Below are positions 1 to 64,000 of a stretch of DNA of 64,000 nucleotides, piece after piece. A model generated the notes under the pieces. The model did not search any database and had not been told where the DNA came from. It saw only the letters and a list, made by a program, of their open reading frames with translations. Made by a program: the position numbers and the translations under genes. The stretch's first letter is position 1. Each line of letters opens with the position of its first letter. This stretch comes from Trueperaceae bacterium (GTDB taxonomy: Bacteria > Deinococcota > Deinococci > Deinococcales > Trueperaceae). The stretch lies in NCBI GenBank assembly GCA_002707365.1, contig PAMQ01000004.1:119921-183920 (forward strand), in the 5' to 3' direction.

Positions 1-253
<253 letters not shown>

Positions 254-282
254 TCAAGAGGTTAGAGTAATGTTCGTATTAG

Positions 283-1290
283 TTATCCGATTGCGCCTTC
301 CGAGAGAAGGACCTCGGCGATTTGCTCGGCATTAAGTGCCGCCCCCTTACGTATCTGGTCACCAGTAACAAGTAGAGCAATGCCGCCCGGTTTGCTAGCA
401 TCGGGGCGTATACGACCGACGATCACGTCATTTTTATCGGACGCAACTAGGGGCATCGGAAAGGTGTTGTTAGTTGGATCATCAATCAAGGTAACGCCAG
501 GAGCTGAGGTCAGGACTTTTGTGACCTCATTTGCGGTTACCGGGACAGAAAACTCTGCGTGAATAGCTTCGCTATGGGCCCTAAACACTGGCACCCGAAT
601 ACAAGTTGCACTAATCATTAACTCAGGTACTCCAAGAATCTTGCGAGACTCAAGCGACAACTTTCGTTCCTCGGCATTGTAACCGTCCTTCCCTAGCTCA
701 CTATCGTGGCTAAACAGATTAAAGGCAATCGGGTGTTGGAATGTTTTTGGCGGGTATTGCTCGCCTCTTAGGAAAGCGTAGGACTGGTTCCTGAGTTCTT
801 CGATCCCAGCCGTTCCTGCACCTGAGACTGCTTGATAGGTTGCTATAGTAGCGCGTTTCAGGCCAAATTCTTTATGCAGTGGAGCGAGTGCCATCAGGGC
901 AATTATTGTGGAGCAGTTAGGGTTTGCAATAATTCCGGAGTGACCTAAAGCATTTTCACCATTTATTTCAGGGATTACTAGTGGACAGCGATCGTCCATC
1001 CGCCAGGCGCTGGTATTATCTATTACTACTGCTCCGTTGTCACACCAATCCCAAGCGTGGTCTCGTGAGATCCTTGTGCCAGCTGATGAAAACACAACGT
1101 CCGCATTTAAGTTTCCATCCTCGGGCAAAGTTTTGGTCTTAAGGGTATGGTTATCAAAAACTATTTCCTTTCCTTCTGAGCGAGCGGAAGCGTAAAGCTC
1201 CAAAGACGTTAGTGGGAAGGAACGCTCATAGAGGAGTTTCATTAACTCCTGACCAACAGCCCCAGTTGCACCTACGATGGCGACTCTCAT
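283..1290 (-). CDS. asd: Aspartate-semialdehyde dehydrogenase
   Basis: Catalyses NADPH-dependent reduction of 4-aspartyl phosphate to aspartate semialdehyde, the branch point to lysine/diaminopimelate, threonine and methionine; cytosolic homodimer. The 335-residue length fits the family. Seen directly: the NADP-binding loop GATGAVGQE (residues 7-15), the active-site NPNCST (123-128, catalytic Cys126), the SGAGTAGIEE segment, and the substrate-binding stretch with conserved Arg and His (IRVPVFRAHSEA). The ATG start has a good Shine-Dalgarno (GAGGAGA) 8 nt upstream. It stands alone with 450 nt of intergenic DNA before it, so it probably has its own promoter. Confidence 0.96.
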   Translation of the reverse strand: MRVAIVGATGAVGQELMKLLYERSFPLTSLELYASARSEGKEIVFDNHTLKTKTLPEDGNLNADVVFSSAGTRISRDHAWDWCDNGAVVIDNTSAWRMDDRCPLVIPEINGENALGHSGIIANPNCSTIIALMALAPLHKEFGLKRATIATYQAVSGAGTAGIEELRNQSYAFLRGEQYPPKTFQHPIAFNLFSHDSELGKDGYNAEERKLSLESRKILGVPELMISATCIRVPVFRAHSEAIHAEFSVPVTANEVTKVLTSAPGVTLIDDPTNNTFPMPLVASDKNDVIVGRIRPDASKPGGIALLVTGDQIRKGAALNAEQIAEVLLSEGAIG

Positions 1291-1526
1291 AATTACAATT
1301 CTCCTCTAAGGGGCCCTGCTGGTTCTTTGAAGTTCCCCAAGATTTGGGCCCGCTACTGCTAGCACGTTAACTCTGGCCTTTTGAGCCGACATGTTTTACT
1401 AGTAGTTTTTGCATAACCTCTATAGTCTACTGGGCATATCATTCTGTATTTAGCCGGAGTGTAGCATGTGTAGATTGTTCAACCTATTCCCAAGTTTTAG
1501 GAAGAATGGTTTTTAGGATAGATTGT

Positions 1527-1544
1527 CGAAAATGAACATTTTCG
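1527..1544. repeat. Inverted repeat, 8-bp arms around 2 nt
   Basis: CGAAAATG and CATTTTCG are perfect complements separated by AA. It could be an operator for a dimeric repressor or a small hairpin. It lies about 240 nt upstream of the asd start and 200 nt upstream of the 1745 gene. Confidence 0.35.
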
Positions 1545-1572
1545 TTAGGTCGTAATTACCTTACCGTTCGCT

Positions 1573-1606
1573 GCAACCTTTTGGTAGAAGGTTGCCGCTC
1601 TTTTTT
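1573..1606 (+). terminator. Intrinsic-terminator-like hairpin
   Basis: An 8-bp perfect stem GCAACCTT/AAGGTTGC with a 7-nt loop is followed after five bases by a run of six T. No plus-strand gene lies directly upstream, so it may stop transcription antisense to asd from reaching the proB operon, or end a short leader RNA. Confidence 0.55.
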
Positions 1607-1731
1607 ATGGAAAATTTCAGATAATAGAATTCGTTTCCTTGTTTGAGCTTTTGTGTTAATTATACAACCAAGTGCCTTGGGTATTTGTGCCGCTATAAGT
1701 CACCAAGGACTTGTCGGGGGTCTTCTTGTCG

Positions 1732-1737
1732 TACGAT
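1732..1737 (+). promoter_or_regulatory. Leaderless-type -10 box before the 1745 gene
   Basis: TACGAT ends 7 nt before the ATG at 1745 and there is no Shine-Dalgarno. The geometry matches the TANNNT boxes seen at many starts in this window, which supports the choice of this start. Confidence 0.5.
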
Positions 1738-1744
1738 AAGTAGC

Positions 1745-2014
1745 ATGGCGAGCAAAAGCCCTCAGCGAGTTGATTGGCACTCGCTTGAACGGCGGATTCC
1801 ATTGGACGAACTTCCTGCATTCCATCGAGCATTTTTGGCGTTGGTTGATCCTAGTGAAAAATGGGATAAGACCTTGCTACGGAGGATTCAGGGTAAGGTC
1901 CAAGCAAACCTTAAGCGGTTACGGCGAGAGGGGCGCGCTGAGAAATCTGGGAAGAAGTTATGGGTCGACCTAGATCTAATCCCCGACATCTGCCTGTGTT
2001 ATTTGGAGGAGTAA
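1745..2014 (+). CDS. Small uncharacterised protein upstream of proB
   Basis: An 89-residue protein I do not recognise. The start MASKSPQRVDW is chosen because a leaderless-type TACGAT box lies 7 nt upstream and because the longer frame from 1643 begins with low-quality sequence. The protein is soluble and rich in Arg and Lys in the middle (LLRRIQGKVQANLKRLRREG), which would suit nucleic-acid or ribosome contact, but that is a guess. Its stop is one base before the GTG start of proB, and the proB Shine-Dalgarno (GGAGGA) lies inside its last codons, so the two are translationally coupled. Confidence 0.65.
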   Translation: MASKSPQRVDWHSLERRIPLDELPAFHRAFLALVDPSEKWDKTLLRRIQGKVQANLKRLRREGRAEKSGKKLWVDLDLIPDICLCYLEE

Positions 2015-2015
2015 G

Positions 2016-3101
2016 GTGGAAGCCTGGAAGCGGATAGTGATAAAGGTTGGGAGTAGTAGCCTAACTGATGAATCAGGGCGGATTCATTCGCCGAAATTGC
2101 AGTCTATTGCTCGAGGATCACAAATACTCGCTGAGAAAAATGGAGCTAGATTTGCTTTGGTATCGTCGGGCGCGGGGGCAGCTGGTAAAGAGCGTCTTGG
2201 TTTAACTCGCCCTTTGACTCTTCCAGAAAAACAGGCCGCAGCAGCTGTGGGACAAGCGTTGTTGGTACTGGATTGGGCGCAGGCTTTTGTCCCGCTGCCT
2301 GTAGCTCAGTTGCTTCTTACTGCATCAGATATGCAGGAGAGAGAGCGGTATGTGAACGCTCGCAATGCACTTGAGGCCAGTTTTCGTTTAGGGGCTGTAC
2401 CCGTTATCAATGAGAATGACAGCGTTGCAACGGAGGAGCTGAAGTTTGGCGATAATGATACTCTTTCTGCTTGGACTGCTTATCTGATGGATGCTGACGT
2501 CCTCGTAATTCTTACGGATGTTGAAGGGCTCTATGATTCAGATCCGCGTCTTAATCCTGATGCAAAGCAAATCGGAATTGTCGAAGATGTTAGCGAGATT
2601 GAACATCTAGCAGGTACCGCAGGCTCAAAGCGAGGCACTGGGGGCATGATTACTAAGCTTGGGGCAGCTCGGATAGCTACCGAGGCTGGTATAGAGACAC
2701 TGATTATAGGTGGAGGAGGAGAGGGTTTAGAAGCACTTGCTCGAGGAAAGGTGCAGGGTACTCGAATTCGGGCGCGTAAGCCTACGCCAGCTCGGAAGGC
2801 ATGGCTGTCTCAACAAGCATGTCAGGGGCAGGTCTTAGTCGATGCTGGTGCAGTACGTGCCCTTTCTGAAGGAAAGAGTCTTCTGCCGAGCGGTGTTATT
2901 GGATTAAATGGCTCGTTTGAGTTTGGTGATGCAGTCACCCTCGTTTCAGAGGAGCATGAGATTGGTCGGGGATTGTCTAACTACTCCAGTGATGCCTTAA
3001 AGCTTATTCTTGGTTTGCAAACCCACCAAATTTTCGATGTATTAGGCTATAAGGACTATGATGAAGTAGTGCATCGTGACAACCTGGTATTGATTCGTTA
3101 A
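2016..3101 (+). CDS. proB: Glutamate 5-kinase
   Basis: Phosphorylates glutamate to gamma-glutamyl phosphate, the first step of proline synthesis; cytosolic. The 361 residues divide into an amino-acid kinase domain (about 5-255) and a C-terminal PUA domain (about 270-355). Seen directly: the phosphate-binding KVGSSSLTD near residue 10, INENDSV in the glutamate site, the FGDNDTLSA stretch and GTGGMITKL. The GTG start follows a GGAGGA Shine-Dalgarno at 2005-2010. proA is not adjacent, unlike in many bacteria. The PUA domain is the usual site of proline feedback in bacterial enzymes, but inhibition cannot be read from the sequence. Confidence 0.96.
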   Translation: MEAWKRIVIKVGSSSLTDESGRIHSPKLQSIARGSQILAEKNGARFALVSSGAGAAGKERLGLTRPLTLPEKQAAAAVGQALLVLDWAQAFVPLPVAQLLLTASDMQERERYVNARNALEASFRLGAVPVINENDSVATEELKFGDNDTLSAWTAYLMDADVLVILTDVEGLYDSDPRLNPDAKQIGIVEDVSEIEHLAGTAGSKRGTGGMITKLGAARIATEAGIETLIIGGGGEGLEALARGKVQGTRIRARKPTPARKAWLSQQACQGQVLVDAGAVRALSEGKSLLPSGVIGLNGSFEFGDAVTLVSEEHEIGRGLSNYSSDALKLILGLQTHQIFDVLGYKDYDEVVHRDNLVLIR

Positions 3102-3138
3102 GACCATATATGGCTTACGCGTTTTGTTCCGATGGTGC

Positions 3139-3186
3139 TACGATGCCGATATGAGCTTTCGAGTGCAACGTGAGTTTCCGTTGTGA
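3139..3186 (+). promoter_or_regulatory. Leaderless -10 box and 11-codon mini-ORF leading into hisZ
   Basis: TACGAT at 3139-3144 ends exactly 6 nt before an ATG at 3151. That ATG opens an 11-codon frame (MSFRVQREFPL) whose TGA at 3184-3186 overlaps the GTG start of hisZ at 3183. The hisZ start has no convincing Shine-Dalgarno, so translation may reach it by termination-reinitiation. There is no histidine in the peptide, so this is not a classical his attenuator. Confidence 0.4.
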
Positions 3187-4367
3187 GTCGGGTATCGACC
3201 CACGGTGTGCCTGAGGGAACGCGCTACGAGCTTGCTGATTCCGCTCGACGCAGAGGAAATGTGCTTGCCAGATTGCACCGGTTGTATGAACTTTGGGGTT
3301 ATGCCCGAGTTGAATTGCCTGTGCTGGAACACTACGATCCTGCGCATCCGAGAGAACCACAATCATTCAAATTTTCAGATAGAGATAATGGGGTCTTGGC
3401 TTTGCGGTCTGATTTCACTCCAGCATTGGCAGGTTTGGTACGTCATTCTCACTCCCGTATCGCGGCTGGGAGTAAAGAGCCTTTGAGGTTGCAATATGCT
3501 GGTCGAGTATGGCACGCCATTGATCCGGATCTGGCACGGACCCGCGAATTCACGCAAATAGGAATAGAGCTTGTTGGTATAAGTAATGCTCGGGCTGATG
3601 CAGAACTCATCCATTTAGCTCGGGAGTCAGTTCGTGTGGTGGATCTGGTTCCACGCGTAGAGATTGGGAATCCCGGATTCGTGCGTGCTCTTCTTCGGCT
3701 GTCTGAAATCCCTGAGAAAAGGCATGGACGTCTGGCTGATGCTATAGATCGGAAAGATGCCAGCGATATTGAGAATCAACTTGTTGAGCAACAGTTAGCT
3801 CCAGACCTCAGGGCTGCATTTCACAAAGTGACGGAACTTTACGGGAGACCCCAGGTTTTGGAAGAAGCGAGGCGAGCTGCCCCTTGGGAAGAAACGATGA
3901 GGGAATTGGACCGACTTGAAGAGACATTAGCTGAATTCGAGGATGACTCTGAACTACTTCTTGATTTAGGCATGGCCCGTCGCCTAAGTTATTACACTGG
4001 TGTTACCTTTCGGGCATACACTTTTTATTTTGGTCAACCTCTCTTAGGAGGCGGTAGGTATGACGGAGCGCTTCTTCCTTATGCAGCAGGTTTCTCTTTC
4101 GGACTCGAGAGATTGATGCTTGCTTTGCCAGAATCTAAGGAGCTCTCTAGGCCATTAGTTGTTAGCCTTGATGATGCGGTATCAAGACGACTGAGGACTG
4201 CAGGCTTTGTCGTCCAACGGGCTCTAACCTCGGATGTTGATGCAGCAAGGCGAGATGCTTCCAATCGCGGTATACCTTATCTCTTTTCAGACACTCTTGA
4301 GTCGCTCATATCTGATCCTCCTGACAAGGACCTTCTTGAGAGGGCACTTAATAGCGATGATGGGTGA
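3183..4367 (+). CDS. hisZ: ATP phosphoribosyltransferase regulatory subunit
   Basis: HisZ is a catalytically dead paralogue of histidyl-tRNA synthetase. It assembles with short-form HisG into a hetero-octamer, activates it and confers feedback control by histidine. The 394-residue protein shows the class II synthetase fold: a motif-2-like LRSDFTPALAG near residue 75, and the HisRS-type YYTGVTFRAY with GGGRYD further on. It lacks the anticodon-binding domain, which separates it from HisRS. The next gene is short HisG, overlapping by 11 nt, exactly the expected partner. The start is GTG, probably read by coupling to a leaderless mini-ORF. Confidence 0.92.
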   Translation: MSRVSTHGVPEGTRYELADSARRRGNVLARLHRLYELWGYARVELPVLEHYDPAHPREPQSFKFSDRDNGVLALRSDFTPALAGLVRHSHSRIAAGSKEPLRLQYAGRVWHAIDPDLARTREFTQIGIELVGISNARADAELIHLARESVRVVDLVPRVEIGNPGFVRALLRLSEIPEKRHGRLADAIDRKDASDIENQLVEQQLAPDLRAAFHKVTELYGRPQVLEEARRAAPWEETMRELDRLEETLAEFEDDSELLLDLGMARRLSYYTGVTFRAYTFYFGQPLLGGGRYDGALLPYAAGFSFGLERLMLALPESKELSRPLVVSLDDAVSRRLRTAGFVVQRALTSDVDAARRDASNRGIPYLFSDTLESLISDPPDKDLLERALNSDDG

Positions 4368-4983
4368 GAAGTTGACATTGGCGCTTCCTAAAGGCCGGGT
4401 AATGGAAAAAGGCCTTGCTATTTTCCAGCGTGCCGGACTTAAAATTGTCGTTGCAGACTCCTCGCGGGCCTTACGATATGACGCAGGGGACGTAATTTTA
4501 ATCGAGATGAGGAATCGAGACATCCCCACTTATGTAGAGCTAGGCGTTGCAGACGCCGGAGTGGTTGGAAAAGATGTGTTAAGCGAGATGGAGAGTCGAC
4601 TCTTTGCGCCCGTGGATCTTGGATTTGCAGCGTGTAGGTTATCGCTCATTCGTAAGAGGGGGGACATAGGTGATCTTTATAGGGTCGCAAGTAAGTACCC
4701 GAATCTTGCAGCAGAATATCTCAGCAGGATTGGTTCTAATGCAGAGGTAATCAAACTCGCTGGAAATGTTGAGCTGGCTTGTATAACGGGTCTTGCTGAT
4801 GCAGTGGTAGACATAGTAGAAACCGGGAGTACTTTACAAGATAATGACCTTATAGAGATTGATGTGATTCTACGATCCAGTGCTCGTTTCGTTGTTAACC
4901 GAGCGGCTTTAAAACTAAAGGCAGATAGTTTGCGGCCACTAATTGCTAATCTTAAAATGGCTGTTGAGGACCAGTGCGGATAA
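4357..4983 (+). CDS. hisG: ATP phosphoribosyltransferase, short form
   Basis: Catalyses the first step of histidine synthesis, joining ATP and PRPP to phosphoribosyl-ATP. At 208 residues it is the short form that lacks the C-terminal regulatory ACT-like domain and therefore needs HisZ, encoded just upstream. Motifs seen: LALPKGRVMEKG at the N-terminus, GVADAGVVGKDVL in the middle, and the PRPP loop DAVVDIVETGSTLQDN near residue 150. The start is ATG at 4357 or the adjacent ATG at 4360, both inside the 3' end of hisZ; the long upstream extension of this frame is a shadow of hisZ. The overlap implies stoichiometric synthesis. Confidence 0.95.
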   Translation: MMGEKLTLALPKGRVMEKGLAIFQRAGLKIVVADSSRALRYDAGDVILIEMRNRDIPTYVELGVADAGVVGKDVLSEMESRLFAPVDLGFAACRLSLIRKRGDIGDLYRVASKYPNLAAEYLSRIGSNAEVIKLAGNVELACITGLADAVVDIVETGSTLQDNDLIEIDVILRSSARFVVNRAALKLKADSLRPLIANLKMAVEDQCG

Positions 4984-5063
4984 GTTGTCTTTAGATATCG
5001 AAAATCGGAGTTAACTGGGTTAAGTATACTGTTCTAGGTGTGATGAGGATGCTGCTCCACTTA

Positions 5064-5072
5064 TGCTACAAT
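5064..5072 (+). promoter_or_regulatory. Extended -10 promoter candidate for rpoD
   Basis: TGCTACAAT is an extended -10 element (TGn plus TACAAT). It lies about 130 nt upstream of the rpoD start in the only gap between hisG and rpoD. No clear -35 hexamer is seen. Confidence 0.4.
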
Positions 5073-5201
5073 CCGGGCCTGGTAGGTCTTTCTTAAGAGA
5101 TTTGCTTTAGGTAATTATTGGGCCGTAGGAGACCAATGCTGTTAGTGCAGTCTAGCTAAGTTAATCATAAATTACGACACCACCGTAACGAAGGAGCCAG
5201 T

Positions 5202-6494
5202 ATGGCTAAAGTGAAAGAGAAAGTTGCCAAAATCCCTAAATTACCAGCCTGGATTGAATCTCCCCAGATCAAGGAGCTTCTTGAACAAGGTCAAGAGGAA
5301 GGTTCTTTGGACACTGAAAGGATCAGTGTAGCTTTTAATCAAGCCTTAAAACACCTAAAGTTGGATAGCCAAGAAGCTAATTTTGAGGATTTGATGGGCA
5401 TAATAGCGGAGAAAAAAATAGCTATTGCTGATCTAGCCGATGACGAAATTCTTGACGATGACGGTATTCAGGAAGGGAACGGAGAAAATGCTGAACAGGG
5501 GGTCGAGGAAGATACCGCGATGGGTCGGCGCGAGCTTGAAGCGAGAGCTGAAGCCCTTGCTGATTCAAGAGTCAAGACTAATGATCCGGTCCGCCAATAT
5601 TTGCAGGAGATAGGTCGAGTCAAACTACTTACGTTGGAAGAGGAGATCGCTCTTGCGCGGCGTATCGAAGAAGGAGAAGAGGCTCGCGATACTTTACTTG
5701 AAAAACCAAAAGGACTTTCCGAGCGCGATCTCCGTGGGTTAGGTAGGATCGTGGAGGACGGAGATTTAGCTAGACAACATTTGATAGAGGCAAACCTTAG
5801 ACTTGTGGTCTCTATCGCTAAAAAATATAACGGTCGTGGAATGAGTTTCCTTGACCTTATTCAAGAAGGAAATCAGGGACTAATCAGAGCTGTGGAGAAA
5901 TTCGAGTATCGTCGGCGTTACAAGTTTTCTACCTATGCTACTTGGTGGATACGCCAAGCTATAAACCGGGCGATTGCCGACCAATCAAGGACTATCCGTA
6001 TTCCAGTCCATATGGTTGAGACTATCAATAAATTGACCAGGGCTTCTCGTCGTTTGCAACAGGAACTTTCCCGTGAGCCTACTTACGAGGAGATTGCTGA
6101 CGCCATGGGTCCTGATTGGACTGCTGACAAGGTTGAAGAAGCATTCAAACTTACCCGGGAGCCATTTAGCCTAGAAACTCCTATCGGCGATGAGGAAGAC
6201 AGCTTCTATGGAGATTTCATACCGGATGAGAATGTCGAGAGCCCAGTTGAGCAAGCAAGCAAAATCATTTTATCTGAAGAATTAGAAGAGGCATTGAGTA
6301 AGCTAAATGAGCGCGAAGCAATGGTACTTAAGCTCCGAAAAGGTCTAGTTGATGGTCGGGAGCACACTCTGGAGGAAGTAGGTAGTCACTTCGGTGTAAC
6401 CCGGGAACGTATTCGGCAGATTGAGAACAAGGCTCTCCGGAAACTTAAGTATCATGAGAGCCGTACTCGTAAGCTCCGTGATTTCTTAGATTAA
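5202..6494 (+). CDS. rpoD: Primary RNA polymerase sigma factor (sigma-70/RpoD)
   Basis: Directs RNA polymerase to housekeeping promoters. The 430-residue protein has an acidic N-terminal region 1.1-like part (about 1-110), region 1.2 starting at [11 protein letters not shown] (128-138), a short non-conserved segment, and region 2 with [12 protein letters not shown] and the 2.4 helix [17 protein letters not shown] (about 198-258). Region 3 follows, and region 4 contains the helix-turn-helix [21 protein letters not shown]. The complete set of regions and the length mark it as group 1, not an alternative sigma. The ATG has a strong Shine-Dalgarno (AAGGAG). It is preceded by a 218-nt gap and is probably transcribed on its own. 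Confidence 0.95.
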
Positions 6495-6596
6495 TTTCTT
6501 CTTCCTGCACTCGATCATTTCGTGGTGAAGGTGGCGACCTAACTATCTGTGCTTAGCAGATCACGTAAGTTGTTTCCGGATTTGGTCGTACAGATG

Positions 6597-6602
6597 TAAC
6601 AT
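6597..6602 (+). promoter_or_regulatory. Leaderless-type -10 box for the glycerophosphodiesterase gene
   Basis: TAACAT ends exactly 6 nt before the ATG at 6609 and no Shine-Dalgarno is present, so transcription should begin at or next to the start codon. Confidence 0.5.
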
Positions 6603-6608
6603 TATTGG

Positions 6609-7529
6609 ATGCGGGTAGCTTTTCGCCTACTTTCGATTGTTCTGGTCCCTGCAATAGTAATTTATATTGTATTTATTTTATGGGCTTCACCTCGCCCATC
6701 GCATCTCTTTTACCAAGGCCTTGAAACCCCGCTTGTTATAGCTCATAGGGGTGGTGCAGGGCTTTGGCCCGAGAACACCTTGTTTTCCTTCCAACGTGCA
6801 GCTGAGCTTGGCGTAGATGTCCTTGAAATGGATGTGAGGGCTAGCTTAGATGGTGTCCTGGTTGTTGTCCATGATGAGACTGTTGACCGTACAACGGATG
6901 GTAAGGGACTGGTAGAGGAGTTGACTTTTGCTGAGTTACGGTCTCTAGATGCCGGTTACAATTGGTCGTCGGAACAGAAAGGGTACAAGTTTCCTTATCG
7001 AGGGTTGGGCATTCAGATACCTGCCCTCAAAGATGTTTTGACGCGGTTTCCTGAGACAAATATGGCAATTGAGATTAAGCCGGATTCGGAGGTCGTTACC
7101 CGAACCCTTTGCGATACCTTGCGAGAGGCAAGAAGAGCTGAATCTGTAATAGTTGGCAGTTTTCATCGACGGGTATTGTCAAACTTTCGGAAAATATGTC
7201 CTGAATTTGCGACTTCAGCCTCTCCTCGTGAGGTTCTAATATTTTTCCTGCTAAATACAGTTTTCCTTAGTGACACCTATAAGCCGGTAATAGAAGCTTT
7301 TCAAGTCCCAGAATACCAAGGAGGCCTACGAGTTGTAACATCACGGTTTGTTTCCGCCGCTAGACGGAAAAATGTTGATGTCCAAGTGTGGACGGTTAAC
7401 CTCAGGAGCGATATTAGCCGGCTTCTTGACATGAAAGTTGGAGGTGTCATCACCGACCGGCCTGACCGCATGTTACAGGAATTGGGTCGTGGTGGTCAGG
7501 TTGAACTGATTGACGGTGTGTCTCCGTAA
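6609..7529 (+). CDS. Glycerophosphodiester phosphodiesterase, membrane-anchored
   Basis: Hydrolyses glycerophosphodiesters to glycerol-3-phosphate and an alcohol. The 306-residue protein has one N-terminal hydrophobic segment (about 5-26), so it is probably membrane-tethered or secreted, followed by a GDPD TIM barrel. Seen directly: IAHRGGAG with catalytic His46, PEN (54-56), the metal ligands in LEMDVR (Glu73, Asp75), the second catalytic His in VVVHDETVDRTT (His88), the IEIKP strand, and a C-terminal VWTVN plus GVITDRP. The start ATG is supported by a leaderless -10 box. A CoA-transferase gene follows after 13 nt and the two are likely co-transcribed. Confidence 0.93.
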   Translation: MRVAFRLLSIVLVPAIVIYIVFILWASPRPSHLFYQGLETPLVIAHRGGAGLWPENTLFSFQRAAELGVDVLEMDVRASLDGVLVVVHDETVDRTTDGKGLVEELTFAELRSLDAGYNWSSEQKGYKFPYRGLGIQIPALKDVLTRFPETNMAIEIKPDSEVVTRTLCDTLREARRAESVIVGSFHRRVLSNFRKICPEFATSASPREVLIFFLLNTVFLSDTYKPVIEAFQVPEYQGGLRVVTSRFVSAARRKNVDVQVWTVNLRSDISRLLDMKVGGVITDRPDRMLQELGRGGQVELIDGVSP

Positions 7530-7542
7530 ATTGGAGGTAACA

Positions 7543-8733
7543 ATGATGCTTGAAGAGGTGACGGTACTAGATCTGACTCGGGTCCTAGCTGGACCGTACT
7601 GCACCCAACTACTTTCTGATTTGGGTGCCACGGTGATCAAGATAGAATCGGTTGTTGGTGACGATACTCGGTCTTGGGGACCTCCATTTGTAGATGGCGA
7701 GAGTGCTTACTACCTATCCACTAACCGGGGCAAAAAAAGTGTGGTGGTTAATCTAAAGGATGAGCGGGGCCGCTCATTAGTCTCTCGATTAGCTATGGAT
7801 GCTGATGTCCTTGTCGAAAACTTTAAAACTGGGGACCTTGTTCGTTATGGGCTCGATTATCAGACGCTACAAGGTCATAATCCCCAGCTTGTATACACTT
7901 CCATCACTGGGTTTGGTCAAACTGGTCCTCGTGCAGCAGAGCCGGGCTACGATGCATCAATTCAGGGTTTGGTGGGATTAATGGCGATGACTGGTGAAAA
8001 GAATGGCGGTCCGACCAAGATTGGGGTAGCTTGGGTCGACGTGCTTACCGGGGTTCATGCAGCAACTGGGATTTTAGCGGCACTTTACGAAAGGAACCGT
8101 ACGGGTAAAGGACGTTATTTGGATATAGCCCTTTTTGATGTGGCTTTAGCGAGCATGGTTAATCAGGCCCAGGCTACTTTACTTACCGGTCAGGCCCCTG
8201 TCCCTCTGGGTAGTGGTCATCCTAGTCTAGTTCCTTACCAAGCTTTTTTAGCTCGCGAAGGTTCCCTCGTCATTGCTGTGGGTAATGACACTCAGTTTAC
8301 CAGCCTGTGTGAAGTTCTTGATATTACGCAATTGGCGTCGGACGCACGTTTTGCAACAAACGAGAGTCGTGTAGAGCATAGAGAGGTGCTTGTTGGAAAA
8401 CTGGAATCAGCATTTCTACGGCGTGATCGGGACGATTGGATCGAGCGCCTTCGGGCGGCTGGTGTACCTGTAACTCCAGTCAACACACTGCCCGAGGCTT
8501 TAGGGGATCCTCAGGTCGCTGCTCGTCACATGGTTTCAGAGATTATTCACCCGACTGTTGGACCCATTCCAATGGTGGGAAGTCCTTTTGGAAAAGTGGC
8601 TTCGAGGAGATCTGCGCCCCCCTACCTTGGTCAACATACTCGTGAGGTGTTGGAGGGAACCCTTGGATTAACAAGACAAGAAATAGATGGTCTTATACAG
8701 GACAGCGTTGTAGGCTCTGACACAAAAGACTAA
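7543..8733 (+). CDS. CaiB/BaiF family III CoA-transferase
   Basis: Family III CoA-transferases move CoA between carboxylic acids through an aspartyl-CoA thioester intermediate. The 396-residue product shows the N-terminal VLDLTRVLAGPYC and DLGATVIKIES, the WGPP(F) loop, NRGKKS, and the WVDVLTG segment whose Asp166 lines up with the catalytic Asp of formyl-CoA transferase. The substrate cannot be named. ATG 7543 is chosen over an upstream in-frame GTG at 7510 because it has a GGAGGT Shine-Dalgarno and avoids overlap with the previous gene. A close paralogue lies at 40926-42122. No acyl-CoA dehydrogenase or other clue to substrate is nearby. Confidence 0.93.
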   Translation: MMLEEVTVLDLTRVLAGPYCTQLLSDLGATVIKIESVVGDDTRSWGPPFVDGESAYYLSTNRGKKSVVVNLKDERGRSLVSRLAMDADVLVENFKTGDLVRYGLDYQTLQGHNPQLVYTSITGFGQTGPRAAEPGYDASIQGLVGLMAMTGEKNGGPTKIGVAWVDVLTGVHAATGILAALYERNRTGKGRYLDIALFDVALASMVNQAQATLLTGQAPVPLGSGHPSLVPYQAFLAREGSLVIAVGNDTQFTSLCEVLDITQLASDARFATNESRVEHREVLVGKLESAFLRRDRDDWIERLRAAGVPVTPVNTLPEALGDPQVAARHMVSEIIHPTVGPIPMVGSPFGKVASRRSAPPYLGQHTREVLEGTLGLTRQEIDGLIQDSVVGSDTKD

Positions 8734-8999
8734 TTATGTAGCTACGACGGAGAGTTTTACAATCCTGACGCTGAAGACCAATCCCAGCAACTAGTTTTTT
8801 CTCTTGACATTTTTTGGTGTTTGTCGATGGTACTGGGGTGCTGGGTAATTGTTCTATTTGGATGTTTCATCTTTTTAGAGCTCAACGTGGGCACAAGTTA
8901 CAAGATTTCTTTGTGTAGATCTTATATGTGCTAGATTGCTGGCGGCTTCCGCAACCAATTAGTTACACAAAAAATGATGTAGTCGATATAAGGAGTAAT

Positions 9000-9902
9000 A
9001 TGCCAAAAAAAGTACCACTAAAATTAACTCATCTCACAAAAACCTACGGTCAGTACAGGGGCATAGATGATGTAAGTATGGAGCTGGAAAATGGTGAGGT
9101 TTTCGGTTTTCTAGGACCAAATGGAGCTGGAAAAAGCACAACCATTCGCACCATTCTCAACTTCATCAAACCGTCGTCAGGCTCAGCAACTATTTTAGGG
9201 TTAGACAGTGTCAAAGAAAGTGTTGCGATTAAAAACCACGTTGGCTATTTAGCAGGTGACATTGCACTGTATAAAAATATGAAAGGCAGGGATGCTCTGA
9301 AATTCCTAACTAGCCTTGGCAAAAAAACTGATTGGAAATATGTCGATGAACTTGTAGAAAGATTGAATGCAAATTTAGAAAGACCGATGCACACACTTTC
9401 AAAGGGTAACGTACAAAAAGTTGGTCTTATTCAGGCATTTATGCATAAGCCAGAAATACTCGTTCTAGATGAGCCGACAAGTGGTCTTGACCCGCTTATG
9501 AAAGAGGCGTTCTACGCTATGGTTCTTGAAATGAAGACAGAGGGTAAGACTATATTCGTTTCGTCACACGACTTAACAGAAGTACAGAAAATATGTGACC
9601 GAGCAGCTTTTATTAGTGAAGGCAAGCTAATGGGCATAGAAGACGTTAGGAATGCAAAATCGCTTAATCTTCGACGTTTCCGTGCGACATTTGATACTAA
9701 ACCTGACAAGTCTAAATTTGCTGAATTAAAATCAGTTAAGGAAGTTATCGTAAATGACAATGACTTGACGGCAACCATAACAGGTAGTGTTGCGGAGTTT
9801 GTGAGTGAATTAGCAAAGCACAAACCAGTAGACTTGGACGAGCAAGAGACGAACCTAGAAGATTTATTTATGCACTACTATAATGAGAACAAAAATGCTT
9901 AA
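9000..9902 (+). CDS. ABC-2 type exporter, ATP-binding protein
   Basis: Cytosolic ATPase of an ABC-2 exporter, 300 residues. Walker A is GPNGAGKST (39-47); the signature is unusual, LSKGNVQKVGL in place of LSGGQ; Walker B with the D-loop is ILVLDEPTSGLDP, followed by the H-loop SSHDL. A C-terminal accessory domain of about 90 residues follows, as in gliding/antibiotic exporters. ATG 9000 is chosen over 8928 because it has AAGGAG 4-5 nt upstream. Two sampled lines of this gene are 33-38% G+C against about 50% or more in neighbouring genes, and it is Lys/Asn rich, which suggests transfer. The permease overlaps its 3' end. Substrate unknown. Confidence 0.92.
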   Translation: MPKKVPLKLTHLTKTYGQYRGIDDVSMELENGEVFGFLGPNGAGKSTTIRTILNFIKPSSGSATILGLDSVKESVAIKNHVGYLAGDIALYKNMKGRDALKFLTSLGKKTDWKYVDELVERLNANLERPMHTLSKGNVQKVGLIQAFMHKPEILVLDEPTSGLDPLMKEAFYAMVLEMKTEGKTIFVSSHDLTEVQKICDRAAFISEGKLMGIEDVRNAKSLNLRRFRATFDTKPDKSKFAELKSVKEVIVNDNDLTATITGSVAEFVSELAKHKPVDLDEQETNLEDLFMHYYNENKNA

Positions 9903-10686
9903 TTCAATATTTGGTAAAGCTGTTTGGGACAGAAAAATTGGTCTATTTGCCACTTCATTAGGCATGTTTGTATTTGCACTTCTGTTTACGGTATTACATG
10001 AGTCGTTTGCAGGTGAGATAACTCGATTTGCAAATATTGTCCCATCAGAGCTTTCAGCATTCGTTGGTGACATGTCAGCGGCGGCAACGCCAGAGGGTTT
10101 TTTAGCTGTTGAATTATATTCTCTATTCTTACCGTTTGCTGTCGCAATCACAGGCATCGCATTTGCTTCAAAAGCAATCGGTAGAGAAGAAGACTCTGGT
10201 ACGCTTGAATTACTACTAGCGAGCCCAATAAGCAGAAGTAAGATAATCTGGCAGAAACTCGCTGCAATTAAAACTACTCTATTCATAGTGGCATTTAGTG
10301 CATTTCTAGGCGTAGTTCTTGGTAAGGCGCTGTTTGTCTTTGATGTGAACCTTAAAAATGTGGCTCTGGCATCTCTATCTGTCTTTTTACTCGGAATGGT
10401 ATATGCGATGGCTTCACTAGCGGCACAAGGTTTAACAGGCAAAACGAGCGTTGGTAGTGGTATAGGTGCAGGATTGTTGGTGTTAACTTACGCGGCAAAT
10501 ATTGTTTCTAAGTTAGTAGACAATCTTGAAGGCCTTAGATATTTTTCGCCGTTCTACTATCTAGATGTTTCAGGAGTGCTAAACGGTAATGGTGAGTTGG
10601 TTAATTTCGCAGTTTTACTTGGTATAACGGCAATCTTCTACGTCATGGCACACATAGGGTTTGTTAATAGAGATACTGGTGTTTAG
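9895..10686 (+). CDS. ABC-2 type exporter, permease subunit
   Basis: Membrane partner of the ATPase just upstream. The 263-residue protein (267 from the alternative ATG at 9883) has about six hydrophobic segments. It also contains the motif EDSGTLELLLASPISRSK typical of ABC-2 permeases that sit beside CcmA-like ATPases, where it forms the cytoplasmic coupling region. The start at 9895 overlaps the ATPase stop by 8 nt (ATGCTTAA), the usual coupling geometry. It shares the AT-rich composition of its partner, so the pair probably arrived together. Multidrug or antimicrobial-peptide export is common in the family, but no substrate can be assigned. Confidence 0.88.
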   Translation: MLNSIFGKAVWDRKIGLFATSLGMFVFALLFTVLHESFAGEITRFANIVPSELSAFVGDMSAAATPEGFLAVELYSLFLPFAVAITGIAFASKAIGREEDSGTLELLLASPISRSKIIWQKLAAIKTTLFIVAFSAFLGVVLGKALFVFDVNLKNVALASLSVFLLGMVYAMASLAAQGLTGKTSVGSGIGAGLLVLTYAANIVSKLVDNLEGLRYFSPFYYLDVSGVLNGNGELVNFAVLLGITAIFYVMAHIGFVNRDTGV

Positions 10687-10784
10687 ATAGTAAGTTGACG
10701 CTTATATTTGATTGCTGAACGGTAGCGCTAGGTTTGACTCGTGTTCTTTGACGGCCGCTGATTGGGTAAAAACTTATGCAAGGA

Positions 10785-11714
10785 TTAGCTGTACATCTTT
10801 TTCATCAACTCACCTAAATCTGGGAAGTGATAGTCAAATTCCTCAGACAAAAGTTTTCCGGGGATTGCACGGGTACTAGCTAGTATGAGTTCATCGGCAA
10901 CGGCACCAAGTATCAAGCGGAGACCGTAGGCTGGAACTCGTAAGAATGCAGGTTTCCTTAACTGGCGAGCTAACATCTGGGTAAGCTTGATTTGGCGAAC
11001 AGGTTTGGGGGCGACGATGTTGTATGCACCACAGCTAGACTCATTTTCTATAAGGTGGAGCACTGCACGGGCATAGTCATGTGCGTCTATCCATGTAAAC
11101 CACTGCTTACCTCCTCCCAGTGGCCCACCAATAAAACCCTTGATGGGTTTTAAGAATCTTCGCCACGCAAGTGCTTCGGGAGCAATTGCGAATGAGGGGC
11201 CGCGTCCAATCACCAGCCGCACTATTTTCGATACAGGCTGGGCAGATAATTCCCAACGTTCGGTGATATCGGACAAAAGAGAGGATCCGGGGCCAGCGTT
11301 CTCTGTAAGTAATTCTTCGCCACGGTCGCCGTATAAACCGACAGCAGATGCTTGGTACCAAACTTTTGGGGGATTACGTGTTCGGAAGAATGCTTCCACC
11401 AAAGTACTAGTAGAATCTAGCCGGCTCTCCAAAACCGTACGCCGGTGTTTGGGCCCGAGTCTGCCAGCACCTATCGATGAGCCAGCCAGGTTTATTATTG
11501 CGTGCGCCCCATTAAGTATAGAAGCTAGCCTATTAATTTCATTCAAATTCGCGGTCGATACAGATTCGGGTGACCATTGCACAGTTTGTGCAGTTCGGAG
11601 GTTTCTATTGACGCTCCTCGTTAGGACAACTACATCGTATTCGCTAGCTGCCTGCACCAGGTAGCGCCCAAGAAGTCCCGTGCCTCCCGCAATTACGATT
11701 CGTTTCTTGGTCAC
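10785..11714 (-). CDS. TIGR01777/YfcH-like NAD(P)-dependent epimerase family protein
   Basis: A 309-residue extended short-chain dehydrogenase of the TIGR01777 family (E. coli YfcH, chloroplast SulA-like); the cellular role is not established. Seen: the dinucleotide-binding GGTGLLGRYL at residues 10-19, the INLAGSSIGAGR segment, the active-site-like SAVGLYGDRG tyrosine motif, an RLVIGRG strand, GGKQWFTWIDAHDYARA in the middle, and a C-terminal DUF1731-type tail ending near EEFDYHFPDL. The start is GTG at 11712-11714. It is separated by 70 nt from the ccdA-like gene on the same strand and could be the last gene of that transcript. Confidence 0.9.
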   Translation of the reverse strand: MTKKRIVIAGGTGLLGRYLVQAASEYDVVVLTRSVNRNLRTAQTVQWSPESVSTANLNEINRLASILNGAHAIINLAGSSIGAGRLGPKHRRTVLESRLDSTSTLVEAFFRTRNPPKVWYQASAVGLYGDRGEELLTENAGPGSSLLSDITERWELSAQPVSKIVRLVIGRGPSFAIAPEALAWRRFLKPIKGFIGGPLGGGKQWFTWIDAHDYARAVLHLIENESSCGAYNIVAPKPVRQIKLTQMLARQLRKPAFLRVPAYGLRLILGAVADELILASTRAIPGKLLSEEFDYHFPDLGELMKKMYS

Positions 11715-11784
11715 AATGTTATTCCAAAGTTATTGCGAGGGGGGGGTTGATCTTGGTTGGTCAGCAGTAGCGTCCAATAGTAAT

Positions 11785-12564
11785 TCAAAGCTTGCTACCT
11801 TCCAGGACTTGGTCTATGGCTGTTCCGGTGAGATATCCGAGGAAAGAGGGTACAAGAGGGAGAACACATGGGGAAAGGAAAGAAAGTATTCCGGCAAAGA
11901 AAGAAAGGCCAAGTGTTGGGGTTTTTGCACCACCTAAAATTAACCCTTCGACACTACCTAGGCTTGCTAGGTAAGGACCAAAGAGTTTTATAGATCCCGT
12001 CAGCAAGACAAAGCCGACTAAAATTAGAAGTACTCCACCAGCCTTTTCAAGGAGGTTTGTGTAGCGTCGAAGCCTCTGCCAAGCTGGTATAGCCTGACCA
12101 AAGATAAGGAACGGAATGGTTAAACCAAGCGCATAGAAACCGAGCAATAAGCTTCCCTTAACAGCGTTGCCTGTAGCAGCTGCGATGCCTAGTATTCCAG
12201 CTAGCATAGGTCCGATGCAGGGTGTCCAGCCAGCTGCGAAAGCAACACCTACTATTACAGACCTGAGATATCCTGCGGATTTATTTTGTATATGGAACCG
12301 CACGTCTCGTTGAAGGAAAAGTATGGGGATAAGGCCGAGTTTAATTAGCCCCATAGCCATTAGGAAAATCCCAGCTGCGATTCTAACAATATTGCCAAAT
12401 TCGAATAAGAAATTGCTGACTAAACCGGCACTAAATCCTAACGCAACGAATATTGCTGATAAACCGAGCATAAATGCCACAGTGTGCAAAGCCAGGTGCA
12501 AACGTACCGGAACACTGTTGGGATTATTCGAGGATAATTGGCAACTAATTTTCAAGGACTCCAC
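11785..12564 (-). CDS. CcdA-family thiol:disulfide electron transporter with circularly permuted order
   Basis: CcdA carries reducing equivalents from cytosolic thioredoxin across the membrane to partners such as TlpA/ResA. A standard CcdA begins with TM1 (FLSPC) and has GWTPC in TM4. Here the 259-residue product begins in the TM1-TM2 loop (LALHTVAFMLGLSAIFVALG is TM2), continues through GWTPC (Cys116) and TM5-TM6. It then adds LSFFAGILSFLSPCVLPLV (Cys233), which is TM1, at residues 219-240, and ends DQVLEGSKL, normally the loop after TM1. Both redox cysteines are therefore kept but in swapped order. With six segments, both normal termini lie on one side, so moving TM1 to the end keeps the topology possible. 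The GTG start overlaps the tlpA stop by 13 nt. No second copy or normal N-terminus exists nearby. Confidence 0.85.
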   Translation of the reverse strand: MESLKISCQLSSNNPNSVPVRLHLALHTVAFMLGLSAIFVALGFSAGLVSNFLFEFGNIVRIAAGIFLMAMGLIKLGLIPILFLQRDVRFHIQNKSAGYLRSVIVGVAFAAGWTPCIGPMLAGILGIAAATGNAVKGSLLLGFYALGLTIPFLIFGQAIPAWQRLRRYTNLLEKAGGVLLILVGFVLLTGSIKLFGPYLASLGSVEGLILGGAKTPTLGLSFFAGILSFLSPCVLPLVPSFLGYLTGTAIDQVLEGSKL

Positions 12565-13097
12565 TCGACTCCGAGGCCGGATAGGTGATCCATCATCTCA
12601 TCGGCGGTGATTGGGCCCACCTTAACGCTAGATATTATTCCATCGTCCCCTATGAAGAAAGTTGTGGGCATAGCCCTGACTCTGTAGTTTCCAGCCAGGA
12701 GGTTTTGAGAACTGTCAAATTTAACGTTGGGGTAATTATTGAGCTGGGCCTTAGTAGGACTAAACAAGGTTAGTAGATTAGTAGTTACCTGCTCATCAAG
12801 GAATTTCAAGGCGCGGTCAGCATTTTCTCCCAGGTTGATTAGTAGAAATGTTACTTGGATTTTGTCTATATTTATTTCGTTATGAACTTGTTGAAATAAA
12901 GGGATCTCATCAATACAGAAAGAGCACCAGGTGGCCCAGGCATTGAGGACTATAGCTTGGTCTTTGAAATCATCCATGCGGACCACCTGACCATTTTTGT
13001 TGACCAGAGTGAATTCGTGAGCTAGTTGCCCTGGATTTTGCGCTAATGCAGCACTTGCTAAGACTCCTAATGTTGTGAGGAGAAGTCTACTTAGCAT
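12552..13097 (-). CDS. TlpA/ResA-like secreted thioredoxin
   Basis: Extracytoplasmic thiol-disulfide reductase that receives electrons from CcdA and reduces apocytochrome c or other oxidised proteins. The 181-residue protein has a signal peptide (hydrophobic 3-19, ending ALAQ), then an AhpC/TSA-type thioredoxin fold with NAWATWCSFC (Cys58 and Cys61) and the cis-proline loop VRAMPTTFF. It overlaps the following ccdA-like gene, which argues for a functional pair. The ATG has only a weak AGGA upstream. Confidence 0.92.
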   Translation of the reverse strand: MLSRLLLTTLGVLASAALAQNPGQLAHEFTLVNKNGQVVRMDDFKDQAIVLNAWATWCSFCIDEIPLFQQVHNEINIDKIQVTFLLINLGENADRALKFLDEQVTTNLLTLFSPTKAQLNNYPNVKFDSSQNLLAGNYRVRAMPTTFFIGDDGIISSVKVGPITADEMMDHLSGLGVEWSP

Positions 13098-13259
13098 GCA
13101 AATAGGTCCTGGGAGGGTGTTAAGAGCCTAGAAAGCCTGATGCTTTGATCTAAAGTAGCAAATTTATAGGAGAATTTCGGGAGAAGCCAATCAAGCCCCC
13201 ACTTGTACTGCTCAAAATATAACCAGCAACATATAGATTTATTAAGGTTATCCGAGAAG

Positions 13260-14447
13260 TTAATTCTGTAGGCCCTCTTTCGAATAAGCTAATTCGTGAA
13301 GTTGGGCAGCTCGATCTGTTGCTTCCCATGGAAAGGCTTCCCTGCCAAAATGCCCGTAGCTACTAGTTGGCGTGTAGATAGGTTGTTTTAAGTTAAGTTG
13401 TTTAATGATTGCTGCAGGTCTTGGATCGAAAACTTTCAAAACCATTTGAATGAGACTTTCTTCATCGAAATCAGAAGTTCCGAAAGTATCTAAGTACATA
13501 CCAACTGGTTGAGCGACGCCAATCGCGTAAGCTAATTGGACCTGACAGCGTTTTGCAAGGCCAGCCGCAACCACATTTTTTGCTATGTAACGGGCGTAAT
13601 AGCTAGCGCTACGATCGACCTTCGTTGGGTCTTTACCGCTGAAGGCACCGCCACCGTGAGGAATAGCACCACCGTATGTATCGACTATGATTTTCCTGCC
13701 CGTTAAGCCAGCGTCAGCTTGGGGGCCGCCAATAACGAATCGGCCCGTGGGGTTTATGTATATACGTGTGTTGTGGGTAATTAATGCTGTGGGAATAACT
13801 TCACGGATTACTAACTCTTCGAGGTCACGGCGTAGGGTTTCTTGGTCAATATCGGGTGAGTGTTGAGCTGAAACTACTAAAGCAGTTGCCTCAATGGCTC
13901 TATCACCGTCGTAAGCGATGGTGACCTGTGATTTGCCATCTGGGCGTAGGTACTCGAGAAGGCTATTTTTTCGAACCTCAGCCAGGCGAGCAGCCAGTTT
14001 GTGGGCTAGGCTAATAGGAAGGGGCATAAGTTCTGGAGTCTCAGAAACGGCATAACCAAACATCAGGCCCTGGTCTCCAGCTCCAGTTTGATCAAAGGGA
14101 TCACCAGAATGCGAGTCTAGAGCCTCATTAACTCCCATCGCGATGTCTGGAGACTGATCATGTACAGCAATGAGAACAGCGCAGTGGTCTGCGTCTATAC
14201 CGAAGGCGCTATCGGTGTAACCGACTTCCCGTACAGTCCTGCGAACTATTTCTTGGAAGTCCACGTAACCTTGGCAGGTGATTTCACCTGTTATAAGGGC
14301 TACTCCTGTAGATAAGATGGTTTCTATAGCTACTCTGGCATCCGGGTCCGTAGCTAGAATAGCGTCGAGCACACCGTCGCTGATACGGTCAGCGAGTTTA
14401 TCCGGGTGCCCTTCAGTGACAGACTCTGCAGTGACCAGCCTTTGCAA
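13260..14447 (-). CDS. metK: S-adenosylmethionine synthetase
   Basis: Makes S-adenosylmethionine from methionine and ATP; cytosolic. 395 residues, normal for the family. Seen: [19 protein letters not shown] at the N-terminus (methionine and Mg binding), [26 protein letters not shown], and the signature [17 protein letters not shown] with the conserved P-loop-like region. The TTG start at 14445-14447 is chosen because a GGGGG Shine-Dalgarno lies 8 nt upstream and the protein then begins MQRLVTAES like its relatives; the longer frame to 14504 has no ribosome site. No SAM riboswitch was recognised in the short upstream gap. Confidence 0.94.
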
Positions 14448-14563
14448 TCGAATTACCCCCTTAAGATTTTGAGATGAACCGTGTCTCATTAAACAGGATA
14501 CCAATCCAGCTCGTAGGGCGTGACGGACAGTGAGGACAGTGGAGCTATACTAAAGCTTAATTA

Positions 14564-15085
14564 ATGCGCCCGATGAGTCTTAAAACTGATATCAGGCATG
14601 CCCGTATAGACGACTCTGCGAACCTTGTTGCCCTTCAGAGGGGAATTTATGAAGAAGGAACTTGGTTTGTGGGAGATGGACCCCCTACCGCTGGCGAAAT
14701 TCGAAGGCATCTAGAGTATCTTGATCGCTACCAATCACTAATGCTTGTTGCCGTTAATGGTGAACAGGTGTGTGGTTGGTTGGAGCTTAACAGGTTCCGT
14801 CCTATGACTATGAGCCATGTTGTGGTACTTACTCTGGCTGTCGCAGCTCCTTACCGTCGTCAGGGTATCGGCCGGGCCCTTATGAGGCGCGGATGCTATT
14901 GGGCGTTAGGTTCGGGTGTCAAGAAAATTTCGCTGCACGTTCGAGCGCATAATCTAGCAGCGATTGAGTTTTATAAAGGTGAGGGTTTTATTCTTGAAGG
15001 TTGCGAACGAGATCACATCCTTACCGAAGAAGGTCTCGAAGACAATTTGATCATGGCTCTGATGCTGGGGCAAAAACGTGACTGA
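14564..15085 (+). CDS. GNAT family N-acetyltransferase
   Basis: Transfers an acyl group from acetyl-CoA to an unknown amine. The 173-residue protein shows the GNAT core: a beta-4 strand LTLAVAAPYRRQ leading into the pyrophosphate loop RRQGIGRALM (Q/RxxGxG/A, near residue 107), then NLAAIEFYKGEGF, the conserved helix with Tyr that completes the site. A -10-like TATACT lies at 14546-14551, 12 nt before the ATG; the alternative start is MSLKTD three codons further on. It stands between two genes on the opposite strand. Confidence 0.88.
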   Translation: MRPMSLKTDIRHARIDDSANLVALQRGIYEEGTWFVGDGPPTAGEIRRHLEYLDRYQSLMLVAVNGEQVCGWLELNRFRPMTMSHVVVLTLAVAAPYRRQGIGRALMRRGCYWALGSGVKKISLHVRAHNLAAIEFYKGEGFILEGCERDHILTEEGLEDNLIMALMLGQKRD

Positions 15086-15216
15086 TGCTAGCGTAATTAA
15101 CTAATTATTTAGGATAAGGAGAGTTAGCAGGGTTAGGTTTCTGTCCCTTAGTTAATATCGATAAAATCTCTACCGTGGTTCCGTGGAGGTGATTAGTTCG
15201 TGGTTATTTTTGTGTT

Positions 15217-16446
15217 TTAATTTCCTTGCGTAAAAATCTTTTTGATTGGGAACCGCGAAGCAATTCGATGAACTAAGTGTTTCGCAATCTCCAGAGAAGA
15301 CGTTGCTGCGGGGGAAGGTGCGTTGATAATGTGTATGCCTGAAAATTCTTCAACGATGAGAAAGTCATCAACTAACTCACCCGTGTTTTTAAGCGCTTGG
15401 GCGCGAACTCCGGCTGGTGATGGTTTAATATCATTATTCCGAATGTTAGGAATAAGCCTTTGTAGGCTATGTAAAAACGCAGCTCGACTCCATGAGCGAA
15501 TTACCTCTGCTAAGCCATGCTTGACATGTCGGCTAGCTAATCGCCAGAAGCCCGGAAAGGCTAATATTTCTGTTGCGTCCCGTAGGTTGACATCGGTTTT
15601 TTTGTAACCCTCGCGCTTTAGGCTGAGAACAGCATTAGGGCCGGCATGAACGTTACCGTCAATCATCTTTGTGAAGTGAACCCCCAGGAATGGGAAGGCT
15701 GGATCTGGGATCGGATAGATAAGGCCGTGGACCAGATGACGTGCGCTTGGTGTTAGTTCGTAATATTCTCCTCTGAACGGAATAATTCGACTGTTGACTT
15801 CGGTCTGTCCCATATGGGCAACTCGATCGCTGTAAAGTCCAGCACAATTAACTACTAAGTTAGTTTCAACTTCACCTTGTGAAGTTGAAACTAACTGCCC
15901 AGCACCTTGAGTCATCTGATTAAGTCTGGTAACCGTAGTATTTAGGCGTAACTCGCCGCCTAGTCGCACAATTTCGGAGGCTATTGTGCGACTTATCAAG
16001 CTGTAATCTACAATACCTGTACTAGGGACGTAGAGGGCCCCAATTCCAGCAACGTGGGGTTCTATTTCTCGGAGTTTTTCCTCATTGAGATTCTCTACTT
16101 CAAGACCATTTTCTAGGCCCCGCTTATATAAGGCGTCTAATCTCGGAAGTTCATCCTTTCGTGTAGCTACAATGACTTTCCCGCAGATTTCAACGGGAAG
16201 GTTATGACGTTGACAGAAAGTAACTATTGACCGGTTACCAGCTTTAGCAAAACGGGCCTTCATGCTACCCGGCTTATAATAGATCCCTGAGTGTATTACG
16301 CCACTATTACGCCCGGTCTGGTGACTAGCCCAGCTCGACTCCTTCTCAAGCAAAATAAGTTTCAAGTCGGGCCTTTGTTGTAAGAGGACCATGCCGGTGC
16401 TGAGCCCTAGTATTCCACCACCTATAATAGCTACGTCGTAGTGCAT
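15217..16446 (-). CDS. lhgO: L-2-hydroxyglutarate oxidase
   Basis: FAD enzyme that oxidises L-2-hydroxyglutarate to 2-oxoglutarate, a metabolite-repair step feeding electrons to the membrane quinone pool in E. coli. The 409-residue length fits. Seen: VAIIGGGILGLSTGMVL at the N-terminus, the HQTGRNSGVIHSGIYYKPGS segment typical of LhgO/L2HGDH, RGEYYEL, and the C-terminal RAQAL with HIINAPSPAATSSL. A DAO-family oxidase of another 2-hydroxyacid is the alternative, but the HSGIYY segment argues for this one. No Shine-Dalgarno is evident before the ATG. Confidence 0.9.
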   Translation of the reverse strand: MHYDVAIIGGGILGLSTGMVLLQQRPDLKLILLEKESSWASHQTGRNSGVIHSGIYYKPGSMKARFAKAGNRSIVTFCQRHNLPVEICGKVIVATRKDELPRLDALYKRGLENGLEVENLNEEKLREIEPHVAGIGALYVPSTGIVDYSLISRTIASEIVRLGGELRLNTTVTRLNQMTQGAGQLVSTSQGEVETNLVVNCAGLYSDRVAHMGQTEVNSRIIPFRGEYYELTPSARHLVHGLIYPIPDPAFPFLGVHFTKMIDGNVHAGPNAVLSLKREGYKKTDVNLRDATEILAFPGFWRLASRHVKHGLAEVIRSWSRAAFLHSLQRLIPNIRNNDIKPSPAGVRAQALKNTGELVDDFLIVEEFSGIHIINAPSPAATSSLEIAKHLVHRIASRFPIKKIFTQGN

Positions 16447-16874
16447 GATAATGAGGTAATGGTTTTATTGCCATTGCAAGACCCTAAATTAATTTTCTTT
16501 GTGAGACTGATTCTTCCAGCATAAAAAGCGTCTTTTCGCATAATTAGAATCACTACTCGAATTCCCTCAGGAATTGGGCAGGTAATTTGCTATTTCCCTT
16601 ACTCCTGAAAAGGCCATAAAGTATTTTCCAGTCGTCCGTAGCAACGTTGATTCTGAAATTTTTTGATGCCTTTAATCTAGTTGCGTGACGATTCATATTA
16701 AGTGACATCATTACTCACAAAAGCGCATCATATTTAGTTCGGTGTAACTTAAGAAGGCTAATGGTCGAATTTTGCATCATAATTAACCCCTTTTTGAGTT
16801 GATTCGAGCAAGGTGGAGTGAATTAACAAAAAATATTATATATCCCAACCACAATTTTTCGTTTCCTTTCGAAT
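16447..16874. other. Intergenic region between gatB and lhgO
   Basis: AT-rich spacer between two genes transcribed leftward. I see no open frame with coding character, no T-tailed hairpin and no repeat. It must contain the lhgO promoter and the end of the gatB transcript. Confidence 0.5.
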
Positions 16875-18287
16875 TCATTCTATTCTGAGTTTTTGGATGA
16901 GTAACTGACGGACTAGGTCAGGCTTAGCCTGACCTCGGCTCTCTTTTAGGACTCTCCCAAGGAGCGCATTGATTGCTTTGGGATTTTCACTGATACTGGC
17001 AACGATCTTGGGATTGGATTGAAGGGTAGTTGCTATTAGCTGTTCAATTTGTGATACATCCGTGATTTGGGTAAGGCCTCTCTCCTTTACAAGGTCTTCG
17101 GAGTTTTGACCTTCCATCACAGCAGGTAGGATTTCTTTAGCCACTCGGCCTGAAATAGAGTCGTTTTCCACGAGACGCACAAGATTAACTAGTTCCACTG
17201 GTGTTAGCGCACTTGTTTCTAGGTCTTGCCCTTTGTTATTTAGATAACCAATAACATCACTAACAAGCCAATTAGCAAGAGCCTGCGCTCCAGAAGGAAA
17301 AAGGTTCACTGCAGCGTCATAGAAGCGGGAAAGGCTTGTATCATACGCAATCATTTCAGCATCAGCTTGCTTCAATGAGAGCTCAAGATAGCGGGTCCAT
17401 TTTTGCCCAGGCAATTCTGGCGTTCTAGATCGTATGTTCTCAATCTGTTTCTTTCCTAGCTCAAGTGGTGGTAGGTCAGGGTCAGCGAAATAACGGTAGT
17501 CCGCTGTTCCCTCCTTGGTTCGCATGGTGTATGTTTTTTGACCGCCTTCATTCCAACCACGGGTTTCTTGACGGATGGGCTCTCCAACCTCAAGTATTCT
17601 TGTTTGACGACTAATCTCGTATTCAAGGGCGCTTTTCACGCTCTTGAAGGAGTTCAAGTTTTTTACTTCGACTTTTGTCCCATACGACTCTCCCGGGCGA
17701 CGTAGTGATACGTTGACATCTGCACGCATCTTGCCTTCCTCTGGCGAAGCGTCTGATATTTCGAGAGCCTGAGCTATAGCTCGAACCTGATTTAAGAAGT
17801 TACGTGTTTGTTCGGGGGTCCGTAAATCTGGTTCTGTAACCATCTCGATTAGTGGTGCCCCGGCACGATTAAGATCAACTAAGGTGTGGTCCGCATACTT
17901 GGGATGGACAAGGCGGCCAGCATCTTCTTCGACATGACAGCGTGTAATCCTGATGCGTTTGCCTTCAACCTCGATGAAACCATGCTCACCAACTGGTTGG
18001 TCGAACTGGCTAATCTGATAATTCTTCGGCGCGTCTGGATAGTAGTAGTTCTTCCTATGGAACTGGGTTTGGTTAGGAACGGTACATTGAATCGCGAGGC
18101 TAAACATGATGGCTTTCTGAATCGCCTCTACGTTAACTACGGGCAGGGCCCCCGGTAGTCCTAAGCACACTGGACAAGTATTAACGTTTGGATCTTCGCC
18201 AAACCCGTCGGCAGGACACCCGCAAAACATCTTTGTTTGCGTCTTAAGAGCCAAGTGGACTTCTAGGCCAATTACTGGTTCAAACAT
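16875..18287 (-). CDS. gatB: Aspartyl/glutamyl-tRNA(Asn/Gln) amidotransferase subunit B
   Basis: GatB binds the misacylated tRNA and activates its carboxylate in the GatCAB complex, giving Gln-tRNA(Gln) or Asn-tRNA(Asn). 470 residues with the family start FEPVIGLEVHLAL, the zinc-type cysteines of MFCGCPADGF and NTCPVCLGLPGALP, YYYPDAPKNYQISQ, EEDAGRLVH, the ADYRYFADPDLPP loop, and a C-terminal helical YqeY-like domain. The ATG at 18285-18287 is chosen over a longer frame to 18521 because homologues start MFEPVIG and a TACACT box lies exactly 6 nt upstream. gatA is at 33335; gatC is not seen. GlnRS is also encoded here, so in this cell the complex probably serves Asn-tRNA(Asn), as in Deinococcus. 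Confidence 0.95.
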   Translation of the reverse strand: MFEPVIGLEVHLALKTQTKMFCGCPADGFGEDPNVNTCPVCLGLPGALPVVNVEAIQKAIMFSLAIQCTVPNQTQFHRKNYYYPDAPKNYQISQFDQPVGEHGFIEVEGKRIRITRCHVEEDAGRLVHPKYADHTLVDLNRAGAPLIEMVTEPDLRTPEQTRNFLNQVRAIAQALEISDASPEEGKMRADVNVSLRRPGESYGTKVEVKNLNSFKSVKSALEYEISRQTRILEVGEPIRQETRGWNEGGQKTYTMRTKEGTADYRYFADPDLPPLELGKKQIENIRSRTPELPGQKWTRYLELSLKQADAEMIAYDTSLSRFYDAAVNLFPSGAQALANWLVSDVIGYLNNKGQDLETSALTPVELVNLVRLVENDSISGRVAKEILPAVMEGQNSEDLVKERGLTQITDVSQIEQLIATTLQSNPKIVASISENPKAINALLGRVLKESRGQAKPDLVRQLLIQKLRIE

Positions 18288-18293
18288 TGGCGT

Positions 18294-18299
18294 AGTGTA
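18294..18299 (-). promoter_or_regulatory. Leaderless-type -10 box for gatB
   Basis: On the minus strand TACACT ends exactly 6 nt before the gatB ATG. It lies 40 bp from the matching box of the divergent gene at 18351, so the two promoters overlap in a 63-bp gap. Confidence 0.5.
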
Positions 18300-18338
18300 A
18301 CTCGACAAGCTGCATGATAGTACCTGGAGGTAATACGC

Positions 18339-18344
18339 TACAAT
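18339..18344 (+). promoter_or_regulatory. Leaderless-type -10 box for the DUF151 gene
   Basis: TACAAT ends exactly 6 nt before the ATG at 18351. A GGAGG at 18326-18330 is about 20 nt from the ATG and too far to serve as a Shine-Dalgarno. Confidence 0.55.
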
Positions 18345-18350
18345 ACTGAG

Positions 18351-18773
18351 ATGATTGCTGCTTCCCTTGAAGACATCGCAGTTGCGGGTGATGGGAACCA
18401 GTTTCTGGCTTTGCTTAAAACTGATGCCGGATCTATCCTTCCTATATTCATAGATGCCTTTCAAGCTATTTCTATTTCTGCAGGCCGTAGTGGAGATGAT
18501 CCCGGTCGGCCGATGACCCACGACTTGATTTTGTCAATGATTGAGTTATTCGGCGCAAAGATTGATCGCATAGAAATAACTGATATCGTCGAGGGTGTTT
18601 ATTTCGCGATGTTAGTTATTGAGCGCCAGGGGGTTAATTTCGAAATTGATGCTAGGCCTAGTGATGCACTAGCTGTGGCGGTTCGGTCCCAAGCCCCGAT
18701 TCTGATTGCAGAGCATGTCGTCGAACAGAATGCTTTAGTTGATGACTACGGGGGGAATGCCTTTGAAGCTTAA
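18351..18773 (+). CDS. Bifunctional nuclease domain (DUF151) protein
   Basis: A 140-residue single-domain protein of the bifunctional-nuclease family. The recognisable core is the ILPIFIDAFQAISI strand-helix, RPMTHDLILSMIELFG, a middle strand EGVYFAMLVIE, and IDARPSDALAVAVRSQAPI, the most conserved signature of the family. Plant members have RNase/DNase activity; the role of the bacterial ones is unsettled. It is divergent from gatB over a 63-bp gap and has a leaderless-type promoter. It appears to be a single-gene unit. Confidence 0.9.
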   Translation: MIAASLEDIAVAGDGNQFLALLKTDAGSILPIFIDAFQAISISAGRSGDDPGRPMTHDLILSMIELFGAKIDRIEITDIVEGVYFAMLVIERQGVNFEIDARPSDALAVAVRSQAPILIAEHVVEQNALVDDYGGNAFEA

Positions 18774-19007
18774 GGGCCAGGTTGGATAGGATCTTTACGG
18801 TTTTTATCCCGTATGATCACGTGAGGAAATTAAATTCCATTCAAATTTACTCCATAACGCGGCTGTCGATCTGAGGCGGGTTCAAAAGCTCTTGTGGTGA
18901 GAGCAGTCCAAAATGACCTAGCCTACATGTTGAATATCTGTTTTTGGCTAAAGAAAAAACGGCGAAAATCGACTTGTTGATTTAACCATAAAAACGAGAT
19001 TGTGGTT

Positions 19008-19013
19008 TAGGAT
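19008..19013 (+). promoter_or_regulatory. Leaderless-type -10 box for folE
   Basis: TAGGAT ends exactly 6 nt before the ATG at 19020 and no Shine-Dalgarno is present. Confidence 0.5.
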
Positions 19014-19019
19014 ACCGAG

Positions 19020-19673
19020 ATGGCCGCGAAATTAAACTACGAATGTGGTATGGGAGACGAGATGGATGTTAATGGCTCAATGAACTCATATCTTCCGGAA
19101 ACGGACGACTTCGATGAGACGGGAGAGTGCAGTCTTGGTCATCTTGTTGCTGAGTTGATAGCCGGTCTTGGCGAAGATATTTCTCGCGAGGGTCTTGCTA
19201 AAACGCCACAGCGAGTTGAACGTTCACTTCGTTATCTGACCAGTGGTTACCGAGTAAAAATAGATGATGTTATCAACGGAGCCCTATTTGCCGCTGAGGG
19301 GTCCGAAATGGTTGTAGTCAAAGGCATTGAGTTTTATTCAATGTGTGAGCACCATATGCTTCCCTTTTTTGGCAAAGCCCACATTGCCTACATTCCGAAC
19401 GAGAGAATCCTTGGGCTTAGTAAGTTTGCTCGTGTCATCGATCTTTATGCTCGGAGGATGCAGGTTCAGGAGCGCTTAACTTTGCAAATCGCTGACATTC
19501 TTATCGAGGTACTTGAGCCTCAAGGTCTAGCGGTAGTTATGGAGGCTAGTCATCTTTGTATGATGATGCGGGGTGTAGAGAAGCAAGGTGGTACTACACG
19601 AACTAGCGCAATGCGTGGGGTGTTTAAGAATGATGCTCGGACCCGACAGGAATTTCTTGAAGCGATCAGCTAA
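19020..19673 (+). CDS. folE: GTP cyclohydrolase I, type IA
   Basis: Converts GTP to 7,8-dihydroneopterin triphosphate, the first step of tetrahydrofolate and queuosine precursor synthesis. Homodecamer, zinc-dependent. The 217 residues carry the zinc ligands Cys109 and His112 in [16 protein letters not shown] and Cys180 in [16 protein letters not shown]. Other conserved parts are GLAKTPQRV and [10 protein letters not shown]. The N-terminal 35 residues are variable and acidic; a leaderless -10 box supports the ATG at 19020, although in-frame ATGs at residues 11, 15 and 21 exist. It appears to be transcribed alone. Confidence 0.95.
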
Positions 19674-19770
19674 CCAAGTTGAGTCGCCCTGAAAGCTTCA
19701 TGTATTCCTAATCTAAATTCTTTGGGTATTTTGTTAACCCAGCTTTCCCTGCTAGGCTGGTTCTCGCGCT

Positions 19771-21354
19771 GTGAATAGTAATTCGACACTCCAACCATTA
19801 GTAAAGACTCGCCGCCGAAGGCCACCATTCGTATTGATTGTACTCACGGCTATAGTGGGAGTGGCAGTTCTGCTTCCGTTGTTTTACCTGGTAGTCAGGG
19901 CTACAGGAGCTTCTGATGGCATCTGGGCTTATCTTTTCAGGCCCCGTACCCTTGTGGTCCTTGGTAACACTCTTTTGTTGGTCAGTAGTGTATCGGTCGC
20001 TAGTGTTGCGGTCGCTCTCCCAATTGCATTTTTGACGACCCGGACAAGAATTAGAGCTAGGCGACTGTGGTTCGTTCTGGCTGTTTTGCCCCTTGTAATT
20101 CCTAGTTATGTTGGAGCTTACGCTTATGTTTCAGCTTTTGCAAAAGGTGGTTTGATTTCAGGGTGGCTAGGCATCAAGCTACCTGTATATGGATTTTGGG
20201 GTGCCCTAATAGTGCTTACTCTATCTACTTATCCTTATCTTCTCCTTACGCTCCGCGCTGGTTTCTTAGGGATCGATACAGGAGTTGAGGAGGCTTCGCG
20301 AAGTCTAGGTCGTTCCTCTCTAACCACCTTTTTTAGAGTGACTTTACCGCTTTTGCGGCCAGCCCTAGCTGCTGGTGTCCTGTTGGTAGCTTTATATGTT
20401 CTCTCAGATTTTGGCGCCGTGTCTATGCTTCGATACAATACGTTTACTCGCGCTATATATGTACAGTATGAGAACTCCTTTAATCTGGGAAATGCGGCTG
20501 CACTTGGTTTAATGTTGGTTTTGTTAGCTGGGGCTATTATCTTTGTGGATTCTAGGTTGAGGGGGTTGGGCAGGATTGGGCGAACTGGCGTTGGCGAGGC
20601 TCGGGCACCAAGGTATCATCAACTCGGTCCCTGGTACATACCAGCTCTAGCAATGCTTTCTGGAACAGTAGTTCTTGGCCTCGTCGCACCCGTGGCCATC
20701 ATTGTTACTTGGTTGATTCGAGGTCTTGCTGCGGATCAACCTCTTGTGTTTGATTTGGGTGCTTTGGTCAATGCTGGTGGCATTGCATTAGCAGCCGCTG
20801 CTGTTGTCGTAGTGGCAGCAATCCCGGTAGCCGTATTGGCTGTGCGGTTTCCTTCAAAGCTAAGCGCTTTTCTTGAGCGACTTACCTACGTGTCTTACGC
20901 ATTACCAGGCATTGTAGTGGCTCTTTCCTTGGTATTCTTTGCTTTACGTTTTTTTCCTTGGGGTTATCAGAGTTACGCTCTACTGGTATTTGCTTACGCC
21001 CTTCTGTTTCTCCCCCAAGCAGTTGGTAATCTTCGGGCAACCCTTTTGCAGGTGAATATCCATCTTGAGGAGGCAGCCCTCGGTCTAGGTCGATCACCTA
21101 TTCGCGTGTTATTTGATGTGACTCTACCGTTAGTTCGCACAGGCATTGTTACTAGTGCTGTACTAGTTTTCCTCACAACTATGAAAGAATTACCAGCTAC
21201 GTTGCTTCTTCGTCCTACCGGGTTCGAAACACTAGCTACTAGAGTATGGTCTTGGACAGAAGAAGCCTTTTTTGCTCAAGCTGCGCCGTTCGCCCTGCTA
21301 CTGGTCATTGTTTCTTCAATTTCGGTTGCGATTCTTCTTTCGCAGGAGCAGTAA
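19771..21354 (+). CDS. Fe3+-type ABC transporter permease (fused, two BPD domains)
   Basis: A 527-residue inner-membrane permease with about twelve hydrophobic segments arranged as two binding-protein-dependent transport domains in one chain, as in FbpB/SfuB iron(III) permeases. Each half has the cytoplasmic EAA loop that docks on the ATPase: EEASRSLGRS in the first half and EEAALGLGRSPIRVLF in the second, each followed by VTLPL. The GTG start is assumed; a -10-like TAGGCT lies 12 nt upstream. No periplasmic binding protein or ATPase gene adjoins it, so its partners must be elsewhere. Iron is the likely substrate by family, but thiamine or other metals cannot be excluded. Confidence 0.88.
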   Translation: MNSNSTLQPLVKTRRRRPPFVLIVLTAIVGVAVLLPLFYLVVRATGASDGIWAYLFRPRTLVVLGNTLLLVSSVSVASVAVALPIAFLTTRTRIRARRLWFVLAVLPLVIPSYVGAYAYVSAFAKGGLISGWLGIKLPVYGFWGALIVLTLSTYPYLLLTLRAGFLGIDTGVEEASRSLGRSSLTTFFRVTLPLLRPALAAGVLLVALYVLSDFGAVSMLRYNTFTRAIYVQYENSFNLGNAAALGLMLVLLAGAIIFVDSRLRGLGRIGRTGVGEARAPRYHQLGPWYIPALAMLSGTVVLGLVAPVAIIVTWLIRGLAADQPLVFDLGALVNAGGIALAAAAVVVVAAIPVAVLAVRFPSKLSAFLERLTYVSYALPGIVVALSLVFFALRFFPWGYQSYALLVFAYALLFLPQAVGNLRATLLQVNIHLEEAALGLGRSPIRVLFDVTLPLVRTGIVTSAVLVFLTTMKELPATLLLRPTGFETLATRVWSWTEEAFFAQAAPFALLLVIVSSISVAILLSQEQ

Positions 21355-21688
21355 CGTATCACTTCCTGGTCTAATAGGTTGATGAAATCGGTCGGGTTGC
21401 TGCAAGCTATACAACAAGACTAAATTAGAGTTATTCAATGGAATGAATAACATGATATTTCAAGTCGAACTTTAAGAAGATTCTGATAGGTGATACTGAC
21501 GCTTGTTTGGCCGTGTAAAGACTCGGAAAAATGGATGTAGGTCCGGTTTGATAGGTCCTTACGCAAAAGAGCGGTACAATTGCGAAGGGTACAGCTTTAC
21601 ACTGCAGTCTTTCTTTGAGAACCGGTGCTCTTGGTTTGTTAAATCGTGAGTCCGCTGATTAATTAAATTACCTGGATGGGGGCTAAAG
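21355..21688. other. Intergenic region after the ABC permease
   Basis: No gene seen. A TACAAT at 21575-21580 could be a -10 for the secreted protein at 21689, but the nearest TTGATA (21548-21553) is 21 nt away, too far for a good -35. Confidence 0.4.
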
Positions 21689-22270
21689 TTGCGGGATCGT
21701 TTAATAGATTTAGTACTTCTATTTGTTCTGATACTGGCAGCAGGTGCTGTGGGCTGGACATTGCTCTCGCTGGGAAAACCTTCGACACAGTCTTTTTACG
21801 AACCTCCTGATGCCGCAAATAGCGACTCGGTCGCTTTCGGAATCCAACCTATCGATCTAGGTGTTAAGGGTGATCCTTCTGGACTGCCTCCTGTCCTTAA
21901 CGGTGAGGGTCTCGTTGTTGAAGAGATTTCGTCGGAGGATAATAGGTCTGTCCTTCAAGAGGTTATGAACGACGACCCGATAATCCTAGAACGGATAGGA
22001 TTTAGTTTTGTCACTGGCGGAAGCGGTGCTTGTGGTGTAGTTCTTGAACCGTGGCGTCATGTCGCTGTTAGTCGCGAACTATTAGAGTCCCTGGGTTGTG
22101 GCACCGAAATTAGTATTGGTTTCGACAGTCCACGGGGAGGACAAGAAAAAATTACTGCTGTTGTAGGTGACACTATGAATCCGTCACACTACCGAACAGT
22201 GAATGTGTTTGTCGGTCAGGAGGAACCTGCACTGGAATATGGTGTCACTTCGGGATGGTTAGAACGCTGA
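21689..22270 (+). CDS. Secreted or membrane-anchored protein with possible barrel domain
   Basis: A 193-residue protein I cannot name. It has an N-terminal hydrophobic segment (about 6-28) that is a signal anchor, then a low-complexity acidic stretch. The C-terminal domain of about 90 residues has GGSGACGVVLEP, an alternating strand pattern GTEISIGFDSP, and EKITAVVGDTMNP near the end. The Gly/Asp turns and the short strands recall double-psi beta-barrels such as the 3D and RlpA domains, but the catalytic Asp pattern is not certain. The TTG start has a GGGGG Shine-Dalgarno 6 nt upstream. It is flanked by long gaps, so it seems to be a single-gene unit. Confidence 0.65.
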   Translation: MRDRLIDLVLLFVLILAAGAVGWTLLSLGKPSTQSFYEPPDAANSDSVAFGIQPIDLGVKGDPSGLPPVLNGEGLVVEEISSEDNRSVLQEVMNDDPIILERIGFSFVTGGSGACGVVLEPWRHVAVSRELLESLGCGTEISIGFDSPRGGQEKITAVVGDTMNPSHYRTVNVFVGQEEPALEYGVTSGWLER

Positions 22271-22496
22271 ACTAAAGAACCCATAAAAAGGACCTATCAG
22301 GCAGAGACCAGGTTTCGGAGTTTTTTGTAGTACCAGCTATTGAGCCAGATTAACTTACCAGAGAGCACTTCACGCTATTTGCTGCAAGATGCTAAATGAC
22401 AATGTTTGTTGGGTTTTAATTTTGGAAAACTTGAGGAATTAGACAACGTTATTTAATTCATTTATGAATCAAGTTCAGTGGATCGGTAATAGGTTA

Positions 22497-23195
22497 CTAA
22501 GACCGTTGCCAAAGTAATTCTCTGCGTACTTCCTCTATGGCCTTTGTAATAGGAATGTCACGTGGGCAAGATTCTGTGCAGTTATAGGCTGTTCTGCATC
22601 TCCAGAGGCCATTTGCTTGGTTGAGAATATCCATCCTCTGGGTGGTCCCTTGATCTCGCGAGTCGAAGATGAAGCGGTGTGCGTTTACAATAGCGGCTGG
22701 TCCAATGTATCTTCCGTTGGCCCAGAAGACGGGGCAGCTAGTTGTACAACAGGCACAGAGGATGCATTTGGTACTAGCATCGAAAACCTCTCGCTCTTCA
22801 ATGCTTTGGTGTCTCTCGTTAGATGGCGGCGCACTTTCATTGATGAAATACGGAAGAATTTCTCGATAAGAGTCAAGAAAAGGTTCCATGTCGACAATAA
22901 GATCTTTTAGTACAGGTAGTCCGCGAAGTGGCTCAATAGTAATTTTTTTACCTAGGTCTTTAATTAAAAGTTTACAAGCTAGGCGATTTGATCCGTTAAT
23001 TAACATTGCATCAGAACCGCAAACACCGTGTGCACAACTTCGTCGGAACGAAAGGCTGCCGTCGATTTCCCATTTAATGTGGTTTAGTACGTCTAGTACG
23101 CGATCTCCTGGGTCAGCATCCACGGAATAGGATGACCAGTAGGATCGAGGACTATTCTCGAGATTTAAGCGCTTGATTTTGAATTCTATTTTCAT
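22497..23195 (-). CDS. sdhB: Succinate dehydrogenase iron-sulfur subunit
   Basis: Carries electrons from FAD in SdhA to quinone through three Fe-S clusters. 232 residues. The [2Fe-2S] ligands are Cys54, Cys59, an Asp62 in place of the third Cys (CGSDAM, as in E. coli SdhB), and Cys74. The [4Fe-4S] ligands lie in CILCACCTTSC (143, 146, 149), and the [3Fe-4S] ligands include Cys153, Cys199 and Cys205, with Cys209 completing the [4Fe-4S] site. It is the last gene of the sdhCDAB operon, 11 nt after sdhA, with a GGAAGGGG ribosome site. Confidence 0.95.
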   Translation of the reverse strand: MKIEFKIKRLNLENSPRSYWSSYSVDADPGDRVLDVLNHIKWEIDGSLSFRRSCAHGVCGSDAMLINGSNRLACKLLIKDLGKKITIEPLRGLPVLKDLIVDMEPFLDSYREILPYFINESAPPSNERHQSIEEREVFDASTKCILCACCTTSCPVFWANGRYIGPAAIVNAHRFIFDSRDQGTTQRMDILNQANGLWRCRTAYNCTESCPRDIPITKAIEEVRRELLWQRS

Positions 23196-23206
23196 GGCGC
23201 CCCTTC

Positions 23207-24946
23207 CTAATAGACCCTAGGTTTTGGTTCATACTTACCAATAGTTACTGGTTTGTAGTCAATCCTAACGCTTTCCCCATCCTTATAAACTAGAGTATGT
23301 TTGAGCCAAGTTTCGTCATCGCGATCTTTGAAATCCTCGCGTGAATGAGCCCCGCGTGATTCTTTTCGATTCAGTGCCGCGTGGACCAACTGCTCTGCGT
23401 TGTCTAGTAGGAAGCCAAGTTCTATTACCTCCATCAATTCGGTGTTGTATTGGTGTCCCTCATCATCAACTGTTACATCCTGGTAACGCTTTTTGAGTTC
23501 GCTAACATTTTCCACCTGAGCCGACAGAGTCTCACGTGTGCGAAAAACTGATGCATTGTCCATCATAGTGGTTTGTAAATCAGCTCGGATGTGGCTGGCT
23601 CGTTCTGTACCTGAGCCTGTTCTAGCGCGGCTAAGCAGATCTTTAGTGAAATCCTGAGTATCTTTCGGGATATCGCTATAATCCGAAGATTCTGCGTATA
23701 CTGCTGAGTTAATTCCTGCTCGACGACCAAATACTATCAGGTCACCAAGACTGTTGGTACCCAGCCGGTTTGCTCCGTGAAGAGATGCGCAGCCTACCTC
23801 ACCAGCAGCATAGAGACCTGGAACAATAGTTTCAATCCCATCGGAAATCACATTAGTATCAATAGTAGTAGGAATACCACCCATGGCGTAGTGAGCTGTT
23901 GGCTGCACAGGGACGGGGCTTACAATTGGATCCACTCCGAGGTAAATGCGGGCAAATTCGGTTATATCAGGAAGTCTGGACTCTATTATTTCAGCATCTA
24001 TGTGTGTTAGGTCGAGAAGTAAATAATCATTATCAGGTCCTGCGCCTCGTCCTTCACGAATTTCAAGGTACATCGCTCTAGAAACTAGATCTCGGGGTGC
24101 TAAATCTTTAATGGTAGGGGCATATCGTTCCATGAAGCGCTCCCCAAGGTTATTGCGGAGGACGCCACCTTCCCCTCTGGCACCTTCGGTCAGTAAAACT
24201 CCTATACGATAAAGACCTGTGGGATGGAACTGATAGAACTCCGGGTCTTCGATAGGCAATCCTTGTCGGTACAACACGGAGGTAAGGTCGCCAGTGAGGG
24301 CATGAGCGTTCGAAGTGACCTTGAACATACGCCCATTTCCTCCTGTGGCTAGAACCGTCGATTTAGCCTGGAATGTGTGTAATTTACCTGTAGCTAATTC
24401 GTAGGCCACTACACCACGGCACTCTCCGGCAATGAGAATAATATCGAGGACGTGAAACTCGTTAAAAAATACCACATTGTTCTTTATGGATTGTTGGTAA
24501 AGGGTTTGTAAAATCATATGGCCAGTGCGATCAGCTGAGTAACATGCACGTTCTACCGCAGACTTACCAAAATCCCTTGTGTGGCCACCAAATTTGCGCT
24601 GGGCGATTTTTCCGTCAGGAGTCCGAGAGAATGGTAGGCCCATGTGCTCAAGTTCGTACACAGCATCGATCACCTCTGTTGCGAAGGCGTCGGCCACATC
24701 TTGGTCAGTTAAGTAATCTCCTCCTTTAATCGTGTCAAAAGCATGCCATTCTGGGTGGTCTTCGCTGACATTACCCAAAGCTGCTCCCACGCCACCTTGG
24801 GCTGCACCAGTATGAGAGCGAGTTGGGTACAGTTTGCTGACTACTGCTACTGTGACGTTAGGATTTTGAGCTGCATAACGAGCAGCCATTAGGCCAGCAC
24901 CGCCTGCGCCTATAACAATTACATCGAATTTGTGTGAGTTGTTCAA
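23207..24946 (-). CDS. sdhA: Succinate dehydrogenase flavoprotein subunit
   Basis: Oxidises succinate to fumarate with covalently bound FAD at the inner face of the membrane. 579 residues. Seen: [17 protein letters not shown] at the N-terminus, SHTGAAQGG with the FAD-linking His45, FHPTGLY, the [10 protein letters not shown] segment, the catalytic RDLVSRAM arginine, HYAMGGIPT, and [20 protein letters not shown]. The order on the transcript is sdhC, sdhD, sdhA, sdhB. The C-terminal half is the helical domain found in bacterial and mitochondrial SdhA rather than in aspartate oxidase (NadB), which would be shorter. Confidence 0.96.
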
Positions 24947-25003
24947 GTTTCGTCTCCCGACTCAACATAGAATCTGACTGTGCAAATCGTTACCTTTTTC
25001 GCT

Positions 25004-25429
25004 TTAGTCGCCAGGGAGAGCACGGATTGCATCCCCCATTTCTTCAAACGTGAATGCCCAGAGTGTAATTACACCTAAAACCAATACAATGCCGGCGATT
25101 GTAAAGAGGGCAATTTTTGCCCAGAATCTGCGGGATGGGCTTTTGACGTAATCTTCGATACTGTAGCGAAGACCGTTTATACCGTGCAGCATGGCGAATC
25201 CAAGTAAAAATGAGTCGTAAATCTTGACCCAACTCTTGGAAAACCTTGAAGCAACATAGTTATAGTCCACATCGCTCACATTGATTTGGATGTTGTTGAA
25301 GAAAAGATGTCCAAACACCAAAAACACCAGCGCAAGGCCTGAGATTCGCATGAATACCCACCAGAAGATCTCTGAGTTAGTACTGTAGGTGGCACGAGCT
25401 TGCTGGAGGGTCTTTGGCCTATTAGACAT
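25004..25429 (-). CDS. sdhD: Succinate dehydrogenase membrane anchor subunit SdhD
   Basis: 141-residue membrane subunit with three hydrophobic helices; with SdhC it binds haem b and quinone. The middle helix holds LLGFAMLHGINGLRYSIEDY, whose histidine is a likely haem ligand. The first helix begins WWVFMRISGLALVFLVFGHLFFN, which has the Arg-Ser and His pattern of this subunit. One base separates it from sdhC upstream and 57 nt from sdhA downstream. The N-terminal 25 residues are a soluble extension. Confidence 0.9.
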   Translation of the reverse strand: MSNRPKTLQQARATYSTNSEIFWWVFMRISGLALVFLVFGHLFFNNIQINVSDVDYNYVASRFSKSWVKIYDSFLLGFAMLHGINGLRYSIEDYVKSPSRRFWAKIALFTIAGIVLVLGVITLWAFTFEEMGDAIRALPGD

Positions 25430-25430
25430 T

Positions 25431-25790
25431 TCAGGATCCTGCGAAGATTTCCGGGAGAACCTTTATTAGTACTGGTATTCCTATGGCGGTCGTTAAGGTA
25501 AGAACGCAGTACCAGAGGATTCGCTGGAAGCGAATTCCCCAGCCGGTGAAGTCCATAAGAATTATTCTTAGACCATTAAGGGCGTGGTAAACAACGCCTC
25601 CCATTACTAGAATGAGGCCTATGCGGAAGGGCCATTTGTGGTAAAACGCCAAAAACATGTCGAATGGACCGTCTGGTCCGTACATTACTAGGCTGATGTC
25701 AACCACATGAAGTAGCAGGTAGAGTGCGAGGGCTACTCCTGAGGCTCTGTGTAACAAGAACGCCCAATAACCTTCTCTGCCTCGATACAT
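25431..25790 (-). CDS. sdhC: Succinate dehydrogenase cytochrome b556 subunit SdhC
   Basis: First gene of the sdhCDAB operon. 119 residues with three transmembrane helices. The N-terminal LLHRASGVALALYLLLH motif (His and Ser-Gly of the SdhC signature) is followed by VVYHALNGLRIILMDF, where the His is the expected axial haem ligand. The ATG has a strong GGAGG ribosome site. It is divergent from the gene at 26283 over a 490-nt gap that must carry the operon promoter. Confidence 0.92.
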   Translation of the reverse strand: MYRGREGYWAFLLHRASGVALALYLLLHVVDISLVMYGPDGPFDMFLAFYHKWPFRIGLILVMGGVVYHALNGLRIILMDFTGWGIRFQRILWYCVLTLTTAIGIPVLIKVLPEIFAGS

Positions 25791-26282
25791 TACAACCTCC
25801 TTCGAGACCTTGGGGTTTTTGTCAACATGCTACGGTTCCTAAAAGGTTCCAGTTTTGTGTGATTCATGAGCATTACGAGAAGGGATTCTATCACGGGTTG
25901 TGATTTCTTGAAGACTGTCTTTTTGTTTAAACCTACTTAATCTAATCCATACCAGATGACTTTGGCCTTTGATTTGCTATTTCTTCTGAGCTAAAGAGGG
26001 ATTAGTTGATGTGATGCTTTCTCCTTGAGTCGACATGTTACTCGCCTCTTTCTGATAAGAAAATCTCTGCAGAAAATAAGAAGATCCTTATTCGCATCAA
26101 GAAGGTAGTCTCGCTATTTCGAACATATTTTGCAAGGGAACTTGATTGACTGCCATCCTGGGTCGCAGATAATTATTTATAAGGTATTCAATGTATCCAA
26201 ATTACTATTGAGTTGCTGATGGGCGTCTTTACACTTTGTTTGTGTTTGACGTAGAGCTGACAGGGAGAAGGTAAGCTTCAAT
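25791..26282. other. Intergenic region between divergent sdhC and the Cof-type phosphatase
   Basis: Nearly 500 nt with no credible open frame. It holds the promoters of both flanking genes. A small inverted repeat AATAAG/CTTATT lies near 26080-26100 but lacks a T tail. A TAAGCT box ends 5 nt before the ATG at 26283. Confidence 0.5.
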
Positions 26283-27068
26283 ATGCTTTTGGTGTTTGAT
26301 TTGGATAAGACAATTGTTACTGACGATTATCGTCTGCCGAAGACCATTCAAGAAGCTATTGCAAGAGCTAAGTTAGCTGGGCACGTAATTGCAGTGTTGA
26401 CTGGTAGAGGTAAAGCCGCAGCGCTTCCTTACCTAGATCAACTCAGACTACAGGGGCCTTATGGCGTTAATAATGGTGCGTTGGTGATCGGTTCCCAGGG
26501 AGAAATCCTGAAGCGTATTCGGATACCAGCAATTGATGTGCAACAGCTCGTGCGGTTTGCTGAATTAAGAAAAATAGAATATTGCTGTATGTTAGATGAC
26601 ATTCTTTACGTTGGTAACCCCGATTACGAAGAGTTACAGAGCGAGTGGATCTGGACTCATGACGAGAATCGCCAGGTGATTACTCTTGATCCTAAGATAT
26701 CTATAGAGGCCGATAAGCTAATTTTTGGGGGGGTAGCTGCAAGCGAACAGCTCGGGAAAGAGGCAGCAATGCGTTACCCAGAATATGTTGTTTACGAGTG
26801 GTCTGAGGAATATGTTGAGGTCACGGGTTCCAACGCCGATAAGGGATCGGCTTTGGAGCTCATCTCCTGTCACTTAGGGTTCGAACAAAGAGACGTAATA
26901 GCATTCGGAGATGGGGTTAATGATTTGACCATGCTAGCTTGGGCGAATCACGGTATTGCGGTTGGACCGGATGCTGATACTAAGCTTGTAGATTTGGCTG
27001 ATGAGTGGATTGCTGCACCGGAACACAATGGTGTGGCTGATTGGCTCGAGCTCAACCTGTTGAATTAA
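26283..27068 (+). CDS. Cof-type HAD-IIB family phosphatase
   Basis: 261-residue haloacid-dehalogenase-superfamily phosphatase. Motif I is LVFDLDKTI (residues 3-11, Asp6 the nucleophile and Asp8 the acid), motif II VLTGR near 39, and a C2B cap in the middle. Motif III is the Lys of NADKGSAL and motif IV is VIAFGDGVNDLTML (near 217). It ends with the usual MLAWANHGIAVGPDA. Natural substrates of Cof-type enzymes are sugar phosphates, pyridoxal phosphate or flavin nucleotides; none can be chosen here. A GGAGAAGG stretch upstream is slightly far for a ribosome site. Confidence 0.92.
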   Translation: MLLVFDLDKTIVTDDYRLPKTIQEAIARAKLAGHVIAVLTGRGKAAALPYLDQLRLQGPYGVNNGALVIGSQGEILKRIRIPAIDVQQLVRFAELRKIEYCCMLDDILYVGNPDYEELQSEWIWTHDENRQVITLDPKISIEADKLIFGGVAASEQLGKEAAMRYPEYVVYEWSEEYVEVTGSNADKGSALELISCHLGFEQRDVIAFGDGVNDLTMLAWANHGIAVGPDADTKLVDLADEWIAAPEHNGVADWLELNLLN

Positions 27069-27143
27069 TTCATGCGTTAAATGATGCGATGACGAGGCGT
27101 CATCTAGTTAGTGCAATATCCGGATGATGATGCCATGCTAACC

Positions 27144-28157
27144 TCAATCCCCATTTTGCCAGCTCGGTGCAGAATGCAAGTACCTTGCTAGTTCGTTGGC
27201 AAGTCGGGCAGACGCTAGGAATCCGCGTCCTGCTAGGGCACCTAGAAACCACAGGCCTGGTTGTAGTTCTGTCAAAAGTGGGACGTTGTTAGGCCTTTTT
27301 GCACGTACTCCGGTCCAGATGGACATTACATTAGCTTCTTGTAGCCCGGGAACGAACCAGCCGAAGGAGGTGCGTAGAGATTCGGTTACAGACGGGTCGT
27401 ATTTGCCAACTTGCCTGTGGTTTCCACCGATGAATGTCTTTTCGTTAAGAGTGGCCCCATAAACTGCACCAGCTATGGGAAGGGGTAGCTCTGGTGTTGG
27501 CGATAAGCCTACAATTTCACCCGCTATCAATTGTAATTGTGGGGTGTCCAGCTTTGGAACTTTACCCGCACCCGTGCACAATACTACCCGGTCAACACGA
27601 AGTGAAACTTGCCCCGTTCTAATAAAGAATGCCCCGACTCTGCCAGAAATGGTTTCTACTTTATGATTGAACAAAGTACGAATACCGTATTCGGTTGCGC
27701 CATTTACTAAAGCCATTAAGAATTTCTCTGGCCGTATCCACCCACCATCATTTACTATGAACCCGCCGTACGGTGCGTTATAAGGGTGTGGTATTTCCTC
27801 CGGATTCAACCAGTAAACTGCTGGCAGCCTTTGCCAATTCTTGGCTTGGCGAGGATTGTGGGCTATACGGAGTATGCCGGACTTAGTAGCCCCTGGGTTG
27901 AAACCTTTTTGCTTAAGATTTGAGCATAATTTCCACAAGGTAGCAAGGCTGGCCAAGTCTTCAGAGGATGCTCGGCCACTACGGCCCCTGTAAGGATTTA
28001 GTAATGCTACAGGTACTCCTGAGGCCCCTTCATGTCCAGGAGTCGACTGATCCAACAGGGTCACACCGAAGCCTCGTCGACTTAATTCGAACGCCACTGT
28101 ACAGCCGGCGACTCCAGCACCGATAACAGCGATCTGTAAACGATTACACGTTCCCAC
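27144..28157 (-). CDS. FAD-dependent oxidoreductase, MnmC C-terminal (cmnm5U demodification) domain-like
   Basis: A 337-residue DAO-family flavoprotein. It starts QIAVIGAGVAGCTVAFEL (Rossmann FAD motif), followed by a GASGVPVALLNPYRG loop close to the GASGNPAGLLxP segment of the MnmC C-terminal domain, and ends with GLWFLGALAGRGFLASARLANEL. MnmC1 oxidises the carboxymethylaminomethyl group of wobble uridine in tRNA to aminomethyl. An mnmD-like methyltransferase lies 560 nt upstream at 28722, so the two halves of E. coli MnmC may be separate genes here. Glycine oxidase (ThiO) or another amino-acid oxidase is the alternative. The start is GTG at 28155-28157. Confidence 0.72.
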   Translation of the reverse strand: MGTCNRLQIAVIGAGVAGCTVAFELSRRGFGVTLLDQSTPGHEGASGVPVALLNPYRGRSGRASSEDLASLATLWKLCSNLKQKGFNPGATKSGILRIAHNPRQAKNWQRLPAVYWLNPEEIPHPYNAPYGGFIVNDGGWIRPEKFLMALVNGATEYGIRTLFNHKVETISGRVGAFFIRTGQVSLRVDRVVLCTGAGKVPKLDTPQLQLIAGEIVGLSPTPELPLPIAGAVYGATLNEKTFIGGNHRQVGKYDPSVTESLRTSFGWFVPGLQEANVMSIWTGVRAKRPNNVPLLTELQPGLWFLGALAGRGFLASARLANELARYLHSAPSWQNGD

Positions 28158-28184
28158 GGCCTACCAGTTTAGCTGCATATTATT

Positions 28185-28190
28185 TAAGAT
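28185..28190 (+). promoter_or_regulatory. Leaderless-type -10 box for the 28198 gene
   Basis: TAAGAT ends 7 nt before the ATG at 28198, supporting that start over the in-frame ATG at 28189. Confidence 0.4.
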
Positions 28191-28197
28191 GGTCACT

Positions 28198-28647
28198 ATG
28201 GAGGATTTTATCAAGGGGCTTCACAACCTAACTAGGTGGGTTGTTGTTGCAGGTGGTATTTGGGCTATCTATAGTTCTGTCCGTGGATTGCTTACGAAAA
28301 ATCGATGGACGCCTATGGTACAGCGTTCAGGTTTGATTTTTACCATTGCCCTGCAGATACAGCTTCTTCTAGGCATAGCACTTTACGTGATTAGCCCTTT
28401 GGCTGGAGGAGCTCTAAATACCCTAGATCGATCGATTCAAGGTCTTGAGGTAAGGCAATTCGCTTTTGAACACCCAATCCTCATGATGTTAGCTCTAGTA
28501 GCAGCACAATTGGGGTACTCACTCTCACGGCGTGGAAACAACGATCGCGCTAAATTCACGCGTGCTTCAATAGGATTTTTAATGGCAGCTGTGTTTTTAG
28601 TTGTTGGTATTCCTTGGGGTAATAGACCCCTGCTTCCCTGGGGCTAA
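28198..28647 (+). CDS. Small four-helix membrane protein
   Basis: A 149-residue inner-membrane protein with four predicted helices (about residues 10-27, 41-65, 85-105 and 118-138). Conserved-looking polar residues inside or beside helices include His8-Asn-Leu-Thr-Arg-Trp, the EHPILM motif before helix 3, and the C-terminal RPLLPWG. The His/Arg pairs are reminiscent of small b-type-cytochrome-like proteins found in many bacteria, but haem binding is not shown. I do not recognise a named family. It is transcribed away from the FAD gene at 28157 and has no operon partner. Confidence 0.75.
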   Translation: MEDFIKGLHNLTRWVVVAGGIWAIYSSVRGLLTKNRWTPMVQRSGLIFTIALQIQLLLGIALYVISPLAGGALNTLDRSIQGLEVRQFAFEHPILMMLALVAAQLGYSLSRRGNNDRAKFTRASIGFLMAAVFLVVGIPWGNRPLLPWG

Positions 28648-28721
28648 CGTCGTTGGCTATTATGAATGGTATTTATAACTCACTGTGACAATCGTGATTT
28701 GCTCCAACCTGATTACTAGGA

Positions 28722-29405
28722 TTAGTGAGGTTTCTGTGACCAGAGCATTTCTCTTTTTCCGCCAGGAGGACCAGATTTACGAGCCACTTTTAGACCCATA
28801 CTCAACAGGTTTCGCCGTACAATCCCTTTCACGGAGAAGCTGACGAGTGTTCCATTAGTTTTCAAGGTTTTGACTAGAGTATTTAAAAAATCGTTGGACC
28901 ATAGTTCTGGGTTGGCGTCAGGACTAAAGCCGTCGAGATATATGGCGTTAAATCTGTTGGATTGAAGTCTTACGGATGTTGCATCACCAAGTTTCAACTC
29001 AAGTTCGTCAAAACCTACCTTGGAGCCTAAATCTGTCGAGTAGAGGTTCAGGGAGTCTCGAAAAGCAAGGAACTGTTGCCAAATACTTCTGTCCTTTAGG
29101 TGATCATCGTAATTGAGGTTAGCGAGTGTGTCTCGGCAAGGCAAAGAACGTTCGAGAGCTACGTAATGGAGGGAAGTATTATAAGTCCGAGCAAGGTCAG
29201 TGGTAATCAAGAAGTTTAATCCAGTACCGAAACCTACTTCCAACACCGAGGTTCGACAGCCATTACGTAGACGTTCACCAACACCACTACCCTCCAGAAA
29301 GATGTGACGAGCCTCTGTTATAGCTCCGTGGAGTGAGTGAAAGGTTTGCTCATAATCGGGATGGAATAAGGTAGCACTACCGTCTGCCGTTCGATGAAGC
29401 TCCAT
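28722..29405 (-). CDS. mnmD: tRNA (5-methylaminomethyl-2-thiouridine)-methyltransferase MnmD
   Basis: A 227-residue stand-alone SAM methyltransferase matching the N-terminal half of MnmC; it methylates nm5s2U34 to mnm5s2U34 in tRNA. Seen: the N-terminal ATLFHPDYEQTFHSLHGAI (the D-x-Y-x-S-like segment of the family), VLEVGFGTGLNFLI (SAM motif I, Gly-rich), LHYVALERSLP, the catalytic-loop-like NAIYLDGFSPDANPELWS and a closing KREMLW. The ATG has no Shine-Dalgarno; TACCGT lies 5 nt upstream. The FAD half of the pathway is probably the gene at 27144-28157 on the same strand. Confidence 0.9.
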   Translation of the reverse strand: MELHRTADGSATLFHPDYEQTFHSLHGAITEARHIFLEGSGVGERLRNGCRTSVLEVGFGTGLNFLITTDLARTYNTSLHYVALERSLPCRDTLANLNYDDHLKDRSIWQQFLAFRDSLNLYSTDLGSKVGFDELELKLGDATSVRLQSNRFNAIYLDGFSPDANPELWSNDFLNTLVKTLKTNGTLVSFSVKGIVRRNLLSMGLKVARKSGPPGGKREMLWSQKPH

Positions 29406-29669
29406 AAATAACGGTACCCTAGATTGGCGTTAGGCAACCTAACCGGTATTAGAAAGGGACTCAGTTGTTGTGATTTACCTTACCGAAATAGAAAAAATTG
29501 GCATTGCGGAAATAGTGTGCAGTGCCTAAATGTCAAATGATTCGCGAAGGATGAAGATTAGTTTTCAGGTAGGCCTTATGCGCTCCTGAGGTCTTCTTAC
29601 GCAGATTCTGCCCGTTGTGTGTTTGAGTTTTTCGTACCCGGTATGCTTGATGAAACCCAGGAGGATTGC

Positions 29670-30779
29670 ATGAGGATTGAACGTGTTGAACTTATTGAAC
29701 TAGCGGTTAAGCTCCGTTTCCGTTTTGAGACTAGCTTTGGGGCAGAACAGGAAACGAGCAAGGTGATCCTTGTTTTACATTCTGAGGGCCTTGAAGGATA
29801 CAGCGAGGTTGCTGCAGCTCCTTATCCAGGATATAGCAGTGAGACAGGAGCTACCTGCTGGTTAGCTTTGACTGATTATATTCTGCCCAGGGTGATGGGC
29901 CGTGAATACGATACTGCTGACCAACTCCTCAGTGATCTTGCTCCGGTTCGAGGAAACAACATGGCAGTGGCTGCATTTGAAATGGCTTTTTGGGATCTTA
30001 AAGCCAAGACCTTGAACCTACCCCTTTGGCAACTTCTAGGCGGAGTGAGGACTAGCATTCCTGTCGGAGCTTCTCTTGGTATTCAGGATGGCATTAATGA
30101 GACCATCGAATTAGCCCAGAACCATATTGAACTTGGTTATCGGAGACTGAAGTTTAAAATTAAGCCTGGTTGGGATATTGCTCCTCTTAAAGCAGTTCGT
30201 CAGGAACTACCTGACACAGTCCTTACGGTCGATGCCAACAGTGCTTATCGATTAACTGATATCCGTGTCTTTCAGAGTTTAGATGAGCTTGATTTGGATT
30301 ATATAGAACAGCCGTTAGCCCATGATGATCTTCTAGATCATGCCCGTCTCCAGGCTCTAATAACTACCCCGATTTGTCTTGACGAGTCTATCCACTCGCC
30401 AGCTGATACTCGAAAGGCCCTACAAATTGATGCTGGTCGCGTCATAAACGTTAAGGTTGCACGTGTGCGAGGCCACCTTGAGGCTCGTCGTGTACACGAT
30501 GTTGCACTTGCGTTTGGTGCTCCCGTTTGGTGTGGGGGTATGCTAGAACTAGGAGTTGGGCGTGCCCACAACCTTCACCTCTCCACGTTGGAAAATTACA
30601 CTCTTCCTGGTGACACGGCCTCTGCAAGTCGTTATTGGGAAGATGACGTTGTTTACCCAATATTAGATGCTAATGACGGTATTCAACAGGTACCAGAAGA
30701 GGGGCCAGGAATAGGCGTAATGTTAAATCGTGACTTGATCGACACCTTGGCTATAAGAAGGGAGGAAATCAGGGTATAG
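29670..30779 (+). CDS. o-Succinylbenzoate synthase / N-acylamino acid racemase family (enolase superfamily)
   Basis: 369-residue enolase-superfamily enzyme. Catalytic residues follow the OSBS/NSAR pattern: the KxK motif in RLKFKIKPG, metal ligands in TVDANSAY, YIEQPL and CLDESI, and the opposing lysine in INVKVARVRGH. GMLELGVGRAHN is also characteristic. These enzymes make o-succinylbenzoate for menaquinone or racemise N-succinyl amino acids, and many do both; Deinococcus has a studied N-acylamino acid racemase of this group. No men genes are nearby, which slightly favours the racemase. The ATG at 29670 is chosen over 29619 because it has AGGAGG 6 nt upstream. Confidence 0.88.
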   Translation: MRIERVELIELAVKLRFRFETSFGAEQETSKVILVLHSEGLEGYSEVAAAPYPGYSSETGATCWLALTDYILPRVMGREYDTADQLLSDLAPVRGNNMAVAAFEMAFWDLKAKTLNLPLWQLLGGVRTSIPVGASLGIQDGINETIELAQNHIELGYRRLKFKIKPGWDIAPLKAVRQELPDTVLTVDANSAYRLTDIRVFQSLDELDLDYIEQPLAHDDLLDHARLQALITTPICLDESIHSPADTRKALQIDAGRVINVKVARVRGHLEARRVHDVALAFGAPVWCGGMLELGVGRAHNLHLSTLENYTLPGDTASASRYWEDDVVYPILDANDGIQQVPEEGPGIGVMLNRDLIDTLAIRREEIRV

Positions 30780-31095
30780 AGTTGAGTCGAAGTGAAAATG
30801 TTTTAGTCCCCAATGGATTTAGTAAGTTAAGTAATAGAGTAGTGACGTGGGTGTTTCACGCCTAATCCTGAAGTGGCCTTCGCGGCCCCGAGATCCTTGG
30901 AAACTAGCTTGGTAAGAGGTGGTTAATATCAAATCACTAGGGACTTCAGGTTGGCCTGAATAAATCGGTTTTGGTGAGTTAATAACGTCGAGATTTTCTT
31001 TGCCAAGACTGATTTGTATGGTCTCTCTACGGTGGTTATGAGATCGGGTTTAGTTAGGCTGTTTTGGGTGAGGTTGAGAAAAAAGGAGGTATTTT
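30780..31095 (+). other. Possible structured leader upstream of the small ORF and nitroreductase
   Basis: No gene. Three segments can pair in exclusive ways: CCTGAAGT at 30867-30874 is complementary to ACTTCAGG at 30943-30950, and TTCAGG (30945-30950) is also complementary to CCTGAA at 30955-30960 across a TTGG loop. A further small stem GGCC/GGCC lies at 30875-30887. This switching geometry resembles an attenuator or riboswitch, but no known class is recognised and no T-tailed terminator was found. Confidence 0.3.
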
Positions 31096-31239
31096 GTGAA
31101 TGGAATTATTCGGATGCTGATAACCTGGGTTTTTGATAGGGAAACTCAACATAGTTTGTGGGGGTTCAGGGTGGGTTTGGCTGACCCAACCTGTCCTAAG
31201 AGGCTATTTCTAGGTTCAATAGGACCTTCTAATGAGTGA
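31096..31239 (+). CDS. Candidate 47-codon small ORF ahead of the nitroreductase
   Basis: The frame starts at GTG with one of the best ribosome sites in the window (AAAAAAGGAGGT ending 5 nt upstream). It runs 47 codons and stops at TGA 31237-31239, overlapping the nitroreductase ATG at 31232 by 8 nt. The N-terminus (MNGIIRMLITWVF) is hydrophobic and could insert in a membrane; the rest is unremarkable. It may be a real small protein or a translated leader coupling the downstream gene. I do not recognise a family. Confidence 0.4.
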   Translation: MNGIIRMLITWVFDRETQHSLWGFRVGLADPTCPKRLFLGSIGPSNE

Positions 31240-31816
31240 TAATAGCTCCGTTATAAAAGCGATCTCGCAACGTCGGAGTCCACGTGTTTTTTTGGAGCGT
31301 TCGGTGGAACCAGGTAAACTCCTTAGCCTCTTTGAAGCTGCTCGCTTGGCTCCATCCTCAAATAACGAACAACCCTGGCGCTTCATAGTTGCCATTAAGG
31401 ACGATATAGGGGCATATGGCGATCTATTGAATTGCCTTCGTCCGGGTAATCGAGCTTGGGCCCATACAGCTCCAGTCCTTCTCCTTGTCTTATCCAGAAA
31501 GACCTATGAGAAGACTGGGGTAAATAACCGTCATGCTTGGCATGACGTTGGTCTTTCCGTCGGAATACTATCTGTGCAGGCTACGGCCCTGGGTCTTGCA
31601 TTGCACCAAATTGGTGGAATAATTCCTGAGGAAGCAAAGAATCGATTTGGGATACCCGATGAGTTTGACGTAGTTACCGCTATTGCACTTGGATATGAGG
31701 GAGATCCAAGCGCACTCCCAGCTGATCTTCAAGCTAAAGAAGGTAGATCTCGGACACGCAAGCCACTGAATGAAATTATCTTTTCGGGGTATTTTGGGAA
31801 ACAAAGCGCTCCTTAA
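31232..31816 (+). CDS. Nitroreductase family protein
   Basis: 194-residue FMN-dependent oxidoreductase of the nitroreductase superfamily. Seen: the N-terminal [16 protein letters not shown] (phosphate-binding Arg-Arg-Ser), [17 protein letters not shown] with the FMN-contacting Ser and Asn, and a late GLALHQIGG and [12 protein letters not shown]. The physiological substrate is usually unknown in this family (nitroaromatics, quinones, flavins or malonic semialdehyde). A weak AGGA lies 7 nt upstream; translation may be helped by the overlapping small ORF. It converges on ridA across 0 nt: the two coding regions meet at 31813-31816. Confidence 0.9.
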
Positions 31817-32199
31817 GAGTCAGTAGTAAGTGCGATTGCTTCAATCTCAATACCCACGTCTTTAGGCAATCGTGAGACCTCTACTGCACTACGGGCCGGA
31901 GGGGATTCAGGAAAGTACTCGCTGTATACCTCGTTAACAACTGCGAAATCGTTCATGTCAGCTAGGAAGCACGTACACTTGACTACTCGATCTAACCCTG
32001 TCCCAGCTGCCTCTAAAACTGCACTGAGATTGTCTAGGACCTGGCGTGTTTGTACCTTTATGTCATTCTCTGACAAGCTCCCATCTGGGCGCATCGGGAT
32101 TTGACCGGCGGTAAAAACAAGTCCCCCTGCGCAAATGGCCTGGGAGTAAGGTCCAACTGCAGCAGGAGCAGCTTTAGCCTCGATTATTTTCTTTGTCAT
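31813..32199 (-). CDS. ridA: RidA family reactive intermediate/imine deaminase
   Basis: Hydrolyses reactive enamine/imine intermediates produced by PLP enzymes such as threonine dehydratase. 128 residues, the usual length. Seen: [43 protein letters not shown], and a [24 protein letters not shown] tail with the catalytic arginine (RSAVEV) and the terminal Glu. The last four bases overlap the 3' end of the convergent nitroreductase gene. A TAAAAT box exactly 6 nt upstream of the ATG marks a leaderless-type start. Confidence 0.95.
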
Positions 32200-32205
32200 G
32201 TTGAC

Positions 32206-32211
32206 ATTTTA
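32206..32211 (-). promoter_or_regulatory. Leaderless-type -10 box for ridA
   Basis: On the minus strand TAAAAT ends exactly 6 nt before the ATG at 32197-32199, with no Shine-Dalgarno. Confidence 0.5.
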
Positions 32212-32249
32212 GCCTGAAACTAATCCGGATTGTTTCCTTAGGTTAGCTA

Positions 32250-33230
32250 TCAACGCCAGACCCCAAAAAAGATAAATAGTGTTAGGAGTCCCAAGCTACC
32301 TAGAAGCCAAGCTCGATGCGGATACCATTTATGATGCTGTAGTTTTAGCCACAGGTTTTGGCTACGGAAAATATTTGTTAAATTACCGTAGCCAATCATA
32401 TTTTCATTGAGCTCGACGATTTTGAAAGCATCTTGATGCTTCGGTAGGTTGTAGCGTTTGGTTTTTACAAGTACCGACTCTACTTTGACCACTACGGCAG
32501 TTATATTGTCAGGCCCGCCCCTGTCATTGGCTTCTAGCACTAGTTGCCTAGCTGCTTCCCTGGGAGTGTTGTCCCTAACAATTTGCAAAATTTGAGAATC
32601 AGTGAGAAGTATATTTATCCCGTCGCTGCAAACCATAATCTGATCTGCTTCTTGGATTGCGAAATGCTGCAAGTCAAGGTAGACTTTTTGGTCTGTTCCT
32701 AGTGCGTTAGTGATTACGTTGCGCCAGCGGTGACGTCGAGCCTCATCATCAGTTAGTAAACCTCGTCGGACTTGGTCAGCGACCCAACTGTGGTCACGGG
32801 TAAGGAGGGAAATGCTGTCATTACGTATTAGGTAAGCTCGTGAATCGCCGACGTGCGCCACGAGTCCCACTTGGTCATCAAGAAACACCGAAGTTAAAGT
32901 CGTCCCCATGCCCTGATGTTCAGGGTGGGTCGAAGCATAATCGTAGATCCCTAAGTTTGCAATTTGTACTGCCCTTGTGATTGCTTTCGGCGAATACTTA
33001 CGACTGCGTTCCAACTCGCGCCGAAGCGTGGTGATTGCCTTTAGGCTTGCCACCTCACCCGTTTGGTGCCCCCCCATGCCATCAGCCACCGCCGCGAGAA
33101 AGCCCTTCCCAGGTATTTCACCAACAAAGAAGCTATCCTGATTAATCCTACGCACCTTGCCAGGGTCGGTATAACCACCAGAAAGGATGCTGGTTTCTGG
33201 ACGAGCATCTGTTGGGGTTCTGAAACCCAT
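32250..33230 (-). CDS. PP2C-family Ser/Thr protein phosphatase, membrane-anchored
   Basis: Metal-dependent protein phosphatase that reverses Ser/Thr kinase phosphorylation. The 326 residues hold a PP2C domain (about 15-255) with the expected motifs: RRINQDSF, AAVADGMGGHQTGE (metal-binding Asp and Gly), VAHVGDSRAYLI, CSDGI, and GGPDNITAVVVKV. A linker and one transmembrane helix close to the C-terminus (about 304-324) anchor it, with the catalytic domain on the cytosolic side. The cognate kinase is not in the window. A TATGAT box lies 8 nt before the ATG. Confidence 0.93.
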   Translation of the reverse strand: MGFRTPTDARPETSILSGGYTDPGKVRRINQDSFFVGEIPGKGFLAAVADGMGGHQTGEVASLKAITTLRRELERSRKYSPKAITRAVQIANLGIYDYASTHPEHQGMGTTLTSVFLDDQVGLVAHVGDSRAYLIRNDSISLLTRDHSWVADQVRRGLLTDDEARRHRWRNVITNALGTDQKVYLDLQHFAIQEADQIMVCSDGINILLTDSQILQIVRDNTPREAARQLVLEANDRGGPDNITAVVVKVESVLVKTKRYNLPKHQDAFKIVELNENMIGYGNLTNIFRSQNLWLKLQHHKWYPHRAWLLGSLGLLTLFIFFGVWR

Positions 33231-33307
33231 AGGGTCTCATCATACAAAGCAGTCTTTGCAAAAGAACCGAATATCGCCTCATTAGCGACTTAGACAAGTT
33301 AGTTTGT

Positions 33308-33338
33308 TATGCTTCGCTTCATGGCGGATGCCCCATGA
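33308..33338 (+). promoter_or_regulatory. Leaderless -10 box and 5-codon mini-ORF leading into gatA
   Basis: TATGCT at 33308-33313 ends 7 nt before ATG 33321, which opens a 5-codon frame (MADAP). Its TGA (33336-33338) overlaps the gatA ATG at 33335. The layout is the same as at hisZ. No Shine-Dalgarno precedes gatA. Confidence 0.35.
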
Positions 33339-34795
33339 ACAGTGCGGAAGACATTGCTCGTGCAGTCCGCAATGGGGAAGCAAGTGCCCAAGAAATTGTG
33401 GCTCAGGCGTTGGATAGAGCAGAATCTGTACAGGAACGGACTAACGCTTTTATTTCCTTGATCCATACTAAGGCTATCGAGCGAGCCAAAGAAATAGATG
33501 TTCTTCGCTCTAAAGGTAATGACTTGGGGTTACTTGCTGGGGTGCCTATAGTAGTTAAAGACAATATATCCACAGCGGGATTACTCTCTACCGCCGGTTC
33601 AAGAAGTCTAGAATCTTTCATTCCGCCCTACTCCGCGACGGTAGTGGACAGACTTGAGGCCGCTGGTGCAGTAATTATTGCCAAGGCTAATCTCGATGAG
33701 TTCGGGATGGGTGGAAGTAACGAAAATTCGTATTTTGGTCCGGTACGTAACCCATGGGTTCCTTCAAAAGTCTCAGGTGGTTCCTCCGGTGGGTCGGCCG
33801 TGGCTGTTGCTACTGGGGTAGCACCCTTGGCTTTAGGCACCGACACGGGAGGTTCAGTGAGACAGCCTGCAGCCTTTAATGGTGTGGTTGGCTTCAAGCC
33901 TACATATGGGCGTCTTTCGCGATATGGGGTGATGGCTTTTGCAAGCTCGCTTGACCAAATTGGTGTACTAAGTCGCAGTGCACGGGATCTCGCTCTTGCC
34001 ATGGATGTCATGGGAGGTCATGACACTAAAGACGCCACTAGTTTAAAGGGTACTCCACCACGTTTTCTTACGGCTATTGATGCGGAACAAAATCTTTCAA
34101 GCCTTTCAGTGGGTGTCGTGACGGAGTTAACTGGTGAAGGTATTTCTCGAGAAGTCCAAGGGGCTGTCGAGCGTACTAGGGCAACTCTTGAGAAGATCGG
34201 TGTTAGCGTTAGTGAGGTTTCCTTGCCACATGTTCGTTACGGGGTACCAAGCTACTACCTTGTAGCTACTGCAGAGGCTAGCAGCAATCTTGCACGCTTT
34301 GACGGAATGGTGTTTAGCACTCGAGTAGGTGATAATAGGGAAGGTCAGGCAGAGGTAATGATGCGAGCTCGGGGCGAAGCTTTCGGTTCAGAAGTTCGAC
34401 GACGGATTCTTATGGGAACTTATGCTCTCGCCTCAGGTTACTATGACGCTTACTACGGTAAAGCACTTAAGGTACGGAGGTTGATATCTCTTGAATTTCA
34501 GGAGGCCTTTAGGCGCTTTGATCTCCTTTTGATGCCAACTACGCCGGCCGTTGCGTTCGATCTCGGTGAGAAGATTAATGATCCTCTCTCAATGTATCTT
34601 GGTGATGTGTGTACATGCCTAGCCAACCTGGTTGGGCTGGGAGCTGTAAGCATTCCAGCTGGATTGACAAAAGAGGGTCTTCCTTGTGGCGTCCAATTAC
34701 TTGCTCCACCATTACATGACGAGCAGCTTGTCAAGCTGGTGGCTGCATTAGAGAATGAGGCCGGTACTGATTTTGCCCCTTTAGCTCCTGGGTGA
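33335..34795 (+). CDS. gatA: Aspartyl/glutamyl-tRNA(Asn/Gln) amidotransferase subunit A
   Basis: The amidase subunit of GatCAB; it releases ammonia from glutamine or asparagine. 486 residues, normal length. The amidase signature is complete: catalytic Lys in VPIVVKDNI, and the Gly/Ser-rich SKVSGGSSGGSAVAVATG with the cis-Ser and nucleophile in ALGTDTGGSVRQPA. GFKPTYGRLSRYGV follows. It lies 15 kb from gatB and no gatC adjoins it. The C-terminus overlaps a strong hairpin (34778-34803). Confidence 0.95.
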   Translation: MNSAEDIARAVRNGEASAQEIVAQALDRAESVQERTNAFISLIHTKAIERAKEIDVLRSKGNDLGLLAGVPIVVKDNISTAGLLSTAGSRSLESFIPPYSATVVDRLEAAGAVIIAKANLDEFGMGGSNENSYFGPVRNPWVPSKVSGGSSGGSAVAVATGVAPLALGTDTGGSVRQPAAFNGVVGFKPTYGRLSRYGVMAFASSLDQIGVLSRSARDLALAMDVMGGHDTKDATSLKGTPPRFLTAIDAEQNLSSLSVGVVTELTGEGISREVQGAVERTRATLEKIGVSVSEVSLPHVRYGVPSYYLVATAEASSNLARFDGMVFSTRVGDNREGQAEVMMRARGEAFGSEVRRRILMGTYALASGYYDAYYGKALKVRRLISLEFQEAFRRFDLLLMPTTPAVAFDLGEKINDPLSMYLGDVCTCLANLVGLGAVSIPAGLTKEGLPCGVQLLAPPLHDEQLVKLVAALENEAGTDFAPLAPG

Positions 34796-34803
34796 GCTAA
34801 AGG
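34778..34803 (+). terminator. Hairpin across the gatA stop codon
   Basis: A perfect 10-bp stem (CCTTTAGCTC / GAGCTAAAGG) with a 6-nt loop spans the gatA stop. No T run follows, so termination would need a factor, or the hairpin may protect the 3' end. Confidence 0.35.
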
Positions 34804-35002
34804 ATTATCGTCTCAGATTAAGCTGAAAACTCAACGCTGAGTTGTAAAGAGATATTTCTTCCGTTTGCGTGGAAGGTTGGTCCTTCTAATGCGGTTGTGG
34901 TATTCTTCTACGGCTTGTTTTTGCACTCTGCGGGTGGGCTTATTCCCTTAAATCCTGTATGTCCCCTTGTTACTAAATGGCCGGAGTGAAAGGAGAAAGA
35001 CT

Positions 35003-35146
35003 ATGAAGCGTACCTATCAGCCCAATCGTCGGAAGCGGGCTAAGACCCACGGTTTTCGGGCACGTATGAGTACGACTGCTGGACGTAATGCCCTAAAGCG
35101 TAGACGAAATAAGGGGCGTAAAAGCCTCAGCGTATCCGATCGTTAA
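35003..35146 (+). CDS. rpmH: Large ribosomal subunit protein bL34
   Basis: The 47-residue product [18 protein letters not shown]... is the highly conserved, very basic ribosomal protein L34. The ATG has AGGAGA 6 nt upstream. It opens the conserved rpmH-rnpA-yidD-yidC-jag order that in many bacteria adjoins dnaA and the replication origin, but neither dnaA nor DnaA-box clusters are seen here; gatA lies upstream instead. Confidence 0.97.
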
Positions 35147-35160
35147 GTGAAGGCCGCCCA

Positions 35161-35511
35161 GTGCTTGTTTCACTCAAGGGCGATCGAAGTTTCAGGCGCC
35201 TCCGAAAGGGGCGCTCTGGCAGAGGTAAGTTACTTAGTTTACGTTGGCGTCCCAATCAAGCCGGTGAAGTGCGCGTGGGTATTGTAGTGAGCAAAAAGGT
35301 GGGTATAGCAGTGATTCGGAATCGTGTTAGAAGACGGTTAAGAGAAATCTTGCGCGGTCTAGTAGGGTCCTTTAATGCACCTGACGCGATTTATCGTGGA
35401 TTACCGTCGTTCGACTTGATTGTCATTGCTCGTCCTGAAGCCGCACAAGCAAAACCTCAAAGTCTTAAGCGGTCCTTGTTTCGTGCCCTTAAGCGCGGGG
35501 GTTTACTGTGA
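35161..35511 (+). CDS. rnpA: Ribonuclease P protein component
   Basis: Basic protein cofactor of RNase P that helps the RNA subunit trim tRNA 5' ends. 116 residues. The family marks are [15 protein letters not shown] at the start, [11 protein letters not shown], and the [13 protein letters not shown] motif in the middle that contacts the RNA. The start is GTG at 35161, 14 nt after rpmH. The stop overlaps the yidD GTG. Confidence 0.93.
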
Positions 35512-35753
35512 ACCTTCTTGGCCAGCTATTTATTTTCTTGATCCGTACTTATCAACGGTTGTTCTCTCAGTTAAAACTACAACCTACGTGTCGTTTCCAC
35601 CCAACGTGCAGCTCTTATGCGCTGCAGGCTATTGAGGCTTACGGCCCTTTGAAGGGGCTCTATCTTTCTTTGCGACGTCTTCTTAAATGTCAACCTTTTC
35701 ACCCAGGGGGATATGACCCAGTGAGAATTCACAGTCATACGGAGGAATTTTGA
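35508..35753 (+). CDS. yidD: Membrane protein insertion efficiency factor YidD
   Basis: 81 residues with the family signature RTYQRLFS and the conserved cysteines in [19 protein letters not shown] and [12 protein letters not shown]. It assists the YidC insertase; it is peripheral to the inner membrane through an amphipathic N-terminus. The GTG start overlaps the rnpA stop (GTGA), and its own stop overlaps the yidC TTG, so all three are coupled. Confidence 0.95.
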
Positions 35754-37354
35754 AAATTCCCTGGAACTATCTTTGCTTTTTAATAATAATCTTTGTGTGG
35801 GCTAATGCTTCCGCTCAGCAGATGATGCCCCAAATTGGTTTTGGACGTCTCGAGTTTGCTGCGAGCAAATTTGATATCAAAGAATTTGGAGATGCAGCAA
35901 AGATTCAGGAGCACTGTGCTACTTTAAATATAAATGATTCTTCTTTTCTCTGCCAGGGAGGGGCTTTAGAGGGTACTCTTACGCGTATCCCGACAAAGGG
36001 CGTCGATTTTTTCTTCGACCATGCTGGTCACTTAGTCGCCGCTTTCGCTAAGCAGCAAAAAGGGATGCGTCTAAACAAATACAATATAGATGCACAGAAC
36101 AATGTGATCCCTTTTCAGTCAACTATTCCAGGTGGCGCTCTTACAATAGATGGAGATTTTGTTGTTCCAGAAGTGCTTGATTCGAGTTGGCGTCAAATTG
36201 ACGAAACAACATTCTTAGGTTCATTCCGCATCCAAATTGCTGACTTCTTAGTGGAAAAGTTAGTTCGGGTCAGTAATGTGAGTCATACTTACGACCTTGA
36301 GGTTACAGTGAGTAGTAATCCAGTAACCACTGAGGCTGAGGAGGGTGATGATGTTTCTACGCCATCATCTAGTACTTTCCAAATAGTATTCCCCGGCGTA
36401 GGTAATGAGAGCACGCCAGAAATCAAGACTGGCCAAAAAGATGCATCCTTGGATTCTTTTGGGCGGCCTGTAGAAAATCCTACTTACATCTCCCTTCAGA
36501 GTAAACCTAAGAGGGGTTTCTCGATAATTGTTACGCCTGGAAAACAAGATTTTGATGATTTAAGTGCTTTAGCTCTCCCACCAAATAAGGTCGCCATGCA
36601 AAAGACCATAAATTGGTGGTCTTTACAACAAATTAAATTCGACCTGCAAATTTATACTGGGCCCAACGAATTGGTGCGCTACTACCAGGAAGGGTATTCG
36701 GAACTTCCTGGCTTGTTCCAGCCAAATATTCTTGGACGCCTTTCGGTAGGTATTATTTGGGTTCTTCAAAAGATTCATGAATATGGACTTAGTTGGGGAA
36801 TGTCAATAATAGTTTTGACGCTACTTTTCCGGATTATTATCTGGCCGTTAATCACAACTCAGACACGATCGATGCTCGGAATGACGAAATTGCAGCCTAA
36901 AATTCAGGCTTTACAAAAGAAATACAAGGATAATAAAGAAAAGCTGACTCAGGAAACGATGAAACTCTATAAGGAAGCAGGAGTTAACCCCGCAGGTGGT
37001 TGCCTCCCGATTCTCGTACAAATGCCCTTATTCATTATCCTTTGGCGGGTATTCGTGAACTTCGAATTTAATGAAGGATTCCTGTGGGTACCAGATCTCG
37101 GGCAGGCTGATCCGTACTTCATTTTGCCGATACTTTACGTCGGCGTGATGCTCGGTCAATCCTGGTTCGCAGCAAAAGGAAATCCTTCAAGTCTTCGTCA
37201 GCAAGTCATCATTAATCTTGTATTTGCTTTTATTATCCTTTCATTTCCAGCGGGAGTCATCTTATACTTTGTTGTGTCGATGGGCGTGCAAGTGCTTCAG
37301 TACTGGCTCGTTAGTCGTAATGAACCCGAGCCCGCATTGTCGAAGGCTAAATAA
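35750..37354 (+). CDS. yidC: Membrane protein insertase YidC (long form with periplasmic domain)
   Basis: Inserts and folds inner-membrane proteins with or without SecYEG. 534 residues: a signal-like first helix (about 6-22), a large periplasmic domain (about 25-315), then the conserved 60 kDa inner-membrane core. The core shows [20 protein letters not shown], whose Arg sits in the hydrophilic groove, the basic cytosolic loop [35 protein letters not shown], and [12 protein letters not shown]. This is the Gram-negative architecture. The TTG start has GGAGGA 5 nt upstream. It is followed by jag after 14 nt. Confidence 0.95.
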
Positions 37355-37368
37355 GGGGGGGAGCGAGA

Positions 37369-37986
37369 ATGGCGGATAATAATCTCGAAAAATACCTAAA
37401 GGGCATTGGTATTGAGGTGGATGACGAAGCCAAGATTCAGGAAGCCCCCGCGGTCCATGAGGAAGAGGTTCAAAACTTCAATACCGAGGTGGAACTCCTC
37501 GCCCAGGATCCTAACGCAGTCCGTATAGACACTGAAGGTGATTTTGCTGAGCGCTGTGAATCATTTCTAGTGAACCTGCTTCTCAATTTTGATCCGGCCT
37601 ACGCTGTCGAGCTCCATAGAACTGATCAGGATGAAATTGCTGTAGAAATTTTCGGGGGCGACCCAGGCAAAATTATTGGTCGTGGCGGGCGTACCCTAAG
37701 CGCCCTAGAATATGTTGCTAATGCTGTGCTCAATAGAGGTGACCAACAGGACGTTCGGGTCAATATTGACGTCGGGGGTTATAAGAGACGTCGAGATGAG
37801 CGTCTTCGTAATGCTGCACGCAAGGCTGCTGGACGAGTACGAGATACCGGACAACAATTCGCTTTAGAATTGATGACCGCTGCTGAGAGAAGGGTTGTAC
37901 ATATGGCATTGGCTGATGATGCTTCTGTCATCACCGAGTCTGAAGGTCAGGGGCGGGACCGTAGAATCGTAGTCAAGCCCGCTTGA
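37369..37986 (+). CDS. jag: KH/R3H RNA-binding protein Jag (KhpB)
   Basis: 205 residues: an N-terminal acidic region (1-45), a KH domain with PGKIIGRGGRTLSALEYV (GxxG loop in IIGRGG, about 103-110) and a C-terminal R3H domain (RKAAGRVRDT through the conserved ERRVVHMAL, about 150-205). Jag/KhpB binds RNA, partners KhpA in other phyla and influences cell elongation. The first Jag-N motif is weak here. It ends the rpmH-jag cluster. The ATG has a GGGGGAG ribosome site. Confidence 0.92.
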   Translation: MADNNLEKYLKGIGIEVDDEAKIQEAPAVHEEEVQNFNTEVELLAQDPNAVRIDTEGDFAERCESFLVNLLLNFDPAYAVELHRTDQDEIAVEIFGGDPGKIIGRGGRTLSALEYVANAVLNRGDQQDVRVNIDVGGYKRRRDERLRNAARKAAGRVRDTGQQFALELMTAAERRVVHMALADDASVITESEGQGRDRRIVVKPA

Positions 37987-38074
37987 TCAAACGAGTAATT
38001 CACTTCACGTTAAGTAGTTCGGCAAAAGGTTGCTTTGGCATAACGCGTGCCATGGCATTATCCGGAATCTAGTC

Positions 38075-38740
38075 GTGATAGATAAGGTAATTGTTTTTGA
38101 TGCCTACGGCACGTTATTTGACGTTGGTTCTGTGAATATGAGCCTGGCTCGACTTTTTCCTGATAAGTCTATAGCAATTAGCCAACTCTGGCGATTCAAG
38201 CAGTTGGAGTATACATGGCTCCGGGCACTAATGGACAACTATTGTAATTTTGAAAGCGTTACCTGCCAAGCTCTCGATTATGTGTTAGCTCACTTCGGTC
38301 TAGATCTTGAAGAAGCCGAGAGACAAGAGTTATCCACCGCTTACTTGCGATTAACCCCGCATCCTGAAGTGAGGGAATGTCTAGAAGCCTTGTCGCTTTG
38401 GCAGCGCTCGATTCTTTCAAATGGTACTTCTCAAATGCTTTGGTCCCTCGTTGAGTCAGCCAGTCTGACTTCTCAGTTTGATTCGATCATGAGTGCTGAC
38501 GCTGTTAAAACGTTTAAGCCTCATCCTCGAGTTTATCGGCTGGTAACCGAATATTTTAGCGTTGAAGCTAGCGAAGTTACTTATGTGACCTCAAATTCTT
38601 GGGATGCTGCTGGAGCGAAATCATTCGGGTTCTTTACCTGTTGGGTTAATCGCTTTGGTGATTCCGATGAAGAAATTGGGATATCGCCAGATTTGAAAGT
38701 TAGTAACCTGAGAGAGCTTGTCTCTGCTTTGGGCAGTTGA
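38075..38740 (+). CDS. Type II haloacid dehalogenase-like HAD hydrolase
   Basis: 221-residue HAD hydrolase of the L-2-haloacid dehalogenase type. Motif I is VIVFDAYGTLFDVGSV (Asp near residue 9 the nucleophile), motif II SILSNGTSQML, motif III FKPHPRVYRLV with the catalytic Lys, and the closing VTSNSWDAAGAKSFGF. The start is GTG at 38075; an upstream extension to 38030 exists but lacks coding character. The gene is immediately followed, with a one-base overlap (TGATG), by the queuosine-salvage gene at 38740, so a role in processing nucleotides or their products is possible. Without that context it would be called a dehalogenase-like phosphatase of unknown substrate. Confidence 0.85.
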   Translation: MIDKVIVFDAYGTLFDVGSVNMSLARLFPDKSIAISQLWRFKQLEYTWLRALMDNYCNFESVTCQALDYVLAHFGLDLEEAERQELSTAYLRLTPHPEVRECLEALSLWQRSILSNGTSQMLWSLVESASLTSQFDSIMSADAVKTFKPHPRVYRLVTEYFSVEASEVTYVTSNSWDAAGAKSFGFFTCWVNRFGDSDEEIGISPDLKVSNLRELVSALGS

Positions 38741-39702
38741 TGGGAAGTATTTTAGGTAGCGTAAGAGTTGCTTGTGCGGAAGTTGCCCAAGGTGCACGAT
38801 TCGTGAGAATAACTAGTGAACTTGATTCGTATGCTAAGGGACTTGGGTTGGTGAATTTGCCCAAGCCTTACTATGATTTACGGCATCACTACTATAGTTC
38901 TGATCCGGAGGCGTTGGCTGCATTTGTTATTACTCTTAACGCAATTAACTTTGGCTCTGGGTATTTCTCAAGTTTGATTTTACGTCCAGGCCTTTCAGGG
39001 TATTTCACCATAGCAATGGGTTTGAAAGAGCACTTTGAAAATGAGGGTCCCTTGTCTGCTTGTGATTTGAGTTCCCTAGATGCTGAGGCGCTCTCGAAGA
39101 TATTTAGACAGAATTTATGTAATCCAATCCGGAGTGAATTGTTAGCATTGTTTGCCCAGGCACTAAATGATCTTGGTTCCTACTTAAATTTTGCTCATCA
39201 AGGGCAGTTCCTGAAGTTAGTGGAGGCTGCTAATCATTCTGCAGAGAATCTGATTAAATTTCTTATTAAGATGCCGTTATACCGTGATGTGTTCTACCTG
39301 AGAGGTCTCGAGGTGCCATTTTACAAGCGTGCCCAGATTACAGTTTCTGACCTTGCGCTAGCCTTTAGTGGCCAAGGAGCAGGTGAATTCCATGATCTCG
39401 ACGAGCTAACAATTTTTGCTGATAATTTGGTTCCACACGTGTTGTGGGTAGATAAGGTCCTAGAATACGATGACGATTTAGTCAGCCGGATTGTGCAGGG
39501 ACGAGAGCTCAAATCAGGGTCGACGGAAGAGATTGAACTTCGGGCTGTAACTCTTCATGCGGTTGAGGAGATGACTGCAGTCCTCAAGAAAAATAGGATA
39601 TTCATTACAGCCCGAAATCTAGATATCTTCTTATGGAATCGGGGGCAGGCCGAGTACTACAAACACGTTCCTAGCCATCGAACCAGAACCACTTTTTATT
39701 AA
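38740..39702 (+). CDS. Queuosine salvage protein (Qng1/DUF2419-type N-glycosidase)
   Basis: A 320-residue protein of the Q_salvage family (DUF2419; human Qng1/C9orf64 is the reference), which cleaves queuosine-5'-phosphate to free queuine for tRNA transglycosylase. Conserved family stretches seen are INFGSGYFSSL, PFYKRAQITVSDLALAF, the acidic FHDLDELTIFADNLVPHVLW, LEYDDDLVSRI, GSTEEIELRAVTLHAVEEM, and the end motif NLDIFLWNRGQ. The ATG at 38740 overlaps the HAD stop; an in-frame TTG at 38737 is less likely. This implies that the bacterium salvages queuine or its nucleotides from its surroundings. Confidence 0.85.
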   Translation: MGSILGSVRVACAEVAQGARFVRITSELDSYAKGLGLVNLPKPYYDLRHHYYSSDPEALAAFVITLNAINFGSGYFSSLILRPGLSGYFTIAMGLKEHFENEGPLSACDLSSLDAEALSKIFRQNLCNPIRSELLALFAQALNDLGSYLNFAHQGQFLKLVEAANHSAENLIKFLIKMPLYRDVFYLRGLEVPFYKRAQITVSDLALAFSGQGAGEFHDLDELTIFADNLVPHVLWVDKVLEYDDDLVSRIVQGRELKSGSTEEIELRAVTLHAVEEMTAVLKKNRIFITARNLDIFLWNRGQAEYYKHVPSHRTRTTFY

Positions 39703-40638
39703 TTAGTTATTGTTTCGTTGTTTCCACTGCATCAATAAGTACCAACCCACGGCCATAAAGACTGTTATGGCTCCAATGACCTGCCAAGAATTGAATAATT
39801 TCTCATTGAGAATCAACCAACCTATAGCTAGTGTTACTACTAGTCGCCAGGGCATCAGGCTACTAACGGCTGGTGCTCCTATGCGAGCAATGGCAGTTAT
39901 GTTACTAATATTTGCTCCGATTGGAACCAATACTATGAATGCGAGAACCGCCAATATATCGATCGCGGGTAGTTGAAGCCATGCCCCCCAATCTTCTTTG
40001 AGAAGAAAGCTGGTGACGAGAGCAGGTGGGGTAAGCATACTTCCCTGAAAAACCAGCATTTGGCTGGGACGGAGATTGTTCTGGGCGCCTCGACGAATAA
40101 CCATCATATGAAGTGCAAATAAGACTCCTGTGCTGATTGCCAGACCAATACCGATACGGTCGTCAAGTCCCATGTTGAAATTAATGCTAGTTCGATTAAT
40201 GTCGCTAGAGAGCATTAGAATGGCGCCAACAAAGGTAGCCAGAATCGCCCGCTTAGTATAGGGCGGTACGGCTTCCCTAAGCAGCAGCCAATTTAAGCCG
40301 ACTACTATGAAAGGAGTCATGAGGACAAAAAGCTGTACGTTAATGGCTAGTGTGAAACGGGCAGCGAGGAGATTAGACGCAACGCGCAGCACGTGAAGCA
40401 CTCCTAGTGTCCAGAGTGTGGACGAGTTGAGAAAACTGAATCCATGGCGGGGGAGCATGAAAAATAGCATCGTCAATAAAAGTGGGGTACCTACGACTGT
40501 AAGGAATGACATGCTAGGTAGTCCCACCACATTCTGTAAGTATCGTGCTAATACTGGGGAGATTCCCCAGCAGGTGTGAGCTATAAGTGCGACCATTAGC
40601 CAAGAAATGCCAAGTCTAGGTGTAGTACTTTGTTTCAC
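39703..40638 (-). CDS. EamA/DMT-superfamily transporter
   Basis: About 311 residues (314 if the TTG at 40645-40647 is used) with about ten hydrophobic helices arranged as two five-helix EamA repeats: the first from LMVALIAHTCWGISP, the second from DRIGIGLAISTGVLFALHMM. No sharp substrate motif is visible; the family moves amino acids, nucleotide sugars and other metabolites. It is convergent with the queuosine-salvage gene; the stops abut without a gap. GTG 40638 (MKQSTTPRLG) is the preferred start. Confidence 0.85.
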   Translation of the reverse strand: MKQSTTPRLGISWLMVALIAHTCWGISPVLARYLQNVVGLPSMSFLTVVGTPLLLTMLFFMLPRHGFSFLNSSTLWTLGVLHVLRVASNLLAARFTLAINVQLFVLMTPFIVVGLNWLLLREAVPPYTKRAILATFVGAILMLSSDINRTSINFNMGLDDRIGIGLAISTGVLFALHMMVIRRGAQNNLRPSQMLVFQGSMLTPPALVTSFLLKEDWGAWLQLPAIDILAVLAFIVLVPIGANISNITAIARIGAPAVSSLMPWRLVVTLAIGWLILNEKLFNSWQVIGAITVFMAVGWYLLMQWKQRNNN

Positions 40639-40913
40639 GCAGCACAATTTCTGATTTGCAACAATACAATTTGCAAGGGCGCTTTATTCTCAGCCCACGG
40701 CCAAAAAGAATATGTTAGGAATTTGATCATCAGAACTCGATTTGGCCTTTCTGAGACATTTTATCGTAACGTTGGAATGTATGGGTATCGGAAAACAGAA
40801 AGTTTCCTCCCAACAAAATTATAATCTGGTCGTGTTCGCGGTGTTATACAAATTGCCAGCTGTCATATCCGCTGCGTAATTTCTTCCCTCTCCCATTAAA
40901 AGCCCATACGCAG

Positions 40914-40919
40914 TATTCT
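40914..40919 (+). promoter_or_regulatory. Leaderless-type -10 box for the second CoA-transferase gene
   Basis: TATTCT ends exactly 6 nt before the GTG at 40926, so the leaderless rule seems to apply to GTG starts too. Confidence 0.45.
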
Positions 40920-40925
40920 AGGGTT

Positions 40926-42122
40926 GTGGATTCTAACCAAGGCATTCCGTTGTCCTTGCCTTTAGAAGGTATTCGCGTCGTCGAAATGACAGAGGCGCTA
41001 GCTGGACCCTACTGCTGCATGATGCTGGGAGATTTAGGTGCTGATGTCATCAAGGTTGAACGAAAAAAGATTGGTGATCAGACAAGAACCTGGGGCCCTC
41101 CGTTTGTCGAAGGAGAAAGCGCGTATTTCCTGTCTGTAAATCGCAACAAGCGTAGCTTTGCGCTGGATATTAAAGACGAAGCTGATTTAAAAGTGCTTCA
41201 CCAATTGATTGAAACGGCTGACGTGTTTGTGACCAATAACCCACGAATGGCGTCTCTAAAAAGGGCCAATCTTGACCCTACTACTTTACGCAACCTTAAC
41301 TCCAGGTTAATTTATGTCGCAATTAGTGGGTATGGCCATAGTGGTCCTAAGGCAAACCGTGGAGGTTATGACGTTATCGCCCAGGGTGAGGCAGGTTTAA
41401 TGGCTCTTACTGGTGAAGCAGACGAAGGTCCTAAGCGGTTCCCCACTCCAATTGCTGATATTACGGCCGGGATTTACTCAGTTATGGGAGTCCTCACAGC
41501 TCTTTATGCAAGAGACAAGAGTAACGATGGTACTGGAAGAGGACAGTTTATTGACGTATCGCTCTTGGATGCCCAGATTACGTGGCTTGCGAATCTTGGG
41601 GCAAGCTATCTTATTGCAGGGAAGCGACCAGAAAAAATTGGTAATTTGCATCCCACCATTACGCCTTATCAACCGTTAAAAACTAGTGATCGGCCGATCA
41701 TGGTGGCGGTGGGTACCGAGCCACTATGGAGGCGTTTTTGTAAAGTACTCGACATAGAAACAAGCATTATGGAGGACCAACGTTTTGCAACAAACCCTTT
41801 AAGGAATAGTAACCGTAGTCAACTCATACCACTCCTTGAAGATATCCTAAAAACTCAGTGCGCTGATTACTGGATTGATGCATTCGTGGAGGAACAGATT
41901 CCAGCTGGGCCGATTAATTTGCCAGAGCATATTTTGAATGATCCGCACCCATTGGCTCGTGGCATGGTTGTCGAATTAGAACATCCGCTTGTAGGTCTTG
42001 TTAGGACTATTGGAAATCCAATTAACCTAAGTGAAACCCCACCAACTTACCGTCGCTATCCGCCGCTACTCGGGGAACATAACGAGGAGTTGATAGCTGA
42101 ACTGTTAAATCTACCTGGTTAA
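40926..42122 (+). CDS. CaiB/BaiF family III CoA-transferase (second copy)
   Basis: 398-residue CoA-transferase related to the protein at 7543-8733 over its whole length: it shares EALAGPYC, DLGADVIKVE, WGPPFVEGESAYFLS, FATNPLRNSNR and a TYRRYPPLLGEH end. The predicted nucleophile is Asp178 in PIADITAG. The two copies are far from identical, so they are old paralogues with probably different acyl substrates. GTG start with TATTCT 6 nt upstream. Neighbours (an EamA transporter and an MBL-fold protein) give no clear substrate. Confidence 0.92.
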   Translation: MDSNQGIPLSLPLEGIRVVEMTEALAGPYCCMMLGDLGADVIKVERKKIGDQTRTWGPPFVEGESAYFLSVNRNKRSFALDIKDEADLKVLHQLIETADVFVTNNPRMASLKRANLDPTTLRNLNSRLIYVAISGYGHSGPKANRGGYDVIAQGEAGLMALTGEADEGPKRFPTPIADITAGIYSVMGVLTALYARDKSNDGTGRGQFIDVSLLDAQITWLANLGASYLIAGKRPEKIGNLHPTITPYQPLKTSDRPIMVAVGTEPLWRRFCKVLDIETSIMEDQRFATNPLRNSNRSQLIPLLEDILKTQCADYWIDAFVEEQIPAGPINLPEHILNDPHPLARGMVVELEHPLVGLVRTIGNPINLSETPPTYRRYPPLLGEHNEELIAELLNLPG

Positions 42123-42234
42123 CCAATATCTTAGGTTAATTAATTCTTAAAATGACAGTTATTTGTAGTTAACTGATTTTGCTAGCGCTTATACTCGTGT
42201 CTCACCCTTAATTCTGAATATTTAGCTTTTATTC

Positions 42235-42909
42235 CTAGCAGTAATCCATGACCAATATCCTGGTCTCTGTAGGTAGATTGTCCTTAGTAAGGGTGACGTT
42301 TGATTCGAAGGCGAAGTCTATTTGTTCATTAGGAAAAAGCGCAAGGAATGAATCAATCCATAGGCTATTACGTGGTTTATATCTGAGTGTTCTGAAATGC
42401 ATTGGAATGACGATTCGAGGCGCCGTGTCGTTTATCACCCGTTTAAGGTCGTCAAGTTCTATGGTTGGATGACCTCCTGCCAGGGCAAGCAAAATATCTG
42501 TATTTTCAAAGAACTCTAATTGACTTTTTGATAGAGCATTGCCGACATCCCCTAAGTGACCAATATTTATCCCGTCTACATTGAGTCGATACATGGCATT
42601 CTGATCAGGATCGTGGTATCGATGATTTAGTGCTTCCATAGCTTCGATAGCTTCGAACCGTATCCCTAACTCCGTTCGCTCACGCCCATTCTGGGCAATT
42701 TCTAGGGCATTAATAATAGTGGGAGCTCCTGGTATTAGGTGTGCATTGCAATGAAAGGAGTCGGTGGCAGAAGAAATGACTACCAGGTCAGCGGGCTCTG
42801 TGAAACTTTTATAGCCAGAGGTGTCAGGGTCATAGGGGTCAGTAACAATTGTTTTGCCATCCGAAGATTCAATCCGAAAACTGGCGTGGCCATACCAAGT
42901 TAACTGCAT
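42235..42909 (-). CDS. MBL-fold hydrolase with altered metal motif
   Basis: 224-residue metallo-beta-lactamase-fold protein of the UPF0173/UlaG-like kind. The N-terminal LTWYGHASFRIESSDGKTIVTDPY and the late NIGHLGDVG, LALAGGHPT and IVIPMHFRT match the fold, giving the distal Asp and His ligands. The normal HxHxDH motif is replaced by VISSATDSFHCNAH, which retains only one of the usual His positions. Either it uses a different metal set or is not a classical hydrolase. The ATG has a GGGAGAA ribosome site. I do not know its substrate. Confidence 0.82.
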   Translation of the reverse strand: MQLTWYGHASFRIESSDGKTIVTDPYDPDTSGYKSFTEPADLVVISSATDSFHCNAHLIPGAPTIINALEIAQNGRERTELGIRFEAIEAMEALNHRYHDPDQNAMYRLNVDGINIGHLGDVGNALSKSQLEFFENTDILLALAGGHPTIELDDLKRVINDTAPRIVIPMHFRTLRYKPRNSLWIDSFLALFPNEQIDFAFESNVTLTKDNLPTETRILVMDYC

Positions 42910-43009
42910 TTTTCTCCCAATTCGTTTTGGACGTAGGCTGGCGAAATAAGTTCAAAGAACTTACTCGACCAAAACCTTGGTTGAATTATTTCCCGCCTAT
43001 CGTAGGGCT

Positions 43010-44584
43010 TCAGAGCTTCTTGTAGGCGGGAAGAGTCAAGAAAGGCTCGAATTTGTCCGTAAGCACTAGTTGATCCAGAGTCTTGACTGCTTCTGGGTAC
43101 TTTTGGACGCCCTTGGAAGTTAGTCGGGCGTACTCTTCATCACGTAAGCGCTTGTACATCTCCGTATTTACAGGACGACCGTCGTCTAATTTAGCTCCAT
43201 GGCGGATCCATTGCCAAAGCTGTGCCCTAGAAATTTCTGCTGTAGCTGCATCCTCCATCAGATTGTAAATTGCGGCAGCTCCGTTTCCAGAGAACCAGGC
43301 ATTCAGGTATTGTAGGCCCACATCGATGTTCATCCGTACACCGTCGTGAGTAACACTGCCTTCGAAATCTAGGTCTAGCAGGTCACTCCCACTAACGTTT
43401 AGGTCCTCACGCATGTTTCCTTTTTGGTTGGGCGAGGCTCCAAAGGTGGCGCCGAAGGCTTCCTCGGCTAGTGGCACGAGGTCAGGGTGAGCTACCCATG
43501 TTCCGTCGTATCCTTGATCAGCCTCTCGTTTCTTGTCTTCTCGGACTTTGGCCAGAGCTTTCTCATTGACCTCTGGATCACGGCGGCTTGGGATGAAGGC
43601 TGCCATTCCACCAATCGCGTGAGCACCCCGGCGGTGGCAGGTTTTGACCAGGAGTTCAGCATAGGCCCGCATAAATGGTACTCCCATGGTTACCTCAGCT
43701 CGGTCGGGCAACAACATATTTCCGCGTTGTGAGAATTTCTTGATTACACTAAAGATGTAATCCCAACGGCCTGCGTTGAGTCCGGCCATGTGATTGCGTA
43801 ACTCGTAGAGTATTTCATCCATCTCGAAGGCGGCAAGGATTGTCTCAATTAAAACTGTAGCTCGAATAGTCCCACGGGGAATCTCTAGAGCATCCTGAGT
43901 GAAATCGAAGACCTCGTTCCACAGTCGGGCTTCTAGGTGACTCTCTAGTTTGGGGAGGTAAAAATAAGGTCCACTGTCCCGGTCAAGTGCGGCCCGGGCG
44001 TTGTGGAACATGTGCAGCCCGAAGTCGAATAGGCTGGCTGAAACGGCATCGCCGTCAACAATGAGGTGTTTTTCTGGTAGGTGCCAACCGCGAGGTCGAA
44101 CAACTAAGGTGGCGATGGTATCACCAAGTTCATAGATTCGGTCGCGGTCGTGATCCTCTAGGCGTATTGTTCGTCGAACAGCATCACGGAGGTTAATTTG
44201 GCCTTCTACCACGTTAGACCAGGTGGGACTGGTAGCGTCCTCGAGGTCAGCCATAAATACCTTAGCACCTGAATTAAGAGCGTTTATCATCATTTTGCGA
44301 TCTACCGGGCCGGTTATTTCAGCTCGACGATCATCCAAATCTTTAGGTGCCGGGCCTACTTTCCAATCGCCTTCACGGATGTTGGCTGTGCTAGTTAGAA
44401 AATCAGGATTTTCGCCTGCGTCAATGCGGGTCTGTCTTTCTACCCGATGTTGCAGTAGCTCGGTCCGCCTTTGGTTGAATTCTCGGTGAAGGCTTGCAAC
44501 TAAGCTGAGAGCTTCAGGGGTAAGTATTTCCTCAAAACCCTTAATTGGGCCTTCGAGGCTTACTCCGTCAGGTAGATGCTTCAT
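43010..44584 (-). CDS. aceB: Malate synthase A
   Basis: Condenses glyoxylate and acetyl-CoA to malate. 524 residues, the length of isoform A. The TIM-barrel motifs seen are [41 protein letters not shown], the [20 protein letters not shown] segment with active-site Glu, [12 protein letters not shown], and [12 protein letters not shown] near the end. Isocitrate lyase is not in the window. The start ATG has AAGGGG 5 nt upstream. It is separated by about 200 nt from mobA on the same strand. Confidence 0.95.
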
Positions 44585-44783
44585 GGTTCCCCTTTCGATT
44601 AGCCCAAAGTGTGGGCACTGTGTCTAGTGAATCTATCATGTCTCTTCTGAAGGATTGATAACTAAATACCAGATTGAGCTTTAGAGATTACTGGAGTGGT
44701 TGATTTGCTGCCAACAACTACCACATGGTTCTATCTATCATCAGCAAGCGCTAAAAGAACGTCAAGAAAAGCAGTAGAATCCT

Positions 44784-45344
44784 TCATAAGTCTTCTGGTT
44801 TATTAATGTTTTTAAACAATCCGCCCAAAGCAAACGGTTGCGACGCAACATAGGTTGTATTGAGGTCAGCCATTAGTGCGTGAAGAGAAAACTGGTTTGT
44901 GCGGAGCCTAGTTTCTATTATTGGTAGAGCTGTGCGGTGATATAGAGCTGCTAATGGCTCTAGCCTGCCATTATCATGTTTTATCACAACAGCTTGGCTA
45001 TCCCCCTTTGCGTTGTAAAGAAAACGCCAGTAGGTTGTGTTTAGATTGGGTAGATCACAAGCAGCAACAGCTACCCAGGAGTGGTTTGCATAGGTTAGGG
45101 CGCTATGTAGACCAGACATTGGGCTTCCTGTCTTGATGAGGTCGGGATATATGGGAACATTTACGGAAGATATTGGTTGATTCGCTATTACGAAGCGTTC
45201 GTGCGCTTCTGTCAGACTTTGGAGGACATGGCAAAGGAGGGTTTGGCCCTGGTAGTTAGCCATAGCTTTATTACTTCCGAAACGCTTTGAGCGGCCTCCT
45301 GCTAAGACTGCTCCGCTGAAAGGATCCTTGCTAACTTGTGCCAT
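44784..45344 (-). CDS. mobA: Molybdenum cofactor guanylyltransferase
   Basis: Attaches GMP to molybdopterin to form the bis-MGD cofactor for DMSO-reductase-family enzymes. 186 residues. The GTP-binding signature GAVLAGGRSKRFGSNKAM at residues 11-28 is clear, followed by SPMSGLHSAL and VAACDLPNLN with the Mg-binding Asp. A short C-terminus is usual. No other moa/mob gene or molybdoenzyme lies here. The start is leaderless-type. Confidence 0.9.
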   Translation of the reverse strand: MAQVSKDPFSGAVLAGGRSKRFGSNKAMANYQGQTLLCHVLQSLTEAHERFVIANQPISSVNVPIYPDLIKTGSPMSGLHSALTYANHSWVAVAACDLPNLNTTYWRFLYNAKGDSQAVVIKHDNGRLEPLAALYHRTALPIIETRLRTNQFSLHALMADLNTTYVASQPFALGGLFKNINKPEDL

Positions 45345-45350
45345 GTCATG

Positions 45351-45356
45351 ATTTTA
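45351..45356 (-). promoter_or_regulatory. Leaderless-type -10 box for mobA
   Basis: On the minus strand TAAAAT ends exactly 6 nt before the ATG at 45342-45344. Confidence 0.5.
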
Positions 45357-45402
45357 CTTTCTGCAGGGGCATAATAGTTGAGACCTTTACTTTGGAGGGT
45401 TC

Positions 45403-46113
45403 ATGCATATAGCGCACGGGTGGGTTCGTTACCTTGGGGTCGCATTGTGGGCCGCAGGACTTGCTGTGTTTTGGATAAGAATCCGGAGCTGGGAGGGGGG
45501 GATTGGCGCTCTTTTAGAGAGTTGGCTTTTAGCGGTGACGATTTCTCCATTAAGTGGTCTGTGGCTCTTTGTGATTTACCTTGTACGGCCAGTTCTATTT
45601 TTGCCGACAACTATTCTTACTGTTTGCTCTGGATACCTTTTTGGTCCATTTTGGGGATTCGTGTACTCTTTTATCGCTACACTTACTTCCGCTTCGTTAG
45701 CTTATTTTTTCCCGAAGTTGTTGTCGATACGTATAGTCCCTCCTAGTGTGGGGTTTTTCCAAGGTCTTCGGGAAGCGGCGTTTGAGACGGTGCTCTGTGC
45801 TCGGTTGGTCGCGGTTCCCGGTGATTTTGTGAACTACGCTTCTGGGATTTTGCGAGTGCCGTTTACTGCATTTTTTGTTGCTACTGCTATTGGGGGGCTA
45901 CCCAGCTTGTTAGTTGCTGTATTAGCTGGAGCCTCAATTGAAGGAGATTTTAGGTTTGGAGGATTCAGGTTAAACATTTGGTACATTTTGATTTCGTTAG
46001 TCCTGCTAGTAGGTAACCTCGTTGTTGCGAGGGAGATTCGAAGGCGCCAGAGGATCGGTTTGGGTAAGGGATGCGCAAAGCAAAAAAAAAGCGCTCAACC
46101 TGAGCGCGTATAA
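45403..46113 (+). CDS. VTT-domain (TVP38/TMEM64/DedA-like) membrane protein
   Basis: 236 residues with five to six hydrophobic segments. The VTT/SNARE-associated core is YLVRPVLFLPTTILTVCSGYLFGPFWGFVYS, with the family's F/YGPxxG turn, followed by the conserved GDFVNYASGILRVPFTAFF motif with Arg upstream (CARLVAVPGD). Such proteins are thought to scramble or flip lipids; no substrate is shown. The ATG has GGAGGG 5 nt upstream. The end of the gene has a run of nine A and a hairpin that encodes its last residues. Confidence 0.88.
   Translation: MHIAHGWVRYLGVALWAAGLAVFWIRIRSWEGGIGALLESWLLAVTISPLSGLWLFVIYLVRPVLFLPTTILTVCSGYLFGPFWGFVYSFIATLTSASLAYFFPKLLSIRIVPPSVGFFQGLREAAFETVLCARLVAVPGDFVNYASGILRVPFTAFFVATAIGGLPSLLVAVLAGASIEGDFRFGGFRLNIWYILISLVLLVGNLVVAREIRRRQRIGLGKGCAKQKKSAQPERV
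46082..46107 (-). terminator. Minus-strand intrinsic terminator inside the 3' end of the VTT gene
   Basis: GCGCTCA-acc-TGAGCGC at 46091-46107 is preceded on the plus strand by nine A (46082-46090). Read leftward it is a 7-bp GC-rich stem followed by nine T, a standard terminator. It would stop antisense transcripts coming from the dnaK side. Confidence 0.5.
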
Positions 46114-46673
46114 AGGGCATAATACCGCGTTATGCATTATTCGTCAAGGGTTTGCATCTTGATTGCGTTTAAGGGGGTAAAACCCTATCAAATGACCTCC
46201 TAAAGTAGTGTTTTAGGGTACTAAAGCTGGTTTTTCCAGCATTAATTAAGTCTATGCTTGCTTTGTTGATCTTATGTAACTTACTTTAATTCCCTAGATC
46301 TTCGGTTTTTTGGAGATGTTTGATTTGGTTGTTTAGCGGTTATCTTTGCACGCTAAAATTCTTGTGTAGTTCGTAAGCTTAGCCACCTAAGTTACTCAAT
46401 CGAGGTCGGGAATTACCTGGGTTAGTTAACGAAATGGGAGCGGATAACCCCATTGTTATTGATTGGCGCCCAAATTATTTTTCTACGCTACATAGGAAAC
46501 CATTTCGCAACTAGGGAATGACAAAGAAACTTGATAATGATAGACTCATATCTGTTGACACCGTGAACGCCTCTCGGTATAATTGCGTCCGGTGAGAACT
46601 CTGCGCCTTGTCCTAGCAGGTTTCCTGACGAGGCATGTTCGGTCCACCCCATTAACGGTTAAGGAGTTTACGG
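46114..46673 (+). other. Intergenic region upstream of dnaK
   Basis: 560 nt with no gene. It contains a consensus promoter at 46555-46583 and a small hairpin GCTGG/CCAGC at 46226-46240 without a T tail. No CIRCE element (TTAGCACTC-N9-GAGTGCTAA) is seen, so HrcA control is unlikely. Confidence 0.6.
46555..46583 (+). promoter_or_regulatory. Consensus sigma-70 promoter of the dnaK operon
   Basis: TTGACA (46555-46560) and TATAAT (46578-46583) are both perfect and separated by exactly 17 nt. The start should lie near 46590, giving an 84-nt leader before dnaK. Confidence 0.85.
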
Positions 46674-48572
46674 ATGGCAAAGGCAATTGGAATAGATCTC
46701 GGTACTACAAACAGCGTCATTGCTGTGATGGAAGCTGGTGAACCAGCGGTCTTAGTGAATAGTGAAGGTAATCGCACCACCCCGTCAGTTGTTGCCTTTA
46801 AGGATGACCAGCGACTGGTTGGTCAGGTAGCTAAACGGCAGGGAGTGCTTAATCCTCAGGGCACCCTATTTGAGGTTAAGAGGTACATTGGTCGTACCTG
46901 GGGGGAAATTCAGGGTGAAGCGGAACGAGCTCCCTATGAGGTTGTCCAGGGCGACGATGATGGAGTACGTTTTGTAGTCGAGGGAGAGCAGTACACGCCT
47001 GAAGAAATTTCGGCGATGGTTCTACGAAAAATGGTGGACGATGCGAGCGCCTCATTAGGCGAGACGTTGACAAAAGCCGTGATAACTGTCCCAGCCTATT
47101 TCAATAATTCCCAACGCGAAGCAACCCAAAATGCCGGTAAGATTGCTGGTTTAGAGGTTCTTCGTATCGTGAATGAACCTACAGCCGCAGCTCTCGCTTA
47201 CGGTTTGGACAAGAAGGGTAACGAAACTGTTCTAGTGTTCGATCTTGGGGGAGGGACTTTTGATGTTTCTATCCTCGAGGTAGGTGAAGGGGTTTTTGAA
47301 GTACGTTCCACCTCCGGAGATACACACCTTGGGGGTTCGGACTTCGATCATGCCATTGTTGACTGGCTCGCTGACGATTTTCAGCAGGAGTACGATGTTG
47401 ATCTTCGTAAGGATAAGCAGGCTTTGCAGCGGCTTATTGAGGCTGCAGAGAAAGCCAAAATTGAGCTTTCTGGTCTTCCAGAAACCACCTTAAGCTTGCC
47501 TTTTATTGCTATGGATCCTGGCTCTAACGCGCCACTGTATCTTGAGAAGAAATTGACGCGTAGCACTTTTGAGGAGCTCATATCTCCTCTACTTAAGCGT
47601 GTTCGCGAACCGGTGCAAGCTGCTCTTCGCGACGCTAAACTTTCCCAGGATGGGATTGATGAAGTGATCCTGGTGGGTGGTTCGACCCGCGTTCCGGCAG
47701 TTAAGCAACTTGTTACCGACATGCTTGGAAAGGAACCTAATCAGACGGTAAATCCTGATGAGGTCGTAGCTCTAGGCGCAGCTATCCAAGCGGGTGTACT
47801 GACCGGTGATGTAGATGACATTGTACTTCTCGATGTCACTCCTTTAAGCCTTGGAGTTGAGACAAAGGGGGCCGTGTTCACTCGTCTTATAGATAGGAAC
47901 ACTACCATCCCAGTTAAGAAGGGTCAGACGTTTACCACAGCTGAACATAATCAAACTGGTGTTGAAGTACACGTACTCCAGGGTGAGCGTGAAATGGCTG
48001 CTCACAACAAGTCATTGGGCCGATTTAAGCTTGAGGGCATTCCTCCCATGCCAGCAAGTACACCACAGATTGAGATTACGTATGATATTGATGCTAACGG
48101 CATATTGAGCGTTACCGCTCAGGAGAAGTCAACCAACAAAGAGGCTTCAATAACTATTCAGAACACGACTACTCTTTCCGAGGATGAAGTCGATCGGATG
48201 GTCCAGGAAGCTGAAGTCAATGCTGATGCTGATAAGGAAGCACGAGAGCTCGCGGAGGCTCGTAATCAACTAGATGCTCTCCGACTTGAAGCGAAACGGG
48301 TGCTGGATGAGGCAGAAGGTGCACCTGATGAACTTACAGTTCCAGTACGTGAAATCATCGAGACGGCAGAAAAGGCAATTAACGATTCTGATGTTACTAA
48401 GGATCGTTACGAAAAACTCACTGGTGAGTTAGGTCAGGCGCTTCAAGCCCTTCAACAGGCGACAACGGCAACCACTTCCGCAGAAGGGGAGGAGAACGCC
48501 GAAGATGACGTCAATAGCTCGAAAGATGATGACGAAGAGGTCATCGATGCTGATTTCAAACCGGCTGGGTAG
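46674..48572 (+). CDS. dnaK: Molecular chaperone DnaK (Hsp70)
   Basis: 632-residue ATP-dependent chaperone. Nucleotide-binding domain (about 1-375): [47 protein letters not shown] and [14 protein letters not shown]. The linker [17 protein letters not shown] leads into the substrate-binding domain and a helical lid, with an acidic C-terminus ending [12 protein letters not shown], the usual EEVxDADFxxxG. It opens the dnaK-grpE-dnaJ cluster under a consensus promoter, with AAGGAG before the ATG. Confidence 0.98.
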
Positions 48573-48628
48573 GGGAGGTCGTAATATCCCGTACACAGTT
48601 ACTTCCTATTCCCTAGCGACGGAGTCAC

Positions 48629-49222
48629 ATGAGTAAAAGAGATAAAGAAAATACGAATAATGTGTCCCAGGAATCTGTAAATCCCCCTAGTGAAACTGAG
48701 GCTGAAGTTACTGTCAACAAAGGGGAATTAAGTGAGATCGATATTCTTCGTGAAGAGCTTGCTACTCTCCAGGCCTCCCTTGCTACCATCGAGTCGGAAC
48801 TTTCGGATGCCAACGACCGGCATTTAAGGGCACGGGCGGACCTCGATAACTACCGCCGGCGTGCAGCGCAAGACGCAGATCGTGCGCGGCAAGCAGGGCT
48901 AGACAGTGCTGTACTTCCAATACTGTCCGTATTCGATGATCTCGGTCGGGCTTTAGCGGTTGCGGATGAAGAAGATCCAGCAAAGATCATTCCTGGTGTT
49001 CAGTCTGTGATGGCAGGCTTGGAACGTAATCTTGATTCCTTGGGGCTTAAACGGATAGGTGAGATTGGCGAAAAGTTTGACCCTGACCTGCATGAGGCGC
49101 TCACGGCAGTCCCGACTGACGATTCCGAGAAAAAGGGGACGATTGCCGAGGTATTCCAGTCTGGTTTTGTCCGCGATGAACGTCTAGTACGGCCTGCTCG
49201 TGTGCTAGTTTTTCAAGAGTAA
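48629..49222 (+). CDS. grpE: Nucleotide exchange factor GrpE
   Basis: Releases ADP from DnaK. 197 residues: an acidic, low-complexity N-terminus, a long coiled coil (about 35-95) that reads DILREELATLQASLATIES and continues to RADLDNYRRRAAQDADRARQAG, then a beta-domain with the signature FDPDLHEALTAVPTDD and GFVRDERLVRPARV. It lies 56 nt after dnaK and 26 nt before dnaJ. Confidence 0.95.
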   Translation: MSKRDKENTNNVSQESVNPPSETEAEVTVNKGELSEIDILREELATLQASLATIESELSDANDRHLRARADLDNYRRRAAQDADRARQAGLDSAVLPILSVFDDLGRALAVADEEDPAKIIPGVQSVMAGLERNLDSLGLKRIGEIGEKFDPDLHEALTAVPTDDSEKKGTIAEVFQSGFVRDERLVRPARVLVFQE

Positions 49223-49248
49223 TTACATAGCCAGAGGGGAGATGCCGG

Positions 49249-49581
49249 GTGTCTAGTTACAAGGACTACTATGATGTTCTCGGCGTGTCGAGAAATGCGG
49301 ATCAGGATGGAATTAAATCTGCATTTCGAAAACTTGCTGCCAAGCACCATCCGGACCGAAACCTAAACGATTCCGGCGCTGAAGAGCGCTTTAAAGAAAT
49401 TAATGAGGCATACACGGTTCTTTCTGACCCCGAGAAACGTCAGTTTTATAACCAGTTCGGCACCACCGATGGACACCCTAAATTTGCATCTCAAGGTGGC
49501 CCAACTTACACCAATGTTAGTCCTGAAGATTTCGCAGGTTTCTCCGACTTTTTCCAAGGGCTTTTTGGGGGAACGATGTGA
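49249..49581 (+). CDS. dnaJ: DnaJ N-terminal part (J-domain), ended by an in-frame TGA
   Basis: 110 codons: J-domain (about 5-68) with [26 protein letters not shown] (HPD at 34-36) and a Gly/Phe linker ending [10 protein letters not shown]. The following codon is TGA (49579-49581). Beyond it the same frame continues without a gap through the C-terminal domain to 50130, so the whole is an interrupted DnaJ of about 293 codons. GTG start with a GAGGGGA site. Taken alone, this part could stimulate DnaK ATPase but not hold clients. A single base change (CGA or TGG to TGA) or a consensus error would explain it. Confidence 0.85.
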
Positions 49582-50130
49582 GGAGGACAAGACCCGTTTG
49601 GTCAGTTCCATGGTGGTGTAACTAGTCGTCAAAACGTGCAGGCAAGCCTAACCATTGATCTTATTACCGCGTATCTAGGACAACAGACGACTGTCACAGT
49701 GGACGGGAGACGTCTTGAAGTGCAGATTCCCCAAGGTGCTAGGGCAGGTACCAAACTTAGGCTGCGGGGACATGCGCCCGGTGGTGGGGATCTACTGCTC
49801 AAGCTATCCCTAAAGCGACACCCAACATTTGCTCTTGATGGTGACAACGTTCGGGTTAAAATATCTGTACCAGATTATATGGCTGTTCTCGGCGGGAACG
49901 TTCGTGTGCCCACTCTTGATGGTGATGTTGAAATGTCTCTTCCTAAAGGTACCCAAACAGGTCGCGTACTCCGTCTACGTGGGAAAGGTTGGCCAAAGAG
50001 AACTGGCGGTAGGGGAGATGAACTTGCAGAGGTAAGTGTGGTTGTTCCTGAATTACCGACTGATGAACAACTTGAGTTATACCAACGGCTGGCGGCGGTT
50101 AAAAAGCAAATGGGTCGCGCGGCTAAGTGA
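49582..50130 (+). pseudogene. dnaJ: DnaJ C-terminal part, downstream of the in-frame stop
   Basis: The frame from 49582 codes for the rest of the Gly/Phe region (GGQDPFGQFHGG) and the two-barrel client-binding domain: VQASLTIDLITAYLGQQTT, IPQGARAGTKLRLRG, LKRHPTFALDGDNVRVK, the repeat LPKGTQTGRVLRLRGKGWP, and a C-terminus to residue 293 of the restored protein. There is no cysteine-rich zinc finger, as in Thermus and Deinococcus DnaJ. The first start codon in frame after the stop is GTG at 49636; a GAGGAGG sits right at the TGA (49580-49586) but is too far from that GTG (49 nt). It could be expressed separately only by an unusual reinitiation. Confidence 0.75.
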
Positions 50131-50141
50131 GTCACTAAGCA

Positions 50142-50165
50142 CACCCACCATCAGGTGGTAGGGTG
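50142..50165 (+). terminator. Hairpin after dnaJ
   Basis: CACCC-ACCA / TGGT-(A)-GGGTG forms a nine-pair stem with a one-base bulge and a TCAGG loop. No T run follows, so it is not a textbook intrinsic terminator. It covers the GTG at 50163, which is why the ATG at 50172 is preferred for the next gene. Confidence 0.35.
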
Positions 50166-50171
50166 CTTGTC

Positions 50172-51191
50172 ATGAACTGCAAACCAAAACGTTGTTTAAC
50201 CAGAATCCTATTACCGCTTGCTGTTTTTACTTTAATAGTACCGGCGGTTGCCCAGGATGATCCTGTCGTGATCCGTTTAGGAGAAAAAGTCGAGACGCTC
50301 TCTGAGTTCGACGAGCGTTTCGAGATTGCCCTAAAAGCTGTAGCTGCCTCGCAAAGAATGGAACTTACGGATACAATTCGAGCGCAGTTTGCTGAGTTTA
50401 GACCGGGTTTCCTTGAACAGAGGGTTACCTCTCTCGTTCTTATGAAAGCGGCAGAAGACCAAGGCATCCCCTTTCCCGAGGAATTCGTACAGGCTCGTGT
50501 TGACCAGATAAAAGCCAGTGTTGAGTCGGACCAGGAATTCGAAGACTTGCTGAACCTCTCTGGCTTTTCCAATGAGAGCCAATTACGACAAGTATTGGGT
50601 GAAACCGAGCAGATCCAGCAAGTTATGCGAGTCCTGAACAACGACATAAAGGTAACCACTGGTGAACTTGCTCTTCATTATTACGCTTATAAGGATCGGT
50701 ATGCTTCGGAAGAAACTGTATGTGCCCGTCACATTCTCCAGGAGACTTTAGAAGAAGCTCAAGATACCCTCGCAGATCTCAAGGAGGGGGCCGAGTTTCA
50801 GCAGCTAGCTATTGATCGTAGTACTGGTCCCTCCGGACCTAATGGTGGGGATTTGAGTTGCTTCACCCGTGGTCAAATGGTTGCCCCCTTCGAAGAGGCA
50901 GCTTTCGGCGCAGAGGTTGACATACCCATTGGGCCCGTAGAAACCCAATTCGGTTTTCACACAATTCTCGTTTATGAACGTCAAGGCGGTAAGACTACAC
51001 CATTCAGTGATGTTCGTGACCAAATTGAGGATGAAATTATACAAATTCGGATCTCCGAGGTCATAGAAACCCTAATAGTAGACTCGGGAGTACAGTCGTT
51101 CCCTGAGCTGTTAGAACTGACTCCGACCCAAGAGAGTGAGAGAGAAACAGGTTCTGACGGGGACGGTGATGGAAACAATCAGGGGGACTGA
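50172..51191 (+). CDS. Secreted parvulin-type peptidyl-prolyl isomerase (SurA/PrsA-like)
   Basis: 339-residue extracytoplasmic foldase. A signal peptide (hydrophobic 9-28, ending AVAQ) is followed by a helical SurA-like N-domain. The parvulin domain (about 190-290) has VCARHILQETLEEAQ, a conserved FQQLAIDRSTGPSG, GGDLSCFTRGQMVAPFEEAAF and GPVETQFGFHTILV. The last 20 residues are acidic and Gly/Asn rich. ATG 50172 gives a normal signal peptide. It follows dnaJ after 41 nt, and may share the transcript. Confidence 0.9.
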   Translation: MNCKPKRCLTRILLPLAVFTLIVPAVAQDDPVVIRLGEKVETLSEFDERFEIALKAVAASQRMELTDTIRAQFAEFRPGFLEQRVTSLVLMKAAEDQGIPFPEEFVQARVDQIKASVESDQEFEDLLNLSGFSNESQLRQVLGETEQIQQVMRVLNNDIKVTTGELALHYYAYKDRYASEETVCARHILQETLEEAQDTLADLKEGAEFQQLAIDRSTGPSGPNGGDLSCFTRGQMVAPFEEAAFGAEVDIPIGPVETQFGFHTILVYERQGGKTTPFSDVRDQIEDEIIQIRISEVIETLIVDSGVQSFPELLELTPTQESERETGSDGDGDGNNQGD

Positions 51192-51355
51192 ATTATTGCT
51201 GGTATAGTTCTAAAACTTTCGGGCTGATTTTCCTCGTTAAGATGCAGAAGAATCCAGTGTAGAAATTACGCCTGTGTCAAGGTACATCTATTGGCAGTAG
51301 TTAGTTGTGCAATGTTTAGTGTTTTTGAGTTGCTTTTCAAACCTTCCTTCGGTGC

Positions 51356-51361
51356 TACCCT
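51356..51361 (+). promoter_or_regulatory. Leaderless-type -10 box for the YyaL-like gene
   Basis: TACCCT ends exactly 6 nt before the ATG at 51368 and there is no Shine-Dalgarno. Confidence 0.5.
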
Positions 51362-51367
51362 GCGGTA

Positions 51368-53419
51368 ATGGGTCACCAAAAAAATCGATTGGCGGGCGAG
51401 ACGAGTCCGTACCTGTTGCAGCATCAGGAAAACCCTGTCGATTGGTATCCCTGGGGCGAAGAGGCATTTCGAGAAGCTAGAGAACAAGATCTCCCAATAC
51501 TATTGTCGGTCGGCTACTCGTCTTGCCACTGGTGCCATGTCATGGCACACGAGTCATTCGAAGACGAAGCGACCGCTCGCGTGATGAACCAATACTTCAT
51601 CAATGTAAAGGTAGATCGTGAAGAGCGACCAGATGTTGACGCAATATATATGAGCGCTGTTCAGGCGATGACGGGGCACGGTGGTTGGCCTATGACGGTA
51701 ATTTTGACGCCGACTGGGGAACCGTTCTTTGCCGGTACTTATTTCCCAGTGGAAGACCGCTACGGACAGCCTGCTTTCGGTCGCGTACTTCGTGCCTTGA
51801 TTGATTTGTGGGAGGGCCGGCGGGATGAAGTTGAAAATTCAGCAAGCGATATCACCAAACACCTCCAACGTTCCTTTGAATTGCCTGTCGGAGAGGGCGG
51901 AGTAGAACCCTTCTCGTTATGTTCTGTAATTGAATCTCTACAAGAACAGTTTGATTCAAATCACGGCGGATTTGGTGGTGCTCCCAAGTTCCCGCCTCAC
52001 GTATTGTTACGTTTTTTGTTAAGCCAGAAGAGCCCTAAGGTCCGAGATATGGCGTACTTTACCCTCACAAAAATGGCTCGTGGGGGAATTTTTGATCAGT
52101 TGGGTGGGGGTTTCAGCCGGTACAGTGTAGATAACCGCTGGCTAGTTCCTCACTTTGAAAAAATGCTTTACGACAATGCCCAATTAGTTAATAGTTATGC
52201 CCAAGCCTACGGTCAGACAGGTGACCCCCTTTATCTCAGGACGGTCGAAGAGACCCTCACATGGGTCAGTCGCGAAATGACTTCGGTGGAAGGTGGTTTT
52301 TACAGTGCCTTGGATGCTGACAGCGAGGGAGAAGAAGGTAAGTTTTATGCTTGGGATTTCACTGAGTTAGAAAAGATCCTAGGGGATGACACGGAACTAG
52401 TGGCTTCGTACTTTGGTGCGACTGAATCAGGAAATTTTGATGGTCGAAATGTGCTTGAAATTCCGAACGAAGACACTGTTCTTTCTGAGCGCTTCGGAGT
52501 GACCATCGAGGACATTGCAATTCGGATAGATCGGGCTCGGTCAACTCTCTTTAAGGCCAGAGAAGCCAGAATTAGACCCAGTCTAGATGACAAGATTCTG
52601 ACGTCTTGGAACGGTCTTATGCTTGGTGCTTATGCCGATGCCGGGCGTTTACTTGGACGCGATGATTACATCTATGCTGCGCAGCGGAACGCGTGGTTTA
52701 TCAAAGATAAGCTTTACAGTAAAGGTCGGCTTTTGCACAGTTACAAGGATGGCGAAGCGAGAATCGACGGGCTTCTAGAGGATTATGCATTTTTCGGGCT
52801 TGGCCTTTTGTCTCTATATCGAACTACCTTTGAAGCCACCTGGTTAGAGCTGGCTATTGACTTGGCAAAATCGGTGGTAGAGCATTTCCGTGACCCGCGA
52901 GGTGGATTTTTCAATACACCTGATGATGGTGAATCGCTCATAGTGCGTCCAAAGGGGATTTTTGATAGTGCGACCCCGGCCGAGGGTTTCGCTGCTGCTG
53001 AACTAATTTTTCGTGTTGGGCGATTCCTAGGGAATCACCATTACGAGGAGATAGCGATTGAGTCAGTTCGTCCTTTAAAGGATGCGATGGCTTCCCAACC
53101 TAGAGGTTTTGCTACAGCGTTGTTGGTCACAGAGGCTTTACTGAGTCCCCCTAGAGAAGTGGTTATTGTTGGGAGTCCAGAGGCAAACGATACTAAGGCT
53201 CTTGTGCAGGTCTTAAATGACCGCGATCTCTCCCAAGTAGTTCAGATCTTATCTTCGGGTGCCTCTGATCCACTATTGAAGGTACTTCCCTTATTGGAGG
53301 AAAAACATTCTTTAGGTGGTCGAGCTACGGCCTACGTTTGTGAGGGCGGGGCATGCAGAATCCCAGTTACCAGCCCTGATGATTTCGCTGAGCAGCTCGA
53401 TACAGTTTTCGACCTATGA
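51368..53419 (+). CDS. Thioredoxin-domain protein of the YyaL/SSP411 (DUF255) family
   Basis: 683 residues. N-terminal thioredoxin-like domain (1-170): [21 protein letters not shown] then [17 protein letters not shown], giving a CxxC pair at Cys53/Cys56, and [12 protein letters not shown] with [12 protein letters not shown] large C-terminal (alpha/alpha)6-type domain resembling N-acylglucosamine epimerases follows ([53 protein letters not shown]). The family is widespread but its activity is unproven. A leaderless -10 box supports the start. Confidence 0.92.
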
Positions 53420-53636
53420 ATAGCACCGGTGCCGAAGGGTCTTTAGAAGTGTAATTTATGATTAAAAGGTTCGACGAAAAGAGAACGGTAGTAGTTTGGG
53501 TTTATTCCCAAATCAGAGTTATAGATACTGTTGTTAAGTGAAGAAGTTAAGTTAAATCCGGATTGCCACTGCAAGTACACACGAGGTAGCAACACAAAAA
53601 AGCGTCGCCGATAATAGCTCTTCCTAAGAAAAATGG

Positions 53637-55982
53637 TTAAGTGTCATTTAATATTTTTTCGAGCAGCTCTTTCGTCATTTGTGGGTTTGCTTTGCCTTGT
53701 GTTTCTCGCATTACTTGGCCCATAAAAAAACCTAATAAACCCCTTTTGCCATCACGATATTCTGCTACCTTTCCAGAGTTTGCAGAAAGAACTGCTTTGA
53801 GGGTTTTCTCGAGTTCGGTCTCATTGCTGACCTGAGTGAGGCCTCGAGCCTCCATAATCTTGTCGGGGTCACCTTCATCCATAAGCATTGCTTCAAGAAT
53901 TTCTTTAGCTGCTCGCGAAGAGATGGTCTTGTTATCAGTAAGGACAATAAGGCGAGTGAATTCGGTTGGACCGAAAGGTAGATCTGTCAAAGGCCTTGTT
54001 TTTGCTATCCGTGCTAATTCGTTTACCACCCAGTTAGCTAACGATATGGCGTCGTGGCCTTCTGTTACACAAGAGTCATAGAAATCAGCAAGATTATCGT
54101 TCATCGTGATCAATTGAGAATCAGCTTTTGAGAGACCGAGATTAACGTAATGTTCAAATCGTATAAGCTGTTTGCTCGAGAAAGATTTTGAGTAATCTAA
54201 CGCCTCGGTTTGCCCTGAGGATGTTTTTTGGCTTGACCTCTTGGTAACAGTAGCTGCCCTGCTTGTTTTTTGATTGCTGCGTTTGGCATTCCAATTATCT
54301 CTTAGGGTGATTATTCGATTGAATACAAGACCGTTCGATGGTGACTGATGTGGGTCATGCCAAAAGTAGCCAAGGCGTTCGAATTGGTATCGGGTTTCAA
54401 CCGAGTGGGATTTTACGTTCGGCTCGACAAACCCATTTTTAATTTCGAGCGACAGTGGGTTGAGGTCTTGAACCAGAGTCCTACCTTCTGCTCCTGGGAC
54501 TGGAACCTGAAAGAGTCGATCGTAAAGCCGAAACTCAGCTGGGATAGCTGTTGCTGCTGCTAACCAATGGATTGTACCGGCAATCTTGCGGTCAGTTGGG
54601 TTAGCCCCTAATGTGTCAGGGTCGTAGGTGCACCTAAGTTCGACAGTGTTACCGTCAGCATCTTTGATGATCTCATTGCAGCGGATCACGTAGGCATGCC
54701 GGAGGCGGACTTCACTGCCGACTGCGAGGCGCCGCCAATCATCTGGTGGGTTAGTGCTAAAGTCACTTTGTTCAATAAACAATTGTTTGTCAAATTGTAA
54801 GGTCCGGGAGCCCTCGTTTGGGATGTCGTGTGGCCAGTAAGGAGCATCTAGACTCTCGATCTTGTCATCCGGGTAGTTAGTGATAACTACTTTCAGCGGT
54901 TCTGAGACAGCCAGGACTCGAGGTGCCCGTCGGTTTAGGTCGTCACGGATGGCGTACTCGAGAAGACCCAGGTCAGTCACGCTATTTGTCTTCGTTACCC
55001 CAACTCGATTCACGAAATCCTTTACTGCTTCGGGAGTAACTCCGCGGCGCCTGAGGGCAGCTAGAGTTGGCAAGCGTGGGTCATCCCAGCCACTCACGTG
55101 ACCATCGGTAATGAGTGGCGCAAGCTTACGTTTGGATGTAACCGTGTACTCGAGGTTTAAACGTGCGAACTCGTACTGATGTGGTCGCGGAATTTCGAAC
55201 AGAGATTCAACAAGCCAGTCGTAAATCTCACGGTTGTTTTCGAACTCCAATGAACAGAGACTATGGGTAACTCCCTCAAGCGCGTCAGATAATGGGTGAG
55301 CAAAGTCGTACATGGGGTATATGTTCCACTTATTGCCAGTACGGAAATGTGATTCATCCACAATTCGGTAGAGGATCGGATCCCGCATGATCATGTTGGG
55401 TGCCGTCATATCGATTCTGGCTCTAAGAACTCTTGATCCTTCTTTGAAAGCACCGTCCTTCATTCGCTTGAACAACTCAAGATTTTCAGCGGTGGAACGA
55501 GTCCTATACGGACTTTCGCGACCTGGAGCGGTTACGGATCCGCGGTATTCCCGGATTAAGTCCTCTGACAAGTCATCCACATAGGCTTTTTCTTGCTCAA
55601 TGAGTTTTACAGCTAGGTTATAAAGTTGTTCAAAATAATCGGATGTGTGTAGGACATTCTCCCAACGGCAACCAAGCCAGTGCATGTCTTCCTGCATGGC
55701 TTTGACGAACTGGGAGTCCTCTGTCTCTGGGTTAGTGTCGTCGAAGCGGAGATTCGCGTAACCGTTATAGTCTTGAGCGATTCCAAAGTTCAACAAGAGA
55801 GCCATGCCATGCCCGATGTGGAGGAAACCATTCGGTTCTGGAGGAAATCTCGTCACGATTTTGCTTCGAAGACCCGCCCTAAGCTCCTCATCAATTACTT
55901 TAGTGATGAAGTTGGGTTGCACCGAACGGTCGGACTCTCTAATTCTTGGGCGATCGTTGGCCCCGGTGGGAGCTTCTTTCAT
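53637..55982 (-). CDS. glnS: Glutaminyl-tRNA synthetase with C-terminal YqeY/GatB-like domain
   Basis: Charges tRNA(Gln) directly. The first 560 residues or so are a class I GlnRS: RFPPEPNGFLHIGHG with the HIGH motif at 55-58, RFDDTNPE, the KMSKS counterpart VTSKRKLAPLI, and anticodon-binding barrels. A Lys/Ser-rich linker (about 565-600) leads to a C-terminal YqeY-like helical domain (about 600-781) that ends KILNDT and includes TISSRAAKEILEAML and MGQVMRETQGKANP. This fusion is known from Deinococcus radiodurans, where the added domain helps bind tRNA(Gln). Its ATG has a GAGG 6 nt upstream. gatA and gatB are also in the window. Confidence 0.95.
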   Translation of the reverse strand: MKEAPTGANDRPRIRESDRSVQPNFITKVIDEELRAGLRSKIVTRFPPEPNGFLHIGHGMALLLNFGIAQDYNGYANLRFDDTNPETEDSQFVKAMQEDMHWLGCRWENVLHTSDYFEQLYNLAVKLIEQEKAYVDDLSEDLIREYRGSVTAPGRESPYRTRSTAENLELFKRMKDGAFKEGSRVLRARIDMTAPNMIMRDPILYRIVDESHFRTGNKWNIYPMYDFAHPLSDALEGVTHSLCSLEFENNREIYDWLVESLFEIPRPHQYEFARLNLEYTVTSKRKLAPLITDGHVSGWDDPRLPTLAALRRRGVTPEAVKDFVNRVGVTKTNSVTDLGLLEYAIRDDLNRRAPRVLAVSEPLKVVITNYPDDKIESLDAPYWPHDIPNEGSRTLQFDKQLFIEQSDFSTNPPDDWRRLAVGSEVRLRHAYVIRCNEIIKDADGNTVELRCTYDPDTLGANPTDRKIAGTIHWLAAATAIPAEFRLYDRLFQVPVPGAEGRTLVQDLNPLSLEIKNGFVEPNVKSHSVETRYQFERLGYFWHDPHQSPSNGLVFNRIITLRDNWNAKRSNQKTSRAATVTKRSSQKTSSGQTEALDYSKSFSSKQLIRFEHYVNLGLSKADSQLITMNDNLADFYDSCVTEGHDAISLANWVVNELARIAKTRPLTDLPFGPTEFTRLIVLTDNKTISSRAAKEILEAMLMDEGDPDKIMEARGLTQVSNETELEKTLKAVLSANSGKVAEYRDGKRGLLGFFMGQVMRETQGKANPQMTKELLEKILNDT

Positions 55983-56025
55983 AGGGAACCTCGCAGGCTT
56001 GATGGATCTCTAGTCAATAGTGGAG

Positions 56026-56054
56026 AGGGTAGCACTCAATGTCATTACCGACAA
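56026..56054 (-). promoter_or_regulatory. Candidate glnS promoter
   Basis: On the minus strand TTGTCG (56049-56054) and TACCCT (56026-56031) are separated by exactly 17 nt; the predicted start lies about 40 nt before the glnS ATG. Confidence 0.45.
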
Positions 56055-56314
56055 GAGTAAAAACTATCTTTACATAGACTATCAAGCTCCCATAAGGACC
56101 CACACCAAGGAATACAGAATTAGTTTGTGTCGGCACAAAATAGAAAGAAATTCAGTACGAGCAAATTAGAGTAGTTTGTTTTTTCTTTATTAGTTATGTT
56201 CTTCAACATCGAGAGTGGGCAATAAATACAAAATAGAGTTCGAGCAGAGAGTACAGTACGAATCTTCAAAACCGGACTACCGTGGACTATGTTTTCCTTT
56301 TTACTGAACCTATA

Positions 56315-56356
56315 CAAGAAAAAACCCCTGAGGTTTAAGTCAGGGGTTTTTTCTTG
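56315..56356. terminator. Bidirectional intrinsic terminator
   Basis: A perfect 17-bp stem with CCCCTGA/TCAGGGG at its tip, an 8-nt loop and A6/T6 runs at its base. It should end the leftward transcript of the gene at 56369-56995. Confidence 0.9.
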
Positions 56357-56368
56357 TAATGACTTTGT

Positions 56369-56995
56369 TTAGCTGTCTGAGTTACCTAATGTTTGAATAC
56401 CTAGTATAAGTGTTCCTAGCATGAAGAGGATCCAGGCACCGAATTGCGACCAAGCACCTATGCCTGGCCAAACGAAGTTGAGTGCTAAAAGCACTGCGGC
56501 AACTATTAATACAAGAGGAGCAATTGGGTTGTTCCCCTCACTCAAGAGACCCAAAGTGGTTAGTGCTAATGCGATGGCTAAAACAATTTGGCCACCAGTT
56601 GAGATTGCACCGGTGAGATCTAGGAACAATGTTCCGTGCTCAACCGAACTTGCGCCAGCAGCGCCCCATTCAAGGCCAAAGACAATTAGGACGCCAGCAC
56701 TGAACAGTAAGAACAGAATCATTCCGATGTTACCGTTGCCAGCTCCTGCACCACCACCCATGGCCATACCACGAGCAACGAATGCTAGCGCAACTAGGAT
56801 AGAAATGAATCCGCCATATGCGAATATCACTGCCCAGTGAGCTCTTGTTGCACTGTCGATCATGTTTTGCGCTACTTGAGCGGTGCTTGTGTCAGGACTA
56901 CCGCCCGCCAGTGGTAAGTAAAGAACAAACCACCCAATAGCCGCTACTATCGTACCTATTACGAGAAGTAAACCTGTTTGCCTGCTTGATCCCAT
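56369..56995 (-). CDS. Polytopic membrane protein, possibly DUF4386-like
   Basis: 208 residues with about six hydrophobic helices: 8-28, 52-72, 85-107 with a preceding Gly/Ala-rich GGGAGAGNGNIG loop, 128-148, 155-172 and 182-202. The N-terminus GLLLVIGTIVAAIGWFVL recalls DUF4386 proteins. No catalytic residue is evident and the function is unknown. Strong ribosome site (AGGGAGGG). It lies 82 nt after the similarly built gene at 57078-57755 and is ended by a strong terminator; the two are probably transcribed together. Confidence 0.75.
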   Translation of the reverse strand: MGSSRQTGLLLVIGTIVAAIGWFVLYLPLAGGSPDTSTAQVAQNMIDSATRAHWAVIFAYGGFISILVALAFVARGMAMGGGAGAGNGNIGMILFLLFSAGVLIVFGLEWGAAGASSVEHGTLFLDLTGAISTGGQIVLAIALALTTLGLLSEGNNPIAPLVLIVAAVLLALNFVWPGIGAWSQFGAWILFMLGTLILGIQTLGNSDS

Positions 56996-57027
56996 GATAC
57001 CCTCCCTTTCGTTTTACCTTTGAACTT

Positions 57028-57063
57028 AACAAGGGGCTCGTGGCGCGCCACGAGCCCCTTGTT
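57028..57063. repeat. Perfect 36-bp palindrome between two membrane-protein genes
   Basis: The sequence 57028-57063 equals its own reverse complement, with 18-nt half-sites centred on GGCGCGCC and no loop. It lies just downstream of the 57078 gene. As RNA it would make a very stable hairpin but has no T tail, so it may be an attenuating or 3'-end-stabilising structure between the two genes. Confidence 0.8.
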
Positions 57064-57077
57064 GACGAACTAATTCC

Positions 57078-57755
57078 TTACTCTGTAGCTGCTGAGGAAG
57101 CCCCCGAATCAGCGTTTCCCCTGAGGATGTTGATTCCCACGCCGATCGTGGCGAGACTCATGACAATCCAAATGATGAAGCCAAAGGAGCCACCTTGGCC
57201 ACCAGAAAATGCCGAGGTGACCACCATAATTAAACCAGTTATAGTCAGGGTCCAACCCAAAAAGGCGGGAATGTTTTTCTCACAAGTTAGGGCAGTACCA
57301 AGGAACAATGCACCAATTCCCCAAAACAGACCGAAGCCCCCACCAAGATTATTACCAACAACTTCCAATTGAGCAGCCGCAGCCGTGAAACCATCAGCGA
57401 AAAGATCCTGAGCGCTTATCGATAAACCAATGAACCCTATCGCAACTGCCGCGAGGGCTGGGAAGATAAAACCAGGTATCGAAGCCCAGGTTGCGCCAGC
57501 TCCCTTAATCGAACGTGACAACCACGTGAAACCAGCGAACGTTGCGATCATAGCCAAGGACCCGAGGAACCCGAACAGATTTGCCACCACGGGCTTCGCC
57601 GCAGCCAGCTCCAAGTACCCTAGTGTTTCCTCTGAAGGACTTAAGCCTTCTCCTGATGTATCTCCAATTACTAACGGATCAAGCAATCCCCAAATTATGA
57701 ACATTAGGAGCGGTCCTAAAACAAGGCACCATCCAGTTAACGATCTAGAATTCAT
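57078..57755 (-). CDS. Polytopic membrane protein of unknown function
   Basis: 225 residues with six hydrophobic helices and a Gly-rich middle (VVGNNLGGGFGLFWGIGALFLG). The N-terminus SLTGWCLVLGPLLMFIIWG resembles that of the 56369 protein in layout but not closely in sequence. ATG 57755 is chosen over 57824 because it has GGAGG 6-7 nt upstream (the longer start would add a polar, atypical N-terminus). No function can be inferred. It is transcribed leftward with the 56369 gene. Upstream DNA has three TAGGTTTT repeats. Confidence 0.72.
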   Translation of the reverse strand: MNSRSLTGWCLVLGPLLMFIIWGLLDPLVIGDTSGEGLSPSEETLGYLELAAAKPVVANLFGFLGSLAMIATFAGFTWLSRSIKGAGATWASIPGFIFPALAAVAIGFIGLSISAQDLFADGFTAAAAQLEVVGNNLGGGFGLFWGIGALFLGTALTCEKNIPAFLGWTLTITGLIMVVTSAFSGGQGGSFGFIIWIVMSLATIGVGINILRGNADSGASSAATE

Positions 57756-58214
57756 TTTGTCCTCCATAAGACAAGTGCCGACCCAAAGTCCTACCTGACC
57801 CCGGTTATCGACGTTAATCCACAACCTACACCTATTTTCAGGACCCGTAGTATGAAAATTTACAGGAGCAAAGTGTAAAAGATTACAGGTTTTCTAAGGA
57901 TTACGACCAATTAGCGTTGGAAAACCTACAAAAACCTAAACATGGAACAAAACCTAATACCCTTAGGAGGCCCACCGTTTAGTCTGAGAGATTACTTAGT
58001 TTTAGCCATAGCTTCGTTTAACTACCCTTAAGTCGGTTTCGCCAGCTCATTAGATTAAATTGATGCGTAACTTTACGACAAATGTTCGGATGAGACCCAA
58101 GTTATCTCGTTAATCCGGGTAGGGAATCTACGGCATAATGGCGGTTTGGAGATTAGAAGTAACGATTGTGGGTTCGTTCGACTGAACTAACTAATGAGCT
58201 CGGGACGAGGTTAA
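57756..58214. other. Intergenic region upstream of the 57755 gene
   Basis: 459 nt without a gene. It carries three direct copies of AAAACCTA (57921-57956) and two copies of TTACAGG nearer the 57755 gene. It also holds the end of the enolase-family transcript from 59288. Confidence 0.5.
57921..57956. repeat. Three direct AAAACCTA repeats
   Basis: Exact copies start at 57921, 57931 and 57949 (spacings 10 and 18), about 170-200 nt upstream of the gene that starts at 57755. On the gene's strand they read TAGGTTTT. The near-helical spacing suggests a regulator-binding array. Confidence 0.45.
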
Positions 58215-59288
58215 TTATGATTGCGCGAGTTTATCTTCATCAAGTAGTACTCCCAGGCCAGGTTCAGAGGGAGGCTCCATGATCTGTCCATTAGGAAGAT
58301 ACGGTTCAACCAAAAAAGTGTCGTTCATGTCAGAGAAGCCGGCGGGCCAGCGAATATTCGGTGTAGAAGCAGCCAGGTGAGCAGCTGCTGCAGCCATGAT
58401 GTCGAAGTAAGGAGCGATCGAGATTTCTAGGCCGGCGGCTTCAGCAACAGCAGCCATACGCTTGGCTTGTAGAAGGCCACCGTACTTATGAATCTTGAAA
58501 TGCAACACATGAGCTCCTTGTGCCCTCGCAATCTCATAGACGGTACGTGGGTTTGTTAACAACTCATCCGCCTGGAGCGGAGTTTTCAATCTTGTGGCTA
58601 ACGTCGACATTTCGTCGAGGTGGCGAACGGGTTGCTCAAAGATGGCGACACCACCAATTGACTCTATTTGCGTAAGGGTTTGGATGGCTTCGCCAAGTGC
58701 ATAGCTAGTATTACCATCAAGTTGAAATTGAAGGCCCTCGGGTACTGCAGTTCGTAAACCTGCATACCAATCGAGATCAGCGTGAACCCCAAACCCAATT
58801 TTTGTTTTAAACCAGGTCCAACCCTGATCAGCTAGTTCCGCCACTCGCGCTGCGGTCAGCTCGGTACTTTCACGTTCAACGAACGCGTGCAAGGGTGCTC
58901 CCTGGCTGCACTGTCCCCCAAGCAACTCGTAAACGGGGACGCCAAGAGCTTTACCCTTGATGTCCCACAGTGCGAACTCAACAGCGGTCATGGCATAAGT
59001 AGCTCCCCGAAGGGCCTTGTGCATACGAACAACGAGATCCTCAATAGCAAACGGATTCAAGCCGTCCACCGCCGGCGCCAAATAACGATCGATGGACACC
59101 TTAATAGATTCAGCAGTCTCTCCATACCAAGGGGCCGGCGCGACAGTTTGTCCAATTCCGGTGATACCCTCGTCCGTGAACACCTGAGCAATGACCGTTG
59201 TAGTGGCAGGCATCTCTCCATAAGCAGTTCGGAGAGCTCGATTTCGCTGAACAGCGACAATGCTAGAGCGAACCCCAGTAATCTTCAT
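58215..59288 (-). CDS. Mandelate racemase/muconate lactonizing enzyme family protein
   Basis: 357-residue enolase-superfamily enzyme. Catalytic features: the KTKIG (KxK) strand in WFKTKIGFG, metal ligands in QLDGNTSY, IFEQPV and QADELL, and the lysine in HFKIHKYGG on the opposite face, the muconate-lactonizing/dipeptide-epimerase subgroup pattern. The chemistry is proton abstraction next to a carboxylate; the substrate is unknown. It differs from the OSBS/NSAR relative at 29670. The ATG has GGGG 6 nt upstream. Confidence 0.9.
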   Translation of the reverse strand: MKITGVRSSIVAVQRNRALRTAYGEMPATTTVIAQVFTDEGITGIGQTVAPAPWYGETAESIKVSIDRYLAPAVDGLNPFAIEDLVVRMHKALRGATYAMTAVEFALWDIKGKALGVPVYELLGGQCSQGAPLHAFVERESTELTAARVAELADQGWTWFKTKIGFGVHADLDWYAGLRTAVPEGLQFQLDGNTSYALGEAIQTLTQIESIGGVAIFEQPVRHLDEMSTLATRLKTPLQADELLTNPRTVYEIARAQGAHVLHFKIHKYGGLLQAKRMAAVAEAAGLEISIAPYFDIMAAAAAHLAASTPNIRWPAGFSDMNDTFLVEPYLPNGQIMEPPSEPGLGVLLDEDKLAQS

Positions 59289-59675
59289 GAATTCCCCTGC
59301 CTTCCTACCCCGCAGTATAGGCGATCAATCATTAACCTCGAAATTAGAGATAGGATCAAATTAACGTGTGCATGGGTACTTAACAATGACAGGCAATTTA
59401 TTAATTATTATAGATTCAAGCTCAAGTATCCGGAACACCCCAACAGGCTGACGAGATACACAAAAGTACGAGCTAAATTTAGTGCGTGAAGTTGATTTGT
59501 TATGGAGGGGGTTCCCAATTGAGCCTCAGGCATCGATAATGGCCGTCATGCCTTCGCGCCCTAGAATCTTTCATAATCCGAGTGTGAACCCGAATTATGA
59601 TGACACAGTACTCACAATTCTGTCTCTACGCCAGGTCCACCGACCCGATTTGATGCACGCCTCGTCTGTTGGGCT
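59289..59675. other. Intergenic region upstream of the MATE gene
   Basis: 387 nt between divergent genes. No convincing gene. It contains an inverted repeat at 59571-59600 (see separate entry). Confidence 0.5.
59571..59600. promoter_or_regulatory. Operator-like inverted repeat upstream of the MATE exporter
   Basis: TCATAATCCG and CGAATTATGA are complementary at nine of ten positions with a 10-nt spacer, ending 75 nt before the gene start. Such a dyad suits a TetR/MarR-type repressor. Confidence 0.35.
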
Positions 59676-61037
59676 ATGAGTATCCGCGGGACTTTTTTTT
59701 CTCGTACCGGCTTAACCCGGAAGATAGCGATTCTAGCCACGCCACTTATATTTCAACAAATGTCTTACACCCTACTCATGGTAGCGGACACCTTTTTCGT
59801 CTCGAGAATAAGTACACAAGCTTTAGCTGCAACGGGACTGGCTGGAGTACTGTTTTTCGCAATCGCACTACTCTTTCGAGGACCTGCTAATAGCAGCGTG
59901 GTCTTCGTCGGTCGTGCTCACGGAGCAGAAGACGACGAAGCTGTAGGAAAATGGGTTTGGCGCTGCCTAGTCGTGGTGGCAATCATGAGTGCCGTTTCGC
60001 TAGCCTTTCCATGGATCTTCCGCTGGGGATTCCCATTCCTAGCACCAAGCGATGAGCCCCAGGTTGCGATCCTAGGGGCAAACTACCTCTTCATCCGTGG
60101 TTTTGAACTACCCTTCTTCCTATTTTCTGGCGTGGTCTGGGGATTCATGATTGGACGGGGTGATTCTCGCACTCCCATGATTCTGGCTTGGGTAACAGTA
60201 CTACTTAACATTATTCTCGATTGGCTTTTAGTACTAGGAAACCTTGGATTTCCCAGATTAGAAGTGACGGGAGCCGCAATAGCCACAGTAATAGCCCACG
60301 CTGTTAACGCCGGACTTAGCGCCTTTATCTTATGGGCGCCAGCAATCCGCCGGCGCTACGAAACACATCGCCGGCGCGCCATAAAAAAACGAGATATTTT
60401 GCAAGTATTCCGCGTTGGCCTACCAATGGGCCTAGGTGATTTCGTAGAGATCTCCAGCTTTAGCGTTTTTTTCGCCATTATTGGCACTATCTCGACAGGG
60501 GCTCTGGCTGCTAATCAGATAGCACTTCAGTACATGAGCATATCTTTCATGGTTGGCATTGCTTTCTCGATGGCAACCTCAAGCATGGTGGCCCAACAGC
60601 TCGGGGCAAAGCGACCCGACCTGGCGCAAGGAGTAGGCTATCGAGGAACTGTTCTTGGCATGATCGCAATGGGAACAATTGGCTTCAGTTTCTTGATTGC
60701 TCCAGCGGCGCTAATGAGCTTGTTTACGAGCGATCCAGATGTAATTAAAGCTGGAGTGCAGATTCTACGCTTGATGGCAATATTTCAACTGTTCGATGCA
60801 GTCGCCGTAGTGCTGTCCGGAGCGCTGAACGGTTCGGGAGATACTACTTTCACGATGGTGGCGCGAATGGTCATAGGATGGGTGTTGTTCTTACCTCTAG
60901 TTACCTTAATAGTATTTGTTTTCGATGGTGGTGTCCGCGATGCTTGGATTGGAGCTCTCTTCTATGGAACCTGCCTAGCCCTGGTATACCTAATACGATT
61001 CCGGTCGGGTCGCTGGCAAAAGATCAAAGTACTATGA
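59676..61037 (+). CDS. MATE family efflux transporter
   Basis: 453 residues with twelve hydrophobic helices in two MATE halves. Starts with IAILATPLIFQQMSYTLLMVADTFFVSRI and holds the usual GLAGVLFF, a GRGDSRTPMI loop at mid-protein, and the second-half GTISTGALAANQIALQYMS and the ALNGSGDTTF segment. It exports cationic drugs or metabolites using H+ or Na+; here the acidic residue pattern of helix 1 is not clear enough to tell. Start ATG without a good ribosome site. Downstream, the next gene begins 76 nt on. Confidence 0.9.
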   Translation: MSIRGTFFSRTGLTRKIAILATPLIFQQMSYTLLMVADTFFVSRISTQALAATGLAGVLFFAIALLFRGPANSSVVFVGRAHGAEDDEAVGKWVWRCLVVVAIMSAVSLAFPWIFRWGFPFLAPSDEPQVAILGANYLFIRGFELPFFLFSGVVWGFMIGRGDSRTPMILAWVTVLLNIILDWLLVLGNLGFPRLEVTGAAIATVIAHAVNAGLSAFILWAPAIRRRYETHRRRAIKKRDILQVFRVGLPMGLGDFVEISSFSVFFAIIGTISTGALAANQIALQYMSISFMVGIAFSMATSSMVAQQLGAKRPDLAQGVGYRGTVLGMIAMGTIGFSFLIAPAALMSLFTSDPDVIKAGVQILRLMAIFQLFDAVAVVLSGALNGSGDTTFTMVARMVIGWVLFLPLVTLIVFVFDGGVRDAWIGALFYGTCLALVYLIRFRSGRWQKIKVL

Positions 61038-61113
61038 CAATAATTTCTCGAAGATTCCCAAAGTTAACATCAGTCCAGTTTTGGAGCCTATCTAAGAAAA
61101 TAGGTACCACTTC

Positions 61114-62145
61114 ATGACTAAACTGAGTCCTACGCAGGTTACAACCGGTAGTACGAAGGACCTTTGGCGACTCGGCATACTTCCCATAATGGCGGTAGGA
61201 GCTTTCTCTGGTTTATTCGGGATTTACTGGGATATAAGTTGGCATATCGATAAAGGGCGCGATACTTTTTTCTCGCCACCACATAACCTGATCTACCTTT
61301 CGATGGGCATCGTGCTAGTTGTTACGCTTCTCGGGTTTTTTCGTGACAGGCAGGCAAGTCGTTTTCACCTCCGGCTAGGGCGAGCTCATCTCCACCCAGG
61401 ACTCGTCATAACGGCACTCGGCACGTTGCTAGTGCTGGTTTTTGCGCCAGCTGACGAATTATGGCACAGGTGGTTCGGTACGGACTTGACGTTATGGGCC
61501 CCCATGCACCTTATAGGCGTCTTGGGCCTGAACATGCTCAGTTTCGGAGGTCTAGTTGGGACCTGGGTAGATCGAAGGCTTACAACAGATCCAGGTCGAC
61601 AAAAACTCCTTGGTTTTGTCTCCATTTTCTTTGCTGCCACTCTGATTGGCTGGTACGGTGTTCTTCTCGCGGAGTATGAGTTTGTAGTTCCGGCCTTTCC
61701 CACATTTTGGCATCCACTATTACTAACTGGTTTACCCGTTTTTGTGCTGGTTTTGATTGCTCGCCTAAACCCTGTTCCTTTTGCAGCAACTTTGGCCGCC
61801 ACGGGATTCACCTTAATTAGACTTCTTCTCGCAGGTTGGTTAATGATTTCTTCGAGCGTTAACCTTGCTGGCCATTCAAAGCCAGCAATTCCATTCCTCC
61901 TTTTAGCAGGAATCGCCGCTGACCTCTTAGTTAAACGATCCCCACTGTGGTTAAGCGGCCTAGTGATCGGATTAACCTGTTTTGTCACTAACTACCTGCT
62001 GACATTGATCTCCAGTGTCAACTGGCACCAAGGGGCTTTAGTGTTCGGCTTACCTAGTGGTTTGGTTCTAGCTGTGATGGCCGCTTACTCGGGATCCTGG
62101 GTAGCCGAATCCCTCAAACCAAAAACTACAGTAGACGACGCATGA
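61114..62145 (+). CDS. Uncharacterised polytopic membrane protein
   Basis: 343 residues with nine or ten helices. Histidines and other polar residues lie at the membrane surface in regular fashion: GIYWDISWHIDKGRDTFFSPPHNLIYL near residue 40, ADELWHRWFGTDLTLWAPMHL, and PAFPTFWHPLLL. Repeated His/Asp/Trp at equivalent helix ends could bind metal, haem or a quinone, but this is an inference. I do not recognise a family. Its stop overlaps the ATG of the next gene by 4 nt (ATGA), so the two form an operon. Confidence 0.75.
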   Translation: MTKLSPTQVTTGSTKDLWRLGILPIMAVGAFSGLFGIYWDISWHIDKGRDTFFSPPHNLIYLSMGIVLVVTLLGFFRDRQASRFHLRLGRAHLHPGLVITALGTLLVLVFAPADELWHRWFGTDLTLWAPMHLIGVLGLNMLSFGGLVGTWVDRRLTTDPGRQKLLGFVSIFFAATLIGWYGVLLAEYEFVVPAFPTFWHPLLLTGLPVFVLVLIARLNPVPFAATLAATGFTLIRLLLAGWLMISSSVNLAGHSKPAIPFLLLAGIAADLLVKRSPLWLSGLVIGLTCFVTNYLLTLISSVNWHQGALVFGLPSGLVLAVMAAYSGSWVAESLKPKTTVDDA

Positions 62146-62507
62146 AAAATTTGGCTGCATGCCTGTTGTTCTTGTTAGTAGGAGCTGTCCAGGCTGAACA
62201 TCCGAACCCATCCTCACTAACCGAAAGCATTCGTTTAGGGAGCCGCGCTGAGGTAACAATTTCTCAGCGACCAGCTGCCCCTTTGATTCTTGAAGTTAGG
62301 ACTCAGCCCGAAATCACGCGTCATCATGAAATCCTAGCTTTCATGTTCCCCCGTTCGAGTATGTCCAGTGCAGGTTCGGTCCGGCGTGTGATGACCCCAA
62401 TAGAACCAGGATATTACCGGCTTGAGGTTACGTTGCCTGACAATACTGTTTGGGGGTTCTCGCTTAGATATGGAACAGGTATCAATGTTTATTACGCTTT
62501 TCTGTAA
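62142..62507 (+). CDS. Secreted protein partner of the 61114 gene, ended by an in-frame TAA
   Basis: 121 residues: a signal peptide (residues 1-18, AVQAEHP), then a beta-rich periplasmic domain with RTQPEITRHHEILAFMFP, GSVRRVMTPIEPGYYRLEVTLPDN and GFSLRYGTGINVYYAFL. The frame then meets TAA (62505-62507), beyond which it stays open for 60 more codons with a typical membrane anchor (see 62508-62690). The layout suggests that a longer ancestral protein was cut. The four-base overlap with the 61114 gene indicates co-translation. Function unknown. Confidence 0.7.
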   Translation: MKNLAACLLFLLVGAVQAEHPNPSSLTESIRLGSRAEVTISQRPAAPLILEVRTQPEITRHHEILAFMFPRSSMSSAGSVRRVMTPIEPGYYRLEVTLPDNTVWGFSLRYGTGINVYYAFL

Positions 62508-62690
62508 CAACCTGTAAACACCAACAGCGAAGAAGTGTTGCAGCATAATATTTCTTTTCATGGGGACTTAAGAGAAGGTGTTCCTCCTTTCGTGCAGTCG
62601 ATTGGATTTGGCGTTTTTGGTCTTCTTCTCGTATTGGTACTTTCTCTCATCGGGGTTGTTCTACGGACATTACGGGCCAAGAGTGACTAA
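62508..62690 (+). pseudogene. C-terminal continuation of the 62142 protein after an in-frame stop
   Basis: Reading on in the same frame gives 60 codons: a soluble stretch (QPVNTNSEEVLQHNISFHGD), PPFVQSIGFGVFGLLLVLV as the start of a transmembrane helix, and a basic tail LRTLRAKSD before a TAA. The helix plus positive tail is a standard C-terminal anchor (C-terminus in). No good start codon or ribosome site exists at the head of this segment, which suggests it belonged to the preceding gene. Confidence 0.5.
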
Positions 62691-62904
62691 TCAACGGGTG
62701 GGCTTTATAGATAAGCATACGCAGTAAAAGATGACAACAAATACCTAATCCTTCTCTATAACTTTCTAGGCTGTCAGTGCCCGTCAGGACAGGTTGAGGT
62801 TTACTGAGTTCTGAGTGGTCCTACCCAAAACATCGTAAGTAGTTACACTTCCGCTGATTTTGCTAAATAAATGGTATTTGCTCAGGGAATGTTGCTGGAC
62901 GTGA

Positions 62905-62910
62905 TAAACT
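62905..62910 (+). promoter_or_regulatory. -10-like box before the PfkB-family gene
   Basis: TAAACT ends 8 nt before the ATG at 62919, slightly wider than the other leaderless boxes. Confidence 0.3.
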
Positions 62911-62918
62911 TTTGCCGC

Positions 62919-63866
62919 ATGTCGATACCTCTCTTGGTCCTTGGTGATTTTGCTTGGGATGTGATGATTAGAACCAACACCGAGCTCCTCACTGGTGGGG
63001 ATGCTTTCGGGGAAGTGATGCTCGCTCCGGGTGGAAGTGCTGCTAATGTGGCAGTGTGGGCTCGTCGGTGTGGTCTCGATACTACATTTATTGGCAAGAT
63101 TGGCAGGGACCGTTTTGGTCAATTAGCGAAGGAGAACTTGCAGAGCGAAAAGGTTCTCGCTAGCTTTGTTGAGACTGACGCGCAACTCACGGGGTCAGTA
63201 GCTGTTTGGATTGATGGCAAAGGTGAAAGGTCTATGGTGTCCGGTAAGGGTGCTGATCATTATTTGCTGCCATCTGAACTTCCGAAAGATCTCCTTGGGA
63301 AATGTAATCACCTCCACCTCACGGCATGGTCGTTCTTTGCTGATCCGCCCCGTACGGCAGCTAGACAAGCCGCCAAGTTAGCAAAATCGGCAGGTGCTAC
63401 TATTTCGTTTGATCCAGGTTCCTTCCAGCTTATTCAGGAGATGTGTGTCGATACATTTCTTAGTCATACACGAGACCTAGATATTGACTTGTTCTTGCCT
63501 AATAAAGAGGAAGGCGCAGTGTTATCTGGTGAGACTGAACCTGTGGCCATTGCTGAAGTTCTTGCCAAGCTTTATCCGGCATCAATGATCGCCCTAAAGC
63601 TCGATGCTCAGGGAGCATTGATTCGGAATGGAAACACAGTCACGTGGATCTCGCCCGCTACTAATCACTTAATCGACGCGACGGGGGCAGGTGACTCGTT
63701 TGCAGGTGCTTTCCTTGCTCGTTACCTCCGTGGACAGAATCCCGAGGCAGCAGCTCGCTTTGCGACTCAGATTTCAGCGTGGGTAATTCAGCATTTAGGT
63801 GCTAGGTCAGATCCCGATTTAAACCTACGGAAACTTTTAGTTGATCGTAGTAACTCTGATTGCTGA
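62919..63866 (+). CDS. PfkB-family carbohydrate kinase
   Basis: 315-residue ribokinase-fold sugar or nucleoside kinase. Seen: the N-terminal VLGDFAWDVMI, GGDAFGEVMLAPGGSAANVAVWARR (substrate-binding Gly-Gly), FIGKIGRDRFGQLA, and the C-terminal signature IDATGAGDSFAGAFLARYL with the catalytic Asp of DATGAGD. Substrate cannot be fixed; the family includes ribokinase, fructokinase and KDG kinase, and the DxxGAGD context is shared. ATG 62919 (MSIPLLVLGD) is preferred over 62871 since the Rossmann-like strand starts there. Confidence 0.9.
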   Translation: MSIPLLVLGDFAWDVMIRTNTELLTGGDAFGEVMLAPGGSAANVAVWARRCGLDTTFIGKIGRDRFGQLAKENLQSEKVLASFVETDAQLTGSVAVWIDGKGERSMVSGKGADHYLLPSELPKDLLGKCNHLHLTAWSFFADPPRTAARQAAKLAKSAGATISFDPGSFQLIQEMCVDTFLSHTRDLDIDLFLPNKEEGAVLSGETEPVAIAEVLAKLYPASMIALKLDAQGALIRNGNTVTWISPATNHLIDATGAGDSFAGAFLARYLRGQNPEAAARFATQISAWVIQHLGARSDPDLNLRKLLVDRSNSDC

Positions 63867-64000
63867 GAAACAAAACGTTTTCGTCACTATCTCAAGTTTT
63901 GACTCCAAAGAACTGATTTTTACCTAATGTAGTTAGTACTGGAAATATCCTCTGCGGGAACAAATGTCCGTTTTGGTAACCAAGGTCGGGTAATATTGAT

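Follow-up and report, generated by a model that had tools for sequence, protein, structure and literature searches.

The window, a stretch of 64,000 nucleotides from the genome of a Trueperaceae bacterium, contains a ccdA gene in which the first transmembrane segment (TM1) lies at the C-terminal end of the product instead of opening it. This locus raises the question of whether such a gene is genuine and encodes a working CcdA, and of whether the rearrangement occurred once or several times.

Motif order, topology and predicted structure

Within the 259-aa frame, which starts with a GTG codon, the GWTPC motif (C116) comes first and FLSPCVLP (C233) lies near the C-terminus, the same succession of motifs that had been read in the initial annotation. 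The frame measures 270 aa from stop to stop, which leaves 11 codons ahead of the start and hence no room for a missed N-terminal TM1, and no separate small TM1 gene was found beside the permuted ccdA. The Pfam DsbD_TM model matched the window protein in two stretches, for a score of 50.8 bits where the cutoff is 27.1; the best-scoring stretch aligned residues 25–188 with model positions 46–215. Similarly, a profile built from 19 relatives matched Thermus CcdA (PDB 5VKV) in two blocks of swapped order, query residues 208–241 falling on chain positions 4–37 (38 bits) and query residues 19–192 on positions 41–210 (92 bits). Altogether, the motif order, the lack of N-terminal space and the swapped 5VKV blocks bear out the helix order 2-3-4-5-6-1 that had been proposed, and on the evidence of its sequence the window protein is a circularly permuted CcdA/DsbD_TM electron transporter (Table 1). 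Indeed, it shares with the CcdA family (PF02683) homology at the Pfam level and a cysteine with its motif in both TM1 and TM4, and departs from this family in the N-to-C order of TM1 to TM6. In addition, C116, C233 and their flanking prolines are invariant in an alignment of 19 homologues, and the segment PYLASLGSxEG is conserved in the linker of the Deinococcota permuted CcdAs.

Table 1. Features of the permuted ccdA locus (positions in the window)
Feature	Position	Strand	Remarks
Permuted ccdA, 259 aa, helix order TM2-3-4-5-6-1	11785..12564	-	
TM2 to TM6, residues 20-189	11998..12507	-	alignment, AF2 secondary structure, 5VKV block 41-210
GWTPC with catalytic Cys116 in TM4	codon 12217-12219	-	
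TM6-to-TM1 linker, residues 190-217, predicted periplasmic	11914..11997	-	
Relocated TM1, residues 218-246, FLSPCVLP	11827..11913	-	
Catalytic Cys233, in FLSPCVLP of relocated TM1	codon 11866-11868	-	
tlpA/resA-like gene, thioredoxin-fold product with WCSFC	12552..13097	-	directly upstream of permuted ccdA

In 21 Deinococcota sequences, the mean number of K+R per loop on one side was 1.7 (N-terminus), 4.5 (TM3-4), 2.2 (TM5-6) and 0.9 (C-terminus), and it was 0.05 (TM2-3), 0.09 (TM4-5) and 0.7 (TM6-1 linker) in the opposite loops. This positive-inside pattern was repeated in the other three main groups of permuted CcdA, and the topological plausibility advanced for the window protein holds up; combined with helix prediction, the pattern gives the window protein six predicted membrane helices of alternating topology. 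Canonical CcdA is N-out/C-out. The charge distribution of the permuted form fits an N-in/C-in arrangement, and because its new N- and C-termini are both cytoplasmic by charge, no helix needs to depart from its canonical orientation. TM1 follows TM6, the old termini being joined through a short linker, the old TM1-TM2 loop provides the new N-terminus, and the new C-terminus lies just past TM1; in the proposed fold, TM1 itself would pack at its usual site beside TM4.

AF2 models were obtained for the window protein (pLDDT 80.1, pTM 0.72) and for a woesearchaeotal permuted protein (pLDDT 82.0, pTM 0.73). The TM1 helix is interrupted at SPC in these models, and 5VKV was the only confident PDB match for both of them (Foldseek, probability 1.0). 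Note that these Foldseek alignments are sequential only, covering 176 columns for the window protein and 170 for the woesearchaeotal one, with loose TM-scores (0.41 and 0.43, respectively) and rmsd values of 6.3–6.5. We consider it highly probable that the window protein is a functional CcdA that arose by natural circular permutation, a rearrangement with recurrent origins that always lie at the TM1-TM2 loop.

Genomic neighbourhood and proposed function

The start of the permuted ccdA overlaps the upstream tlpA-like gene by 13 nt. In 19 of the 22 permuted Deinococcota loci, the gene immediately preceding ccdA, at a nearly constant spacing, encodes a thioredoxin-fold protein with WCxxC, compared with 2 of the 13 canonical ccdA loci of this phylum. 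The direct coupling to tlpA, from which the initial annotation had argued that the gene is likely functional, is borne out. The upstream TlpA-like protein matched PF00578 (AhpC-TSA/Redoxin) with 57.1 bits and scored under the NCBIfam cut-offs for ResA (65.3 vs 170) and TlpA (53.8 vs 230). Upstream of the tlpA-ccdA pair, metK occupies positions 13260–14504 of the window, as it likewise does in genome G002 (L287), and in G014 (L009) metK adjoins the permuted ccdA, the neighbourhood being conserved.

The window genome also carries a canonical ccdA paralogue (G000:C14), which is grouped with ccmA-B-C-E, i.e., followed by genes for an ABC ATPase, CcmB, a CcmC-type assembly protein and CcmE. This arrangement suggests a division of labour, in which the permuted copy would serve the TlpA-like protein and the canonical one cytochrome c maturation. 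Judging from the cysteines and the neighbouring gene, C116 and C233 would form the redox pair, and electrons would pass from cytoplasmic thioredoxin to the permuted CcdA and then to the periplasmic TlpA-like protein encoded by the coupled gene; the ccm cytochrome c maturation operon would be served by the canonical paralogue.

In other lineages, the permuted gene neighbours a Thioredoxin_8/Thioredoxin_10 protein (Woesearchaeota) or a DsbA-like protein (Chloroflexota), and many genomes of the phylum of bacterium FW021_bin.48 (hereafter the FW021_bin.48 phylum) have no CcdA match at E<=1e-25 other than the permuted form. Judged by its sequence, the window protein behaves as a CcdA. Several local arrangements may be mentioned here. 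At L281:3321-4595 (FW021_bin.48 phylum), the permuted ccdA adjoins the signal peptidase II gene (lspA), with an apparent lgt on the other side. Three woesearchaeotal operons (L271:1741-2430, L272:1496-2179 and L277:3570-4298) contain a second, divergent canonical CcdA-like gene near the permuted one, the TM1 of this second gene carrying APLGAVCVLPLYPGFL; these two-CcdA redox cassettes of small-genome archaea also hold WCxxC lipoproteins, and related operons hold Thioredoxin_8/Thioredoxin_10 proteins.

Distribution, origins and alternative readings

A first wider scan, in which genome contigs were searched and a script ordered the two motifs, recovered two Chloroflexota loci, one Woesearchaeota archaeon and bacterium FW021_bin.48 with the permuted order; a third Chloroflexota locus (L037) also displays it. 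Related genomes share the order of the window gene, since collinear full-length matches (43–67% identity) were present in 21 of 111 Deinococcota genomes, representing 12 of 31 genera. The two permuted copies of one single-contig Deinococcota genome (G016:C1:1927042-1927773 and G016:C1:3263338-3264069) had identical match scores. Permuted ccdA was further found in 27 of 279 genomes of the phylum of the Woesearchaeota genome, in 17 of 149 genomes of the FW021_bin.48 phylum (verified cases, plus 3 further full-span matches), in Nitrospirota (4/236), Bacillota (1/300) and Acidobacteriota (1/237), and in none of 299 Pseudomonadota genomes at E<=1e-29; because thresholds were unequal between phylum surveys, these counts are lower bounds. 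The Chloroflexota sample contributed 23 distinct permuted sequences to the combined set, and all groups together yielded 94, which dismisses chance as the source of this order. Among plasmids, 344 records gave a match and none spanned 80% of the query, which is what canonical order would produce; viral contigs held three CcdA loci, of which the two readable ones were canonical.

In the four main groups, each of the 88 permuted sequences ends 21–52 residues past SPC and has a TM4-to-TM1 distance of 117–138 residues, and this uniformity indicates that the cut always fell in the TM1-TM2 loop. Some permuted CcdAs (L093, L037, L203 and L307-L310) are lengthened between TM3 and TM4 by up to about 90 inserted residues. 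The linkers are informative about how the permutation arose. Indeed, the canonical ccdA genes of the FW021_bin.48 phylum end with FTNSFLRIAGWFYQFVPTPKL, and the permuted genes of this phylum show FTNSFLRFTAWLYQTFPAA and a Gly-rich stretch ahead of the canonical N-leader and TM1. In Woesearchaeota, linkers likewise consist of the canonical C-tail followed by the canonical N-leader. In both phyla, this composition is the signature of a head-to-tail duplication followed by trimming, and supports the origin through duplication and truncation that had been suggested for the window gene. The ccdA gene would have been duplicated or fused head-to-tail, and the first TM1, as well as TM2-6 of the second copy, would then have been lost. 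These events would have taken place independently in Deinococcota, Woesearchaeota, Chloroflexota and the FW021_bin.48 phylum, and probably in other groups too. Among about 250 loci, none was an intermediate carrying TM1 at each end.

Since the window genome is a 2.08 Mb draft in 19 contigs, an artefact of assembly or annotation, or else a decayed gene, might be suspected. However, dozens of independent assemblies share the permuted order, several of them in single contigs of 2.3–4.4 Mb, including single-contig chromosomes (among Deinococcota, two single-contig genomes of 2,269,167 bp and of 4,285,982 bp, the latter with two copies), and a misassembly is thereby excluded, while the frame has no space for an N-terminal TM1 that annotation could have missed. 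In addition, dN/dS between close relatives is 0.045–0.13 for the relocated TM1 vs 0.08–0.18 for the remaining protein, and such low values imply that TM1 is maintained by strong purifying selection. With an order conserved across genomes and a low dN/dS, artefact and pseudogene were both rejected, their probability being practically negligible. It is also conceivable, and the clade-specific conserved linker motif as a possible new functional element would go in this direction, that the same parts have another job or packing, e.g., with TM1 swapped between protomers, or with a role other than electron transfer to TlpA. This appears unlikely given the invariance of both cysteines and of their flanking prolines, the TlpA-like neighbour, the predicted preservation of every helix orientation, and the many genomes of the FW021_bin.48 phylum in which the permuted form is the sole match at the threshold given above.

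The question of one or several origins was addressed with trees, for which sequences were rotated to the canonical order before alignment and tree building. The permuted proteins split into several clades (FastTree, 217 sequences). Under a mixture model with 94 representatives, the permuted and canonical genes of the FW021_bin.48 phylum formed one clade (support 98) and those of Woesearchaeota another (support 98), and the fewest state changes amounted to 8, or 10 without the TM1 columns. Forcing all permuted sequences into one clade cost 249 log-likelihood units (AU p=4e-6), and 261 units without the TM1 columns (AU p=9e-48); as searches were quick and alignments short, weight should be placed on the large likelihood difference and not on the AU p-values. 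Note that the deep branches are weak, leaving the exact number of origins uncertain, and that the rejection of a single permuted clade is by itself compatible with one gain and later reversions. A single ancient permutation spread by gene transfer, in which reversion or replacement accounts for the canonical copies close to the permuted ones in each phylum, draws on this weakly resolved backbone and on the fact that transfer does occur. Indeed, permuted genes of Nitrospirota (L307-L310) and Bacillota (L263) lie inside the Chloroflexota permuted clade (support 95, extended tree), which suggests transfer between phyla or, for the single Bacillota case, a wrong bin. However, besides the AU tests, the permuted genes of the FW021_bin.48 phylum and of Woesearchaeota are sister to or nested in the canonical genes of their own phylum (support 98–100) and share their C-tail sequence. 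This nearness holds for TM1 and TM2-6 alike: outside its own group, the nearest sequence was canonical CcdA of the same phylum for TM1 in 16 of 17 (FW021_bin.48 phylum) and 24 of 27 cases (Woesearchaeota), and for TM2-6 in all 17 and all 27. Moreover, a single origin requires repeated restoration of the canonical order and thus more steps, and we regard it as quite improbable.

Overall, at least four origins are likely, in Deinococcota, Woesearchaeota, the FW021_bin.48 phylum and the main Chloroflexota clade; the single Acidobacteriota permuted gene, placed among canonical genes of Acidobacteriota and Pseudomonadota in the extended tree, points to a possible further origin, on one sequence only. 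We assign a probability of about 0.75 to the reading that CcdA has been permuted at least four times independently at the TM1-TM2 loop, in both bacteria and archaea, so that a convergent class of this polytopic membrane electron transporter exists and has in places displaced the canonical form.

Comparison with known systems

No earlier description of a permuted CcdA or DsbD was found among 5.39 million open-access papers, subscription papers and preprints being mostly outside this search, and NCBIfam holds no model for the permuted class. Since profile searches give plain DsbD_TM matches and no curated model flags the permutation, the class stays hidden. To our knowledge, there are few documented cases of natural circular permutation in multi-helix membrane proteins, and fewer still in which it recurs at one loop. 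Here, TM1 has repeatedly been made to insert last, not first, with its periplasmic end tethered and its cytoplasmic end freed. Permuted CcdAs thus provide natural variants for testing the insertion order of membrane proteins, bear on the TM1 mobility needed for electron transfer and, as a natural experiment in protein rebuilding, offer material on how permutations arise in evolution.

Like Thermus thermophilus CcdA (5VKV, PF02683), the permuted protein has six segments, both catalytic cysteines and the SPCVLP and GWTPCIGP motifs, but its TM1 is C-terminal, its N-terminus corresponds to the old TM1-TM2 loop, and its TM6-TM1 linker of about 27 residues is new. The DsbD membrane domain (DsbD-beta, protein-disulfide reductase) resembles it through weak homology over TM2-6 in relatives, whereas the permuted protein lacks fused periplasmic domains and has a permuted order. 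Finally, the locus recalls the TlpA/ResA-CcdA redox pairs, with a tlpA-like gene directly upstream and overlapping, yet differs from them in that the CcdA partner is permuted and the TlpA-like protein falls under the NCBIfam TlpA and ResA cut-offs.
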